DNA from: Tetrapisispora phaffii CBS 4417
Lineage: Eukaryota > Ascomycota > Saccharomycetes > Saccharomycetales > Saccharomycetaceae
Assembly (NCBI RefSeq): GCF_000236905.1
Contig: NC_016525.1
Span: forward strand, 124,001-188,000
Direction of reading: 5' to 3'
DNA: 64,000 nucleotides
Each line of letters starts with the position of its first letter. The stretch's first letter is position 1. The position numbers and the translations under genes are program-made. Shown piece by piece: positions 1 through 64,000 of this stretch. The notes below the pieces were generated by a model. That model was given only the letters and a program-made list of their open reading frames with translations. It did not search any database and was not told the DNA's origin.

Positions 1-103
1 AGAAGACAGTGAAGATGAAGAGAAAGAGAAAGACAACGGTAGAAGTAAACCAAGGTTTGAAGGTACAAGAAGAGCCAGTAAGAATGTATTCCGTGGTATG
101 TAA
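1..103 (+). CDS. ENP2: 3' end of a nucleolar protein gene, probably ENP2 (partial)
   Basis: An open frame enters from the left edge and gives 33 codons before a TAA at 101-103. The tail is acidic, then basic (EDSEDEEKEK, then RRASKNVFRGM), as in many ribosome-biogenesis factors. The identity rests mainly on context. The next gene is an Ecl1-like gene in convergent orientation, and in S. cerevisiae ENP2 (YGR145W) is followed convergently by ECL1 (YGR146C). ENP2 is a WD40 protein of early small-subunit processing, but no WD repeat is visible in this fragment. The call is therefore tentative. Confidence 0.5.
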   Translation, partial: EDSEDEEKEKDNGRSKPRFEGTRRASKNVFRGM

Positions 104-341
104 TGAAAAAAGTTGTATATCGATTTAGATCAGAGTTTACCATTTCAAATAAAAGCATAAAATTATAAATAACATACATTTATACAAGAAAAGTTACTAC
201 TGATTTAAGCTCATAAAATTTATTCCATTAAAACCTTTATATAAAAACTTAGAAGACAAAAATATCTAAGTTGAATTGTATTATTCTTCTTTATCTATCT
301 ATCAAATTTTATAATATGAAAATACCCCCTTGTATACCACG

Positions 342-587
342 TTAAACATTATTTATAATCCATAAATTATAATTATTCTCTGTAATTCTATCCATCTTCT
401 TCAAACTGTTATTGAAGTCATTGAGGACAGTCAGATTTATACTGTAATCTGATTGATATATTTGATTGCGATCATCATGTTTATCAGCGTCAATTACCAT
501 ACATCTGTTGGAGCAATATAAACTCATTAGATGGTCTGAGTCCAATTTTCTTTCACAACTTATACAATAATCAGTAAAAGCAGACAT
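342..587 (-). CDS. ECL1: Short Ecl1-like zinc-binding protein
   Basis: An 81-residue protein with a real ATG at 585-587. Near the N terminus it has a four-cysteine pattern, C8-x2-C11 and C25-x3-C29, within YCISC and LYCSNRC. This is the arrangement of the Ecl1 family, whose overexpression extends chronological lifespan in fission yeast. The remainder is Asn/Asp-rich and has no other recognisable motif. S. cerevisiae Ecl1 (YGR146C) is much longer, while the S. pombe proteins are about this size. The position between an ENP2-like 3' end and HOP2 agrees with the ancestral neighbourhood of YGR145-146 and YGL033. The family assignment is likely but rests on the cysteine pattern and context. Confidence 0.6.
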   Translation of the reverse strand: MSAFTDYCISCERKLDSDHLMSLYCSNRCMVIDADKHDDRNQIYQSDYSINLTVLNDFNNSLKKMDRITENNYNLWIINNV

Positions 588-1964
588 TCTTTTTTAATTT
601 TTATTTTATACTATTTTTTGTTAAGCATATGTATTTAACCTATGGCTCTTGATTTTATGTATAGATTTAAATGAGAGAAAGTAAACTTTAACAATTGTGA
701 GATGCCAATAATAAGAGATGATAACTCTTCTTATATACTGTTTTTTTGCTATCATTCAGGGATACCCTCATGGGAGCAGATGATATATATACTCCTATAT
801 ATAATTAGATACCAGATCTAATTTTCTACATTTGATTGAGGCTGAATGTAAAAAGTCTTATAAATGCATATAAGAGGTAACCTACATAATATTTTGAGAT
901 TAAACAATTGGAGGTGTTTTATTGCACACCAACAAAAGGGAAACACCCTTTCTCAGTTGAATCAATCTCATTTATTCTGACATTACCTGACAATGAAACA
1001 TGTTCGTATTAATAGAAATTAAAAGAAACACATATATATATGTGTGTGTGGATCAAATCATATAATATATACATACACACATACACATACACACACAGTT
1101 CAACGTAACCATCGTTTACGTGCGTATTTAATTGTTACATCTAATAGAATGTCTCATGTTTTTTAATTCAAATAATGAAACTATAAGCTGAGTTCTGTGA
1201 TAACTTAGTTAATATGATCTCAGCTCTCGCTCATCAGCTGTTAGTTCATTGTTCTCGAAATACACCAAAAATACATAACCGACAGATCAGGTATGGATCG
1301 AATACTAATCATCGGATACCTCATAATATCATGAAACAAAATCTTTCGCATGTTTTACTTCTTTTGTTGTCTTCTCTTCTCTGTCTCCTGTCTGTTTATT
1401 AATAGACAGGTATAAGGCAGGTGGTATTCAAGAAGATTTATATTTCTTGGCTTGAATCTTTGTTTTACATTTCGAAAGGGCTCCCTCCTTTCTACAGAGA
1501 TCCCTTACCAATTCATGTTTTTGTTTCGCCTTTTTTTCGATTAATTTTGGCTCGCTCTCGAGAAATTTCCTAAATTAGAAACTTAACCCTACATGAACCA
1601 GTGAGAACAAGAGAGCGTAAACGATGAAAGAAATATTCAACGTAATTGCTCCCAATTGCAATTGCAAATGGTAGCAATTAATCTCAAAAAAGGGTACTTC
1701 TCTTATTCCAAAAATAACCACGCAAGTGAATGTTTAGCTATCCGTCAAGGCGCAATGTTATAGTGTAGCCATTACAGTGAAACCAACAAAAGGTATTAAA
1801 AAAAGCCTCTTGATACTACAGGTGTTTTGATGCATATAGATAGTTGTATCACAACGTCTATTATTAGGGTAAATTCTGCAACTTCTGCATGTACGAGTTA
1901 GATTGAAATCAAAAAGTAAAGTGTAGACTTTTGTTTCAAACAGCGCAAGAGAGTAGGCCGGTTG

Positions 1965-1971
1965 TTACCCG
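1965..1971 (+). promoter_or_regulatory. Reb1-type site (TTACCCG)
   Basis: TTACCCG matches the Reb1 core. It lies about 440 bp upstream of the HOP2 start in otherwise unassigned sequence. Reb1 sites help keep promoters nucleosome-free. A 7-mer can occur by chance. Confidence 0.35.
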
Positions 1972-2038
1972 GCTTGTTTGCTTTTTGTTGGTTTTTTTCT
2001 GCCCGCCCGGAAAAATAACAAAGACGAAAAAGATTACT

Positions 2039-2048
2039 TCGGCGGCTA
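2039..2048 (-). promoter_or_regulatory. URS1 element (Ume6 site) upstream of HOP2
   Basis: The plus strand reads TCGGCGGCTA, the exact reverse complement of the Ume6/URS1 consensus TAGCCGCCGA. URS1 represses early meiotic genes in vegetative cells and activates them through Ime1-Ume6 in meiosis. It lies about 370 bp upstream of the HOP2 start, and HOP2 is a meiosis-specific gene, so the placement makes sense. Confidence 0.7.
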
Positions 2049-2102
2049 AAATTTCTTTGTTTTTGTGTCACTTTTTGTGTTTGGTGTTACAGATAAGGTC
2101 AT

Positions 2103-2112
2103 TGGCGGCTAA
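2103..2112 (-). promoter_or_regulatory. Second URS1-like element
   Basis: TGGCGGCTAA carries the GGCGGCTA core of URS1 with one change from the 10-base consensus, about 300 bp upstream of the HOP2 start. Together with the site at 2039 it forms a pair, which supports Ume6 control. Confidence 0.5.
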
Positions 2113-2412
2113 TTTTTCTTTTGTGTTTCTGTGTATTTAGTCCACTGTGGGTTTTTTGTGGTAAATGGAATTGATTATAATTTAAGGGGGGGGAGGTATC
2201 TTAAAAAGACAAATCACAAAAAACAAAAGGTATAAAAAGGGCACATTTTTTCTAATTTATCTCTAGCTTTTCTCTCTTTTAAAGTTCACTTTATTACTAT
2301 TGTACTTGTATTATTATATGTATCTTGGTTTGAGGACACTTCTTTAGTCTTTTTTTCTATTTAGCAGTAAATAAATTCTTTCATTATAACAAACAACATA
2401 ACACATTGGAGT

Positions 2413-3139
2413 ATGGTTGCAACTTCAAAGAAAGAACAAGAAAGCATGGTAAGTTATACAAAAGCCCCATTTATATATTCAAATTTATTTTACTAACAGT
2501 TTATATGTACTTTTGTTTATATATTTATTTATTTTTTGTACAGATTATGATGAAATTGTTCAAACATATCTAGACAAACAATACAGACCTTTCAGTGTCA
2601 ATGATATTGTTAATAATTTATCAAAAGAAATTACAAAGAAAACAATAGTGATTAAAAGCTTGGAATCACTAGTTAAACAAAATAGAATTGTAGTTAAAAA
2701 CTTCGGTAAGATTCAAATTTATTGTTGTCTGGATAAAGAATTATCATCAGATATCGATTTAAAACTTTATAATTTGACAAAATTGACAGAATTAAGAACA
2801 GAATTAATTGAAATCGATAAAAAAAAATCAATCGTCTCTGAAACTTGGAATAATTTAGAAAAAGAGCTTAGTAACAATGAAATAATTGATTATAATAAAA
2901 ATAAATTACAAGAAATTGAAAGTTTGGAATTTAAAATTCATAATATTAAACAATTACAAGAAAATTCAAATATTGATCAAGTGAAAATTAATAAGATAAT
3001 TGATTTAAACGATAAAATTGAAAAAGATTATAAAAAAAGAGTTAAAAATATGAAAGATTTGATGTTATTATTAAAAGATGTGACTCAGTCTAAAAATATT
3101 GAAGATTTATTAGAAAATATTGGTGTTGAAAAACTTTAA
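2413..3139 (+). CDS. HOP2: HOP2, meiotic homologous-pairing protein (with intron)
   Basis: Exon 2 (2544-3139) encodes a protein aligning throughout with yeast Hop2. It has an N-terminal winged-helix part (QYRPFSVNDIV), the conserved NFGKIQIY segment, a long coiled coil, and the C-terminal NIEDLLENIGVEKL. Hop2 acts with Mnd1 in meiotic nuclei to direct strand invasion to homologues. An intron is clear: branch point TACTAAC at 2491-2497 and acceptor TACAG ending at 2543. A short basic exon 1 starts at ATG 2413. The consensus donor GTAAGT at 2449 leaves the wrong phase and gives an early stop. A weak donor GTTATA at 2453 gives the right phase and a 211-residue product, close to the usual 218. 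The gene is certain; the exon 1 junction is not. Confidence 0.85.
2453..2543 (+). other. HOP2 intron, inferred in-frame version
   Basis: The branch point (TACTAAC, 2491-2497) and acceptor (AG at 2542-2543) are canonical. The only donor restoring the HOP2 frame is GTTATA at 2453, four bases after an out-of-frame consensus GTAAGT at 2449. A closer AG at 2498-2499 directly follows the branch point and must be skipped. Confidence 0.5.
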
Positions 3140-3249
3140 ATAACAAAGTGTTTAAAAAAGCCAAACATGAAAATACACTATAATAATACCCTGAATTCAA
3201 TATTATATATTATAAATGCAAAATAATAATACAAACTCTTAAATACTTA

Positions 3250-5736
3250 TCAACTCTTTTTTGTCCAACAACCCAACTCTACTACCCAAGAATAATTAGT
3301 GTCCGGATTGCTCAAACATAAATCCAATGACTTGCCATCACCACTTAATTTAAAGTCTTTAATCCTTTTGTTAATTCGAACCCTATTAGATTCAACAGGT
3401 TCATTATTTAAGATTGGTAATATTGAAATGTTTTTGAAAACTAGTTTAAATTTCTCTAGATCCCAACAATAAAATAAACCTCTCTCTGTAAGGGCAATTA
3501 ATTTTTTATCATTAATAATCATATTGATTATTTTATGGCCTAAGCTGATTTTTGGTGTTTTCAATTGTCCATTTGTACTCAATAGGAACAATGAACCATT
3601 GCTAGTTGCTAAGGACCATATCTTACATTCTAATGAACCAACAGCACAAATGATAACTTCAGGGAAAAACATTTCGACGGTTCTCTTACCATCACTGTAA
3701 CCGATGATCCTTGTTGGATTATCATATAATGCTTCAGTATCAAATTGAAGTGATCTTTCTACACCATTTCTAACTTCCAAAGTATGGAAATGTTCAAAAG
3801 TACCACACTGTAGAAGAATTGCATCTGAATCAGGAAGTATACCACTGTTTTCGATATAACGTGTATTTGGTTCATCAGACCATATTTTCTCGGGAGTCAT
3901 TTTTGAATTTAATGTCATTAGAAATTCAACTTCTTCATTCTCCTCGTCTAATATAAAGTTGTCGTTATTATTAGTATTTACAATCGGGCTACTACTATCT
4001 TCCCTGCTTTCACCATCTTGGTCTACTTTATTCGAATTTCTTTCTCTAGTACCCATAATCAAAGTATGAACTCCAAGTCTTGGGACGGGAAATGATGAAA
4101 TGCTTACTTTGCCTTTCAAACTCTTCAACTCTCTTGCAGCATTTGAAGTTGAAGGTAGACTTTTAGCAATGTTATTGGTTTGATTATTTGTTACGGGTGT
4201 TAGAGTTGCCAATTTCTTTTGTCGCGAATAACCAGATGAGATCAACGTCGGAGCAACTCTCTTCTTGCCATCTTTGACAGTGGTCTTGTTCAATTTTTCG
4301 CCATTCTTCCTTTTAGGTACGAGAATGTTAACTTTCTCTTGAACAGCATCCACAGTATTTACAGAATATGATGATATTTGTTGTTCATTGGTGTTTCTAT
4401 TCCCCTTTAGATTATTCTCGTCTATTTTCATATTGATCCTAGATTCCAAAAAGTTTGTATCGAGTTGTGTGAACTTCTGCTTATTGTATTTTTTAGCTGC
4501 TTCTTCTAGCTCCAATTGTTTTATACTCTCTGGGAAATCTAGTGAATCTTTATCCACACCATACCTATTTAACTCTTCCATGTTTCTTTCAAGACTAACT
4601 GTCTTACCTAGTTCTTGCTTCTCGAACAGAAACATCGTAATTGAACTATCAAGAGATGTTGCAACTAGAATTCTTCCATTAGGTGACCAGGCCAAATCTG
4701 TGATTGATTTATGCGCTATATCGTATGCAATAAATAAAGGTCTTTGTTTACTAGTGCTCCATAATGCTATCGTTTTATCTTGTCCTGCAGACGCAACAAT
4801 CGAATCAACTGAATTGATAGAAGTCACCTCGCTATCTTCATTCTCTATTTTAATTGTGTTTTCGAATAACCTTGGATTAAACTTAACTACTTCCGTTGGT
4901 GCATCGTGACCAATTAATGATATATTAGTGTCCCAGTTACCTCTGTTGATTATTACTACGGAACTTACAGGTCCATTTGTCGCATTTGGAGCTGCTATAT
5001 GTTGGCCATCTGGTGACCATGAGAGTCTTCTAAAATAGGTCGTTAACGGAGACTCCAAAAATGGAGTCCTGACTACTTGTTCTACTGTAAAAGTTGTATC
5101 ACCTGCTTTGTGGTACCTGAAAATCTTCAGACTTCTATCATCTGAGGTTGTCGCAAAGTATTTATTTGCTGGATCAAATACTACACCTTTTACATGCGAT
5201 TGATGTACATTAAATCTTTTTATTTTTTCAAAAGTTGATCCATTCCAAACGATAATTGATCTGTCCAGTCCCACAGTAACCAGAATACTAGAATCAGGAG
5301 CCCAGCACATATCTTGGATATCATTATCGTGTGCAACTAATCTCTTTCGGACAGTCCAATGTTCTTTATCGTTCTCAGATCCAAAAAGAGGTTCCATTCG
5401 ATTTTCTTCTTCGAGGGCCCATATCAACAAAATACGATCATCAGAACCACTGGCAAGATATTGGCCATCTGGGGAAAATTTAAGACATGTCACAGACCCC
5501 GTGTGTCTATTCATGCTTGCTAGGGGTCTCTTCAGATCGTCTGTAATTTCTGCATCGGGGTTTGCCTCTTTCAATTTAGTTGTCTCAATAATAGAATCGA
5601 TAGACCATATTCTAATTTTACCATCTAATCCACCAGTGGCTAATCTCTTTCCATCTGGACTGATATCAGCTGTATAGACTTCATATTTCCTATGCTCTTC
5701 TCGGTGAGCAAGCCATGGAAACTTTATGACTTTCAT
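3250..5736 (-). CDS. HIR1: HIR1, subunit of the HIR histone chaperone complex
   Basis: The 828-residue product (840 in S. cerevisiae) begins [19 protein letters not shown], nearly identical to Hir1. About the first 390 residues form the WD40 propeller, including [14 protein letters not shown] and [18 protein letters not shown] low-complexity linker follows, then the C-terminal Hir domain from about residue 620 ([20 protein letters not shown]). The HIR complex deposits H3-H4 independently of replication and represses histone genes outside S phase. The gene is convergent with HOP2, with only 110 bp between stops. In S. cerevisiae HIR1 (YBL008W) sits next to ALK2 (YBL009W); here KAP122 and ATE1 lie between HIR1 and the haspin gene, an interleaved arrangement. 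Confidence 0.96.
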
Positions 5737-6144
5737 TTATAAATATGTGCAAGTATATATGTTTTGTCTTGACGTTATTCACACAGAAAGTTGAAAGATT
5801 CCAGAGCGTTTCTTTATAGCAATTCTCATAGACAAATGTTCTTGTTCATTTGAAATAAATAACTCGAGTAAACAAGAATAATACGATTGGCTTCTAATAC
5901 TTTTATTCCAATCATGTAGTAGTTGTTTTTATTTCACACTTGTTCAAAGGTCTTCGCAGCTTTTGAATTTTCAATATATTGTCTTGTCACAATGAAAAAA
6001 CTATGTTGAGCACTTTAACAAGGTAAGTATAATTGAATATTTAAAAAAATGATATGATTAAGGGTAAAACAGTTCAACAGAGTTATATATAATTTAGCTA
6101 TAATAATTGTTCAACGATTTATGTCAAAGATTAAACAATTGCAT
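5737..6144. other. Intergenic region, HIR1 promoter and KAP122 3' end
   Basis: 408 bp of AT-rich sequence between two minus-strand genes. It must contain the HIR1 promoter and the KAP122 3' UTR. No repeat, tRNA or recognisable binding site was seen. Confidence 0.6.
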
Positions 6145-9100
6145 CTATAAAGTTGGCAAGGAATTGCATTGTAACCACCATTCAAGAATTGCGTTCCCAG
6201 AAGCACGATTGCCTCTAGTGATAGCTAGTTTGTTAATAAACTTCTCATGGATGGCATTCTTACCTTCACATATTTTAGGTAGAGCCTCTATCATCCATTC
6301 TTTCGTTTGAAGTGGGTATTTGGCAACTAGAGCACGAATCAAGTCAGTGTAGTTGCTTAAATCGGAGCGCTGGGTGTGGAATAAACCGAACATGGTCTGG
6401 TAAACTAATTCTTGACCAACATGGGCTATTAATTGTCTGGATAGCTCCAGTTCTTCTTGTGAATATTTCCTATTGTTAATGACTTTTGTCCAGAACTTGG
6501 TGACAGCAGAAATAGTAAATTTTTCTCTAGAAGGTAATAATTTTAGGAATTCTGGTACTATGAAATCATTCCAGTATCTACAAAGCATCAATTGGCTGGG
6601 TTTTGAATCAAGCATAGAATTAGCAAAATTTATTAAAGTTTGTAACAAATCTGGATCATTATGAATGTATTGTTGGTATTGAGACAAGAAAAATCTATCA
6701 AAAATAAATTCAATATCTTGTGGACCTATGTTATTCTTAAAATGAGCTACCATTCGTTCCAATAGATATGAAAAGAAAGGCAACGAATTCACATAGTTGG
6801 TTTTTGGTAATTGGTTTATCATGAATTCCATCATTTCTGACATGTTGTATCTTAGGAAATGTGGTTCAGAGTCAGGCAATGTTAATGTTTTACCTAAAAT
6901 CAAGCAACTTGTTTCAATAAAATGTGAATCTTTGCCATAATCTGGATTGGACAACGCACTATTTAGTAATGCTAAAATTTTTATTCTGATATGCAATGGA
7001 TCTTCCATCCAATATTGTTGAAATTCTTGTAATCTTGGTAAGATAGCACTATTCTCCATTTCATCAGGTTGCACTAAAGCTGAACCAAGTTCCGATATAC
7101 AAGATAATAAACAATGAACATAATCGCTTTTGTTTGGCATATCTATGCCTAAAGAACGTTCATATAAATCACTTATTATATCCACTAACTGACAAATATA
7201 ATTAGCTTGCTCTTGAGGGCCATTAGCTACTACACATTGAATGATAAAACCAACGGTATGCATTAATCTCTCTCTAGAATAATTGGAGATGTTTGAATCA
7301 GGTCTTAGAATTGACTTCAAAACTGTTAATGAATTACTCAATTCTGGGATCAATTCTGTTCTACATGTATCAAATACTGTGTAAATTGATTTTACTACGA
7401 TATTTTCCAGTTTTGTATTAAGTTCGCTAGCTGAAATAATGCAACTTTCCAACCCTTTAAATAGTGTTTGTACACATTGGTTCAATTGAGAAGCATCTTG
7501 TAGAAAACATCCTGATAAAGTACCTATTAATACCGAGCTGGTTCGGATAAATTCTATCTTGAGATGTCTATAGCTCAAGGTACTATCTGGTAATTCAAAC
7601 CCTGATTCTAATAAAAATAAAATATTATTAATAAAATTTTTGTTAGAGCCAATTATATCACAAATCCAATGACTCTCTGCTAAATTCATATCCATCAATA
7701 ACGTGTTTAATAGGAAAGCCATAACTTCGGTTTGGAATAAATCCACATTTTGTTGCTTAGATGAATCAGAAGTTGTCTTTGATATACTGTCGATTAAAAC
7801 ATTGGTCAATTTATCATTACCTAGGATATTCCATAAAGACTCAATTAAATCTGAAGTTGCAGTTTTGAAATCTTCAAACTCATGTAATGAGGAATCTTCT
7901 CCTTCTTCATTTAAAATTTTTTCTTTGTTAATAAGACTCACCTTAGGTAAATAAATAAGGACAACTTGTTGGAATATGTCAGCAGCTAAAGTTTGTGCTT
8001 GAGGTGATAATGTTTCTGGAGCTAGATTTGTAAAACTATCAGCCAAATCTAACCAAAAGTCAATCATTCTAACTGAAAATACTTCCTGAAGAATGGGTGT
8101 TAGTGGAAAATTAGTCATTTGTAAGAGTACATTAATATATTGATTTAGATTATCTGGACTAGCAGAATTGGTCCCGATTACAGTAAATAATTTATTACAT
8201 ACATCCAACGTGCTTATTTGCAAGAAGTCTGTAATGCAAATCGCCAATTCTTTTAATTCACTTACCATTTCGTTGGTAACTAAATAATTCATGTATTCTA
8301 GCATCCATGCATTTTTAGAGGTATCTGCATTACCAGCTTTTGATACACCTAAAAAGATCGCCTCAACCTGAGATCTCAAGTCATAGCTCATTAAGTTTGG
8401 GTCATTACTAAAACAATTATCGAATATAGCTAGAATTTGTTCTGCCTTGTGATACTTATCGGTTTGTTCTGAAGATGTACACATAACAGTAATTAGGTTT
8501 TGGAACATTTCTGATAAATCCATGTTTCCATGGGTTGACAAATTTCTAAAACTAGAAACACAAGTGATCCATGCTGAAATAGACGCATATAATGTGTCAT
8601 TTGAATTATTTGGGATATTTAAGTTAATGTTTATCAAGGCCATTGTAGTGATATATAAATGATCATGAAGAATTTTGTAGACGTTCGTCATCGTTGCTTT
8701 TCTGCTTTGATATTTAACTAGATCTTCAACAATAATTTCAGTAAATGTCAATAAAAGATTATTCAATTCATTTGATGATTGAATAAATTCACTTAATTCT
8801 TGATATGACACCTGTGAATTGACAGCAGCAACTAGCATTGAATCAACAACATTGTCATCGAGGTTCCAGTCTTCCACTTTCGAGTTATTAGAATTTGTCA
8901 ATAAAACCAACAAAGTATTCAAAGGATTATTCCAACTTGTAATAGTGGTACTTTCTGCCGTAGTAGTCTCATTCTCATTGATATTGGTAAATATCAACGA
9001 TAAATTTGACATCAGTTTCTTTATTGTAGTCAAAAGCATAGATTTATTTTGAGGGTTCGTGGCATAGGACTTTGAATATTTTGTCAAATGTATTAAATTA

Positions 9101-9351
9101 GCTTTAAATAGCACCCACAACTTTTCAAATGAATTTACATTTGTATTCAGTTGCACAGTGAGAGTTAAAGCACCAAAATATTGTACATTTGGAGAATAGT
9201 TATCGTTTTTTAGCAGTTCATTAGCAAACGCCAAGCCTTGTGGAGATTTCTGTAATACTTGTAAGGACTGCTGAATCTGATTAACATCTTGCGAAGGCTG
9301 TGGAGCATATAAACTCTCAACCAAGTGTACAATCTCTTCAATACTGGACAT
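6145..9351 (-). CDS. KAP122: KAP122 (PDR6), importin-beta family karyopherin
   Basis: 1068 residues, close to the 1081 of S. cerevisiae Kap122. It has the N-terminal importin layout (MSSIEEIVHLVESLYAPQPS, then SPNVQYFGALTLTVQLN) followed by helical HEAT-type sequence to the end. Kap122 carries cargo such as the TFIIA subunits Toa1/Toa2 and other proteins across the nuclear pore. The start at 9351 is an ATG and gives the expected length. In S. cerevisiae KAP122 (YGL016W) and ATE1 (YGL017W) are adjacent and in the same direction, as here. Confidence 0.93.
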   Translation of the reverse strand: MSSIEEIVHLVESLYAPQPSQDVNQIQQSLQVLQKSPQGLAFANELLKNDNYSPNVQYFGALTLTVQLNTNVNSFEKLWVLFKANLIHLTKYSKSYATNPQNKSMLLTTIKKLMSNLSLIFTNINENETTTAESTTITSWNNPLNTLLVLLTNSNNSKVEDWNLDDNVVDSMLVAAVNSQVSYQELSEFIQSSNELNNLLLTFTEIIVEDLVKYQSRKATMTNVYKILHDHLYITTMALININLNIPNNSNDTLYASISAWITCVSSFRNLSTHGNMDLSEMFQNLITVMCTSSEQTDKYHKAEQILAIFDNCFSNDPNLMSYDLRSQVEAIFLGVSKAGNADTSKNAWMLEYMNYLVTNEMVSELKELAICITDFLQISTLDVCNKLFTVIGTNSASPDNLNQYINVLLQMTNFPLTPILQEVFSVRMIDFWLDLADSFTNLAPETLSPQAQTLAADIFQQVVLIYLPKVSLINKEKILNEEGEDSSLHEFEDFKTATSDLIESLWNILGNDKLTNVLIDSISKTTSDSSKQQNVDLFQTEVMAFLLNTLLMDMNLAESHWICDIIGSNKNFINNILFLLESGFELPDSTLSYRHLKIEFIRTSSVLIGTLSGCFLQDASQLNQCVQTLFKGLESCIISASELNTKLENIVVKSIYTVFDTCRTELIPELSNSLTVLKSILRPDSNISNYSRERLMHTVGFIIQCVVANGPQEQANYICQLVDIISDLYERSLGIDMPNKSDYVHCLLSCISELGSALVQPDEMENSAILPRLQEFQQYWMEDPLHIRIKILALLNSALSNPDYGKDSHFIETSCLILGKTLTLPDSEPHFLRYNMSEMMEFMINQLPKTNYVNSLPFFSYLLERMVAHFKNNIGPQDIEFIFDRFFLSQYQQYIHNDPDLLQTLINFANSMLDSKPSQLMLCRYWNDFIVPEFLKLLPSREKFTISAVTKFWTKVINNRKYSQEELELSRQLIAHVGQELVYQTMFGLFHTQRSDLSNYTDLIRALVAKYPLQTKEWMIEALPKICEGKNAIHEKFINKLAITRGNRASGNAILEWWLQCNSLPTL

Positions 9352-9790
9352 TACTACTCTCTGTGTGTTTAAATCTCTTCCCCTGCAAATAGTTCCGGCG
9401 TTCTTTCAGAATCTCAATATTCTTTGCAGCAATCTAAGTAATATAGACGTCTCTTAGAAAAGAAAAATGAAACCACAGTAAACAAAATTATAAACTATTT
9501 TATTCTCAAGACAATACATTAACTGATTGTATACAATTAAATAAATCATATTGCAATCATAAATAAATCTTGTACTGATTATTACTTCACAAGAACTCTT
9601 TCATTGTTTGTCGAGAAAGCTCATCGATAAAATATTTCACTTTCAAGGCGTTAACGTAACGACATAGCAAAGTGAAATATTACCAGAATGGGGAAGATAT
9701 TGATGCATTAGAACCAAGTTAATGATGGTTATTGTATACAGATTTTCTTGCTATTTGGTTTTATATGGTGTATATATTTTATATGTGAAT
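9352..9790. other. Intergenic region with inverted repeat and PAC-like core
   Basis: 439 bp between KAP122 and ATE1, both on the minus strand. It contains a 13-bp perfect inverted repeat (9631-9643 and 9669-9681) and, just to its left, GCTCATCG (9619-9626), the reverse complement of the PAC core CGATGAGC, about 270 bp upstream of the KAP122 start. Whether either functions is unknown. Confidence 0.5.
9631..9681. repeat. 13-bp perfect inverted repeat
   Basis: The arm at 9631-9643 (AATATTTCACTTT) is the exact reverse complement of 9669-9681, with 25 bases between. It is downstream of ATE1's neighbour and upstream of KAP122. It could form a hairpin or be a symmetric protein site. Confidence 0.6.
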
Positions 9791-11350
9791 CTATATAATT
9801 ATAATGGTGTTCATGGCGTTTTCTGTTCCCATAACTCGAATTGTATCGCAAATTATTTTCATGACTTCTGGTGATTCAAGTTTAGAGCCCATGAATGGTC
9901 GTAATCCCCCTAATTCTGTATCAAATATTAGCAGCTTATCCTTCAGGGTGTCTATTTTTCCTGAGTTTATGATTTCTAGTACTTCTGGTAAAGGTACAAG
10001 TCCAGGAAGAACGTTGGGAATCGATCTTATGGCATCGCTTGTTTTCTTCTTGGATTTTTTACCTTCATTTCCTGTTCTGTTGGTGGTAATGCTGGTATTG
10101 TTGTCATTCAGTTTGTCACCATTCATATTCTCGGTCCGGAAATCCATTCCAAAGGCTTTTAACGAAATGGCAGCTTTGTTTGCATCAAGTAAGGCTTTCC
10201 CATTGCTCCCATATATATTTTCAGCAATATTGATCAAGTTTTCACCTGAAAGGGATGGCAACCATAGGGCTTTTAATTTCTCATTAAGATATGGTTCAGA
10301 CTGTGGGGTATCACATTTATCCTCCGAGTCTGTCATTATGAATAATCTCCCGTGTTTTGTTATGTTATCCAGTTTCTCCAACCTAACATAGTTTGCAGCA
10401 CACAAATCGAGCAACTCCCCTCCATATTTTCCTTTATAATTCATTTTTGGACAGTCGCCAATATAATAACCAAGGTAATAGTAACCATTTTTAATTTTAG
10501 TCGAAAGTACCAATTCTTTAAGAGCACTTACTTTACCAAGAGATAATCTAGCATAGTCTGGATCCCAAACGAAGTAAACCGATGATAACCCCGTTACTAA
10601 AAAATCAGTTACTGCAAATGCAATTAGTTTTCCATCCAAGTAATAGCACTCGTGAGCAGGGCCAAGTCTTTTGATATACTCGTTGTCTTGAAGAGTGTCC
10701 CAATTATTTAGTTGCTCCCATTCTTCTTCTGTTCCCATTATCTCTTCATCTGTAAAAGGAGAATGGCATAAAAATTGCCTGAATCCCCTTTCACTATGTT
10801 TGTAGTCATGGTGTATATTCTCTTGGAATTTACAAAATAGTTCGTACTTCTCCTGTGAGTAAACGGAGGGTTCAAAGACGGTTTTCAACCTACTAGATGA
10901 TCTCTTTATCTTCAATACTTCTTCAATTACGTTGTACTCGACATTTCCTTTATTCTTTTTATGCATCTCATTTTCTGTTGGATTAACAAACTTATTGAAT
11001 CGTCTCAATGACTTCTTCAACTCTTTATCTATCTTAAGATACTCCATTTTAGTTCTAATTGTGTATTTCCTACAACAATTCCTTAACATGTCTCCTTTAT
11101 AAACAAAATTTCCTGACCTTCTGTATCCCATATTACACAATCTGTCATATTGTTCAACACTCATCTGCTCGGATTGAAACCCAACACAACTGTTATTCAC
11201 TGTGATACCATTGGACTCCTTATGCATTAAAGACATAAGTGAGTAATTGTTCTCAGCAATAGCTTTCTGCCCATTACAATAACCACATCCTGATGTATCA
11301 TTTGAAAAGTATAGAGGATATGAAATAATCAATCTATCAGTTAAATCCAT
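9791..11350 (-). CDS. ATE1: ATE1, arginyl-tRNA-protein transferase
   Basis: 519 residues (503 in S. cerevisiae). Ate1 transfers Arg from Arg-tRNA to N-terminal Asp, Glu or oxidised Cys, creating N-degrons in the Arg/N-degron pathway. Family cysteines are present: C22 and C25 in GCGYCNGQ, and the pair C92-C93 in NCCRKYTIR, matching the zinc- or haem-associated cysteines of yeast Ate1. The C-terminal GNAT-like half is recognisable by KNGYYYLGYYIGDCPKMNYK. The start is the ATG at 11350. The C-terminal extension (about residues 410-519) is Asn/Ser-rich and less conserved. The order ATE1-KAP122 is as in S. cerevisiae. Confidence 0.95.
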   Translation of the reverse strand: MDLTDRLIISYPLYFSNDTSGCGYCNGQKAIAENNYSLMSLMHKESNGITVNNSCVGFQSEQMSVEQYDRLCNMGYRRSGNFVYKGDMLRNCCRKYTIRTKMEYLKIDKELKKSLRRFNKFVNPTENEMHKKNKGNVEYNVIEEVLKIKRSSSRLKTVFEPSVYSQEKYELFCKFQENIHHDYKHSERGFRQFLCHSPFTDEEIMGTEEEWEQLNNWDTLQDNEYIKRLGPAHECYYLDGKLIAFAVTDFLVTGLSSVYFVWDPDYARLSLGKVSALKELVLSTKIKNGYYYLGYYIGDCPKMNYKGKYGGELLDLCAANYVRLEKLDNITKHGRLFIMTDSEDKCDTPQSEPYLNEKLKALWLPSLSGENLINIAENIYGSNGKALLDANKAAISLKAFGMDFRTENMNGDKLNDNNTSITTNRTGNEGKKSKKKTSDAIRSIPNVLPGLVPLPEVLEIINSGKIDTLKDKLLIFDTELGGLRPFMGSKLESPEVMKIICDTIRVMGTENAMNTIIII

Positions 11351-11764
11351 GGTTTAAACAATCGTTGTTCTTGATAACACCACGAATATAATCAAGTATA
11401 TAGCAATTAGCACAATTGGGCACTTTAAATAAACTGATTACAACCTCAACTTGTTATGATTGTTAAGTTGGATGTGCTTTGATTCAAATACATTGAACAA
11501 TTTGTCACCGAGAGTTAAAGACGAATCCTTAAACACATCGATGAGATGTCAATTAAAAGCAACCAAAATTGGTGTATGGATGGTTAGTGAATGTTTTTTT
11601 GTTTTGTAGAGAAGTATATATGAGTGGAGTGAAGTAGAGTATAGTTTATATAAGTTTTGATTCGTTGGGTCCCGTTAAGTGCGGCAATGGATTGAATATT
11701 GTTACATTAAAATTACCCACGGCAGATATACGTAGATGTGTATATATCTATTGATCACTGGTTG
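11351..11764. other. Intergenic region, ATE1 promoter and haspin gene 3' end
   Basis: 414 bp with no recognisable gene, tRNA or repeat. AT-rich stretches with TATATA at about 11617-11660 may serve ATE1 transcription. Confidence 0.5.
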
Positions 11765-13861
11765 TTAGAACAGTTCTTTCAATTTTAATAAGTCACCTGT
11801 AGAATTGATTGAAGTGGTGATGTTTTCAGTTGCATGTGGGTTTAATACTTCTGACAGTTTGATTAGATTGTTAAGGATCTTGGAAGGTGGAAGGTTATTC
11901 GCGTACCCTTTTTTCAATAATTCTGTTATGAGGTAATATAACCAAAGCAAATTGATGCGTGGTTCAAAAGATGACCAGGAATTTGGAACTGGCAATATGG
12001 TTCTCATCATTTCGTATATTTCGTATTGTCCATTTCTTCCACCTTGATAGAATAATGGATGATCCAATCTCGTAAACAACACTTGTGTGTCAAATTTGGA
12101 TGTCAATCTACTGCCTTTGAAATCACATAATGTAATATTTCCAACTCTATCTATCAGAATATTCTGTAAAATCAGGTTTCTGTGTTCAAATGACAGTTTT
12201 ATTTCATTAACATATAAAATCGTCGTGCATTGCCAAAATATTGAGGCCACTTGTTCCCAGTCAGATATGTTTATGCTATGCAATGGTTCTCCTGAATCTT
12301 TCATAAAAAGCATTAAATATAGTTTATCAGATTGTTGCTCTGTTTTTCTGTATAAATATGCTTGTAATAAAAATGGTAGACCCATCGAATTTTGACATAA
12401 CCTTAGGCAGATTAGTTCATGTAAGGATATCTCTGGTGAATAAAAACCATTATCTTCGGAATCTAATGATAATTGTTTACTGATTATTGATTCAGATGTT
12501 CTCGGATCAATGAATCTAGATATATAGTCGGTGATATTGTCTTTATCTTTAGGAATAGTGTATATTGAGCCTTCTAGATCATTTAATTCGTCATCATTAA
12601 TAATATACTTAAAATCGCAATGTTCTAATAAACGATTCAGCACAATCGATTTGTAATCCGCCGTCGATACCGGAATGCTTGAAATATGGGATTTTATTGA
12701 CATTAATGAATTTGAATTATTCAATTTGGTATCTATTTTGTTACGTGATTCTGTATCTGGAGTTGGTAGAGAAATTTTTATATTTCCACTAATTGACGCT
12801 TCTCTATCTATTGATGCCGTGGTGTTAGTCTTCCTTCTTACTTTGAAATTCTGTAAAGAGGATTGTGATGTTTTATGCTTTAGATGTTTGATGGATAAAT
12901 TTGATGTTGACGATTTTTTCCTTAGGTTGTAATCATTTATCTGAGCACCTTCGCTTCCTCTTACATTGCTATATGTTGTACTGGAGGAGCTAAATAGGCT
13001 CGATAGAGATGACTTTTTCTTCAAAGTTGGTGCTACGTTAGAGTATTCTCTTTGTTGTTGATTTACTGCTACACTTTGACTTGAAGTGGACCTAGACAGT
13101 TGCGAATTCTTTTTCCAAAATTTCCAATTTTTTTTTGAATCTATACTGACATTAGTGGACGTAGTTGTAAGTGAAAGTAAAGATTTATCATTTGGTTTCT
13201 TAAATTTAGTATTATCCCTGGCACCACCTTGCACAACGTTACTCGCTAGAGGTGCTAGTGGTTTCCTTTTGTTGTTGTCTAAAGATGTTTTAACAGACCT
13301 CTCTGAAGCATGTGCCTTTATATTAAAACTTGGAGAATGTTTTAATCTATTTTCATGGTTCTCGTCTGCAAAATTAAATTTGCCTATTAATTGCTTCAAA
13401 GACGAGCTTGTAGACGATCTTTTAAACAAAGATCTATTTTGATCATTATCCATGTAATTGGTATGCAAAGTAGACATAGACGTTCTTTTATTGGGACTGT
13501 TTGATTTCTGAGGAGAAATCGATTTCATCTTCAAAGGTGTACTTTTCTGAGGACCATTATTGTCGATACTATTGTTGCTCGACAATGTAGACTTTCTTTT
13601 CTTCGACAACGACGAAGAAGAAGAATACGTGGACATAAAAGACCATCGTTTCTTGTCCTTAGATTTCTCCTTACCATCTTTTTTCCCTCTACTATCAAAA
13701 TTCATTACGACGTCAGACTTCTCGACTGGAAAATCCTGGGAGGAAGGTAGCCCCTGTCTCTCATGTCCTTCATTAAGCCCTTCATCACTGTCTGAGTCGG
13801 AGATCACCATCGCAATAAAATTCTTTCTGGGAGAAAGATTTATCACAGTTTGCTCGCTCAT
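11765..13861 (-). CDS. ALK2: Haspin-like protein kinase, ALK1/ALK2 type
   Basis: 698 residues. The first 400 or so are Ser/Lys-rich and disordered. The C-terminal third is a divergent haspin kinase domain, with ELICLRLCQNS and the catalytic region HRNLILQNILI at residue 560 followed by TLCDFKGSRL at about 579. Haspins phosphorylate histone H3 in mitosis; yeast Alk1/Alk2 act in polarity and mitotic timing. The gene lies between ATE1 (YGL017W) and FMT1 (YBL013W), so synteny suits either ALK1 (YGL021W) or ALK2 (YBL009W). The symbol is chosen by nearness to HIR1 and FMT1. Asn replaces the usual catalytic Asp (HRN for HRD), and DFK replaces DFG/DYT. The start is the ATG at 13861. Confidence 0.85.
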   Translation of the reverse strand: MSEQTVINLSPRKNFIAMVISDSDSDEGLNEGHERQGLPSSQDFPVEKSDVVMNFDSRGKKDGKEKSKDKKRWSFMSTYSSSSSLSKKRKSTLSSNNSIDNNGPQKSTPLKMKSISPQKSNSPNKRTSMSTLHTNYMDNDQNRSLFKRSSTSSSLKQLIGKFNFADENHENRLKHSPSFNIKAHASERSVKTSLDNNKRKPLAPLASNVVQGGARDNTKFKKPNDKSLLSLTTTSTNVSIDSKKNWKFWKKNSQLSRSTSSQSVAVNQQQREYSNVAPTLKKKSSLSSLFSSSSTTYSNVRGSEGAQINDYNLRKKSSTSNLSIKHLKHKTSQSSLQNFKVRRKTNTTASIDREASISGNIKISLPTPDTESRNKIDTKLNNSNSLMSIKSHISSIPVSTADYKSIVLNRLLEHCDFKYIINDDELNDLEGSIYTIPKDKDNITDYISRFIDPRTSESIISKQLSLDSEDNGFYSPEISLHELICLRLCQNSMGLPFLLQAYLYRKTEQQSDKLYLMLFMKDSGEPLHSINISDWEQVASIFWQCTTILYVNEIKLSFEHRNLILQNILIDRVGNITLCDFKGSRLTSKFDTQVLFTRLDHPLFYQGGRNGQYEIYEMMRTILPVPNSWSSFEPRINLLWLYYLITELLKKGYANNLPPSKILNNLIKLSEVLNPHATENITTSINSTGDLLKLKELF

Positions 13862-14281
13862 AGCTATGTGTTTGTCTCTGTTCTGACTCGATTAGTCCTT
13901 GAACCTCCTTGCAACTCAACCCTTACCGATAAGAAGCAGTGCCACCCCCATTTATATCAAAGTCCATCTCGCAATTGACACTTTCTGGGTTCATGAAGGT
14001 GCTCGAGTGGCTGCGTCACCTCGAATCTTCGATCTGAATCTCATTTTGTTTACGTTTCGTGTTTCGCGATGACCGTTTTGTTTACATTTCGGTGTCACAA
14101 ATTGGTGCCACGACAGCAATCCATTTGCACGGACACGAGTATTAGCACTAGCACTAGCAGCCTAAAGGCAGTGCTAGTATGTTAGTGCAATTCCTGAGTG
14201 TTCACAACACTCTGGAATTCACATTCTATCATTGAGAATAAACGCCCAATATATATATATCGTATTTATTGAATATCGAAA
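13862..14281. other. Haspin gene promoter region with several inverted repeats
   Basis: 420 bp between FMT1 and the haspin gene, richer in GC than its surroundings from about 13900 to 14220. It contains imperfect palindromes around 14144-14190 built on GCACTAGCACT/AGTGCTAGT, and a 14-bp near-perfect inverted repeat at 14189-14219. Confidence 0.5.
14189..14219. repeat. Inverted repeat, potential hairpin downstream of FMT1
   Basis: The arms 14189-14202 (AATTCCTGAGTGTT) and 14206-14219 are complementary at 13 of 14 positions, with a 3-base loop. It lies about 60 bases beyond the FMT1 stop, so it could be in the FMT1 3' UTR or a terminator structure. Confidence 0.55.
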
Positions 14282-15418
14282 TTATACAAACTCAAACGTA
14301 CTCTCAGTCTTGTTGCCGCATCGTTTGCGAAACCGTCTGACAAACTCAGAAGCTGTCTCGACAGTGAACCCTTCGAATTGCAACGATTTTACCTGGATAT
14401 AACTGTTGTTTGCACAACATACAACCACCGTCATTGATTTGTCATCGTAACAGAATTGGCCAGGAGAGCCTAGTTTCTCTTGATAATTACTACATACAGT
14501 GAAATCATGAAAGATTATCCTTTTATTTACATTGCCATTCTTCCTCATAAGCACTTTTATTGGCGCAAAAAGAGGTCCCAGCGTATTTAGTCTGACAACC
14601 AGATCAATGGCCTCGTCAGTGTTCCAAGAGATCTGCTTCATTGCCGAAGTAATCCTCGAAGCGTAGCTTGCTTCAAAGACTTGACCAGACTCTATGCTTT
14701 TGTTTTGATCTGTATATAATTGCTCTGATATCACTTTCTTAAGTAACTCTCCTCCTACTAGTCCAAGTTGATCCATTAAAATAGCAGTGTATATAGGAGT
14801 CTTTTCTGGGAACTCAGACACCACACCTTTCGCTAGCAAGTCACTAGTAGACAGCGGACGTGTCTGTGCTATTATTCTGCCATGGTCGAATTTATTCGGA
14901 TGTAATGTCTGTATAGTGACCCCAGTCTCTGTATCCCTATTCAGAAGCGCATATTGGATGGGAGACGCCCCTTTGTACCTCGGGAGCAACGATGGATGGA
15001 TATTTAAAGAATATTTTGCTTTGCTCAGTAACTTTGATGGAATCAATTTCCCAAACGAAACTGCAACCACCATGTCGTAATTATGTACATCACCAATATC
15101 AAGCATATCTTGTTTCGAATCACACAGCAATGGTTCTCTCAACCCTATCGTTTTGCAATGCTCAACAATTGGAGTATGCTTTAATACGGACTTATATCTT
15201 CCACACCATTTAGGTTTCCTAGTGACAACTTGAATATCCTTCACCAGTGGTGGATAATTGTTCTGCAGAGACCTTAAACTATCCAATGCATGAATACTGA
15301 ACTCATCGCTCCCAAAAAACAACACATCCAGACTAGATAAAGAGTGACTACCAATTCCATGTTGGCAACGTTTAAATACCAACCGTTTAACCTTCCACGC
15401 AGTTAATTGAGCAAACAT
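14282..15418 (-). CDS. FMT1: FMT1, mitochondrial methionyl-tRNA formyltransferase
   Basis: 378 residues (401 in S. cerevisiae). The enzyme formylates initiator Met-tRNA with 10-formyl-tetrahydrofolate for mitochondrial translation. An Arg/Lys-rich, acid-free N terminus (about residues 1-30) looks like a mitochondrial presequence. The formyltransferase core starts at DVLFFGSDEFS. Catalytic residues are visible as N139 and H141 in LNIHPSLLPRYKG and D178 in KFDHGRI, followed by the C-terminal OB-like domain. The ATG at 15418 gives the full presequence. In S. cerevisiae FMT1 (YBL013W) is next to RRN6 (YBL014C), as here. Confidence 0.95.
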   Translation of the reverse strand: MFAQLTAWKVKRLVFKRCQHGIGSHSLSSLDVLFFGSDEFSIHALDSLRSLQNNYPPLVKDIQVVTRKPKWCGRYKSVLKHTPIVEHCKTIGLREPLLCDSKQDMLDIGDVHNYDMVVAVSFGKLIPSKLLSKAKYSLNIHPSLLPRYKGASPIQYALLNRDTETGVTIQTLHPNKFDHGRIIAQTRPLSTSDLLAKGVVSEFPEKTPIYTAILMDQLGLVGGELLKKVISEQLYTDQNKSIESGQVFEASYASRITSAMKQISWNTDEAIDLVVRLNTLGPLFAPIKVLMRKNGNVNKRIIFHDFTVCSNYQEKLGSPGQFCYDDKSMTVVVCCANNSYIQVKSLQFEGFTVETASEFVRRFRKRCGNKTESTFEFV

Positions 15419-15958
15419 CAGCTACCCTTGTATTTCGTGAATTTCGTATGGCTGACCTCTCAATGTATACATTAGCTCAACACTTTGAATATTGCCTCCC
15501 AGAACTCAATTAAACAGGAAAGGTCATTATGCATCTACAAATACCTCTGATGTACTTCAGCAAACTCCTCTTATGCACATATCTAAGCTGTTTAAAGGTT
15601 GCTGACTGGTCATCTTGGTTGGCATCATCTTACAAGAAGACTGTTTTCGTGGCCCGTGACGGTACTTTTTTGATATTTGTACCATCAAAATTTGATTTAA
15701 AGATATTTAAGAGATGAGATGTATCAAGAATGTAGAAAGGTATTGGTGAGTTATGAGCATTGACAAGGCAGTTAAGACGACATTCGATATTTCCGTTTGT
15801 CTTATTGTTTCCCAGTCTTTTTTCCAGCTGTTCTGTGTTAAATTTGGCTGAGGATCAAGTCGAACGGGTATTGACTATTTTGCATATTTCTTGGTTTGGT
15901 TTGATTTGATTTTGAATCATAGAACTCGACCACTGGAAAGATATATATTCAGTACTGG
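15419..15958. other. Divergent promoter region FMT1/RRN6
   Basis: 540 bp between divergent genes. A GATGAG core (15713-15718), the heart of the PAC element, lies about 240 bp upstream of RRN6 and would suit a Pol I factor gene, but the flanks do not match full PAC. A 62-codon frame at 15529-15717 has no support as a gene. Confidence 0.45.
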
Positions 15959-18715
15959 ATGCTGCCCATTAATCGACCTATTGGGAGCCAGTTGGGGCTT
16001 GGTGTGAAAGGGATGTCAGTGTACGTGGGGGGTGATTCCAAAGAGAAATGGATCAAGAGTGTTCAGGATAAGTCTATTATAGATGATAGCGAGTTGCATG
16101 TTATTTCTTCAGAGGTCTTTATTGATTCAGATTTGCAGAAGATGGAAAAGAAGTTCATTGACGGCGAAATTGTGAAAGATGATTACAATAGTGATGATAG
16201 TGGGGTTGAGTTTGAAAACGATGAGGAATTCGAACATTGGAAAGATATATTAGTAAGTAAAATGGAATGGCAGGATTTGGATCCTAAGATCTCAGGTGAC
16301 TTTAGGCCATTCAAAAAAGTTAATACATCCCACGATAGGGCATTTGACACGCATGAGGGATCACTTGTAAAATCTATGAATTTTATTCCAAATTCCCTAA
16401 TATCAACTTTATCAGAAACACCAATTCCAGTGCAAATGACAGACACTACAGGAAAGAAGTCAATTGGAAATATGCATAGCAATAGTACATTGAGTGTGGA
16501 TCCTAATACAGGTGAACTGATGGTAATTGGTTTACTCCAAACAGTAGCAGATTTACGTGCAAATAAGGATCCTCAACAAGTGATAGCATATGTATCAGGA
16601 AATTCCGATTCAGTGTTAAATATAGCGGTACTCACTAGAAGTAAAAAAGAGTTTATAAAAGTTGATAAGCATACAAAAGTACCTGGTAAAACATGGGAGA
16701 TAAAAGATCAAAAAAGCATCGAGAGCATTGAATTAAATTCACCAATAAAAAAAATATTGTTCCCACAACTTTCGGCGATATTTAGAAGAATGTCAGATCT
16801 TATAGGAATTCTTACCGAGAATTCATTGCACATAATAAAAGTATCAAACTTCAATTGCCAAACGTTAAAATTTAAATTTCAACAGTATAAATATTTATCT
16901 TATTCCTCGTTGGGCGATTTTCCATTTGCCGATTTTGCCTTCAATCCTTGGGATATGAATGAGCTGGCTGTTATTGATATCAAAGGTAACTGGGCAGTTT
17001 GTTCTATATCATCGTCGTTATTAAAAGATGATACAATAAGGGTTTCGCAGGATGCTAGAGGGACTATATATGATCCAGAGGAACTCTCAAATTGGAAGAA
17101 AATTGAATGGTCTTCTAAATTTACAAAATTAATTGTAATGGACCGTTCAAAATTGTTTGAAATAGATTTTCAAAAGGACTTACAAGTAGAAATTATAGAA
17201 GCCAAGACATGGTCAAGACTGAGAGATTATAAAAGAATTGATGAAAATATCAGTGTCTTGCTTACGACAAAAGAAATTATTGCAATTAGGACAAATAAAA
17301 ATACGAACTGTTTTGATAGAATATTATCTTGGAAGCATGATCTAGATCCGAATGACAATACGTTAAAATTTTCAATTCAAAAAATAATTAAAGATAAGGT
17401 ATTAACGTTGATCATCTATATTTTTACTAGTCAAAGCAATAATGTATATATGCATGCATTTAGTATTGACACTTTTAATCTACAACTCACAACAAGTTGT
17501 CAATCGAATGTCATGACTATACCGAACATCACGGAAGGTATTCAAACTATATCTGTTCCAGACGAATCATATGATGATGATGATGACTATGATATGAATG
17601 ATTCTTATGAGAATAGCTCTACTGAATATGTGTGGATAAACATGTTTTTAAAACAATATACTAGTAATGAGGTAACGAAAGTGATAGTTACGAATGCTCC
17701 TCTTCATATTACTAAAAATAAAAACCACGTACATTTTAAAACAGATCCAAATAGTGAAGGAGGTTTGAAAATGAGGTACAAAATGAAAGAGTTACAAGAG
17801 ATGGACAATTTAATACAGCTTCTAACAGAAAAATATAAGGACTATCCGTCAAATAAGAATGAAAATATTCATGACCTATTACAAGATTTTGGTTATAAAT
17901 TATCGACTTTGTTGAATGAAGAAATGGTCCATTTCAATAAAGAAAATAGATCTAATTTATTAAAAAATAGATCGTTAAAGGATCTTATTGATTTATCACC
18001 TTCAATAGAGAATTTATCGGAATTTGAATCTTTTTTGGATCAGTTAATTGAACATTTTGAAGAAAGTTCTTTAAAGTTTTCTAATTTAAAATCTATATTG
18101 AGTTTTTTTTTGCACGAGAGTGTTCCTAGTATAGATATTTTCTATAATAAACTCCTACAATGTTGGGAAATTATAACTTCCAATTCTGAAGTACTTACTA
18201 GAGAACTTGTTAAAACTATAGTCTGGGGGGCAATTCGTTTCTGTAATAAAAATTGCTATCAAGACAAATTGCACAATTCCAAGGACACCTTAACAACCCA
18301 ATATCAAGAAATAATTGATCTTTGGGAATTAAACGATGATGAGATTGAAGAGGAAGCTAATAAATTAGATAATACAGAAAGCACAGCCCCCATGAGTCAA
18401 CCTCATTTCACTAGGGAATCTCAATCACAAATTCCGACAATTAAACTATCTCAAAGAAATGAAAGACAAGAAAGAGGCATTGCTAACAATGCTAATAGAA
18501 TTTCAAAATCATCGAGAAACAGAAAATCCTCACAAGCAAGGCCACTCTGTTCACAAGCTTTCTCATCATCACAAACATCGATTCTACCAGACAACATCAC
18601 ACCAGCATTTTCTTTAATGCAAGCATCTGCACCAAGTCTATCTCAATCTCAATCTTCACAGACTTCCAAAAATAAGAAGAAGAAGAAGAAGAAGAAAATT
18701 GGTGGTTTCAAATAA
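15959..18715 (+). CDS. RRN6: RRN6, RNA polymerase I core factor subunit
   Basis: 918 residues (894 in S. cerevisiae). The opening MLPINRPIGSQLGLGVKGMS is characteristic of Rrn6. Rrn6 with Rrn7 and Rrn11 forms core factor, which binds the rDNA core promoter in the nucleolus and recruits Pol I via Rrn3. The N-terminal half contains the degenerate WD-like propeller region, the middle has an acidic stretch (YDDDDDYDMNDSYEN), and the C terminus is Ser/Gln-rich, ending in a lysine run then IGGFK, as in S. cerevisiae. It is adjacent to FMT1 as in S. cerevisiae (YBL013W-YBL014C). The start ATG agrees with the conserved N terminus. Confidence 0.95.
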   Translation: MLPINRPIGSQLGLGVKGMSVYVGGDSKEKWIKSVQDKSIIDDSELHVISSEVFIDSDLQKMEKKFIDGEIVKDDYNSDDSGVEFENDEEFEHWKDILVSKMEWQDLDPKISGDFRPFKKVNTSHDRAFDTHEGSLVKSMNFIPNSLISTLSETPIPVQMTDTTGKKSIGNMHSNSTLSVDPNTGELMVIGLLQTVADLRANKDPQQVIAYVSGNSDSVLNIAVLTRSKKEFIKVDKHTKVPGKTWEIKDQKSIESIELNSPIKKILFPQLSAIFRRMSDLIGILTENSLHIIKVSNFNCQTLKFKFQQYKYLSYSSLGDFPFADFAFNPWDMNELAVIDIKGNWAVCSISSSLLKDDTIRVSQDARGTIYDPEELSNWKKIEWSSKFTKLIVMDRSKLFEIDFQKDLQVEIIEAKTWSRLRDYKRIDENISVLLTTKEIIAIRTNKNTNCFDRILSWKHDLDPNDNTLKFSIQKIIKDKVLTLIIYIFTSQSNNVYMHAFSIDTFNLQLTTSCQSNVMTIPNITEGIQTISVPDESYDDDDDYDMNDSYENSSTEYVWINMFLKQYTSNEVTKVIVTNAPLHITKNKNHVHFKTDPNSEGGLKMRYKMKELQEMDNLIQLLTEKYKDYPSNKNENIHDLLQDFGYKLSTLLNEEMVHFNKENRSNLLKNRSLKDLIDLSPSIENLSEFESFLDQLIEHFEESSLKFSNLKSILSFFLHESVPSIDIFYNKLLQCWEIITSNSEVLTRELVKTIVWGAIRFCNKNCYQDKLHNSKDTLTTQYQEIIDLWELNDDEIEEEANKLDNTESTAPMSQPHFTRESQSQIPTIKLSQRNERQERGIANNANRISKSSRNRKSSQARPLCSQAFSSSQTSILPDNITPAFSLMQASAPSLSQSQSSQTSKNKKKKKKKKIGGFK

Positions 18716-19078
18716 ACTAATGATCTTAAATCAAATTTGCATTCCGTTTTAGTAAATATCAATAACAAATAAAATAAATAATAAAACGATCAATTTTTAC
18801 TACGAACTACTAACATCGTCGAACCAATTTGATTAGTGCTCGCCCATAGTGTATAACCGTGTATATAATATTATAATAGAATTCAAGTCACCAAAAAAAT
18901 TGCATGCGTATTCAATTATTAACTTTATTAATTCACGGGTCCATCTCGATTTAATTCTGAGATCTGAAGTGACGAAAACGGACACGCAAGATGCCTTATT
19001 TTCCCAATTTGGACTATTTTGTTATTTTTTCGAAATTTATGACATTCTTTGGCTTCAATTTCCGACTGGTTACTTCCT

Positions 19079-19116
19079 AATTAGGACATTGCTGGTATCT
19101 TGGCAATGTCCTAATT
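19079..19116. repeat. 14-bp perfect inverted repeat
   Basis: AATTAGGACATTGC (19079-19092) is repeated exactly inverted at 19103-19116, with a 10-base spacer. The left arm overlaps the GCTGGT Ace2-type site at 19091-19096. It could be a hairpin of a transcript or a symmetric binding site. Confidence 0.6.
19091..19096 (-). promoter_or_regulatory. Ace2/Swi5-type site upstream of SCW11
   Basis: GCTGGT is the reverse complement of ACCAGC, the Ace2/Swi5 core. S. cerevisiae SCW11 is an Ace2 target expressed in daughter cells after mitosis. The site is about 500 bp upstream of the start. A 6-mer alone is weak evidence; the second copy at 19318 adds some. Confidence 0.4.
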
Positions 19117-19317
19117 CGGACACAGATTAAGACAAAAAAAAGCTTGGATATTAATTGTACTATAGTATTCGTTTACTTTAAAAACCAAATAATAACAATG
19201 GTAGTGCACCAGTAGTTCATAGGAATAGGTTAAGTAGGAATTGGATGTGTTAACTCGTTGACATCGCTTTCCAAGCTGTTTACGAGCTTTAATTGTCTTT
19301 TCTCCGATTGTTTACGA

Positions 19318-19323
19318 GCTGGT
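19318..19323 (-). promoter_or_regulatory. Second Ace2/Swi5-type site upstream of SCW11
   Basis: GCTGGT with following T, so AACCAGC on the other strand, about 275 bp upstream of the SCW11 start, a typical distance for an activator site. Confidence 0.45.
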
Positions 19324-19504
19324 TCCAATAGTGTACATGTTATCAATTTGTTTGTTTACCAAATATTTGTTCAAACTAGAATAATCAATTAGTCTGTAAT
19401 ATAACATATTTAAAGGATATGCATTTATGCAATGTTAATAAATTTTTTCCGGAATTAAAGTAGTTTGAACTACAATTATTATTATTTTTTTGCAGTTTGT
19501 TCAA

Positions 19505-19566
19505 ACATTTGTAGTATCTAACATTTGTAGTATCTAACAATTGAAGTATCTAACAATTGAAGTATA
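19505..19566. repeat. Four tandem 16-bp units in the SCW11 promoter
   Basis: Two copies of ACATTTGTAGTATCTA (19505-19536) are followed by one full and one truncated copy of ACAATTGAAGTATCTA. They end just before the TATA-like sequence and about 32 bp before the SCW11 start. They may lie in the core promoter or 5' UTR. Confidence 0.75.
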
Positions 19567-19598
19567 ACATATAAAAACCGACGTTTGGTGCAGACATC

Positions 19599-21419
19599 AT
19601 GATTTCTATTATCATATATAGTGTTTTATCTTTACTGCTATCGCAAGCATTTGCTTTTCCACTGGTATTTAAAAGAGATATTGTTACCAGATATCATACA
19701 GCTTCAACTGCCACTGTTACAAATTTTTTCACAACAACAACTGCTACTATCGTTGCTCCAACAGTGGAATATATTGTCTATGATGGATATACTGTTACGA
19801 CCACTTTACCAGGTAGTTATTATACTGTTGTTTATTCTGCCGGCTCAGATACAACTTCCGTAGTCACTACATATACAGATGCAGAAAACAAAAATGGTGG
19901 ATCTTACGTTCAATCCTTGACATCTGCCTCATCTGTTACACCTATCGCATCTCTTTCATCTCCTTCATCTTCAGATTCAAGAGATATTACATCAGAAACT
20001 GGTGTTGTGAGCAGTAGAACTGCAAATATGGCTTCCTCCGATCCATCTGTCACCGGCTCTTCTTCCAATAGTACTTCGGTATTTGAAATTTCTAATGGTT
20101 CTGGAACTACTACATCTAAAAACTCTAGTCCGTTAACTACTAGTAGTACTTCAAGTACTTCAAAGGCTTCTACTTCGTCATCCAAGATAACCAAGTCAAC
20201 TTCTTCTGCTTCATCCACTTCATCCACTTCATCCACTTCATCCACTTCATCCACTTCATCCACTTCATCCACTTCATCCACTTCATCCACTTCATCCACT
20301 TCATCCACTTCATCCACTTCATCCACTTCATCCACTTCATCCACTTCATCCACTTCATCCACTTCATCCACTTCATCCACTTCATCCACTTCATCCACTT
20401 CATCTACCTCTTCCACTTCTTCCACTTCATCTACCTCTTCCACTTCATCTGCCTCTTCCACTTCATCTGCCTCTTCCACTTCTTCCACGTCAGCTATTTC
20501 ATCTACATCATCTATGAGTAGTTCATCCACATCATCTGTTATTACCTCGATTAATTCATCTGCTCCATCTTCTTCAACAGTTATTGTAAGTACTTCAACA
20601 GGAGTGGGATACTTATCTGCTGCACCAAGTGTTATTGTGTATTCGCCTTATAACAATGATGATTCATGTAAAGATGCTGACACTGTGCTTGCTGATTTGA
20701 CATTGATTAAATCGAAGGGTATTTACAAAGTTAGAATATATGGTACAGATTGTAATTCTCTGAATACGATTGAACCAGCTGCAGTTCAATTAGGTATGAC
20801 TATTAATCAAGGACTATGGATGTCTTCAAAGGGTGTCGATTCAATTGACTCTGCTGTGAATGATTTAATTTCCTGGGGCACAACTAACGGTTGGGGAGTC
20901 TTTGATTTTATTACAATTGGTAATGAAGCAATCAACGCAGGATACTGTACAGCAGATGAGTTGATCGTTAAAATTTCCTCAGTGAAGCTCCAACTACGAG
21001 AAGCTGGTTATACAGGTTTAGTCACAACTGCAGAACCACCTGTATCTTATGAGAATAATCCATCTTTATGCACTAACTCAGAAATTGATTTCGTTGGTAT
21101 TAATCCACATGCATACTTCGACACATATTCAAGTGCTGCAACAGCAGGTACTTTTGTAAAGGGTCAAGTTTCTTTAATTGAATCCGTTTGTGGCCGTTCT
21201 GATATTTCTGTTTTAGAAACTGGGTATCCATCTGCTGGTATCCAAAACGGTGGTAATATTCCATCTCCGGAAAACCAGCTGATAGCAATCCAAGCTATTC
21301 TAGATGAACTAAATTACGATGTCACAATTCTAACCACTTTTGATGATTATTGGAAAGACCCAGGTGAGTACGGAATTGAACAATCATTTGGTATTATTCA
21401 ATTATTAAACGATGTTTAA
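19599..21419 (+). CDS. SCW11: SCW11, cell-wall glucanase-like protein (GH17)
   Basis: 606 residues. A signal peptide ([20 protein letters not shown]) is followed by a Kex2-type KR at about residues 25-26. A Ser/Thr-rich region from about 90 to 340 contains a long STS repeat. The GH17 domain runs from about 345 to the end, with probable acid/base E443 in ITIGNEAIN and nucleophile E540 in SVLETGYPS. Scw11 helps separate daughter cells by remodelling wall glucan. S. cerevisiae SCW11 is 542 residues, and the excess lies in the repeat. It is convergent with CGR1 as in S. cerevisiae (YGL028C/YGL029W), though a solo LTR and tRNA-Phe now lie between. Ace2-type sites upstream fit daughter-specific expression. 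Confidence 0.93.
20211..20403 (+). repeat. 9-bp minisatellite inside SCW11
   Basis: About 21 uninterrupted copies of the 9-base unit TCATCCACT, encoding Ser-Thr-Ser in the mannosylated stalk, followed by diverged copies to about 20520. The unit keeps all frames open, which explains the long spurious minus-strand frames here. Confidence 0.95.
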
Positions 21420-21989
21420 TTATAAGCTATGCTATTTTAATAGTGGATTAATAATATTCAAAACATATAGACATTTATAAATACAAGGGATAATTAGGTT
21501 TTAATAGTATTATGATAAATTTTTCAAAATATATGTACAGTATTCAACTTATTAGCTCCTGTAAATTTGTAATCAAAGTATTTAACGTTCTTCACTTAGG
21601 AGCGTATTTGTAGAGAACTCAAGTGATCATTCGTACGTCGGACATATTCTAGTAATATTAATTGATCAATTCTCCAAATGTAATCTATATAGAAATGAAT
21701 AATATATGTAACCAATGAAGTAAACAACTGCTTGTTTTATATACTCTTAACTCTTTTATAAACTCATTCATTTCACTAGAACATTCTAATTGGATCCAAT
21801 ACTATTATACGATTGGTTAAACTATAAATCATTCACTTACTTAGTAGCCACTCGTTTAGATATTCGTTAGTTTTATTGACCACCGCCTTGGGTTTTTGTT
21901 GTAAACCAATCTTAGGAAACCAAATTAGATCGCTGACGCATTATATATTAATCCATATATCCGATAAACCAATTCAATAAAAATACTTC
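21420..21989. other. Intergenic region between SCW11 and a solo LTR
   Basis: 570 bp of AT-rich sequence. Nothing recognisable was found; decayed transposon sequence is possible given the adjacent LTR but cannot be shown. Confidence 0.4.
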
Positions 21990-22340
21990 TGCTCAATAGT
22001 TGAATTCATTGCTTTAATATATTAATAGTTGTTAATTATATACTATATAATTAGATTAATCTCTCTGGTCTCTTGGACCTAGATCAATGAATTGTTAACC
22101 ATTGATTACCGGGGTTTATATATACATAATATTTCAACCTACCGTTCTGTCCACTCGAGACGACGTCGTCGAGTTGAACACGTATGGCAGACTGATGGTT
22201 CTACAGTGCTATTTCTGCATTAGAAATTCTGCTATGACATTCTTGTGAGCACTATTGTTTCAGGTTGGCAACAATAATCTTCTAAGGAGGTAATCTCTGG
22301 TATCGTATATTCAGCTATACATCCAGTGACATTTCCAACA
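21990..22340 (-). mobile_element. Solo LTR, family 2 (TGTTGG...), minus orientation
   Basis: 351 bp. Read on the minus strand it starts TGTTGGAA and ends ATTGAGCA, giving TG...CA termini like Ty1-type LTRs. It matches the older element at 27348-28110 along its whole length, after removal of that element's insert. Near its 3' end is ATGAATTCAACTATTGAG, an ATG in the place where Ty1 LTRs begin Gag. No clear 5-bp target duplication was found, suggesting age. It ends 91 bp upstream of tRNA-Phe, the usual target zone of Ty1-like elements. Confidence 0.8.
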
Positions 22341-22431
22341 AATAGTCTGTCGTCTGTATATCTATTATATTACATTCCTCTCATGAGTCTGTTTTCCACA
22401 GTTCCCATATTACAAATTCTCAAGAAAATAA

Positions 22432-22521
22432 GCGGTTTTAGCTCAGTTGGGAGAGCGCCAGACTGAAGAATACTTCGGTCAAGTTATCTGGAGGTCCTGT
22501 GTTCGATCCACAGAAATCGCA
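22432..22521 (+). tRNA. tRNA-Phe (GAA), with intron
   Basis: The cloverleaf is complete: acceptor GCGGTTT pairs with AAATCGC, the D arm is GCTCAGTTGGGAGAGC, the anticodon loop is CTGAAGA with GAA at 22465-22467, and the T arm contains GTTCGATCC. A 17-base intron (22469-22485) sits one base 3' of the anticodon, as in S. cerevisiae tRNA-Phe. A T-run follows as Pol III terminator at 22525. Confidence 0.97.
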
Positions 22522-22805
22522 TTATTTTTTTATATTGATCCAATAATCTTTTTGCTTCTCAAGTGACACAAGTAGTTGGTAAAAGTGCTTAATACAATTG
22601 ATAGAACTCTTTGACTTTACTTAGTTTCCGTCTTGTTACTATTTGCTATACACATCGTTTTTCGGTACTGTATTTAGATTAAGTTTTTATTTAAATAATG
22701 ATATAACACTTAATTACGCAAAATATGACTTTAATTATGATTTATAAACACATAAGGTCCCCCAAATATAAAAATAGATATAATACCAAAGGTAATGAAA
22801 CCGTA

Positions 22806-23174
22806 TTAACGTTCTTTCAAAGCTTTGTTTCTCTTTTCTCTTCTTCTTAATCTGTCTACCTTCTTTGCATGCATCTTGGCAGCTAATCTTTCGTATCTTT
22901 CCTTCTCTTCCTTCTTTTCTCTACGCTCCTTCAAAGCCTGTATCTTTGTTTTACGTGCTTCTTCCTTCTCATCTTTCAACGCCTTTAATCTGTCCTTGAA
23001 CTGTTTGTCTTCTAATTTTTTTTGTTGTTTAGCTTCCCAAGAAGTGAACTTTTTATTCTTGATGACACTACTCGTTACTCGAAAAGGAGTTCTTTCCTCT
23101 TTCCAAGTTTTACCACTCACTCTGGTACCTCTCGTTTTGCTAGCATCCACAATTTCATTTTGAACTTCAGACAT
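22806..23174 (-). CDS. CGR1: CGR1, ribosome biogenesis protein
   Basis: 122 residues (120 in S. cerevisiae). Start chosen at ATG 23174 (MSEVQNEIVDASK) to match the family; the open frame extends further upstream but without similarity. The conserved VSGKTWKEE, KNKKFTSWEAK and the coiled-coil, basic C terminus ending KRNKALKER are diagnostic. Cgr1 is a nucleolar factor needed for 60S subunit assembly. A PAC plus RRPE pair about 250 bp upstream fits co-regulation with ribosome biogenesis genes. The neighbouring convergent SCW11 is as in S. cerevisiae. Confidence 0.96.
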   Translation of the reverse strand: MSEVQNEIVDASKTRGTRVSGKTWKEERTPFRVTSSVIKNKKFTSWEAKQQKKLEDKQFKDRLKALKDEKEEARKTKIQALKERREKKEEKERYERLAAKMHAKKVDRLRRREKRNKALKER

Positions 23175-23665
23175 TCTTTCTAAATAAAACAACTCTTTAG
23201 TAGTGGTTAACTGTAGTATATCCAAATTCTTGCCCCTTCAACGATATGTGAGGGTCTTCCAAAACGAAAAAACACAGAACTGACTAATCAATATATATTG
23301 CAAAAAATGGCAGTTAACTACTTTAGCGCTAGCAAAGAATTTAGTCCAATACTAAAATACCATCTTCTTAAAAACTTCTTTTAATAAAGGTTACAATCTG
23401 TAATGGTTTTACACGTCTTGAAGAGCTCATCGCTCAAAATTTTTCATTCACCAAAAAAGTATTTCAAAATGGTAGCGCCTAGCCGTTTTCGATATCAGAA
23501 ACTGTTAAATTGGAAAGTGTCGACTAACAGTTAAAAAGAATGTTACCATTGAAATTGAATCAATGATTTGAGTTAATCCGTTTTATTTGTTGACTTTTGT
23601 TGAGTTTCATTGAATATTACGAGTAGCAGTATACCAGCAAACATTATTAAACCAATCTTCTGCAG
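23175..23665. other. Divergent promoter region CGR1/CCM1
   Basis: 491 bp shared by two divergent genes. It contains the PAC/RRPE pair at 23425-23444 and an AT-rich remainder; no gene or repeat was seen. Confidence 0.6.
23425..23444 (-). promoter_or_regulatory. PAC and RRPE elements upstream of CGR1
   Basis: On the minus strand AAAAATTTT (RRPE, bound by Stb3) is followed by GCGATGAGC (PAC, bound by Dot6/Tod6). The pair is typical of ribosome-biogenesis promoters. It is 251 bp from the CGR1 start and 222 bp from the divergent CCM1 start; CGR1 is the expected target. Confidence 0.75.
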
Positions 23666-26239
23666 ATGTTACACTTTAGGAGGATCGGTTCTGGCCTTGG
23701 GAAGTCAAACTGTTTAGACAGAATCCTCATAATGAGGAATATTGTTTTGCCTAGATCTAAACAGAAAAGAAGTGCTGGTTTTGTTAAGAGAAAAAAATTC
23801 AAAAGCATAGGGAATGTTCACTTAGATGATAGAATTCTTTCTGATTTAGATAAGCTCGATTCGAAAGAATTAGAACTGAAGATTAAACGGTTGAAGACTT
23901 TTACAAATGAAATTAAGCATCAAATTAAAAAGACTGAACAGTTAAAGAAAATTGAAATGGAAAATAAACTAGAAAGTGTTAAGGATAGAGAGAAAGATGC
24001 TGAAGAGTTGTATTCGGCACTTTCTGGCGATGGAATTGGAACACAAAATAAATTGTTAACATCTAGTGAGGGTTTGGAAGTTTCTAACTTGTCACAATTT
24101 ATTGCAGCATCTGAAAGTAATCAAGTTGATAAGCTATTGCCACCAATACTTAGAAAGAGAATTGAGGATGACGATTTAATTTTATCATCTTTACTAGATT
24201 CATCTAGTAAAGATTATAACCCAATTATACATAAATTGTACAATAATACTGAGCAACTACAAGGTATAAGTAAAAAAAGTTTAAAAAACTGTGTTCTGAT
24301 TGTAGATAAATTGAGTTTCGATAATATAGAAAAGTTAGATAAAATGTTGATGAATTATGTCAATGGGGATATAATGAAGTTTGATTCTTCGATGTATTTC
24401 ACTATATTAAAAAATTTATCAAATTTAAGTTCTACTATGGAAAATAATAATATAAATGAACAATTTAATAACAGCATTATTCTTAAAATGAAAGAGTTAA
24501 TAAAAAGACATGATGATTCATTGCTAAAGGGAACGTCAGTTAGACTGAATCAGAATATACTGAATTTCTGCATAAAATTTTCATCTCAAATTGAAGATTT
24601 TGATAATTTAAACTACTTCTTAACAAAATTTAAATCATATGGGATAGTACCTAACAGAGTTAATTACACTACCATTTTACAATATTATACGAGATGTAAT
24701 TACGTTAAACACGCATGGAATATTTTTGATACTATGAAATTTTTATCTAAAGAACATTTCCCTGACACAGTAGCATATAATTCCGTTTTATTACTTTGCA
24801 GTAAAGAAAAGAATTACTCAAAGGCATTAGATCTTTATGATGAAATGATTTCATTCAATGTAATTCCTAACGTAAGTACACTAAATATAATGGCAAAAGT
24901 CCTAGCCGTATGCAGTAGGGATGCAAAAACTAGTGAAGGAAAAGCAGATTCATTAAGATTATTAGGTTGGAAATATATACATCAAATACAGGACATTTCT
25001 GGCTTAAATTTTTCAGTTTCTACTATAGAATCTATGATGGCTTTAGCAGCATATGACGGTGATGTGGGTATGGCTAGAGCGCTGTATTATAAATATATCA
25101 CTGGCAAGTATATAAATATAACTAGAACCTGGAAAAGTAAATTAGATCAGAAAGCTGTATGGAGGCAGGTTTTAGATCCAAAATTCCTAAACTATCTACT
25201 TCTCGCATACGCAAATTATAACAAAAATAGACTACCTATACTACTTGGTTACGATAAAGGTATTAAACTTAGAAGAACTATTATTAATAGTGTCGATCAT
25301 TCTTCAAAAATGATTGCTGATGAAGATAGTCAATATTCTTTGCCATTGTTGCCATTGTCCGATTTAAGCAATCATTGGGAGATCCTGGCAGAATCTAGAG
25401 CTATATGGCAATTTAACGTCGAGATTGGCGGACAAACTAATTTACGGAGTTTTTCAAGAGATTTAATAAAAGAATCTGAAATCAAAGATATCTTGACTAC
25501 GTCTAAGTCCTTCGATGAATTCAAATTTAATATAATGCACAAAATTGCTTTATTGAAATCAACTCTTGTTGATTACAAAACCTTAAGTCAGGCAAACATA
25601 ATAAGTTATTTAACAGTACCTTTAAAACTTGGAGATAAAAAGGAATTTTGGTTGAGATACAAAGAATTCACTTTCCAAGAACATCAATTAGATGAAAAAT
25701 TGAAAACTTTTTATATGAATGAGAATTCTCTCTTAAACTCTAAAACTAAACCTACTAATAACTCTGATAATAAGACTACTTCTGTTGATACAGTTAATGC
25801 AACGGAAACTTTCATTGATTATTTGGTTTCTCTTATTGCTAAAATGTGTACTAATTCAAGTGTCTACGAAATTCTTATAAAAGCAGCAACCAAATTCAAA
25901 GATATTGAGTTAGCCACAAAGACTTGGAAGGACAGAGGTGAATTCAGGAAAACAAGCACATTTCAAAATGCAACCAAATCAGATAGAATGAAAAGTGATG
26001 CTGAATTTGCAAGATTAATGGTAAATTTCTTCACAAGTGAAAGATTATATTCAGACGCATTGAGCATTATCATGACCTCCCAAAAATATATTAACTGGAA
26101 TTATACTATGGTAAAAGAACTTCATAGTGGCTTAATCAACTTGGAGGATCAGCATAGCATTGATCTTCTACTTAATATTGTAAATAAAAAATCACAAGTA
26201 CAACTGATAGAAGAAAAAATTCTAGATATAAAATTATAA
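23666..26239 (+). CDS. CCM1: CCM1 (DMR1), mitochondrial PPR protein
   Basis: 857 residues (864 in S. cerevisiae). The basic N terminus suggests mitochondrial import. PPR-type helical repeats are visible at about residues 320-430 (VPNRVNYTTILQYYTRCN, TVAYNSVLLLCSKEKNYSKA, VIPNVSTLNIMAKVLA), followed by the family signature SLRLLGWKYIHQIQD. Ccm1 is needed for 15S rRNA stability and for processing of COB and COX1 transcripts in mitochondria. It maps to YGR150C, ohnologous to the YGL03x neighbourhood that holds CGR1 and AGA2, which fits the interleaved order here. Confidence 0.9.
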   Translation: MLHFRRIGSGLGKSNCLDRILIMRNIVLPRSKQKRSAGFVKRKKFKSIGNVHLDDRILSDLDKLDSKELELKIKRLKTFTNEIKHQIKKTEQLKKIEMENKLESVKDREKDAEELYSALSGDGIGTQNKLLTSSEGLEVSNLSQFIAASESNQVDKLLPPILRKRIEDDDLILSSLLDSSSKDYNPIIHKLYNNTEQLQGISKKSLKNCVLIVDKLSFDNIEKLDKMLMNYVNGDIMKFDSSMYFTILKNLSNLSSTMENNNINEQFNNSIILKMKELIKRHDDSLLKGTSVRLNQNILNFCIKFSSQIEDFDNLNYFLTKFKSYGIVPNRVNYTTILQYYTRCNYVKHAWNIFDTMKFLSKEHFPDTVAYNSVLLLCSKEKNYSKALDLYDEMISFNVIPNVSTLNIMAKVLAVCSRDAKTSEGKADSLRLLGWKYIHQIQDISGLNFSVSTIESMMALAAYDGDVGMARALYYKYITGKYINITRTWKSKLDQKAVWRQVLDPKFLNYLLLAYANYNKNRLPILLGYDKGIKLRRTIINSVDHSSKMIADEDSQYSLPLLPLSDLSNHWEILAESRAIWQFNVEIGGQTNLRSFSRDLIKESEIKDILTTSKSFDEFKFNIMHKIALLKSTLVDYKTLSQANIISYLTVPLKLGDKKEFWLRYKEFTFQEHQLDEKLKTFYMNENSLLNSKTKPTNNSDNKTTSVDTVNATETFIDYLVSLIAKMCTNSSVYEILIKAATKFKDIELATKTWKDRGEFRKTSTFQNATKSDRMKSDAEFARLMVNFFTSERLYSDALSIIMTSQKYINWNYTMVKELHSGLINLEDQHSIDLLLNIVNKKSQVQLIEEKILDIKL

Positions 26240-26426
26240 AATTTATATCTTTTTGATAGTATTTGATAACTTTGTAAATATATCATAAATGGAATACATC
26301 AATAACGTTAAACTATACATAGTTACTAATCTTGTTCCACTGTTTAAAGTAATGTTTTATATATTTGCTACTACTACAATTCAAGTTAAAGTCATTAGCA
26401 GTTACGGTGATGGACATCGGAGAAAT

Positions 26427-26484
26427 GTTTCAAATTATCCATGTAAATTTCCTAAATAGGAAATTTACATGGATAATTTGAAAC
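26427..26484. promoter_or_regulatory. a-specific gene operator (alpha2-Mcm1-alpha2) flanked by Ste12 sites
   Basis: A perfect palindrome with 28-bp arms and a 2-base centre. The inner 32 bp (26440-26471) starts CATGTAAATTT and ends AAATTTACATG, i.e. two alpha2 half-sites around the Mcm1 box CCTAAATAGG (26451-26460). This is the structure of a-specific gene operators such as that of STE6. The palindrome extends into flanking TGTTTCA (26426-26432, reverse complement of the pheromone response element TGAAACA) and TGAAACT (26479-26485). It is 249 bp upstream of AGA2, an a-specific gene. The site should be repressed by alpha2-Mcm1 in alpha cells and activated by Mcm1-Ste12 in a cells. Confidence 0.93.
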
Positions 26485-26564
26485 TGACGCTGTAAGTGGT
26501 ATAAGTTATCAGATAGGTGTCAATGTAACATCAGAATATCTTGCGATGAGATGCAATTCAAGTT

Positions 26565-26572
26565 TATATAAA
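26565..26572 (+). promoter_or_regulatory. TATA box of AGA2
   Basis: TATATAAA, a full TATA consensus match, about 150 bp upstream of the AGA2 start and 80 bp downstream of the operator. Confidence 0.65.
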
Positions 26573-26719
26573 TAGGCCATATAAATGATGAAATATAATT
26601 TAGGTGTTGACAGATGATGTTCTTTTTTTGGTCTTTTCTGTATGTCGAGAGAGCATCATAATTGAAGCAGTTTAAATAACTAATACACATTTCTGTCACG
26701 AACAAGAACCTCAGGAACT

Positions 26720-26971
26720 ATGAAGATTACTCAATTGGCCATTTTATTTAGCAGTATATATCAGTTGGTAGCTAGTGATCTTATCACGTCGTGTGAAACA
26801 CTTCCAGATGAATATGTTGAGACGACAGCCTACTCAACTTCCTCAGGTACAGGTTATGTCAATGGTGTACAAATGGTGGTGGTATATGAACTATACAGCT
26901 CGGTAACATATGAGAGCGGGTGCGGAAGTGCACCATCTGCTGCTATCACAACCAAACCATTTTTTAAATGA
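26720..26971 (+). CDS. AGA2: AGA2, adhesion subunit of a-agglutinin
   Basis: 83 residues (87 in S. cerevisiae). A signal peptide of about 18 residues (MKITQLAILFSSIYQLVA) is followed by a mature domain matching Aga2: LITSCETLP, then AYSTSSGTGYVNG, then SVTYESGCGSAPS. The two cysteines C25 and C68 are 43 residues apart, exactly as the pair that disulphide-links Aga2 to the wall anchor Aga1. Aga2 on a cells binds alpha-agglutinin during mating. The operator upstream shows a-specific control. In S. cerevisiae AGA2 (YGL032C) is next to HOP2 (YGL033W); here HOP2 is 24 kb away. Confidence 0.93.
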   Translation: MKITQLAILFSSIYQLVASDLITSCETLPDEYVETTAYSTSSGTGYVNGVQMVVVYELYSSVTYESGCGSAPSAAITTKPFFK

Positions 26972-27190
26972 TAATAATAAAGGTATTTACAAAACAAGAA
27001 ATGGTATTAAGTTAGCGGGACAATAATGTAATTAGATAGCTTTAATATAGGTTAAATAAAAATAATAAATGAAGAATACGTATCTGATTCCTAATTTCAT
27101 GTATACATGGGTGTGTGTATTGAGTTATGAGTTGATAAGGTCTTATAAAAGTATTCTCTAGGACCAGCAGCCAAAAAAAAGTTAAATTAA

Positions 27191-27264
27191 TGATTTCGCC
27201 CAGGATCGAACTGGGGACGTTCTGCGTGTTAAGCAGATGCCATAACCGACTAGACCACGAAACC
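27191..27264 (-). tRNA. tRNA-Val (AAC)
   Basis: 74 bases on the minus strand starting GGTTTCGTGGTCTAG and ending GGGCGAAATCA. The acceptor stem, D arm, anticodon loop with AAC (TTAACAC) and T arm (GTTCGATCC) are intact. There is no intron. Sequence matches yeast tRNA-Val(AAC) closely. Confidence 0.96.
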
Positions 27265-27347
27265 AACTAATTTGTGACTTGCATTCTTATTTTGATACTG
27301 ATGAAACAAATTGTGACTAAGATTTTTAGTTATTTTGAATAACTTAT

Positions 27348-28110
27348 TGTTGGAATGAGACTGGACATTTAGCTGAATATATATATCAGATATTACCTCT
27401 TTAGGAGATTATTGTTGCAAACCTGAAACAATAGTGTCAGAATTATTGTAGTGTATGTGACAGAACTAAGAGTTTATGACACTTTGAGTCCAGAACTAAT
27501 AGATCACTTACTAATGGAAAGAAGGTCTAGAACAATCTTCCAGATGATAGGTGAAAACTTTTCACTACAATGTAAATGGCTACGTGATAAACACAGATGT
27601 ACAATACAGCGCTAAAGATCTCAGGAGAATGACGGAACACGTACACATGGTCATTCACCTGTCAGACAAATTCATATATAAGGAGGACATCTAACTCTAT
27701 ATAGATTTGTATTAAATATATTAATAAAAGGACCAATCGATTATTTAACTATTAAGAAGATGGACTACTCTAGAGCAACTAACGTGAATGATGACACTAA
27801 CTTAGATGTTGGTACTAACCAACATGAGCTTGTTTCTCCACAAATAGTGCCTGCAAGAATGTAATAGCAGAATCTCTAATGCATAAACAGCACTGTAGAA
27901 CCATCAGTCTGCCATACGTGTTCAACTCGACAACGTCGTCTCGTTGGACAGGACGGTAGATTGAAATATTATGTATATATAAACCCCGGTAATCAATAGT
28001 TAAATAATTCATTGATCCAGGTCCAAGAGACCAGAGAGATTAATCTGATTATAGAGTATATAATCTAACAACTATTAATATATTAGAGCAATGAATTCAA
28101 CTATTGAGCA
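27348..28110 (+). mobile_element. Old solo LTR, family 2 (TGTTGG...), interrupted by a younger LTR
   Basis: Starts TGTTGGAA at 27348 and ends ATTGAGCA at 28110. Removing the insert at 27435-27842 and one copy of its 5-bp target duplication leaves 350 bp, homologous end to end with the 351-bp LTR at 21990-22340 in the opposite orientation. Contains the AACCCCGG-type segment and TATATATAA also present in the other copy. It starts 84 bp upstream of the 5' end of tRNA-Val. No target duplication of its own is evident. Confidence 0.8.
27435..27842 (+). mobile_element. Solo LTR, family 1 (TGTCAG...), nested insertion
   Basis: 408 bp with ends TGTCAGAATT...CTCCACA and flanked by a 5-bp duplication AATAG (27430-27434 and 27843-27847). 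It is inserted in the older LTR of family 2 and is homologous to 44736-45141. A TATATAAGG promoter motif lies in the middle. An ATG at 27761 opens a frame running to the LTR end (MDYSRATNVNDDTNLDVG...), shared with the other copy and best read as the start of Gag, as in Ty1 LTRs. Confidence 0.92.
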
Positions 28111-28951
28111 GATTAAGAAATTATAATAAAAACCATTCGATAGTCGATAATCTCAAAAGAAGAGGAATCCTAATTAGGAAATTAATTGAGTATGTATTTG
28201 CAGTTTTATTATATTTTTGGAAAATATTTCATTCAATTAAAATAAGCTCATAAATTACTCAAGTTAAAAGTGTTTAAATTGAAAGTGCGACATATTTTCA
28301 AACAAAAATGAATTAATAAGGGAATATTATTTAGAGTAAATAGAAAATAAATCAGTAACAGTGCTAATTAGCGACAAATTTTAAAAATGATCCAGTATCG
28401 TCACCCATATTAAGACAAAGACTTATGGTGGCAAGTGACATCGAAGGTTCAAACTAGCGCTAAAGTAACAACCGGATTCTCCATAAATTGAATTCTCAAC
28501 TGGAAGAAGCATTGGCTTTGTATATCACTCTTATTTGTGTGTTTATTTTAATGGATCACTTGTCAGTCAACTCTTTTAAGGATCTCCGTAACCCACCATT
28601 CACTAACCTTCAAAGTGTCTGTAATTTACCATCATAGAATGGAGATGAATATAGTTGTGTATGCGCTTCATTATCACGCAACGGAGACTAATGTAGTTGT
28701 CTCTTGTTTTTATGAGATATCTCATTCATTTTAAGTACAGGAATTATGTTTTGCAGAAGATGCCAATGGATTTGCTAAAAAGTTTTTCTGTTCCTATGAT
28801 TTGCTTTCTCCAGATCTCCAGATTCCCAAAATTTTGCAGTTAGGCATACATGTTTAAGAAACGCAAATATTTAAAATTCAATGCGTCAGGTAGATAAATA
28901 AAAAGTACTAGAATTTGTTCTTCCATGTGAATAACATTTCGATGACCGTTT
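28111..28951. other. Intergenic region downstream of the nested LTRs
   Basis: 841 bp, AT-rich, between the LTR cluster and the MPO1 3' end. No gene, tRNA or recognisable element found. Given its place at a gene-order breakpoint it may hold decayed mobile sequence. Confidence 0.4.
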
Positions 28952-29452
28952 CTAAACATCTTTACTTTCCTTCAGATCTCTTTTCAATTGATCGTCTATT
29001 TCGCTGTAAAAGCCTAAAACAAACAGAAACTCAAAGAAAATAAAGTATGGAGCCAACACCAAACTCTGAACTAGATTATCCAATAGGGCAGGTTTTCTCT
29101 TTTCAAAAACCCCATGCCCAATGAACTGGAACAACCAACTTGTAAACCATATTCCTGCCTCCAACTTGAGTGAAGTATTTCTTTGTTTAACATAGTACAA
29201 AATCAACATTATTAATGCCGAAGCCATTAAACCAACAACACGATGTAATATAATGTAATAAGTAGCAAAGGGTATGCTCAGAACATCTGTCAAAGACCAA
29301 TTATTAAAAACAGGTATTCTATCCAAAATCATACAACTTGTCACAAAAATCGTTGGAACAAAAACCGAGTGAATCATCACATTGACAGTATTGTGATGAT
29401 ACGCTTTGTAGAAACCCAATTGCGTCCTCAAATTAAACAAATCAGAAACCAT
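28952..29452 (-). CDS. MPO1: MPO1, 2-hydroxy fatty acid dioxygenase
   Basis: 166 residues (174 in S. cerevisiae YGL010W). Typical DUF962/Mpo1 sequence: LFNLRTQLGFYKAYHHNTVNV with its histidines, then hydrophobic helices and QFIGHGVFEKRKPAL. Mpo1 is an iron-dependent ER membrane dioxygenase that alpha-oxidises 2-hydroxy fatty acids from phytosphingosine breakdown. Histidines in YHHNTVN, MIHSV and GHGVFEK are likely metal ligands, by family knowledge. It is divergent from SCL1, its neighbour also in S. cerevisiae (YGL010W-YGL011C). Confidence 0.94.
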   Translation of the reverse strand: MVSDLFNLRTQLGFYKAYHHNTVNVMIHSVFVPTIFVTSCMILDRIPVFNNWSLTDVLSIPFATYYIILHRVVGLMASALIMLILYYVKQRNTSLKLEAGIWFTSWLFQFIGHGVFEKRKPALLDNLVQSLVLAPYFIFFEFLFVLGFYSEIDDQLKRDLKESKDV

Positions 29453-29894
29453 TATTATTATTTATATCTCAAGTAGATCTTTTTATTCTCAAAATCAAAC
29501 AGGCTATTTCAGTTCTAACTTGTTTTCTTTTCCACCTAATCCAACAACTACTTATGATTAACAATTACTATCCGTCTTCATACACTTGAGATAATGAACA
29601 ACATATCTTTCTTCTTATACACTTAAAATGTGTATCTCAAGTGACAACGTTTAAGGGAAAGGGATTGTTATGATTTAAATGTCTCTTACTTCCACAACAT
29701 CACTGCGCACGAAAGTATTCGAATTCTTGAAATCGGGAAACCTTTGTAACAATGAAGTATTTGCCACCTTGAGAAGTTGTTAATGGATAATTATATATTT
29801 AAAGAAGGATCAAAAGTGCTTGAACTTTCTTTATTTTTGATTGACTGGTTTTTGGCAGGCCAGAGGTGAACAACCATAAAATACATAAACAAAG
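29453..29894. other. Divergent promoter region MPO1/SCL1
   Basis: 442 bp between divergent genes with a PACE box at 29760-29768. An imperfect repeat of CTTGAGATA/TCTCAAGTG occurs around 29580-29645. No gene seen. Confidence 0.6.
29760..29768 (-). promoter_or_regulatory. PACE element (Rpn4 site) upstream of SCL1
   Basis: TTTGCCACC is the exact reverse complement of the proteasome-associated control element GGTGGCAAA, 127 bp upstream of the SCL1 start. Rpn4 activates nearly all yeast proteasome genes through this 9-mer. Confidence 0.85.
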
Positions 29895-30668
29895 ATGTCT
29901 GGGGGTGCTGCTGCTGCGTCCGCTGCTGGGTATGATAGACACATTACTATTTTTTCACCAGAAGGTAGATTATTTCAAGTTGAATATGCTTTTAAAGCTT
30001 GTAATCAGACCAATATAAACTCAGTTGCCGTTAGAGGTAACGATTGTACTGTCATAATAAATCAGAAGAAAGTTCCAGACAAGTTGCTGGATGCTGACAC
30101 CGTTTCTTATATTTTCCCTATTTCTAGAACCATTGGTATGGTTGCTAATGGTCCAATCCCAGATGCTAGAAATGCTGCTCTCAGATGCAAAGCTGAAGCT
30201 GCTGAGTTCCGTTACAAGTACGGATACGACATGCCAGCTGATGTGTTAGCTAAGAGAATGGCTAATTTGGCACAAATTTACACTCAGAGAGCTTACATGA
30301 GACCACTAGGTGTGATATTGACTTTTATTTCTGTTGATGAGGAAAAAGGTCCTTCAATTTACAAGAGTGATCCATCAGGTTATTATATTGGTTACAAAGT
30401 GACAGCAACTGGTCCTAAACAACAAGAAATTGCCACTTCTCTAGAGAATTTTTTTAAGAAGCAAAAGAATCCAAGCAAAAAAGATCATTACGATGAGGAT
30501 ACCTGGGAAAAGGTTGTTGAATTTGCCATAACACAATTGATTGATTCATTAGGAACGGAATTCACAAAAAACGATATCGAAGTCGGTGTTGCCTTAAAGG
30601 ATAAATTCTTTACTTTAACAGCTTCTGAAATCGAAGAACGATTAGTTGCTATCGCTGAACAAGATTAA
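29895..30668 (+). CDS. SCL1: SCL1, 20S proteasome alpha subunit (alpha 1)
   Basis: 257 residues (252 in S. cerevisiae). The alpha-subunit signature [20 protein letters not shown] opens the protein, and the conserved [19 protein letters not shown] and [14 protein letters not shown] segments follow. It ends RLVAIAEQD like Scl1. It forms part of the outer alpha ring of the 20S proteasome, which gates the channel. The PACE box upstream supports Rpn4 control. The neighbourhood MPO1-SCL1-ERG4 is as in S. cerevisiae apart from an extra gene before ERG4. Confidence 0.98.
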
Positions 30669-30867
30669 TCATAATTTCTTAATTCTCAGATATTTTTCAG
30701 GCATTCATTACATACACCATTTAACTAAAATAAAAATATTTACTTAAACATATATATTAAGAGAACAAAACATGTAAAAAATAATTTTATCGAGTTCTTT
30801 TATTAATTGCATACTATTACATATTTCTGCTGGTATACCTTTGGCTATATATATTATTTGTGTATTT

Positions 30868-31458
30868 TTATTTGTTAATTTTACTGTTGCAGATGTGGTT
30901 ATAAAGCATTCTTAATCTATTTTGACCTTTAAATTTAGAATTACATTTTTTACAAACAATTACTTTCCTAACTGCATTTTCATTTTTGCTTTTATATCCT
31001 TCACTATCCTGATTTTGTTTCAATTGTTGTTGCTGTACATGCCTATATTCATTTCCCACCAGAAAATCATACACCTCTAAGGCATTCTCACATTCTAAAC
31101 TTCTGTGGAAATAGTTTGCAAAATCAACACTCGACAAGGTCTCCAATTGCGGTTTAGGCACAAACCCACCCAATAGGCAATGGGATAAATCGTATGTAGC
31201 GTTGGAGGCATGAGATAAGTCGACTTTCCCACCCAAGTAACCATGCACTATCATTTTACTTTTCTTTTCATCTTCTTGTAAAATTTTCTTTTTTGTTATT
31301 GAATCAACGTTATCTTTCTCTGTATCATCTTTTTTGGTAGAGGTCAGTTCTTCCAACTCTTGAATCGACAATGTCACCTCGTTTGATTTTTCAAATGCTG
31401 ATAAACCAGCTATCACATCGTAATAATTTTTCTTCTGTGTACCTTCCATCTTTTGCAT
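30868..31458 (-). CDS. Unrecognised protein with C-terminal CxxC...HxxxC motif
   Basis: About 196 residues from ATG 31458; ATG 31449 is an alternative start nine bases later. I do not recognise the family. A middle segment looks conserved-like and non-repetitive (HGYLGGKVDLSHASNATYDL, then PKPQLETLSSVDFANYFHRS). A Gln-rich stretch precedes a basic C terminus with C-x2-C-x13-H-x3-C (VCKKCNSKFKG...LYNHIC), which may bind zinc. It lies convergent to SCL1 and downstream of ERG4, which are adjacent in S. cerevisiae with nothing between. A TATA-like sequence at about 31495 and good reading frame support a real gene. Function unknown. Confidence 0.7.
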   Translation of the reverse strand: MQKMEGTQKKNYYDVIAGLSAFEKSNEVTLSIQELEELTSTKKDDTEKDNVDSITKKKILQEDEKKSKMIVHGYLGGKVDLSHASNATYDLSHCLLGGFVPKPQLETLSSVDFANYFHRSLECENALEVYDFLVGNEYRHVQQQQLKQNQDSEGYKSKNENAVRKVIVCKKCNSKFKGQNRLRMLYNHICNSKINK

Positions 31459-31476
31459 GCAAGTGAAGAGTTCCAA

Positions 31477-31785
31477 ATACCCACTTTACGGTTATAAAAA
31501 AATAATTAGGTGCAATATACAACGTTTATAAATGATCCTCTTGTTCTACTTTGACTGCAATTAATCTCTAACTAAACTTATTTAATTCTGATCTATTTGA
31601 GTATATTCCATACTGCATTTTTTTTTAAATTTCAATTTTTAGTATCATAAAATTTGGCAGTGTCACATTATAATTAAAGGCTTTCAAGAAGAATCAATGT
31701 TGGATATAATAAAAGTGTTTTATAAATATTGTTTGAATAAATGAATGTTCTATAACTACTTATTGTCTAATAAACTGTATTATCC
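31477..31785. other. Intergenic region between ERG4 and the unrecognised gene
   Basis: About 310 bp of AT-rich sequence. Holds the promoter of the unrecognised gene and the ERG4 3' UTR; nothing specific seen. Confidence 0.5.
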
Positions 31786-33201
31786 TTAGAAGATGTAAGG
31801 AATAAACAAATATGGACAATGTCTACAATATTCGTCCCATTCTTCACCGTACTTCTTCTTACATTTAGTTGTGTCTCTTATGGTTCTATGAACTAAGACA
31901 ACGAAGAAGAAGACAGGGAAGAACCATGGGAATACTGAATTCGAACCACAAGATAGAGCCCAAACTAAGGACTGAGTCCAGTCTGCAGTGTAGGCCAATT
32001 TTCTTGCGTAAGTAACCCAACCATCGATTAGCAAGATTGACCCGGTCTTTGTCTTCATGTACTTTGGATCCTTTAAGATCTGGCGAGGTAAGAATGGGAA
32101 AGTCTTTCTAACTGTTGGGTCGCCAGCTAATTGTTTTCTTAGAGCGTTCTTTTGAGCGTTACAAGTGTCGAAGAAGTAGTAAGCGATCAACAATGTAGCG
32201 TACAAAGAGACGTTGTAAGTCGTGGACCATTGGTATTCTGAAGGGTCGTGGTAGTGTAAGTACAAAGTGCAATGGCAGTAGGTGTAAGGGACACCTGCGA
32301 TATTCCAAAAGATCAACATGAAACCGAACTTTTCGTAAGCCATATCCCAAGAAGGAACAATCAATTCTTCACCTTTTGCACAAGCGTTAGCGTAAAGCCA
32401 ATGGGCCAACATGATTAAACCTAGCTGTGGAGATAGGTATCCGTAAGTCTCGACTTGTTTGAAACATGCACTTAAAGTGATGAAGTATAGAGTGAACCAT
32501 GGGATTCTCACTTCGAAGAACATTTTCCAATCTAGGATTCCTAGTCTTGGGTTCAAAGGACCGCCCATGAAGAAATCATAGATATGATTGCCTGTCATAC
32601 GGTGGTAGTCTCCCGAGACGAAAAGAGTCCAAACATAAAGCACTATAGAGAAGACGAAACCTGAAATGATTGCACAAGTCATGATTTCGCCGAACAAGTC
32701 AATGATGGTGTACAATTTGAAGATACCCGTATAATGCAACACGACCACGATGGTAGTGGACACGTAAAGGGTCCACATAGCGTTACAATAATAGGGCAAT
32801 TGTTTATTTTTCAAATGGGTTAAAGGCTGACCTTTTGTCCAGATGCCAGGCAAAGTATAATAAAACACGATTTGAGCGATCCAAAATGATAGGAAGATCG
32901 ACCAACTGTACAGAGTTGGAGTTGCATGTGCGACACCGACTGTGTATAGACGATGAATAAACTGTAACCATGATTCACCAGCCATTGGCAATTCGACTCT
33001 TCCTCGGTAAAATTCGGCACAAATCCACATGTAGTACATCAAAAGGGGGAAACCAACAACCATTCCAATCACACCGGGAATACCACCAAACTCATATTCG
33101 ATTTCGTTCGGTTTGAGGTACTTACCTTGTGGTAAGAAGTTGACAGGAGCATCAGGACTTGGACTCTGCTTAGGAGTCTTCTTATTTGATTTCTTAGCCA
33201 T
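31786..33201 (-). CDS. ERG4: ERG4, sterol C-24(28) reductase
   Basis: 471 residues (473 in S. cerevisiae) from ATG 33201 ([12 protein letters not shown]), chosen to match the family; the frame extends 12 codons further. Erg4 catalyses the last step of ergosterol synthesis with NADPH, in the ER membrane. The protein is multispanning. Conserved segments include [39 protein letters not shown] and the C-terminal [15 protein letters not shown], typical of the ERG4/ERG24 family. A TCGTTTA motif about 185 bp upstream may be a sterol response element. It is divergent from MNN1. Confidence 0.97.
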
Positions 33202-33285
33202 TGCGATAGCGATCAGCGGATAGACCAGATAGACCAAGATAGATTACAGAAGCAGTTACAGAATTACACAACTCGATACACCACT

Positions 33286-33318
<33 letters not shown>

Positions 33319-34181
33319 CGAATAATTGAGGTCTTCAGCTTAAGTCTCGAGTACGAACCGGTCGACCAAATCGAGAAAGGCTCTTAAACGATGAGGTATA
33401 TGCTTACCCGCCTTCCGTGCGACACGACAACACCGCCGGGACGTTCGATCTCGCAACGGTGGGCGAGCGCTTTGCCTGCGCCGAAGAAGGACACTTGTCA
33501 TCTTGGACCTCGACCAGCAGCATGGACTAGTGGCAGTGCGGCAACTGCAGCTGCAACAGCAGCACCTTCATGGGTCTGCCCAGAGGTGCCTGGTGTGCGT
33601 AAACGCATATCTGTGCTCCTGATACACCAAGATATCCATTTAGTACATGTCTAACTTTGAACTGTACTGCCATCTATCCACACTTCCCCTTCCGGATGGT
33701 CGTGGAATCTTTCAGACCGTGCTTTCCCGTTTCGCTAGCAGGCCAAGACGGTAAAGTAAAGACCTTCGTTCAGACCCTCCGGAGTTAGGGTAAGACAGCA
33801 TCGAAAACTTTTCTCTGCCATGCGTGTTAACGCTTATATGCTAAGCATTTGTTGACTGGTTCAGCTGATTCTTTCCCTGGTAGATATCGTCCCTTTCAGA
33901 TTCGATAGCATAATCTGTGAACAGTGGCAGTGAAAAATTATCGATGCATCGATTTTTGGACACCATCGAAACTGTCGAGGTGCCATTGACATATAGTATT
34001 CAATTATACACACATATATATATAGAGAGAGAGAGACAGAGAGAGGGAATTGAATCTTTGTGTATTTGCATATAGTTGTTTAGTTATATATATATTATAT
34101 CTCGATTTCAATGTTCTGTTGGACTCTTCAAGATCTAATATCGTTGCTTCCACTTGTCGCTATACCACTCCGCTGCTAAAA
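33202..34181. other. Divergent ERG4/MNN1 intergenic region with a GC-rich patch
   Basis: 980 bp. CA and TA microsatellite at 33290-33320, a GC-rich patch at about 33400-33620 (roughly 60 percent GC by eye against about 35 percent around it), and TA/GA runs at 34010-34045. An 87-codon frame inside the GC patch (33391-33654) has an unremarkable Pro/Ala-rich product and is not called a gene. Confidence 0.6.
33385..33391 (-). promoter_or_regulatory. Candidate sterol response element (Upc2/Ecm22)
   Basis: TAAACGA here is TCGTTTA on the ERG4 strand, a variant of the Upc2/Ecm22 sterol response element, about 185 bp upstream of the ERG4 start. A 7-mer match alone is modest evidence. Confidence 0.45.
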
Positions 34182-36752
34182 ATGTTGTCTGCTCTCATTA
34201 GGATACTGAGGAGTAGAAGAGGTGCAAAACTGGCTGTTAATTTAGCTTTCCTGGTCTTGTCTGTGTGCTTATGGTCATCACTAAGTCGGAAACAGAAAAA
34301 ATCAAATGAACTCTTCAGAAGCATAGACGATTTCACGACAACTGTTGGTACTTCGATATTTGGTGAAAGTAATGTTAAATATCCACCAAGTAATCCAGAT
34401 TGGAACCCCCATTATTCGAAATACTTTGCTGACTTAAAGGAGAAAATCACGTCCATTGATTTTATAGAAACTTCAGAAAATATTAATCAGTTTAATGATA
34501 AGCCTCTATCACCATTTGATAATATACCAATATATGATAACTTTATAAAGGCGAAACTTGATAGTTCAAAGTTGTACCATAATAAATTTTCATTAAAATA
34601 CTTTAAAGATATTGCTACAGTAACAAAATGCAAATATTATTTTAATAACTTAAATCAAATTAATCCCGGTTGGAATAATGACGTGAATAAACATTCATTA
34701 CTTATCAATTCATTAAATTATGACAAAAATGGTAAAGTTAGAGGTAAAAAATCTGAACTACAAGTAAAGACCACTCAAATGAAAAAAAATTTGAATTTTA
34801 TTAATGAAAGATTAAGACTGTATGACTTATGTTTTATTAAGAACGAATTTAATATGGATGATATTTTCAACAATCCAGTGAAAGATAGTGTCTCTTTGGT
34901 GCTTGATAATATTGCTGGTGACACTACTACCACTATAGCTGAAAATCAAAGAGTTAATCAATTTCAATTTGAAGGACAAATGTTTCCTTATTTGCAAAAA
35001 TTCAATTCTTCACAAGAATTTAATTCCATTTTACCAAGGTTTAGTATTGGCGATGGTATTTGGTATTCAAACGGTACTTTCCCAAAACCATTGACCTCGG
35101 TATCAACTTATCAAGATTTTAAACCAGATCCAGAAAATGAAGAATTGATTCATTTAGAATATGATACCAAAAAATCAGTCTGGGCGAATTGGAACTCTAT
35201 GTCAGATCTCATCCCAAGTTGGGAGAGAGGTATTATCATCTCGATCAGTGACGCACAATTATTCCTGGCATTGAAATGGATAGCAACAGCCCGTCATAAC
35301 CATATCAAGTTGCCTATCTTCTTCATGTACAAAGATAATGAGTTATCACAAGTTTCAATCAATAAATTACGTCGCGTGGCCGCTTCCGATGATATTAAAT
35401 TTCCAACCTCTTCAAATTTACCAAAATTAGATACTTGGTTTGTCGATTTGACTCCTTCTATTAATCCAATAATGATGCCAGAGTTCATAACTTTTAAGAA
35501 TAAATGGTTAGCATCAACATTAAATCCTTGTAAAGAAATATTGTTCTTAGATACAGATACTATCAATTACAAAGATCCAAATTTTTATTTTGAAACAAAA
35601 GGATATAAAAATTCAGGTACTTTATTCTTTAGAGATAGGTACTTGAAAGTAGATAAAAAGGAAATATGTTCCTCATTTCATGATACACTTTCCCCAAGTT
35701 TCCAAGAATCATTCTATTTCGATAAATTACCATTATTCGACAAGCAATATATAGTCGATAACGTTGCAAAAAATGAATTGACAACAGAAGAACATATCTT
35801 CAAAAGCTATTTCCATCTAGACATACAGCATGAGATGGAAAGTGGTTTAATGGCAATTGATAAAGCAACGCATATTATTCCAATGCAAATGTCCGCAAAC
35901 TTCAACTTGTTCAAACCATTCTCAAAATGTTCTCATGGTGATAAAGAATTCTTCTGGTTAGGTTTTATGGCCTCAGGTACTCCGTTTTCTATTGATCCAA
36001 TCAAACCTGGTACAGTGGGTGAAGTTATCACAGATAAAGCAGGTCCAACTGTCATAGAGAAAAGAATTTGTAATATCCAAATCGTCCATTTTGATGAAAA
36101 TAAAGATATCATGTGGATGAATGGTGGTGCTAATATCTGTAAATACCCAGGTTATGCAGAAGCAGATTGGGAAAATCCAAAACTGCAAAGTTTCACTAAA
36201 AATTTTAAAACACTTGCAGAATATAAAAAATATTATGAACAAATACCAATGAAGACAGATTATGGAATAATCGCCTCTGAATTTTCGAACCAGCCATGGA
36301 TAAGAAGATTTTATCATTGCCATAACTTGATTTGGTGTGCTAGATATACAGAAGAGTTAAAGCCATTGAGTTTCGAGGAAAAAGAAACACATGGTGAACT
36401 ATTCCCATTAGATCCTGAAGTGAAAAAGAGAGTAGATGAGATTAATTTTGTGTGGGCTACCTTTGACACATATCAGGTCTTTTCAAAAGAAGATATTGAA
36501 AGTGCTATAAAACTTGCAAGAGAAACATCTGGATTGAATAAAGTATTAGACCAAGAAGCTAAAAAGAAGGCTGAAGCAGCAAAGAAGGCTGCTGCCGAAG
36601 TTAAAGCCGCGTTAGAAGCTGAAATAAAGGCTAAAGCTGATGCCGAAGAAGCTAAAGCTGGTGTTGAAAATGGATTAGGATCTATCCCTCATGATGCAGA
36701 AGGAGATAAAAAAGAGCCAGCTGAAGTTGTTAAAGAAGTTGCTGCCCCTTAA
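34182..36752 (+). CDS. MNN1: MNN1-type alpha-1,3-mannosyltransferase
   Basis: 856 residues from ATG 34182; the frame extends upstream but the chosen start gives a basic tail followed by a single signal anchor (VNLAFLVLSVCLWSSL), a type II Golgi topology. The luminal domain matches Mnn1: KSVWANWNSMSDL, ILFLDTDTINYKD with a DxD-like DTDT, TTEEHIFKSYFH, SHGDKEFFWLGF and WMNGGANICKYPG. Mnn1 adds terminal alpha-1,3-mannose to N- and O-glycans. S. cerevisiae Mnn1 has 762 residues; the excess here is mainly a Lys/Ala/Glu-rich tail from about 780, predicted helical. Other Mnn1-family members (Mnt2-4) are shorter and less similar. Confidence 0.88.
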   Translation: MLSALIRILRSRRGAKLAVNLAFLVLSVCLWSSLSRKQKKSNELFRSIDDFTTTVGTSIFGESNVKYPPSNPDWNPHYSKYFADLKEKITSIDFIETSENINQFNDKPLSPFDNIPIYDNFIKAKLDSSKLYHNKFSLKYFKDIATVTKCKYYFNNLNQINPGWNNDVNKHSLLINSLNYDKNGKVRGKKSELQVKTTQMKKNLNFINERLRLYDLCFIKNEFNMDDIFNNPVKDSVSLVLDNIAGDTTTTIAENQRVNQFQFEGQMFPYLQKFNSSQEFNSILPRFSIGDGIWYSNGTFPKPLTSVSTYQDFKPDPENEELIHLEYDTKKSVWANWNSMSDLIPSWERGIIISISDAQLFLALKWIATARHNHIKLPIFFMYKDNELSQVSINKLRRVAASDDIKFPTSSNLPKLDTWFVDLTPSINPIMMPEFITFKNKWLASTLNPCKEILFLDTDTINYKDPNFYFETKGYKNSGTLFFRDRYLKVDKKEICSSFHDTLSPSFQESFYFDKLPLFDKQYIVDNVAKNELTTEEHIFKSYFHLDIQHEMESGLMAIDKATHIIPMQMSANFNLFKPFSKCSHGDKEFFWLGFMASGTPFSIDPIKPGTVGEVITDKAGPTVIEKRICNIQIVHFDENKDIMWMNGGANICKYPGYAEADWENPKLQSFTKNFKTLAEYKKYYEQIPMKTDYGIIASEFSNQPWIRRFYHCHNLIWCARYTEELKPLSFEEKETHGELFPLDPEVKKRVDEINFVWATFDTYQVFSKEDIESAIKLARETSGLNKVLDQEAKKKAEAAKKAAAEVKAALEAEIKAKADAEEAKAGVENGLGSIPHDAEGDKKEPAEVVKEVAAP

Positions 36753-37310
36753 TCTCATAGCTCGGTGCAACATACCTTGTAATCTATAATTAAGTATTAT
36801 CAGACTGTTGGTAGCTGGTAATCTCATTGGAGTTATTCAAATATGTTCCATTTTTATAACAGAAAACAATAGAACAAATCATAATCCTATATAAAAATTA
36901 TTGGAAAACTTTATGTAGCATATTAAATTATTCCAACATTTCATTCTATAGAGAAATTAGAATACATTAAATTATCGAATCTTTGAAGTATATTGTTTTA
37001 TACATATGATAATAATTATATAATAATTTTACTCATTGGTATTACACATGTTATTTTTACAAATCTTATTAATCTTATATAGTTTTGTTACTATTATTAT
37101 TATTATAATTATTAATTAACCGTAATAGTCAAAATTTCGCGATGACTGAAATTTATTCAATATATATAAGAAATGATTACAGATCATTCATTAAAGACTG
37201 CTACACATCTACATTGAATAGCATATCGATTAAATTTGATTCAAATAGTAATTTTAGATTGGGACATTGAAATCATTATATTATTGAGGTTAAGAGGGTT
37301 ATAGGTGGAT
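36753..37310. other. Intergenic region MNN1-TAD3
   Basis: 558 bp of very AT-rich sequence containing the TAD3 promoter. No gene or recognisable element seen. Confidence 0.5.
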
Positions 37311-38381
37311 ATGGTAAAGAAAGAGAAGAATCCCATTAAGATAGATTATGAAAACTGTATAGTGGAAGGCTGTTTAGTACAGGTCAAAAATAATATTCAA
37401 GGAAACAATCCTAATTTAATAAAAGTTTGGACAATCGATATAAACCCAAAAGACTCAGGTAGTGTTATTGCTTTCATAAGAAAATATCTCCAAAAAAATG
37501 ATCCTGTTACCTTCACACATGTTAAAAGAATTCAACCATTTAAGGAAAAGAATATCTTAAAGATTATTTTATGTTCAGCACAATTGCATGATGAGAATTC
37601 TAGGTTACTTTTAGAGAACTTGCTAAATGGTTACAATAATCATGTGAACATTGAGAATGAAAGCATCGAGGTCAATGATAAAATAAATGATAACAAAAAC
37701 AGAAGAAAACCTCTACCTAAAGCATTTCAATTTAATAATTTGGATTGTATATACAGTATTCCCTTGAATCTTCCTCCAACAAAAGATATAATGATTGAAT
37801 GGTCAAAAAAATTCTGGCCGCTGAATTGGTGTGGAAATCCAAACGATCAAATTTTAAATGATATGGAATTTAATATAAATTGGATCAGAAGTCATTTAAA
37901 AAATATTTCTAAATTGGCAAGTGAATTAGGTATACAAAACACTAACAAAAAATCAATACCAGTAGTGACATCTTTCGTTAGTCCTTTAGACCCAACTGAT
38001 ATCATAACCACGATAGATGAAAGAGAAAATTTAAATCCATTAGATCATAGCATAATGTGTGGCATTAAAAGAGTCTCGGAACTAGAAAGGAGCAGAAGAA
38101 TACAAAATAAACAACAAGATGTTAATTACTTGTGTCTAAACTTCGACGTATACACAACACATGAACCATGTTCAATGTGCTCCATGGCATTGATTCATTC
38201 TAGGATCAAAAGATTAATATTTATTAAACCCATGAAAAAGACAGGTTGTTTGAAACCTGATAGTGGGGATGGTTATTGTATGCAAGATAATAAAAATTTG
38301 AATTCAAAATATGAGGTTTTTCAATGGATTGGAGGAGAATTTCAAGATATACCAACAGTTTCTGATAAAATATGTTGTTAA
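37311..38381 (+). CDS. TAD3: TAD3, catalytically inert subunit of tRNA adenosine deaminase
   Basis: 356 residues from ATG 37311 (MVKKEKNPIKIDYEN), the only ATG at the 5' end. The zinc deaminase fold is shown by DHSIMCGI and HEPCSMCSMALIHSR. The usual catalytic Glu after His is Ile, as expected since S. cerevisiae Tad3 has Val (DHSVMVGI). Tad3 pairs with Tad2 to convert A34 to inosine in tRNAs. The SGDGYCMQDNKNLNS and C-terminal ...CC end also match. S. cerevisiae TAD3 (YLR316C) has introns; none is seen here, since the frame is open throughout. S. cerevisiae has it on another chromosome, so the neighbourhood differs. Confidence 0.94.
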   Translation: MVKKEKNPIKIDYENCIVEGCLVQVKNNIQGNNPNLIKVWTIDINPKDSGSVIAFIRKYLQKNDPVTFTHVKRIQPFKEKNILKIILCSAQLHDENSRLLLENLLNGYNNHVNIENESIEVNDKINDNKNRRKPLPKAFQFNNLDCIYSIPLNLPPTKDIMIEWSKKFWPLNWCGNPNDQILNDMEFNINWIRSHLKNISKLASELGIQNTNKKSIPVVTSFVSPLDPTDIITTIDERENLNPLDHSIMCGIKRVSELERSRRIQNKQQDVNYLCLNFDVYTTHEPCSMCSMALIHSRIKRLIFIKPMKKTGCLKPDSGDGYCMQDNKNLNSKYEVFQWIGGEFQDIPTVSDKICC

Positions 38382-38767
38382 GCTTAGACTACCCAGTTAG
38401 CATATATATTTATTCATTTATTCATTTATTCATTTATTCATTTATTTAAAATTTTCATGAAAATATTAATAAATATTAAAATTCATTAAATTTATAGTAT
38501 TATAAATGTCTTCTTTTAGGTGTTTTATTCATAGAGTTTTTTATTAAAGGGACTTATGCGATAAGAACGGAAAAACTGATGGTCTCATTTTAAAATAACT
38601 AGGACAATAAGAAAGTAACTTAGGGAATTCTGATTATTATAAAGAATACAGGTCTAGATAAATAAATATATCAAAAATATTATCAATTTATTAAGATCGA
38701 AGGCATACTCATAGATTTGGGTGTCCAGAATTGTTAGCAAACAAAAGTATCTACTATTGAACAAAAT
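38382..38767. other. Intergenic region TAD3-VPS8 with 8-bp tandem repeat
   Basis: 386 bp. A microsatellite of about five ATTCATTT units spans roughly 38409-38446, just beyond the TAD3 stop. Otherwise plain AT-rich sequence. Confidence 0.6.
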
Positions 38768-41700
38768 ATGAGTCATGATCTAACAAATGAGAACACAAGT
38801 AATGGAGGGACTATCAATTATAATGACGAGATTTCAACTATTGGAACAGCCAATGAAACAAATAAAATTGGTATGTACATTTGTTCGAAAAATGGTGTTA
38901 AAAATGTAGATTTTACAATCGATACAGATGAGTTGAAGAATGATTATTTTTTAGACTCTGAGAAGTCAATTAATATGATAAGATGGGCAGAGTTAAATAA
39001 TATCTATACAACAGTAGGAGCTTACGGAGGAGTTTCATGTATTATGTTGACCAAATTATATTATGTTATTGGAACAAATAAGGGTTCTGTACTAATTTTT
39101 AATACTAATCAATTTCTTCAAGCGATATTAATACCTAAATTATCCAATGATTTTTCAGAAGGATATTTGAAATCTCCTGTGAAGAATTTGACCACATCTA
39201 GTGATGGAACTCATTTATGTGCATCTTTAAAGACAAATGATATATTAATTTGGGATCTTAATTTAAATACAAATGAGATGGGAAATGATAATAAAAGTAT
39301 TTCAGTGCCCCTTACAGCTATTTTGCATATTACAAACCATAAAAATTTTGAAATTAATGGATTAGGGTTTCTTGGTGAAAGGCATACAGCTATAATTGTA
39401 AGTGATAACTCTGGTTCTCTCTATTATCATAGTGGGTACAGAAATCACTTATGGAATCTTATGTACACAACTAAGAAAGTGCTGACGGTAAAAAATGAGG
39501 AAAGGTTGTTAAATTCAAAAGTCCCTATATTCAGTGACAATTATCTGCAGAAATTACACTGGGTAGCCATACTTACAACTAAAACATTCAAAGTTATATC
39601 GACTCTTCCTCACCTCAATATCATATATGTCGAAAACATCATTGATTCCATTGCCCCAACATCGTATATGAACAATTGCATTTCTTGGAGCAAAAGAGGT
39701 TCAAAACTGGCATTTTCGATTGAGAATAAATTAGGAGTCTACTATTTGTCCAACGATCCCGTACATGCTAGGATAGAGAGTAATTTTACTATTACCCAAA
39801 AATGCTTACAACACATGGATGAATCTATTCTTTCCTTATATTGGATAACTGAAAATTTAATTGGCATTTTAACAATTTCTCATCAGTTCATAATATTAAG
39901 TTGTGATGAAAATATAAATTTGATCTTAAAATTAGACTTATTGCCATATAATATACCGATTCCTCCTAATAAACATTTTGGAATTATTGATAATCATGTC
40001 TATATTTTTGGTAAGTATTCTTTTATGCGTGGGAAATTCATGACATGGTCGGATATAATTTTGAATCCAGTTCAAAAAGGAGATTATATTACAGCATTGA
40101 AATTCATTGAATACTTTTTGAAACCTACATCAAATCTTAATGAGATAATTCAACTAAAATCACTTCCTATAGAAAGGTATGAACAATTTAAACGACCTTT
40201 CCATAATTTATCATTAGCAGCGATGAGATTTTTGTTGAAACAAAAGAAGGCAGACTATGATAAGATCTACGAGCTTTTGGTTTTAATCCTTAGAAATTTA
40301 AATAGATTTCCTGATTCTGATACTAAACAAATTCTCGAAAATTCACTGATAGAGAAATCATTTGAATTGTTAAATGGTGATAATCCAGAAATATTTTTTG
40401 AAGTTTTGGTTAATGTCATTTCTGAAGGATATATTAAAAAATTACCTCCAACTGTCTTTAAGGCTATTTTAAGTCATTATGCAAATTTGGAAAGGATTGA
40501 GTTAATGGAAATATTAATTGTTACTCTTGATCCACAGACATTGGATATTGATTTTGCGGTTAAACTTTGTAAAGAGCACCGACTATATAATGTACTAATA
40601 TATCTCTGGAATGTTGTATTTGCAGATTTTATAACACCATTTGTGTCCTTTATAGCACAAATTACAAAAACAAAAATTGTAAACAATCTGTTTGAAGGTA
40701 TGGGAGAGGCAAGCTTCATTGGCGTTTATGATTTGCTATCATCAATATATTGTAATTCAAGCTCACCCAGCCTAGTTCATGAATTAGAACCAAATATCAT
40801 TTCTAATGCCAAACTAAAGATAAACTATGTCTTTTTTAATGGAACTTTAGTCACTTGGCCTTATCATTCCGGTAATAAATTTCATACATGTACAGAAGCA
40901 GAAGAAGAACCAGTTTATCCTTATTTTTCTGTGCTTCTTAAACATAATTCTCAAAACCTTTTAAAAATAATTGATAAGATGTTTGAAGAAGATGCATTGT
41001 TGAATGATGACATTTTGAGGGAAGATTCTAAGAATCATAAAATGTGGGTTAATCGTCAATACATAATGGATATGCTTGTAGATATATTGAATACCGCAAG
41101 TTATCAGGAATATTATAGATTTCTTGTAATTTTTTTGGCTAAAAATATTACGAAATATCCTCAATATATTAAATTCTCTAATAATATTCTACAAAATATA
41201 ATTGATAAGATTTTTACAATAGATGTGGAAAAAAATGATGATCTGGAATTATCTTTAGAATATTTGCTGTTAGTATATGAGCCAACGAAGTTAGACGATT
41301 TTGTTCATGAATTGGAAATTAGACAATTTTTTAAAGTTTTATTTCGTTTATATCTGAAACTTAATCGCTATTCGAACTTATTACGGTTAGTATTCTCAAC
41401 AGCCAATCCAGAAGAGGAATTTGAGATTAATATCTCGAATCTTTTAGGCCTAATTTTCAACAACACAAAATCTGATCCTCTTGAAAAACCAATCATAACA
41501 AATTTTATCATAGAACATTTTGAAAAGATTTTAAACGAGAGTGATATAGATAATATAGTTAAGATTATTAATAACTATAACCCAGAAATACATCAAGCTA
41601 TTCTAACCATATCTTCTGAGGATTATCAGCTGCGATACCTGGAAAAATTATTTAATTTTAAGAGCACTGATACTTTACCACTTTGCACCTTAAAGAAAAG

Positions 41701-42619
41701 ATATGTTAATTTAAGTTGCAAATATAAGAAAGGGGTGCAGCTTGATTGTTGGCTAAAATCGGTAGATTTAACGAATGTAGATATATCTGCAATTATCAAA
41801 AATTTGAAAATTAATAATGAATATAAATCCTTAGCCATGATCCACAAATCTGTTGGTGATAATGAGGAGGCTATTGACTATACTGTGATTGCCATAAATG
41901 CTTTATTCGAAGAAAGTACTTTTGAAGAAAAGCAATTACATGAATATATTGAATTTGCTACCGGAACTGCAACATTAGCTAAGAGAGGTCTAAAAGAAGC
42001 CTGTTGGTCTAAAATTATAACATGTCTTTTTTCCATTTATACAAAGAATTCATTGACCGAAACTCAAATGATTGTATGTGGAAATATCCTAAAGAACCTT
42101 TTTATTAAACTAGCTCTTGGTCAAGAACCAAATGGTGAGGAGCATCTCGAGAGCTTTTGTTCTGTTTTAACTAACGTATTAGAGAATCAAGATGTCCTGA
42201 TGAGTAAAAGCCATGTCATGAGAAAATTATTGCAAAATGTGTTTACCGCATTTTACCTAGAGGAGCAATATTCCTCTCTTATTTTTAAGATTTTGGATGC
42301 AAATGCTTCAGGGCTTCTGATAACTTACGGAGATAAATTAATCGAGGGCTGGTCCTGTGATGTTATTCATTGTGAGGTTTGCGGCAAAAATATATGGGGC
42401 AATGGCATAAGTGATATTATATACTACATCTGGGAACAGAAAAGAAGAGATAATAATGTAGAAATTGGAAAGAATTATGATGATTTAAATTTAGTTATTT
42501 TCAGTTGTCATCACGGATTTCATTCAAAGTGCCTTAAAAACTTAGGCCAGAACAACGAAAAATATTATTGTCTCTCATGCAATGATGACAACAAAAAAAT
42601 AGATAGCTCATTTCTATAA
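38768..42619 (+). CDS. VPS8: VPS8, CORVET tethering complex subunit
   Basis: 1283 residues (1274 in S. cerevisiae). The N-terminal half is a beta-propeller-like region (VSCIMLTKLYYVIGTNKGSV), followed by alpha-solenoid sequence, and the C terminus has a RING-like zinc domain (CEVCGKNIWG...CHHGFHSKCL...YYCLSC). Vps8 is the Rab5/Vps21-binding subunit of CORVET, acting in endosome tethering. The gene lies left of EFM5 and the candidate centromere. In S. cerevisiae VPS8 (YAL002W) is two genes from CEN1, so the location fits a centromere-proximal ancestral position. Confidence 0.93.
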   Translation: MSHDLTNENTSNGGTINYNDEISTIGTANETNKIGMYICSKNGVKNVDFTIDTDELKNDYFLDSEKSINMIRWAELNNIYTTVGAYGGVSCIMLTKLYYVIGTNKGSVLIFNTNQFLQAILIPKLSNDFSEGYLKSPVKNLTTSSDGTHLCASLKTNDILIWDLNLNTNEMGNDNKSISVPLTAILHITNHKNFEINGLGFLGERHTAIIVSDNSGSLYYHSGYRNHLWNLMYTTKKVLTVKNEERLLNSKVPIFSDNYLQKLHWVAILTTKTFKVISTLPHLNIIYVENIIDSIAPTSYMNNCISWSKRGSKLAFSIENKLGVYYLSNDPVHARIESNFTITQKCLQHMDESILSLYWITENLIGILTISHQFIILSCDENINLILKLDLLPYNIPIPPNKHFGIIDNHVYIFGKYSFMRGKFMTWSDIILNPVQKGDYITALKFIEYFLKPTSNLNEIIQLKSLPIERYEQFKRPFHNLSLAAMRFLLKQKKADYDKIYELLVLILRNLNRFPDSDTKQILENSLIEKSFELLNGDNPEIFFEVLVNVISEGYIKKLPPTVFKAILSHYANLERIELMEILIVTLDPQTLDIDFAVKLCKEHRLYNVLIYLWNVVFADFITPFVSFIAQITKTKIVNNLFEGMGEASFIGVYDLLSSIYCNSSSPSLVHELEPNIISNAKLKINYVFFNGTLVTWPYHSGNKFHTCTEAEEEPVYPYFSVLLKHNSQNLLKIIDKMFEEDALLNDDILREDSKNHKMWVNRQYIMDMLVDILNTASYQEYYRFLVIFLAKNITKYPQYIKFSNNILQNIIDKIFTIDVEKNDDLELSLEYLLLVYEPTKLDDFVHELEIRQFFKVLFRLYLKLNRYSNLLRLVFSTANPEEEFEINISNLLGLIFNNTKSDPLEKPIITNFIIEHFEKILNESDIDNIVKIINNYNPEIHQAILTISSEDYQLRYLEKLFNFKSTDTLPLCTLKKRYVNLSCKYKKGVQLDCWLKSVDLTNVDISAIIKNLKINNEYKSLAMIHKSVGDNEEAIDYTVIAINALFEESTFEEKQLHEYIEFATGTATLAKRGLKEACWSKIITCLFSIYTKNSLTETQMIVCGNILKNLFIKLALGQEPNGEEHLESFCSVLTNVLENQDVLMSKSHVMRKLLQNVFTAFYLEEQYSSLIFKILDANASGLLITYGDKLIEGWSCDVIHCEVCGKNIWGNGISDIIYYIWEQKRRDNNVEIGKNYDDLNLVIFSCHHGFHSKCLKNLGQNNEKYYCLSCNDDNKKIDSSFL

Positions 42620-43219
42620 TTTATTCATCTCTTAATTGTATATAATTTGAATAGTATTTTATGCTAATATCTCCTTTTGCCAAATTTGGACGGAGGAAGA
42701 AACTATAAAAAATGATAGAAGATCTTATAATATCCCTAATAAGAGTGACTGGATTACACAAAAATGTCAAAAAATACAGATTTTACGTTTATCTTCTCTT
42801 GTGTGCATTACAGATGGTTGCTTAATTTTTGGAAAAATAGCTTTAATAACAAAACAAAAAAATAGCAAAATCCATCATATATTTTAACCATGTAATGCTC
42901 TATTCTCATCTCTATTCACTAACTATTTTTGTATTGAAAGTTATATAGAGGTACTTATTTCATAAGTAAGATGTTATTCATAATCTCTTAATTAAGATAC
43001 AGATAGGTGTCCTTTCCTATAAAATTTCGAAGAACATAGTTGCCTGTAAAAATTCAATTGAAATGTTGAAATCGAAAATTTTTCTTGCAAATTTTCGATC
43101 AGGAAAATGATAAAAAACGAACACTCATGATATATTTTTAATATATATAACAAAAGTTCAAATACTAGCTAATATTATAAAAATTTGTGGAAAGTATAGC
43201 ATCAAAAACATCAAATAAT
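42620..43219. other. Intergenic region VPS8-EFM5
   Basis: 600 bp, AT-rich, with a small inverted repeat GAAAATTTTTC.../GCAAATTTTCG near 43074-43100. S. cerevisiae has TFC3 next to VPS8; no trace of it is visible here. No CDEIII-like TTCCGAA was seen in this interval. Confidence 0.5.
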
Positions 43220-44126
43220 ATGTCAGATTCAGATTCAGATTCAGATTTAGATATTGAATTGTATGATCTCTCTTCGCTTTTAAGTGTTTGTTTTAATTGT
43301 AAAAATGATACTAACAGCTTTTAATAGAACATTGTCATCCCATGCCCTAGCTGCATTAGAGGAATTTAGACAGGAAGAGGTTAAATACCAAGAAAAATTC
43401 AGCAAACTTTTGACCAGTGCTGATGAAGAGTTTGCTCAAAAGAAAAAAGAAGAAGGTATGAACCTATTTAAAGAAGATTGGCAATTATCACAATTTTGGT
43501 ATAATGATGCCACCGCAAATATGCTCGCGGATGCCCTGTTAGAAGGTGCTGATGAGGATACCGTTATTGCTATTGTTAGTGCACCATCTGTATATGCAGC
43601 AATACTAAAGAAAAATGCAGATGAGGTACCAACTAAGCATATTCACTTATTTGAATTTGATGAACGTTTTAAATTGTTAGCTGAGAAGGATCATTTTTTC
43701 TTTTATGACTATAATAAACCATTAGAATTCAATGAGAAACTAAGGGGTAAAGTAGATAGATTATTAATAGATCCACCTTTTCTGAACGATGATTGTCAAT
43801 CAAAATGTATGTATTCATTAATTTTAAGGTAAGAAAAATTCTTCTTCTTCTTACACATAAAGAGTAAATTTACTAACTTTTTGAAATTTTTAACAGCTTC
43901 AATAACTGCAAATGCAATGCTAAAACCCAAAACCAACGAGAAAACTAAACATGGTGTTATTAAAAGTCGTTTCATTTCCTGTACTGGCGAAAGAGTCTCT
44001 GATGTAATAGCTAAATCTTATCCTGATGCTAAAGTTACTACTTTCATTCCAGAACATAAAAATGGATTAAGCAATGAGTTTAAATGTTACTCTAATTTTG
44101 AATGGAGGGGCTGGAAGTTTGAATAA
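43220..44126 (+). CDS. EFM5: EFM5, elongation factor 1A lysine methyltransferase (two introns)
   Basis: Three exons: 43220-43260, 43328-43806 and 43897-44126, giving 249 residues (248 in S. cerevisiae). Exon 1 encodes MSDSDSDSDLDIE and joins to LSSHALAALEEF. Intron 1 (67 bp) has donor GTATGA, branch point TACTAAC (43309) and acceptor TAG; intron 2 (90 bp) has GTATGT, TACTAAC (43871) and CAG. All phases agree. The fold is a class I methyltransferase of the N6-adenine-like group, with DPPF in LLIDPPFLNDDC. Efm5 trimethylates an eEF1A lysine. In S. cerevisiae EFM5 (YGR001C) borders CEN7. Confidence 0.95.
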
Positions 44127-44735
44127 ATCCTTGTAACTTATATAGAGAAAGTAACAAAATCAATAAATATGTTCACCACTTATTATTATTACTTTTATGT
44201 TTCAAAATGGCGATATAATAAGACCGAACAAGGTATAGTTGTTAAAATTTATTCTAAAAACATACATGTGATATAAGTTTCTTAATTATTAATAACAAAA
44301 AATAAATACAAGAAATAATATCAATAATATTTTACTTTTTAAATTTTTAATTTATTTATAAAATAATAATTTTAAAATAATGAACTATCCGGAAAATATT
44401 AGAATTCCGAACATGTAAAGTATGCTTGATTGGATTATGGTAACTATTTATTGTCGTAATTGTTACACATAGTAGTTTGGGATTTGTCTTCTGTTGCGTA
44501 AGTTTTGATGGTTACATGGTATTTATGTTGCATATAGACAGTTCCATATGCAGTTGTCACTTATGTTTCAATACACAAAATGACATTATGTATCTCAATT
44601 GTAATATTAAATATTGTTACATAGATTAGATGTTGTAATAATTTCGCGTTTTCCCAGGCTATGTTTTTGATTACATTATTTTAAAACTTTGCCGAATCAT
44701 TTTTATTTGACAGTTGGATGTTGTGATATTGATAC
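44127..44735. other. EFM5-NUP60 spacer, left part, holding the candidate centromere
   Basis: 609 bp from the EFM5 stop to the LTR. It contains the candidate centromere (44265-44420) and about 300 bp with no recognisable feature. Confidence 0.6.
44265..44420 (+). other. Candidate point centromere (CDEI-CDEII-CDEIII)
   Basis: A CDEI-type octamer CATGTGAT (44265-44272; RTCACRTG on the other strand) is followed by 122 bp that by count is 89 percent A+T (CDEII, 44273-44394) and then a CDEIII-like segment (44395-44420) with the essential core: TATTAGAATTCCGAAC, then three bases and TAAA. The central CCG and flanking TT and AA fit the S. cerevisiae CDEIII. CDEI is in the opposite orientation to the usual one. 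The interval lies exactly between EFM5 (which abuts CEN7 in S. cerevisiae) and NUP60 (which abuts CEN1), the shared ancestral centromere position. Motif matches are imperfect; the position is the stronger argument. Confidence 0.68.
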
Positions 44736-45141
44736 TGTCAGAATTATTGTAGTGTATGTGACAGAACTAAGAGTTTATGACACTTTGAGTCCAGAACTAA
44801 TAGATCACTTACTAATGGAAAGAAGGTCTAGAACAATCTTTCAAGTGGTAGGTGAAAATTTCTCACTACAATGTAAATGGCTACGTGATAAACACAGATG
44901 TACAATACAGCACTAAAGAGCCTAGGAGGATGAATGAACACGTACGCATGTTCATTCAACTGTCAGATTAACTCATATATAAGGAGGGCATCTAACTCTA
45001 TATAGAATAGTTTAATTGCACTAATAAAAGATCAATCGATTATTTAACTATAAAGAAGATGGACTATACTAGAGCAACTGAAGTGGCTAATGACACTAAC
45101 TTAGATGTTGGAACTACCCAACATAAGCTTGTCACTCCACA
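44736..45141 (+). mobile_element. Solo LTR, family 1 (TGTCAG...), with target duplication
   Basis: 406 bp with ends TGTCAGAATT...CTCCACA, flanked by a 5-bp duplication GATAC (44731-44735 and 45142-45146). Its first 115 bp or so are identical to the copy at 27435 and the rest is similar. It has TATATAAGG and an ATG at 45059 opening a frame to the LTR end (MDYTRATEVANDTNLDVG...), the presumed Gag start. It ends 306 bp upstream of tRNA-Pro, within the range where Ty1-like elements insert. Confidence 0.93.
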
Positions 45142-45146
45142 GATAC

Positions 45147-45447
45147 AGATCTATGGACGTATTTTAACACCATTTATGTTTAGTGGCTGTTAAAACATTG
45201 AGTTCAATTCAGAGATTGTTGTCTTATATTCGTAATATTAATATATTTCCTAAGTTTTGATGTGGTAACTCTAAAGAATATACAAACTGATAGGTTTTTC
45301 TATATCATTAAGTTATAATAGCCTTGTACTTGTAGGTTTTTAACTTTTGAGCTTACTATTAATATTATATTTATTAAAATAACAGCATATTATTATTGTA
45401 ATAGTCTCTATCAAAACTTCTTTAGGTTAACATTGAACAATAAATTA
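45147..45447. other. Spacer between LTR and tRNA-Pro
   Basis: 301 bp of AT-rich sequence; no gene or repeat recognised. Confidence 0.5.
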
Positions 45448-45556
45448 GGGCGTGTGGTCTAGTGGTATGATTCTCGCTTTGGGTAATTTCTCCAGTAAAT
45501 GGAGTTGTGCAAGTCAAATATGCGAGAGGCCCTGGGTTCAATTCCCAGCTCGCCCC
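45448..45556 (+). tRNA. tRNA-Pro (UGG), with intron
   Basis: 109 bases starting GGGCGTGTGGTCTAG and ending CTCGCCCC. Anticodon TGG is at 45480-45482 in a CTCGC/GCGAG stem, and a 37-base intron (45484-45520) starts one base 3' of it. The T arm has GGTTCAATTCC. A T-run follows at 45558. The exons match yeast tRNA-Pro(UGG) closely. Confidence 0.96.
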
Positions 45557-45744
45557 ATTTTTTGATAATTTTTTTTCTTTCAATTTGTAATGTCTTTGAA
45601 AAATTTAAAATAATGAAAGAGCTATAGGTATAAAAGTTCAATATAAATGTTTACAGTATACTTTTACCTCATCGAATTGAGTTAACATTTATACAACGTA
45701 AGACAAGCATAAAAATTATTGCGATATTTAATCAAATAAAAGAA

Positions 45745-47448
45745 ATGGAGGGCAAGTCATTTCGTAGCAATTTAAGAACTGCCAAGTACCCTGATAAAAA
45801 GACTAAGAAATCTATATTTTCTAAATTTAAGCAGGTGATTGAACCGTTAATTGATAAGTTTGTGCGCCAAAATGATAATATGTCTAATGGGGATACTTCT
45901 ATCAAATTTAATCGTAGGACTGGAGAGACAGACACACGTTCTTCTTCAGTAAATTTGCCTGGTAGTTTTTTTAATCCCGATAGTTCATATACTAGAATCA
46001 TTGCAAGGGATCACCAGGATGAAACCTTAATCAATAATTTCCCAGATTCAATTAGAGATTTACATGATGAGGGAGAATGTACGATTGATGCCGATGTTTC
46101 TAATGCTAAATTATCTGCTTTTTTTGCTGAAAAGGGCGACCAACCTTTAACTGAGATTGAAAAAGAAGGTATACTCTCGATCATCAAGAGAACTGTTGGT
46201 GTGAATGAAAAGAGGAGTAACTTTGATAATAAAAGTGAAATTGAGGGAATAACATCTTCAAGGGTCTTAAAATCTGCCAATAATTCAATGTGTAGTAGCC
46301 CACTGAACCCTCCAACATTTATACCTAAATTTGATAATTTGCCATCTCCTAGAAACTTAAGTTTACCAATATATCCAAAAAGAAGACGTATTTTCGACTA
46401 TTCTAGAACACCATCGACATATAGAACCACTGTTTTAAAATATAGTTCTTTACCATCGTCATATACCGTTTCTGAAAGCACTTTACCTATCCAAGAGAAA
46501 AATGATTTTAACAAAGTAAACTCTGTTCAAAAGAAGAAAAAGAAGATTAGTAATACAGCTTCTGCATTATTATCTTTATTGGATAACCAAGAATCAGAAG
46601 TTAACGAATCATCTGAACTAGCAAACCCATATTCAGCACATGTTAGTAAACTACGTAATTATAAAAAACATCAGGTAGATAACCAAAAGGATAGTGCTCC
46701 TTTGAATATTGCTGAATATAAACCTATCAGTGTTGGTAGATCTAGCAAATTTGATTCTTACAATTCACTAAAATCAAATGAGCTAACACCATCAACTTCA
46801 AATTTTGATAGGTATAAACCAGCTAGATCTTCGTCCTTACGCTCTAGCGTAATCACGGAGGACATACCTTTATCAAAATTTGGTAATGAATCTAAAAATA
46901 GTGATTCTAACGTACCACATAATACATTAAAATTACAGAGTGCATCATCTGGTTTTATGAGTAACCCAAGCACTTTAAAAAATGAAGAAAAGAAAGTAGA
47001 AAGTAATTCTATAAAAACATTATTTGAAATGAAGCCAGTTGTAAATCCTTCTTTACCATCTTTGTCTAAGAACAATGATGCAACCATAGAACACAATAAT
47101 AATGAAAATAATGATAACTTGGAACTCGAGCACGCCGATGATTCTGTTATCAAGACGAATAATATAGATTCAGGAACTGGTATGGAACCTGTTTCAATTT
47201 TTGGCAAACCTGAAAACAGTAAAGTAGAGCAACCATTTACTTTTGGAAAGGTGACAACTTTTGATAGTAAAGTAGTCAATGCTAATTCCACTATATTTCA
47301 AAATCCAATCGCAACTCCAATTGAGAATAAATCAATAGAGGAAGAGGGGATAAAGTTCGAATTTGGTGAACCAATTGCATCCAACATAAAATTAAGTGAC
47401 GCAGATGAGTTAAAAGTAAAGAAATATACTTCGATGTTTGTCTTTTAA
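45745..47448 (+). CDS. NUP60: NUP60, nuclear basket FXF nucleoporin
   Basis: 567 residues (539 in S. cerevisiae). The N terminus is basic with a predicted amphipathic helix (SIFSKFKQVIEPLIDKF), which in Nup60 binds the inner nuclear membrane. Matching segments include SNAKLSAFFAEKGDQPLTEIE, SELANPYSAHVSKLRNYKKH and the invariant-looking YKPARSSSLRS. The C-terminal part has FG-type motifs (FGKP, FTFGK, FEFGE). Nup60 anchors Nup2 and Mlp proteins to the pore. In S. cerevisiae NUP60 (YAR002W) is right of CEN1, and here it is the first protein gene right of the candidate centromere. ERP1 follows convergently as in S. cerevisiae. Confidence 0.93.
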   Translation: MEGKSFRSNLRTAKYPDKKTKKSIFSKFKQVIEPLIDKFVRQNDNMSNGDTSIKFNRRTGETDTRSSSVNLPGSFFNPDSSYTRIIARDHQDETLINNFPDSIRDLHDEGECTIDADVSNAKLSAFFAEKGDQPLTEIEKEGILSIIKRTVGVNEKRSNFDNKSEIEGITSSRVLKSANNSMCSSPLNPPTFIPKFDNLPSPRNLSLPIYPKRRRIFDYSRTPSTYRTTVLKYSSLPSSYTVSESTLPIQEKNDFNKVNSVQKKKKKISNTASALLSLLDNQESEVNESSELANPYSAHVSKLRNYKKHQVDNQKDSAPLNIAEYKPISVGRSSKFDSYNSLKSNELTPSTSNFDRYKPARSSSLRSSVITEDIPLSKFGNESKNSDSNVPHNTLKLQSASSGFMSNPSTLKNEEKKVESNSIKTLFEMKPVVNPSLPSLSKNNDATIEHNNNENNDNLELEHADDSVIKTNNIDSGTGMEPVSIFGKPENSKVEQPFTFGKVTTFDSKVVNANSTIFQNPIATPIENKSIEEEGIKFEFGEPIASNIKLSDADELKVKKYTSMFVF

Positions 47449-47726
47449 ATAAATATAAGTCTGTATTATTATAAAACAATAATTAACTAATTGTAGTATA
47501 TATAAAAAGTAAATTTAATCCTAATTAACGATGTGAACAAAATAGCAGTTTAGAATTAATGTATAATTTACAGTTTCGGATGCCATTTTTCTTTTTGTTC
47601 ATTTCTTCTAATTGCAGTATTCAATATATTTTATATGTATTTATATATTTATTTATGTATTTATTTATGTATTTATATTAATTATCAATATAATCGTCCT
47701 CTAGCAATAAATATTTTGCAAGGCGA

Positions 47727-48386
47727 TTATAAAACCTTTTGTTTAACGAAGAATGAACGTAAACTTTTCATTTGCCAAACACAGATACCAATCAAACCGC
47801 ATAATTGTAAGATAGTCCACCACATAGCTTTTGAGTTAACGGATTCTGAGATATCTCTGAATTTATATTCACGTTCTCTTACTAAAGCTTGTTCTCTTCT
47901 GATATCATCGACCTTCATATTCAAGTAGTTTACTTTTTGATGTAACGACTTCACAGTTTTCTTCTTCTTAGAATCGAATTTCGAATCACTACCAATACTG
48001 AAATCAATAGAGACCTTAGCTTTTGTTTTACCAACCCATGAACTATCAGTAGTTTCTAAACAAATTCTATGTTCACCAGAATCTAATGCAATAAAAGTGA
48101 AGTCACCTACTGGTGCGTTCTTTTGATGAACAACTCTATGGTTATCATCGAATATTTCTTCAATATCAACAACGATACCAACATTCTTAGAATCAGCATC
48201 TCTATATGATTTCAATTCCTCATCGAATGTTTGAACTGCATATTTACCTTCTAATAAAGTACCTTTAGATAATTCCTTGATAAAACATTTTCTATCACCT
48301 GTATTACCATAATAGTAGAAACCAAGCACCTGAGTAGGTAGAATTACACACAATAGTGCAAATTTAATGAAATTAACTAATTGCAT
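47727..48386 (-). CDS. ERP1: ERP1-type p24 cargo receptor
   Basis: 219 residues from ATG 48386, the same length as S. cerevisiae Erp1. It has a signal peptide (about 22 residues), a GOLD domain ([20 protein letters not shown] with a cysteine pair completed by HRICLE), a coiled coil ([17 protein letters not shown]) and one C-terminal membrane helix with a short cytosolic tail. p24 proteins shuttle in COPII/COPI vesicles and help sort cargo such as GPI proteins. ERP1 (YAR002C-A) and ERP6 (YGL002W) are duplicates in S. cerevisiae, so either symbol could apply; adjacency to NUP60 and SWD1 favours ERP1. Confidence 0.92.
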
Positions 48387-49014
48387 TATCTCCAAAGATA
48401 TGACCTGCTCTCAATTGTATATATAATCTTTCCTAAAGGGTAAAACCAAGTAAAAAAGAATGTTTTTTTCTCAAAGAAAAAAGTGGGAAACAAACTAGTA
48501 TTTAAAGAATTGCTCTCTGATTACCGCTAGATTAACTCAATAGGTTTACCCAAATAGTTAAATCAATGATCGTTTATATATATATTAGTTTTAAACTCAT
48601 TAACGTTTCGAAATTATTGATTGAGTTTATATTATTTAAAGATTGAAATTTGGAAAAGTAGTTGTCGTTACATACGGAATGCCTTAAATTTTACAGAGAA
48701 TCGTCCGGACAAAGTGGTTTCGTATCTCAACATTTAAAATCAAAAAACTTGAGAACATCACCAAAAGCAATAGAATAAACAACATAGTTACAATAGTTAA
48801 TATTCCATGCGAACCACCAATATAGTTTGTAGAGAATAGACCTAAACTTTTTGGAAATTTTGACTTTGGGAACGTTGATGAGATGATGCTATTAAAAGCC
48901 GTTATATAATTTGGATTTAACTTTGCTTCCCGTAAAACATTCTGATTGTTATTTGACCTGCCGCTTGGAATTTAAGTTTATAAGCACAGTTGAAAGGGCT
49001 TCAACAAAAACGTT
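48387..49014. other. Divergent promoter region ERP1/SWD1
   Basis: About 628 bp between divergent genes, AT-rich, without a recognisable gene or repeat. Confidence 0.5.
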
Positions 49015-50415
49015 ATGAATCTGTTATTTCAAGATCCGTTCTCAGTGTTGAAAGAATATCCAGAACAATTGACACACACGATTGAGAACCCCTTGCATAC
49101 TGTGTGTATTAAATTCAGCCAATATGGGGATTATTTGGCGGTAGGCTCATCGAATGGATCAGTCATCATATTCGATATGGATACGCATAAACCAATAACG
49201 ATGTTAGGTAATCAGTTAGGTTCACATACGCGGTCTATTCAGTCTATTGAATGGTGGTCGATGGATAACAGGTTTATTCTTACGTCTTCAAGGGATTGGA
49301 CCATTAAACTATGGGATTTATCCGATTCAAAGAAGGTGATGAAAACTATACAATTTGAAGAACCGGTTTGGAATTGTAAATGGATAGATATGCCCGCAAC
49401 TGAAGGCAATGATGATTTTAAGAGAAATTTAAAATATTGTATTGTCACGACATATGATTCTAAGAATTCATATCTAGTAAATTTATCCGAAAGTGATATG
49501 GGTAATGAGTCCCCAGTTAAAAGCACTTTGGGAGAAAATACTTTTGAAATTGTTGATGAAAATGAATCGAATGAAATAGATGAAGGTAATACATTGACAA
49601 CATGCATATATCCTATTCATAAAAATTTAATAATAATAGGTACATCAAAAGGTTGGCTCAAGTTTTATAGATTAAAGTTTCAAGATGCCACCTTAAAAAT
49701 AAAATTATTATATAAGTCTAAAATCAGTAACGCAATTATAAAACATTTAGTGGTTTCAGAAAATGGTGATAAATTAGCAATTAATTCTTCCGATAGAACA
49801 ATAAGACAATATTTTTTGAATGTTAATGATGAAAATATGCAGAAAGATGATGATAATGCATCAAATGGCATCGAACTTACATTGGTTCATAAGTATCAGG
49901 ATGTTATCAATAGATTGCAATGGAATTCCATTTTTTTCAGTAATAACTCTGCTGAATATTTAATTGCATCAACTCATGGTTCATCGGCTCATGAATTATA
50001 TATATGGGAAGCAAACTCGGGTAGTTTAGTAAGGGTGCTAGAAGGTTCTCAAGAAGAATTGATGGATATAGATTGGAATTTTTATAAAATGTGCATCGCC
50101 AGCAATGGTTTAGAATCAGGGGATATATACCTTTGGTCTATTGTGATTCCACCAAAATGGAGTTCACTTGCGCCGGATTTTGAGGAAATCGAAGATAATA
50201 TCGATTATCAAGAAAAAGAAGATGAATTTGATAGAGTTGACGAAATAGAATTTCAGCAGGAACAAAACGAGGTCGAAGAAATGGAAATAGATTTGATTAC
50301 AAGAGAACAATACGATATCAGAGGCAACGATTTATTCAAACCTAGTTTTACAATCCCGCCAGATTACTTAAGAAGTATCCTCGCACAATCTCACAATAAA
50401 GTATTCCTACCCTAA
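49015..50415 (+). CDS. SWD1: SWD1, COMPASS histone H3K4 methyltransferase subunit
   Basis: 466 residues (426 in S. cerevisiae). WD40 protein with the Swd1 opening MNLLFQDPFSVLKEYPEQLT and internal repeats such as ILTSSRDWTIKLWDLS and ASTHGSSAHELYIWE. The WSIVIPPKWSSLAPDFEE segment and acidic C-terminal region are typical of Swd1/RbBP5, which joins Swd3 and Set1 in the nucleus. The extra length comes from short insertions between repeats. It follows ERP1 as YAR003W follows YAR002C-A in S. cerevisiae. Confidence 0.96.
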   Translation: MNLLFQDPFSVLKEYPEQLTHTIENPLHTVCIKFSQYGDYLAVGSSNGSVIIFDMDTHKPITMLGNQLGSHTRSIQSIEWWSMDNRFILTSSRDWTIKLWDLSDSKKVMKTIQFEEPVWNCKWIDMPATEGNDDFKRNLKYCIVTTYDSKNSYLVNLSESDMGNESPVKSTLGENTFEIVDENESNEIDEGNTLTTCIYPIHKNLIIIGTSKGWLKFYRLKFQDATLKIKLLYKSKISNAIIKHLVVSENGDKLAINSSDRTIRQYFLNVNDENMQKDDDNASNGIELTLVHKYQDVINRLQWNSIFFSNNSAEYLIASTHGSSAHELYIWEANSGSLVRVLEGSQEELMDIDWNFYKMCIASNGLESGDIYLWSIVIPPKWSSLAPDFEEIEDNIDYQEKEDEFDRVDEIEFQQEQNEVEEMEIDLITREQYDIRGNDLFKPSFTIPPDYLRSILAQSHNKVFLP

Positions 50416-51090
50416 TCATTTTCCATATATATATATATATATAATTAGATAAATACATCGTTTTGGTAAGTATTACCACCATTAATACCAATGCATTAGA
50501 AAATTAATTGAAATCCAATTTTTAGTTTAGTTTTAATATTACATTTTTTAAGGTGGGGAGACAATTGAAAGAACAGTGACCAGTACATAAACTATAATTT
50601 CATCAAAAGGCTACAAAAAATTCAAGACACACATGAGTAGATATATCTTTTCACATAAATTTTTTAGCTTTATATATTATATTGTTACAATTCATGAAGA
50701 TGAGCTCTTATTAGCAGCAAACCAGATAATTTATTTACTATTGGAACAGGCTTGATGAGTAAAATGTCTTAAAAACGGCAACAGTTACCCGCTGGACCTC
50801 AGCATTTAGCGTGTTACTCAATTCTTAAATTATATTTAAAGCCATTTAGATGATTATTGTAAGTTAATGAATAAAATATTTTGTTTAAATCAAGTAACAA
50901 CAAACAACTTAACTAGCTATAGGCAACAACTTCCCTTCATAAGATATAAAATTCAAGTTCGAAAAGTTTCAAGAATATTTTATTATTACCGACAAATTAG
51001 CTAAATTTTTGAAGATTTTTAGTTTAAACATATATTTCAAAATATTATATTTCTGAGTGATAGGTTTGCGGAACTGATGATAATATAAGA
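50416..51090. other. Intergenic region SWD1-CDH1
   Basis: 675 bp with a TA microsatellite at 50427-50443 and AT-rich sequence otherwise. Contains the CDH1 promoter; no recognised sites. Confidence 0.5.
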
Positions 51091-52986
51091 ATGTCATATA
51101 ATCCATTTATGAATAATACGCCGCACTCGTCGCCAATTAAAAATACACAGGATAGGAGCAGTGATAACAATAATGGATACCGGCTCAGAAAGAAACAGTC
51201 CTCCAATTATGCAAACGCATCTCCAGTCAGTTCTATTTCCTCGACATCACAGCTCTTGACTTCACCATTCAAAAGATCCAGGAATGCAGGGTCAAGGATA
51301 TATAATGATAGATTTATACCGAGCAGGACTGCAATAGATTTAAATACCATGATGTCCATCACTAATACGAATATTGACTACCAAAGTAATGAGAAGGATT
51401 CCCTATCAATCACTGAAGACCAAATAGAATTACAAAAGGAAAGAGAGGCTAATCATACTTTCGATACCATTTTAAAAAATGAGTTATTTGGTGAGAAAAT
51501 TATAAATGATTTTAATAGTATCGAAAGTAGTATAGATCGTATTCAAAATACAAAAAGCTTAGTACGAATAAAAAACAATATTAGACTGAATGATTCATTA
51601 CCAACATTACATAACCCCCTTAACAATTCGACTTCTAGTTATGGAAATAGAAGCGATTATGATGACGATGACAATACTGATGAAGTTGAAACAGATGTTG
51701 ATGATTTCGACTCAGAAGAGAACGCAAGTGGGAATAACAATAGGGTCCCAAGTACACCACCTCACAATGTAAATAGAACAAGTGATTATTCATCTAATTC
51801 AGAACCTGTGACTCCCAGACGATTAAATATGTCCCAGCAAGCTGATCAACAGAGTTTCTTGAGCAATTACGGAAGAGGTGCGAGTTTGTTGACATACACA
51901 GAACGTAGAGCAACTAGGCCGTCTACCGAGTCAATATTACAAACACAATTTAACAATTCCTCTTCTGTTGTACGTCCTGATTCTAAACAATTGTTATTAT
52001 CCCCAAAAAAGAAAACAAGACAAATTGCAAAAATACCCTACAGAGTTCTAGATGCACCATCTCTTGCAGACGATTTTTATTATGACCTTATAGATTGGTC
52101 TAGCCGTGATGTTTTAGCTGTAGCTCTAGGGAAGTCCATATTTTTAACTGACAATAACAATGGAGATGTTATTCATTTATGCGACACAGATAATGAATTT
52201 ACAAGTCTGAATTGGGTAGGGACAGGTTCTCATTTAGCTGTGGGTCAGTCAAATGGATTAGTGGAAATTTATGATATAATTAAAAGGAAATGCATTAGAA
52301 CATTATCAGGTCACAGTGATAGGGTATCATGCCTTTCATGGAACAATCACATATTGAGCTCAGGAAGTCGAGATAGAAAGATTTTGCATAGAGACGTAAG
52401 ATCCCCTGATTCGTACTTCACTCAAATTGAAACACATACTCAAGAAGTGTGCGGACTCAAATGGAATATTGAAGACAATAGACTGGCATCTGGAGGGAAT
52501 GATAATATTGTTTATGTTTATGATGGTGTAAATAGCAAACCTACATTGATGTTTACAGAACATACGGCCGCAGTTAAAGCAATGACATGGTCACCTCATA
52601 GAAGAGGTATTTTGGCAACTGGTGGTGGTACTGCTGATAGGAGGCTTAAAATTTGGAATGTGAATACATCTGCAAAATTAAATGATGTCGATTCTGGTTC
52701 CCAAATATGTAATATGATTTGGTCAAAGAATACTGATGAAATTGTGACATCGCATGGTTACTCAAGATATAATTTGACCTTATGGAATTATCCAACCCTT
52801 GAGCCAGTTGCCATATTTAAAGGCCATAGTTTCAGAGTCCTTCATCTCACGCTATCTGAGGATGGGACTACTGTAGTGTCTGGTGCAGGTGATGAAACGT
52901 TAAGATATTGGAAAATATTTAATAAACCGAAGGCGAAAGCACAACCAGAATCATTAATTTTTGAATCATTTTATAATATTAGATAA
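51091..52986 (+). CDS. CDH1: CDH1 (HCT1), APC/C activator
   Basis: 631 residues (566 in S. cerevisiae). The C-box is at residues 73-79 (DRFIPSR), a Ser/Asp-rich linker follows, and seven WD40 blades start after KIPYRVLDAPSLADDFYYDL. The C-terminal Ile-Arg tail (FYNIR) docks on the APC/C. Cdh1 targets mitotic cyclins and other D- and KEN-box proteins from late mitosis to G1. Several SP/TP sites in the N-terminal half suit Cdk inhibition. CDH1 (YGL003C) belongs to the YGL track and follows the YAR genes here. Confidence 0.96.
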   Translation: MSYNPFMNNTPHSSPIKNTQDRSSDNNNGYRLRKKQSSNYANASPVSSISSTSQLLTSPFKRSRNAGSRIYNDRFIPSRTAIDLNTMMSITNTNIDYQSNEKDSLSITEDQIELQKEREANHTFDTILKNELFGEKIINDFNSIESSIDRIQNTKSLVRIKNNIRLNDSLPTLHNPLNNSTSSYGNRSDYDDDDNTDEVETDVDDFDSEENASGNNNRVPSTPPHNVNRTSDYSSNSEPVTPRRLNMSQQADQQSFLSNYGRGASLLTYTERRATRPSTESILQTQFNNSSSVVRPDSKQLLLSPKKKTRQIAKIPYRVLDAPSLADDFYYDLIDWSSRDVLAVALGKSIFLTDNNNGDVIHLCDTDNEFTSLNWVGTGSHLAVGQSNGLVEIYDIIKRKCIRTLSGHSDRVSCLSWNNHILSSGSRDRKILHRDVRSPDSYFTQIETHTQEVCGLKWNIEDNRLASGGNDNIVYVYDGVNSKPTLMFTEHTAAVKAMTWSPHRRGILATGGGTADRRLKIWNVNTSAKLNDVDSGSQICNMIWSKNTDEIVTSHGYSRYNLTLWNYPTLEPVAIFKGHSFRVLHLTLSEDGTTVVSGAGDETLRYWKIFNKPKAKAQPESLIFESFYNIR

Positions 52987-53070
52987 AAAGTTTCTCCTCA
53001 TAGAGGCTTAAATTTTTAATCTCTAGTGTTGTAATATTTAGAAAATACATATATATTCATTCGGGGGTAA

Positions 53071-55008
53071 TTAACTATCCTGTCGCCTATCGTTAAATTC
53101 AGAAACCCATTCTTGAAGAATTTTAGATATCTCGGTACTAGTGACGTTTTCTTTCAGGTGATCCATTGAATCTAATAATTCTATATCTTTATCCAGGTTC
53201 AAATATTTATTACAAGATGCAAACATGTTACATTCTCTTATACTCTCCAATTCCTTTTTTGAATGCATCAAAAAAGATTCATGCTTTTTCCAAACCTCTT
53301 CCTTTACTGATTTAATTATGATAAATTTATATAAATCATCATTACTCCAAAGTGACACCAACTGCATTTCCACTAATTTCAGAATATCTTCCACTAGCAC
53401 GTATTTAAACAAAATGGGATCTGTATCAATAATTACCTTCAAATCCTGATCCATTATTTCCCTAGTAATTTCAGGAAAATTAGAGAGCATATATGGTTTC
53501 TGAGGCTTTTGATATATATCCTTCAAGACAATAAACAAGTATTGCATAATAGTAGAACCTCTAGTGTACCATACAAATTTCTCAATATCCTTCTGTACTA
53601 ATCTTTTCATAGTATGCAATAACAATAGTAATGATAAAGTAATGACCTCATCATTAAAAATTGCTTCAGACTCTAACAGGTGTTCCATATTTAATGCTAA
53701 CTGACCATTATTTAATGGTTCAATAATTTCATCATTTTGAGCTCTTAAAGTGTAAAGAGCTATATATCGGAGATGTAATCTGTAGAGGAATATAAATAAT
53801 GTGCTAGTAAAATATTCTGGATGAACAGGGTATTTGGATCTTATATTAAGATTCAAGAAATTGATTTCATTGTATAATCCATCTATTTTTCTTTTAATTA
53901 GTGACAAATGCTGCTTAGAGACGGAGTTCAAGGAAATTATTTTCATCAGATCTTTAAATATTCTATTTATGATGAATCTACCATAAGTGTATTCCAAAGG
54001 ATATTCAGAGTTGTTATTCGCAATATCTGTGATTGTTAAGGGAGCAAAATCTAACAGCTCACATGAAGAAAAGAATGGTAATCCGAAGGTTACAGAAGAT
54101 GAACCTTCTATATATAAAAGAAAGTTCCATAATATTTTAATCGAATCGTTTTGATACTTCATTTCTTTTGCTATCTTGTTTATACCATTCTGCTGAGCTA
54201 ATCTGATTAACATTGTTGAATAACCTGTAAAATGAATCATATTTGGATCAATGACAAAATTCACCAAAACACATGCTTGAATGCATTCCATCGATGACTT
54301 CATTGGAAAGTTAATGACATCTAGAAGAAATCTAAAGGCTGAAAAATATTTATTACATGTTGAGATATCACTTTTCAATTTGGCAGCAACATCAGCAAAT
54401 AGTTCACAAAAAAACATGGCAATCAATAGTATCAAACTCGATGGATTAACTTCTTTATTATCTTTTCGATTCAGATATATTTCATTTACTATTTTGGTTA
54501 TACATACCCTTGAGACAATAGGAATAATGGGGTTTATCGACTCATAAAACCGTCGTAATTTAAATTCAGCATCATCCTTATTATTTGGAATTAAATCAAT
54601 GATTTCATCGTACTTAAGTTTATAAGGCTTAAATCTATCGAAATTGACTACAACATTTCTTTGGAAGTTTTGTTTATCAATTAACTCATCAAAGGATTCA
54701 ATCGATAACAAAGTATTATTGATTAATGTTGAAAAAAAAGGATTATAGTATTTAGGTTTGAATACTATCTCCTTTTTAATAGATCCTTTTAATTTCTTAA
54801 TTTTAGTATTATTATAATCAGAGTAATTGGATTCATTATCACTTTCAGCAATTAAATCATCTTTATCAAATCCATATTTGCATGGATCAACATCAACCTT
54901 AGTAGCACAATTGGAACAAGGCAACTGCCTATCGCATTTAATTTTATGAATATAGCAAAATTTGCAAGATTTTATTATTCTTTTTCTAATTATTCTTTTA
55001 TTGCCCAT
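53071..55008 (-). CDS. Zn2Cys6 zinc-cluster transcription factor
   Basis: 645 residues from ATG 55008; the upstream extension starts with TTG and is not used. The N terminus has a binuclear zinc cluster, C-x2-C-x6-C-x5-C-x2-C-x8-C, in KSCKFCYIHKIKCDRQLPCS, followed by a basic linker. The rest resembles the fungal regulator middle domain, including YIEGSSSVTFGLPFFSSCEL. I cannot assign an orthologue; S. cerevisiae has RPN14 rather than such a gene between CDH1 and COG7. It ends 84 bp from the convergent CDH1 stop and is divergent from COG7. Targets unknown. Confidence 0.85.
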   Translation of the reverse strand: MGNKRIIRKRIIKSCKFCYIHKIKCDRQLPCSNCATKVDVDPCKYGFDKDDLIAESDNESNYSDYNNTKIKKLKGSIKKEIVFKPKYYNPFFSTLINNTLLSIESFDELIDKQNFQRNVVVNFDRFKPYKLKYDEIIDLIPNNKDDAEFKLRRFYESINPIIPIVSRVCITKIVNEIYLNRKDNKEVNPSSLILLIAMFFCELFADVAAKLKSDISTCNKYFSAFRFLLDVINFPMKSSMECIQACVLVNFVIDPNMIHFTGYSTMLIRLAQQNGINKIAKEMKYQNDSIKILWNFLLYIEGSSSVTFGLPFFSSCELLDFAPLTITDIANNNSEYPLEYTYGRFIINRIFKDLMKIISLNSVSKQHLSLIKRKIDGLYNEINFLNLNIRSKYPVHPEYFTSTLFIFLYRLHLRYIALYTLRAQNDEIIEPLNNGQLALNMEHLLESEAIFNDEVITLSLLLLLHTMKRLVQKDIEKFVWYTRGSTIMQYLFIVLKDIYQKPQKPYMLSNFPEITREIMDQDLKVIIDTDPILFKYVLVEDILKLVEMQLVSLWSNDDLYKFIIIKSVKEEVWKKHESFLMHSKKELESIRECNMFASCNKYLNLDKDIELLDSMDHLKENVTSTEISKILQEWVSEFNDRRQDS

Positions 55009-55490
55009 GAAGTAATCAATAAATAATAATATCAAAAATATTGTAATTCAATTTATCTTTAGATCCACTTCAAATCCTAGTTTAACTTATTTAACATTGG
55101 GAGCTGGATTATTCACCCTTTTTAGCTCAAATTTTTTTAAATCTGCAAGTAGTAACCTTGAGTTGCTATTATTTTATTCATACATTCATCTTAGAAACAA
55201 ATACCTTTAATCTACACCTTTTTTTGATATCATTCAGGAACATCTGTTTATTTTCGAAGAACGTATTATATTTCAAAATCTGGGCATCGGAACCGTTAAG
55301 GAAATAAAAGTTGATATATTAAACATTTAATTCATAAAAGAAGTGTAAACATATTTCTCATATATTCAAAAAAGTGTTTAAAGCAGATAACCTCCAAAAT
55401 TGCTATCAATTAGTTAGATTAATAGTTCTGCTTATAGAAGTAAATTCAAAGGACTATATTCATATATACAAAGAAACTGATAAAACTGAG
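55009..55490. other. Divergent promoter region, zinc-cluster gene and COG7
   Basis: 482 bp, AT-rich, no recognisable element. Confidence 0.5.
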
Positions 55491-56339
55491 ATGACTGAGT
55501 TGAACAATAAAGCAGATTCCGATAAACAAGTAGATAATGATAAGCTACTAGATATGTTTTTGGACAAAGACTTTGTTCCACAATCATATGTTGACGTTCT
55601 ACTTTCTGCTACCAGCACTGAAGATTTAACTAAGACTCAAGCAGTTTCTTCGGCGTTGTTGGCTAGATTTGATTACTACACAAAGACATTAACAAATGAA
55701 TTAAAGACCTCTCTTGAAAGTTTAGAAAAATTATCTGAAACTATACCGAGCACTTGGTCCTCTAGTACCCTAGATAAAGCTACTTTGGGTACTTCTGAAC
55801 CATCAAATGCACACGGCTCTTCAAAATTAGAGTACTATTTAGAAACATTAGGCAGTGCAGTTAGAGCTCTAGAGGCTGACACACAAAGTATAGATGAACA
55901 AATAAAAGAACTAGATAGTAAATATCAATCTAGTGATGAGGTAGTAGAACAATTGGATAAATTGGTGAAAGTTAGAAGTCGGTTAAACAGTGTGATTAAA
56001 TGTTTCCAGGAATTAGATAATATCTTTAGTATATCGCCTAATATTTCGAGAAACGAACAAGATGATGTGTCAAGTAAATCAGTGTCAGTATTTGATTTCA
56101 AGCTATCACTACGAACATTGGAAGAAACGATCGAGGAATCTTTGGCAAGTTCAACGCAAGCTGAGAAGCATAACCAAAGAAATACAGAACTGCTGAAAAA
56201 AATTGACCATTTTATAGAATTAAAACCAATCTTCAAAGGATTAGACAAATTCTATCCAATTTATTCAGATTTTGTTGATAGTATTTCCAAAAAAATGGAA
56301 ATTTATATGAGCACTAAAGATATAGAAGATGGATTTTAA
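55491..56339 (+). CDS. COG7: COG7, conserved oligomeric Golgi complex subunit
   Basis: 282 residues from ATG 55491 (MTELNNKADSDKQVD), compared with 279 in S. cerevisiae; the longer frame upstream begins without ATG. The sequence DMFLDKDFVPQSYVDVLLSA, a long coiled-coil centre and the C-terminal LKPIFKGLDKFYPIYSDF match Cog7. The COG complex tethers vesicles in retrograde Golgi traffic. It is convergent with PMC1 as YGL005C/YGL006W are in S. cerevisiae. Confidence 0.93.
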   Translation: MTELNNKADSDKQVDNDKLLDMFLDKDFVPQSYVDVLLSATSTEDLTKTQAVSSALLARFDYYTKTLTNELKTSLESLEKLSETIPSTWSSSTLDKATLGTSEPSNAHGSSKLEYYLETLGSAVRALEADTQSIDEQIKELDSKYQSSDEVVEQLDKLVKVRSRLNSVIKCFQELDNIFSISPNISRNEQDDVSSKSVSVFDFKLSLRTLEETIEESLASSTQAEKHNQRNTELLKKIDHFIELKPIFKGLDKFYPIYSDFVDSISKKMEIYMSTKDIEDGF

Positions 56340-56406
56340 TATTGTATAAAATTTGAAACTATTGATTATGATATTTGTATTAAGTAATTAATAATATATA
56401 TATATA

Positions 56407-56426
56407 NNNNNNNNNNNNNNNNNNNN
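56407..56426. other. Assembly gap (20 N)
   Basis: Twenty N inside an AT dinucleotide run between COG7 and PMC1. Its true length is unknown. Confidence 1.
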
Positions 56427-56609
56427 ATATTATAAATGTCTTGAATGTGGTTTTATTCGCAACTATAACGAATATAGAATATTTAAATGGGTCATAATTG
56501 CATATCTCCAAATAAACAATCGAATACTGATGTAATCAGTTTCTTAATAAATAATTATATTAACCATTAAGTTTTTAACTTCTCTAAAATTATCTTGAGG
56601 TCATCTTCT

Positions 56610-59600
56610 TCAGTTAGTGCCATATGAAGTAGACTGCTCATTTTGCAATAAACTTTCTTCATCTTCACTTTTATCGTCATTTTCTTGGAACATCGTTAGG
56701 AATTCGAGGCCAATGACATATCTTATTTTCTCAACTACTCTTTCTGGGAATATTGTTATAATAACTTCGTCAGGACATAACCGTACTAAGATACCCATAG
56801 GTAAAGAGAGCATCCCGCAAAGTACGGCAGTAAACCACATTTCTTTCGTTTGAGCTTCAATTGAAAATGCAACACCACCAAATAACACTATTAGAATTTG
56901 AAGTATCCCTATTAAAAGTAAAATTGCGATGAAGTAGTAATTTCTGAATAAGTGTTGGAAAAAGTTCAAATTTGACAGAGTGCATCTACCTCTCCATGTA
57001 GTTATACCATCTGCTTCATCTAATTTTCTAGAAACGAGCAAAGTAAAAAATTGTAGCCAAACAAAAGTGTTGAAAGTTAAAGTATCTAATCTTTGTTGAT
57101 CTTTACCCGAAACATCATCTTGATCACCATAGAATATAGCTTGTCCATTGAAATGTAAAATGAATGTAACAATTAATTGTAATATTGACTGAGCAATAAT
57201 CATTTTCCAAGAGGAAAATGAAATCAAGGCTGCATCGCGACCTAATGGTTTTTTGTTCATAATATTTTCATCTGGTTTATCTGTAGCCAATGCTAATGCT
57301 GCCAGGGTATCCATAATCAGATTGACCCACAGTAATTGTACTGCAGTTAATACTGAATTTTCTTCTTGCGATAGAACCGCTGACACAAATGTCAAAACAA
57401 CAGCTGTAATATTTACTGTTAATTGAAATTGAATAAATTTTTTAATAGAAAGCGAAACACATCTACCCCATTTAATTGCACTCACAATAGAAGCAAAATC
57501 ATCAGTTGTAAGAATAATATCAGAAGCTTCACGTGCAACCTCTGTTCCTGCAATTCCCATGGAAAATCCAACATCAGCTAATTTTAATGCAGGCGCATCA
57601 TTAGTACCATCACCAGTAACTGCGACAATTTCACCCATTGACTTTAATGTTCCAACCAAGATTCTCTTATCTTCTGGAGAGCATCTAGCCATTACTCTTA
57701 AATGAGGAAGTATTCTTCTACGTTCTTCATTTGACATTTTTCTGAATGTTGCACCTTCCATTGCATATTCTGGATTAGTAGCTTGTTCATCCGTTAAAAT
57801 ATTACAATTTCTTGCAATTGCTTTAGCCGTCATCAAATTATCACCAGTAACCATTCTAACGACTATACCGGAGTTTTGACATTGGAGAACAGATTGATCA
57901 ACACCTTCACGCAAAGGGTCTTTAATACCAAAAATTCCATCCAATGTTAAGCCACAGCCGTTGGAATTCAGTCTACTGTCAATCAACTGCTTAAATATCA
58001 ATTCAGGGCTTGCTTCTTTTGCATCTGGAGAATGTAATCTATCTACCAAGTCTTTTGGTGGCCATTTGGTTACATCATGAAAATCAACATGAGCTAATGA
58101 AATTGCCCTTAGAGCTTCATTTGCAAAAGTTTTAACTGTATTCGATATTTTTTTGGATGTTTTATCATCAATAGCGCAAGTGCTTCCATCTGCCAACGTT
58201 TCATGCGTACAGCATTTTAGTACAATTTCTGCGGCACCTTTGATATAAAACCTAAATAGTTGTTTGTTAGTTTTATCGTCATGAACCTTAATAACTATAC
58301 CAGACCATTTTCTTGAACTTTCGAAAGATATTATTTGAGGAATACTTATGATAGTTGGAAATTTTGAACTTGGGTCATTACGAAGTGTCTGTAATTTCCC
58401 TAAACGATTTAAATTTAAATATTTTTTGGCAAATGTGAGGAGAGCCGTTTCAGTTTTTGATCCTATGAACATTTCTTTTGTATTCGTAGGAGCAACGTTG
58501 GGTTCATCATTTGTAGAATTTTTGTTTTTATTGAATGGATTTTCGGTAGATTGAGGGTCAATGTAGTCATTATTTTCAAATGCTGTAGAATTCAAAGTAA
58601 TGTTAGCTATTAAATATCTTTCCAAAGTTTCAGAAAAGTCGTTTATATTTTTGACTGTCTCACCTCCAACAACAGCATCAGTCACGGTCATTATATTTTC
58701 TGTTAACGTACCTGTTTTATCTGAACAGATTGCTGTTGCGGAACCCATAGTTTCACAAGATTTCAGTACTCTAACCAGGTTACCTTCTTGTGTCATTCTT
58801 GTGGTAGCGAATGCTAATGCCAACGTGACAGCTAGCGGCAGACCTTCAGGAACAGCCACGACGATGATTGTGATTGCTGTGATAAATATATTTAAGAACT
58901 TATTACCCTTGGCAGTGGGAGGAAGATCACGGAAAAAACCATTCTTCGAGAATATTCCGTACAAGAATTTGAAGAATAGTACTAAAAACAATAACATTGC
59001 CACAATACAACCATATACAGAGATACGATCTGTCAACTTGCTTAAACGTTCCTGTAGAGGTGTTGTTTGCTCTTCATCTTCTTCAAAACCGTTTTCATTA
59101 TCCTCTATCGAGTTAGTTCTGCTTGTTAAGGTTACCATTGTCCTACCGTAAACTGAGTTAACACCCACGGCTGTGACTAGTGCAGTACCTAGACCTGCTA
59201 TAATTTTTGAACCTGATATTAGAATTGGATCAGGAAAATGCTTATCATCTACAACATTCGTTGACTTGCTCTTTGCAGTAGTAAAAAAATACGACAATGC
59301 CTGTTCTAATGGGAATTTTTTAATAGTATCACTCTCACCTGTTAAAGCACTTTCATCGACATCACACTCACCTGTGATCAAGATACAATCTGCGGGTAGA
59401 ACATCCCCTGTTGCCAATTCAACGATGTCACCCACCACAAGGTCGTGATTTGGCAGCATCATTGCCGAACCATTGTTTCTAACTATCTTAATCCTCTTCC
59501 CGTTTTCCTTTTTCTGGTTCAATTTCATGAATTGTAATTCTTTCTGATAATCGTTAATCGCCGAGACAAAGACAACCACGACAACTGCCATCATGATAGC

Positions 59601-59984
59601 TACACCTTCAATCCAGTCGACTTTTGGAATCTTGTTTCCTTCAGGATCGTACTGAGGAGGTTGAAAGAAGTACTGGTAGAGCCCTAACAAAAAAGACACG
59701 ACGGCTGCTGCACTCAGCAGCAACATAGTCTTATCGTTGAAAGCATCGTACACCAGTTGCCAAAAAGTCTTAGGAACATGTTCCGGGAGAGCGTTTCTTC
59801 CATACTTTTCAATTCTTGAACTAACGGAATCTGAGTCGATACCAGAAGTCTTATGCGTCGACAAACGCTCACATATTTCGCTTAAGCCATCCTTATTCTC
59901 GATCCCAAAAGATTCCACTAGCAGCTTGACTGACTTGGGACTGTAAAAACTCGAAAGTTGCTCAACACTTGGAGACTGATCCAT
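56610..59984 (-). CDS. PMC1: PMC1, vacuolar Ca2+-ATPase
   Basis: 1124 residues (1173 in S. cerevisiae). P2B-type ATPase with TGES at 215-218, the PEGLP motif in M4 at 379, phosphorylation site D422 in CSDKTGTLTEN, and MVTGDNLMTA and VTGDGTNDAPALK in the P domain; about ten membrane spans. Pmc1 pumps Ca2+ into the vacuole and is induced by calcineurin-Crz1. No convincing Crz1 site was seen upstream. The start ATG at 59984 gives the expected N-terminal layout. COG7 is the neighbour as in S. cerevisiae; SEN34 on the other side is not. Confidence 0.95.
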   Translation of the reverse strand: MDQSPSVEQLSSFYSPKSVKLLVESFGIENKDGLSEICERLSTHKTSGIDSDSVSSRIEKYGRNALPEHVPKTFWQLVYDAFNDKTMLLLSAAAVVSFLLGLYQYFFQPPQYDPEGNKIPKVDWIEGVAIMMAVVVVVFVSAINDYQKELQFMKLNQKKENGKRIKIVRNNGSAMMLPNHDLVVGDIVELATGDVLPADCILITGECDVDESALTGESDTIKKFPLEQALSYFFTTAKSKSTNVVDDKHFPDPILISGSKIIAGLGTALVTAVGVNSVYGRTMVTLTSRTNSIEDNENGFEEDEEQTTPLQERLSKLTDRISVYGCIVAMLLFLVLFFKFLYGIFSKNGFFRDLPPTAKGNKFLNIFITAITIIVVAVPEGLPLAVTLALAFATTRMTQEGNLVRVLKSCETMGSATAICSDKTGTLTENIMTVTDAVVGGETVKNINDFSETLERYLIANITLNSTAFENNDYIDPQSTENPFNKNKNSTNDEPNVAPTNTKEMFIGSKTETALLTFAKKYLNLNRLGKLQTLRNDPSSKFPTIISIPQIISFESSRKWSGIVIKVHDDKTNKQLFRFYIKGAAEIVLKCCTHETLADGSTCAIDDKTSKKISNTVKTFANEALRAISLAHVDFHDVTKWPPKDLVDRLHSPDAKEASPELIFKQLIDSRLNSNGCGLTLDGIFGIKDPLREGVDQSVLQCQNSGIVVRMVTGDNLMTAKAIARNCNILTDEQATNPEYAMEGATFRKMSNEERRRILPHLRVMARCSPEDKRILVGTLKSMGEIVAVTGDGTNDAPALKLADVGFSMGIAGTEVAREASDIILTTDDFASIVSAIKWGRCVSLSIKKFIQFQLTVNITAVVLTFVSAVLSQEENSVLTAVQLLWVNLIMDTLAALALATDKPDENIMNKKPLGRDAALISFSSWKMIIAQSILQLIVTFILHFNGQAIFYGDQDDVSGKDQQRLDTLTFNTFVWLQFFTLLVSRKLDEADGITTWRGRCTLSNLNFFQHLFRNYYFIAILLLIGILQILIVLFGGVAFSIEAQTKEMWFTAVLCGMLSLPMGILVRLCPDEVIITIFPERVVEKIRYVIGLEFLTMFQENDDKSEDEESLLQNEQSTSYGTN

Positions 59985-60470
59985 CCTGTAGTAATATATA
60001 TTGGAAAACCCAAAGCAATTTTTCTTTGGTCGAAAATAAACCCCAGAATTTTTACCAATAGAGTAGACCGTTGTGCGACTAAGTTAACCGATCCTCTCTT
60101 AAGCAACACTCGTCGACCTTCTCAACCCAACTACGAGACCAACAACCAAAAAACCTATCGATCGAAATAAGCTGATTGTTACTTTTAAATACTTTTGAGC
60201 TTGTCTTAACTTTAGGACCTTTGAACCTTTCGGTTTCCTGAATGTGGCTTAGAAGGTTGGCAGGCCTGTTAGGGAAAAGGCTGTACTCCTGTTATTTCAT
60301 TCCTAAGGGTCACGTGCCACAGGCGTCTCTCGATGAGCAGAAGACAGGAAGTTCGACCAACTTTGCAGAGTTGTTCTTATATAAAGAGACGGGGGGTTCA
60401 GTGAAGTGGGGTTCTTCTACTTTCGCGGTTGGTTGCATGGCAGACTGTATGCTGGAGACCAACGTTTGCC
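59985..60470. other. Divergent promoter region PMC1/SEN34
   Basis: 486 bp. From about 60240 it becomes GC-richer, continuous with SEN34. A 120-codon frame (60242-60604) starts with ATG and overlaps SEN34 out of frame; it shows no recognisable family. Confidence 0.5.
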
Positions 60471-61196
60471 ATGCCCACGCTACAGGTGATCCATTACTTG
60501 CATGGTGGCTACAGTCTGCCACAGGTGTTCAGTGTCGAAGATGCAGCAGAGCTGCGAGAGAAACATGGGATCTACGGTATTCTATCGGGGACACTGCCGC
60601 TTAACGCCCAGCAGAACAGTTTCTTGTACTTGCCGTTGACATTGTCGCTTGAAGAGGCTTTTTTCCTCGTGAAGAACGGACATGCGAACCTCAGCGTCGT
60701 CGAATCTGCAACGAATGCTGCTGTCATTGCCCTCAAGAACCAGGACCTACAATCGCCGGTCGAAGGTAATTACGTGCTGACGCCAGATCAGTTTGGAGTG
60801 CGTCCTGAGACCCCCAAGGATACTGCTCTGCGATGGCTCTTGCACAATGCCGGCCAGGTTCAATTGTCGTACCCTCTGTATGAGAAACTGCGGAGTGTTG
60901 GGATCACTGTGCTTCCAGGAGCACGGTTCGGTTGCAAATATGTCGGCTACCCCGGCGACCCGCTTAGATACCATTCGCAGCACCTTGTGACAGAACCCCT
61001 ACGCTACACTGACGACACAGTCAATCTGTTGCAGCTTGTGAACTTAACCAGACTCGGCACCATCGTCAAGAAGTCGGTCATAGTGTCCGGCGTCTTGGAG
61101 GCCCCAACGAAGCTCGAGCAGCCCCACAAGCAAAAACAAAAACAGAAATTCGACACAGTGAAGGTATTCACCATCGAATGGTGTGGTTTTGGCTGA
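60471..61196 (+). CDS. SEN34: SEN34, tRNA-splicing endonuclease catalytic subunit
   Basis: 241 residues from ATG 60471 (275 in S. cerevisiae). Conserved GIYGILSGTLP and AQQNSFLYLPL near the N terminus; the catalytic triad is Y160 and H168 in YPGDPLRYHS and K201 in RLGTIVKK. It ends FTIEWCGFG like Sen34. Sen34 cuts the 3' splice site of tRNA introns, on the mitochondrial surface in yeast. The central linker is shorter than in S. cerevisiae. About 17 residues precede the family start (PQVFSVEDA), so the true start or a 5' intron is uncertain. GC content is about half, well above its neighbours. Confidence 0.9.
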   Translation: MPTLQVIHYLHGGYSLPQVFSVEDAAELREKHGIYGILSGTLPLNAQQNSFLYLPLTLSLEEAFFLVKNGHANLSVVESATNAAVIALKNQDLQSPVEGNYVLTPDQFGVRPETPKDTALRWLLHNAGQVQLSYPLYEKLRSVGITVLPGARFGCKYVGYPGDPLRYHSQHLVTEPLRYTDDTVNLLQLVNLTRLGTIVKKSVIVSGVLEAPTKLEQPHKQKQKQKFDTVKVFTIEWCGFG

Positions 61197-61722
61197 ACTA
61201 TACAACTCAAGCCATCTTCCGATACACTCACACACATATACATTAGCACCTGCTCATCGTAGAAACGACGTCCTGGGTAACGCGATGAGCTGTCTCGCCC
61301 ATAAAATTTTTTTAAACTTTTCAAAAACAGACACCTTTCACCATAATAAATAACAAATATACAAGATATAATTATAAATGTAGTTATAATTATAATGTCA
61401 GTTAGGTTCGAGGTTCGAATTGAATTGTGTTGTGGTTATCGATAGATCTCTATCGAACGAACGAACGAATACTGTGTTTTTCCCCGGTTCCCTCACCCAA
61501 ATTACGTTAGATGAATTAGACATCATACATACTTCAATATTTTCCAAACTGTACACTATTTTTGTTTTTTTCTATTGTATATTAAAGTAATACTAATTGT
61601 ACCATATTTTATTATCACTGTATATTAATTCATTTTACTCCCCCCCCCCCCTTCCCTTTCCCATTTTTTTCAAAGAACACTTATCCAGATCTTCGCACAT
61701 ATAATATACTACTAAACTAGCT
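61197..61722. other. PUF4 upstream region
   Basis: 526 bp with PAC and RRPE elements (61252-61311), a short GAAC tandem (about 61456-61470) and a poly-C tract (61641-61651). No gene recognised. Confidence 0.6.
61252..61313 (+). promoter_or_regulatory. Two PAC elements and an RRPE-like site upstream of PUF4
   Basis: GCTCATCG (61252-61259, PAC on the minus strand), GCGATGAGC (61282-61290, PAC on the plus strand) and AAAATTTTT (61303-61311, RRPE-like). This cluster marks ribosome-biogenesis promoters. The nearest downstream start is PUF4 at 61723. Confidence 0.65.
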
Positions 61723-64000
61723 ATGTCTTTAGAAACTGTTGAAAAAGCTTCGACTCTACCTCCTGTAGACCCTGAAGTGATCAATTCTGCTTTGAATGAG
61801 TTACATTTAGATGGCGTAGATGTCGAATTACCTGCAGGGTTACCTTCAGGAAAACATGACATTAGCTTGAAAGATGACAAGATTAATAAAGTCTCAATGA
61901 AACAAAATGGTGGCGCTTCAAACAAGAGCAACAATATCAAAAATAAATATAAAAATAAATTCAAGTCGAAGAACTACAAGGAAGTTGACTATTCAATGAG
62001 CAACTTCATTCCCAATGCCGATGCAATAGACACGGCCAACCATGGATCTTTCCAGTTACAATCTGATTCAGGAATAAACGCAATGTTACAAAACAATGGT
62101 GCTAATAATTTCCCACCTTTATTCAGTCCACATCAGCACTCACAGATGATGAACATGAACATGAATATGAACATGAACATGAACATGAACATGAATATGA
62201 ACGTCGGAATGAACATGAACTTTGTTCCATACAATCAAATGATGCCTCTACCACCGCACAATATGATGCCACAGAATGATAGTCATTTGACATTATTAGA
62301 AACTGAAACAGAAATAACTACTGCGTCTGGTGACGATATCGATATTCAAGTTAAAACGGATGTATCCAAAACTGTTAAAAGTAAAGGAAAATCAGAGATT
62401 GAAGATAATAATGCTGAGAATAATGAAAATAACGATGCTGAAGAAAATAATAAAGAGAATAATGATCATTCACTAAACGTTATTAATCAATCATCCTCTT
62501 TCCCTGCTTCTGCTTACCCTTATGGCGGCCCTCTATTGCAACCAAACCAAATGAATATGTCATTATCTGGAAATAGCTCAGCAGCAAACATCAATCATCC
62601 ACCACATTTCAACTCATCATTCCCAGGTGGATATGGCTTTAATTCACCTTTCCAATCCTTTTCCCCGATTTTACACCATCCACATTCACCAGTTCCACCA
62701 AATTTGGCAATGAACCCTTCATTATCATTAAACCCAGATATTTCACCAGAACCATTACCTCTTGGTACTCACGATGGTACTGCAATAACTAGTGGCAGTA
62801 TGGTTAATGAACCATCCGGAAATGAAGCTAATACTTCAAGTCCGTCTGAATTTTCCCAATTTCATAATGGTACTCCTGTTCCATGGATGTATGGTGCTCA
62901 TCCATTTGGGCCAATGGTTCCTCATCCACATTCTATGCCTCATCATCCTCATATAATGAATAATCGTAACAACGGTAATTATAGCAATAACACCAATGGA
63001 TACAATAAAGATGATAACAAAGTGAATTATGTTAGAAACAGAAATGGTAATCAAATGAAAAACCAATATGGCGGATATGTACAACGCAAATATGACGATT
63101 CACTCATTTACAATGATGCAACCTTGGATCAATTCATCGGATCTATCTATTCTTTATGTAAAGATCAGCATGGATGTCGTTTCTTACAAAAACAATTAGA
63201 TTTAGTCGGCGAACAGGCTGCTAACACGATTTTTGAAGAAATAAAAAACCATTGTATAGAGTTAATGACCGATTCTTTTGGCAACTATTTAATTCAAAAG
63301 TTATTAGAGAGAATTACTTTGGAACAGAGATTAATAATTATTAACATTTCTGCTCCATACTTCATCGATATCGCTCTCAACCCTCATGGAACAAGAGCTT
63401 TACAAAAGTTAGTAGAATGCATCAAAACAGATGAAGAAGCTAAAATCATTGTAGATTCATTAAAGCCATCAATTGTTGAGTTAAGTAAAGATTTAAATGG
63501 TAACCATGTGGTTCAGAAAATTTTACAACAATTCAAGCCTGAATTCATCCAATTCATATTTGAAGCAGCTTGCCAAAATTGTATCGAAATTGCTACTCAT
63601 AGACATGGTTGTTGTGTTTTGCAACGTTGTTTAGATAGCGGCACTACTACCCAATGCGAATCTTTATGCGAACAGTTATTAATCAACATTGATCGTCTAT
63701 CTTTCAACCCTTTTGGTAATTATGTTATCCAATACGTTATCACTAAAGAAGTTGAGACAGGGAACTATAACTATTCTTATAAATATATCAATATTTTGAA
63801 ACACAAAATCAAGGATCTCTCATTGCATAAATTTGGATCAAACGTTGTCGAAAAGTTATTACGTACTCCTGTATTATCTGAAACTATTATATTAGAATTA
63901 TTGAAAAAAGGTGGTAAAAATGAAATTGAAATTTTATTAAACGATAGCTATGGTAACTATGTTTTACAAACAGCTCTAGATGTTACTCATGAAAGTAACG
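61723..64000 (+). CDS. PUF4: PUF4, Pumilio-family mRNA-binding protein (3' end beyond window)
   Basis: 759 complete codons from ATG 61723, continuing past the right edge. A long disordered N-terminal half contains a Met-Asn repeat (62149-62220) and AYPYGGPLLQPN, a segment shared with S. cerevisiae Puf4. The PUF domain starts at about residue 463 (DQFIGSIYSLCKDQHGCRFL), followed by successive repeats such as DSFGNYLIQKLLE, NPHGTRALQKLVE, DLNGNHVVQKI and HRHGCCVLQRCL. Puf4 binds UGUA-containing 3' UTRs, many of nucleolar and ribosome-biogenesis mRNAs, and promotes their decay via Ccr4-Not. The final repeats and stop are missing only because the window ends. Confidence 0.95.
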   Translation, partial: MSLETVEKASTLPPVDPEVINSALNELHLDGVDVELPAGLPSGKHDISLKDDKINKVSMKQNGGASNKSNNIKNKYKNKFKSKNYKEVDYSMSNFIPNADAIDTANHGSFQLQSDSGINAMLQNNGANNFPPLFSPHQHSQMMNMNMNMNMNMNMNMNMNVGMNMNFVPYNQMMPLPPHNMMPQNDSHLTLLETETEITTASGDDIDIQVKTDVSKTVKSKGKSEIEDNNAENNENNDAEENNKENNDHSLNVINQSSSFPASAYPYGGPLLQPNQMNMSLSGNSSAANINHPPHFNSSFPGGYGFNSPFQSFSPILHHPHSPVPPNLAMNPSLSLNPDISPEPLPLGTHDGTAITSGSMVNEPSGNEANTSSPSEFSQFHNGTPVPWMYGAHPFGPMVPHPHSMPHHPHIMNNRNNGNYSNNTNGYNKDDNKVNYVRNRNGNQMKNQYGGYVQRKYDDSLIYNDATLDQFIGSIYSLCKDQHGCRFLQKQLDLVGEQAANTIFEEIKNHCIELMTDSFGNYLIQKLLERITLEQRLIIINISAPYFIDIALNPHGTRALQKLVECIKTDEEAKIIVDSLKPSIVELSKDLNGNHVVQKILQQFKPEFIQFIFEAACQNCIEIATHRHGCCVLQRCLDSGTTTQCESLCEQLLINIDRLSFNPFGNYVIQYVITKEVETGNYNYSYKYINILKHKIKDLSLHKFGSNVVEKLLRTPVLSETIILELLKKGGKNEIEILLNDSYGNYVLQTALDVTHESN
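62149..62220 (+). repeat. ATGAAC tandem repeat in PUF4
   Basis: About a dozen copies of the hexamer ATGAAC or ATGAAT, one interrupted, encoding an (Met-Asn) run in the disordered N-terminal half. Confidence 0.9.

Follow-up and report, generated by a model that had tools for sequence, protein, structure and literature searches.

A putative point centromere of conventional build at the ancestral CEN1/CEN7 position in Tetrapisispora phaffii

At point centromeres Cbf1 sits on CDEI, as described by Helsen and colleagues (PMC12925627), and CBF3 together with Scm3 acts at CDEIII and brings Cse4 to CDEII, according to the accounts in PMC12711049 and PMC4533239. The text of PMC12925627 describes CDEII as consistent in length within genomes and as ranging from ~50 to nearly 200 bp in the clade; it already reports two length classes in one genome for some related genera, among them Vanderwaltozyma (~75 and 85 bp), and proposes that CDEII steps of ~10 bp keep CDEI in the orientation needed by Cbf1. 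Henningerozyma (Tetrapisispora) blattae, by the description given there, resembles the locus treated here in having a long CDEII, which in that species reaches nearly 200 bp. The atlas covers 138 Saccharomycetaceae and its main text does not name the genus Tetrapisispora; it may well include T. phaffii, and the present locus may already be catalogued in its supplements. A literature search on T. phaffii centromeres and CDEIII returned no paper with a title or opening abstract on them. The unconventional point centromeres of Naumovozyma, as portrayed in PMC4533239, are likewise short and sequence-defined, but they have no CDEI-III, and most of them are found away from the ancestral positions.

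Positions 44263-44420 of a 64-kb stretch of the T. phaffii genome (C6:124001-188000, called the window throughout) very probably constitute, judged by sequence, the point centromere of chromosome C6, in the ancestral place from which S. cerevisiae CEN1 and CEN7 both derive. We favour this identity because of the anatomy of the site, its spacing, its recurrence on other chromosomes, its synteny and its orientation. It shares with CEN1 and CEN7 the orthologous position (EFM5/NUP60), the orientation, the CCGAA core, the AT-rich CDEII and the E-box CDEI, and it differs from them in having a CDEII of 124 bp (against 78-86 bp in S. cerevisiae). Further differences from S. cerevisiae are the near-palindromic CDEI of T. 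phaffii, with its better-kept half towards CDEII, and the right part of CDEIII. In contrast to the Naumovozyma type (PMC4533239), the window site has CDEI-III at the ancestral position, an assignment made by the presence of these elements. Overall, it appears to be a conventional point centromere, ordinary in kind, that has kept the ancestral place and direction.

Anatomy of the site and its genomic neighbourhood

The original prediction, made from the letters of the window, had described a CDEI-type element, 122 bp at 89 percent A+T and a CDEIII-like segment followed by TAAA, and all of these were recovered in place. The CDEI-type CATGTGAT occupies 44265-44272 (E-box hexamer CATGTG, 44265-44270), the 122 bp at 44273-44394 have an A+T content of 89.3%, and the CCGAA core (44407-44411) lies inside AATATTAGAATTCCGAACATGTAAAG (44395-44420), with TAAA three bases past TTCCGAAC. 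As delimited here, all on the forward strand, CDEI spans 44263-44272 (E-box TACATGTGAT, which aligns with the CDEI of seven other loci) and carries on its CDEII side the TGAT half, the one better kept across loci; CDEII spans 44271-44394 (124 bp, 89.5% A+T, with 136 bp from the E-box end to the CCGAA start), and CDEIII spans 44395-44420 and faces NUP60. The border between the last two follows PMC3141009, which counts CDEIII as 26 bp; we place CCGAA at positions 13-17 of it, as we infer from the statement in that paper that S. cerevisiae CDEIII has G at 2 and 8, combined with known sequences.

The invariant CDEI bases CA..TG given in PMC3141009 are present in CATGTG (44265-44270), the A+T content of the 124-bp CDEII lies inside the 76-98% given there, and the invariant CCGAA of CDEIII stands at 44407. 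Set against the CDEI letters printed in the same source (NNCAVBTG, CDEIII strand), the forward frame TACATGTG has T at V. The reverse frame, ATCACATG, agrees with RTCACRTG, the consensus of S. cerevisiae, but has A at the printed B; thus NNCAVBTG as printed does not cover the S. cerevisiae consensus either.

The left neighbour of the site is EFM5, of the N6-adenine methyltransferase family (43305-44126, forward strand; PF10237, E 1.4e-40), read as two coding pieces at 43305-43832 and about 43897-44126 (the frame of the second read by eye). The apparent intron between them (43830-43896) contains TACTAAC and AACAG, spotted by eye, and a second intron is possible near 43270-43315, with a first exon possibly further upstream. 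Beyond EFM5 on the left lies VPS8 (38768-42619, forward strand; PF12816, E 6e-47), on the side where it had been predicted. On the right, a spacer of 1 kb (44430-45440), in which weak short repeats were all that was seen and which is possibly a decayed insertion beside the tRNA gene, leads to that gene (45448-45556, forward strand; RF00005, 48.1 bits). Its length of 109 bp means that it probably contains an intron; ARAGORN made no call over 45448-45556. The claim that EFM5 and NUP60 flank the interval directly therefore stands for EFM5, whereas NUP60 is separated from it by the tRNA gene and is the next protein gene (45745-47448, forward strand).

NUP60 was named by homology to proteins so called in their sources: the search gave 20 rows including the protein itself, with source-named NUP60 in K. 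africana, T. globosa, K. lactis, E. cymbalariae and H. naganishii, and the best named relative came from Vanderwaltozyma polyspora (name incomplete, 'NUP6'); a comparison with PDB sequences gave no match. Further synteny markers follow on the right, namely a p24-family gene of the ERP1/ERP6 type (47727-48386, reverse strand; PF01105), a WD40 gene that is probably SWD1 (49015-50415, forward strand; PF00400) and a CDC20/CDH1-type WD40 gene (51091-52986, forward strand; PF24807, E 2.5e-117). The names SWD1, ERP1/6 and CDH1 are taken over from S. cerevisiae. EFM5 and NUP60 are the S. cerevisiae neighbours at CEN7 and CEN1. These flanks, together with Table 1 of PMC3141009, where CEN1 and CEN7 trace to one ancestral centromere, bear out the predicted ancestral location. 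CDEIII points towards NUP60 and CDEI towards EFM5, the same orientation as at CEN1 (+) and CEN7 (-), with strands from PMC3141009. The window site and a second locus, C11 (TFC3-CEN-ERG26), fit the two copies of the CEN1/CEN7 ancestor in T. phaffii.

The same layout on other chromosomes

The genome (12,115,070 bases in 17 contigs; 16 chromosomes expected for T. phaffii, the number listed in a table of the review PMC5499181) was searched for families of genes that sit at S. cerevisiae centromeres (trehalase, citrate synthase, dynamin, polo box, TFIIIC B-block, Rer1, RPL14 and the RRP6 N-terminus). Beside the gene places, sites were picked as CCGAA behind an AT-rich stretch (with several candidates in some stretches) and then by an E-box; CCGAA is itself a selection criterion for these other loci. 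The 13 gene places yielded six clear loci (trehalase, C1 and C8; dynamin, C5 and C7; citrate synthase, C16; TFIIIC, C11), two islands without clear CDEI (C15 via Rer1/DOM34 and C10 via RRP6) and five places with no centromere layout in the 3-19 kb scanned (citrate synthase on C2, polo-box on C10 and C6, RPL14 on C3, and a third, weak match to the trehalase family on C11). The seventh other locus, C9:506234, has the same layout and was reached with a short CDEIII pattern derived from the loci found before it; checked after the pattern match, it proved to be flanked by NOP16 on one side and by TRAP-alpha and BTB genes on the opposite side, the S. cerevisiae CEN5/CEN9 neighbourhood. The far side of the C16 site holds EAP30/SNF8-type and pseudouridine-synthase (DEG1-type) genes, neighbours at S. 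cerevisiae CEN16 and CEN6.

The E-box / AT-rich / CCGAA layout is thus found on eight chromosomes, the window included. The original prediction had made its case depend on a matching pattern elsewhere in the genome, and the seven other chromosomes supply it, with one spacing rule, a common CDEIII and positions of known centromeres. Eight clear and two probable loci each lie on a separate contig (the contigs being scored in stretches), so that centromeres are located or suggested for 10 of the 16 expected chromosomes; C2, C3, C4, C12, C13 and C14 are those with none placed. At C2:897000-906500 a citrate synthase-flavodoxin (YCP4-like) pair adjoins a CBF5-type gene, a likely breakpoint, and the scan of C2:897000-916300 gave no centromere layout; in S. 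cerevisiae this pair lies near CEN3. The genome also holds two polo-box genes (C6:536072-536215 and C10:96559-97014), perhaps a retained duplicate, where S. cerevisiae has one (CDC5).

The distance from the E-box end to CCGAA is 136 bp at C6 and C8, 137 at C16, 145 at C7, 147 at C5, C11 and C9, and 148 at C1. Subtracting 12 gives CDEII lengths of 124, 124 and 125 bp (C6, C8 and C16) and of 133, 135, 135, 135 and 136 bp (C7, C5, C11, C9 and C1), nearly uniform within the genome as two classes (124-125 and 133-136 bp); C10 and C15 were left out of this count because CDEI is unclear there. The classes fit the published idea of steps of ~10 bp, and Vanderwaltozyma (PMC12925627) likewise has two of them ~10 bp apart, at the shorter lengths given above. 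The site had been predicted to be a variant centromere: its CDEII is indeed longer than that of S. cerevisiae, but within the clade range described in PMC12925627 it is no oddity. CDEIII also has a right part common to the loci: all eight carry T at positions +10, +12 and +15 after CCGAA, and their rough consensus is TCCGAANATATAATTTGTTG.

The CDEI sequences are TACATGTGAT, TTCATGTGAT, ATCACATGAC and TACACATGAA at C6, C8, C1 and C16, and ATCATATGAC, ATCATGTGAT, AGCACGGGAT and ATAACGTGAC at C5, C7, C11 and C9 (in that order). The half on the CDEII side reads TGAY in six of the eight (the misses being TGAA at C16 and GGAT at C11), the outer half reads RTCA in three, and C9 (AACGTG) and C11 (CACGGG) each depart from one of the four invariant CDEI bases. 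CDEI in this genome thus tends (over eight loci) to be a near-palindrome whose CDEII side is the better kept; in the S. cerevisiae consensus, RTCACRTG, it is the outer side. The predicted inversion of CDEI in the window is accordingly not peculiar to this locus, since the near-palindrome is genome-wide.

Scores, pattern searches and competing explanations

Candidate sites were scored with a spaced model that combines position weights for CDEI and CDEIII with an A+T term (spacing 128-156); the motif weights came from the seven other loci, and the spacing range and A+T term were set with all eight in view. Under this leave-one-out scheme the window site scores 47.7 and the second-best site in the 64 kb 8.8, against a mean best score of 16.5 (maximum 30.8) in 40 block-Markov randomised windows. 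Each of the seven other loci, when left out in turn, tops its own stretch (401 to 9,901 bp) with scores of 34.4-55.3, and the best scores in other scanned DNA were 29.9 (inside the C15 island), 28.4 and 27.9. By leave-one-out score (12.8 bits; range 9.9-19.5) only two of the eight CDEIII are weaker than that of the window. A separate profile model also puts the window site on top (51.5 bits, against 9.0 for the next); as the window was in its training set, we relied on the leave-one-out spaced model instead.

CDEIII patterns used alone were barely above their reversed controls. The pattern TCCGAANMWDKWWDNTNTNTTG, written from these loci, has six exact matches in 12.1 Mb, all at these centromeres, and 393 matches when two mismatches are allowed, where the reversed control has 251; of its 21 one-mismatch matches one is the C8 locus and two are islands outside the training set (C10:84019 and C15:39001), the C15 island having been known before this search. 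Seven further loci among the 100 of 393 matches listed were examined, and C10:84019 was the only AT-rich island, the other six not being centromere-like. The remaining patterns were set aside. The first CDEIII pattern, TTCCGAANNNGTAAA with one mismatch, gave 93 matches against 108 for the reversed control, and the 33 examined showed the layout nowhere besides the window. The short pattern from the first loci gave 529 matches (436 in the control), of which 100 were listed; its ten exact matches include the known loci C1 and C8, the new centromere on C9, C5:625830 within a stretch already scanned, and C12:57650, which is not a centromere. The pattern TCCGAANAWDTA gave 52 matches (44 in the control), six of them centromere loci; 20 others were examined by eye and none was convincing, C3:465263 and C10:459108 having 82% A+T upstream.

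Could chance CDE matches in an ordinary AT-rich stretch, whether intergenic or a replication origin, account for the site? Taken singly, the motifs are at chance level in the window: CAYGTGAY has two matches where 6.9 are expected, and TTCCGAANNNNTAAA has one exact match and three with up to one mismatch (3.0 expected), so that neither motif alone is remarkable and it is their combination that is. Other AT-rich stretches occur in the window as well (e.g., 38406 and 36996), although the 124-bp stretch with the highest A+T content of the whole 64 kb begins at 44258 (91%), and the A+T content of CDEII is reached by only 0.07% of stretches of that length. With a joint spaced score far above those of the randomised windows, and with the layout repeated on other chromosomes where synteny places a centromere, an explanation by chance is scarcely credible. 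It is also very improbable that the site is a dead centromere, the remnant of the ancestral one on a chromosome whose active centromere lies elsewhere. Related yeasts are documented to have lost centromeres in the course of chromosome fusion (PMC3141009); here, however, all three elements are present, the score falls among those of the other seven loci, both the position and the direction are the ancestral ones, and the chromosome count fits a species that kept all 16 centromeres, though 10 are located, the test for a dead centromere covering the 64-kb window of an 816-kb contig.

If the site is the centromere that we take it to be, then by the known mechanism Cbf1 would bind the E-box of CDEI, the CBF3 complex would bind CDEIII through CCGAA and with Scm3 bring in Cse4, and the A+T-rich CDEII would wrap one Cse4 nucleosome on which the kinetochore would form.

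Orientation, paired CDEIII-like sites and what the locus means

The direction from CDEI to CDEIII relative to the flanking genes was compared with S. cerevisiae (centromere strands from Table 1 of PMC3141009). It is the same at C6, C8, C16, C5 and C9 and opposite at C1, C7 and C11, although at these three the genes on both sides are those expected: trehalase and UTP20 at C1; dynamin and, opposite, the Snf7-type DID4, S6-type MRP17 and PAP2-type AUR1 at C7; TFC3 and, opposite, ERG26 and RFA1 at C11. The remaining neighbours and the lengths of the frames (721 and 767 codons) led us to equate C7 with the VPS1 locus and C5 with the DNM1 locus. Since the far side of C8 holds other genes (sulfate permease, ETF alpha) and the far genes of C5 (Ssl1, adaptin) are turned, only the near gene was used at these two. 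Orientation changes are already recorded in other yeasts (Table 1 of PMC3141009). All three reversed centromeres belong to the long CDEII class, too few to test.

Paired CDEIII-like sites were seen at three places. The AT-rich island at C10:84039-84218, between RRP6 and a PHO80-type cyclin (CEN15 neighbours), has inward-facing CDEIII-like sites at both ends (22.2 and 14.1 bits, 179 bp apart); its pattern match at C10:84019 was found first and the RRP6 search ran afterwards. The island at C15:39017-39204, beside DOM34 (eRF1 domains; a CEN14 neighbour), has CCGAA at both ends, also 179 bp apart, with one strong (16.1 bits) and one weak site (7.8 bits). Neither island has a recognisable CDEI at the usual distance. 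At C5:625012-625177 a second, inverted CDEIII-like site, TTTCCGAACC, lies seven bases outside the E-box and 161 bp from the main CCGAA; the two sites score 22.9 and 16.9 bits, and the second falls to 13.7 once C5 is excluded from the training set. As a control, one of 53 other AT-rich islands has a CDEIII-like site of at least 12 bits, against 2 of the 10 centromere islands. The exception (C5:436811, 16.8 bits, beside an AT-rich island away from the C5 centromere) is stronger than the second site of C10 and than that of C5 with C5 left out; a second CDEIII as a general rule was rejected on this account, and the double sites at C5 and C10 are only suggestive.

That T. phaffii point centromeres turn round in place, with C1, C7 and C11 reversed and the double-CDEIII loci C10 and C5 resembling intermediates, is an unlikely though conceivable reading of these observations. 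Were centromeres to turn in this way, the genome-wide near-palindrome of CDEI would let either end serve. The reversed centromeres and the CDEIII-like sites at both ends are, tentatively, the only part of this work that might be new.

The window locus itself is what yeast biologists would expect. It offers a sequence-level definition of a centromere in a post-duplication lineage with a long CDEII, and with C11 it brings together both whole-genome-duplication copies of the CEN1/CEN7 ancestor (124 bp with the orientation kept in the window, 135 bp and reversed at C11). Both this pair and the existence of two length classes are relevant to a published proposal, by which centromeres change individually and each step is about one helical turn of DNA.
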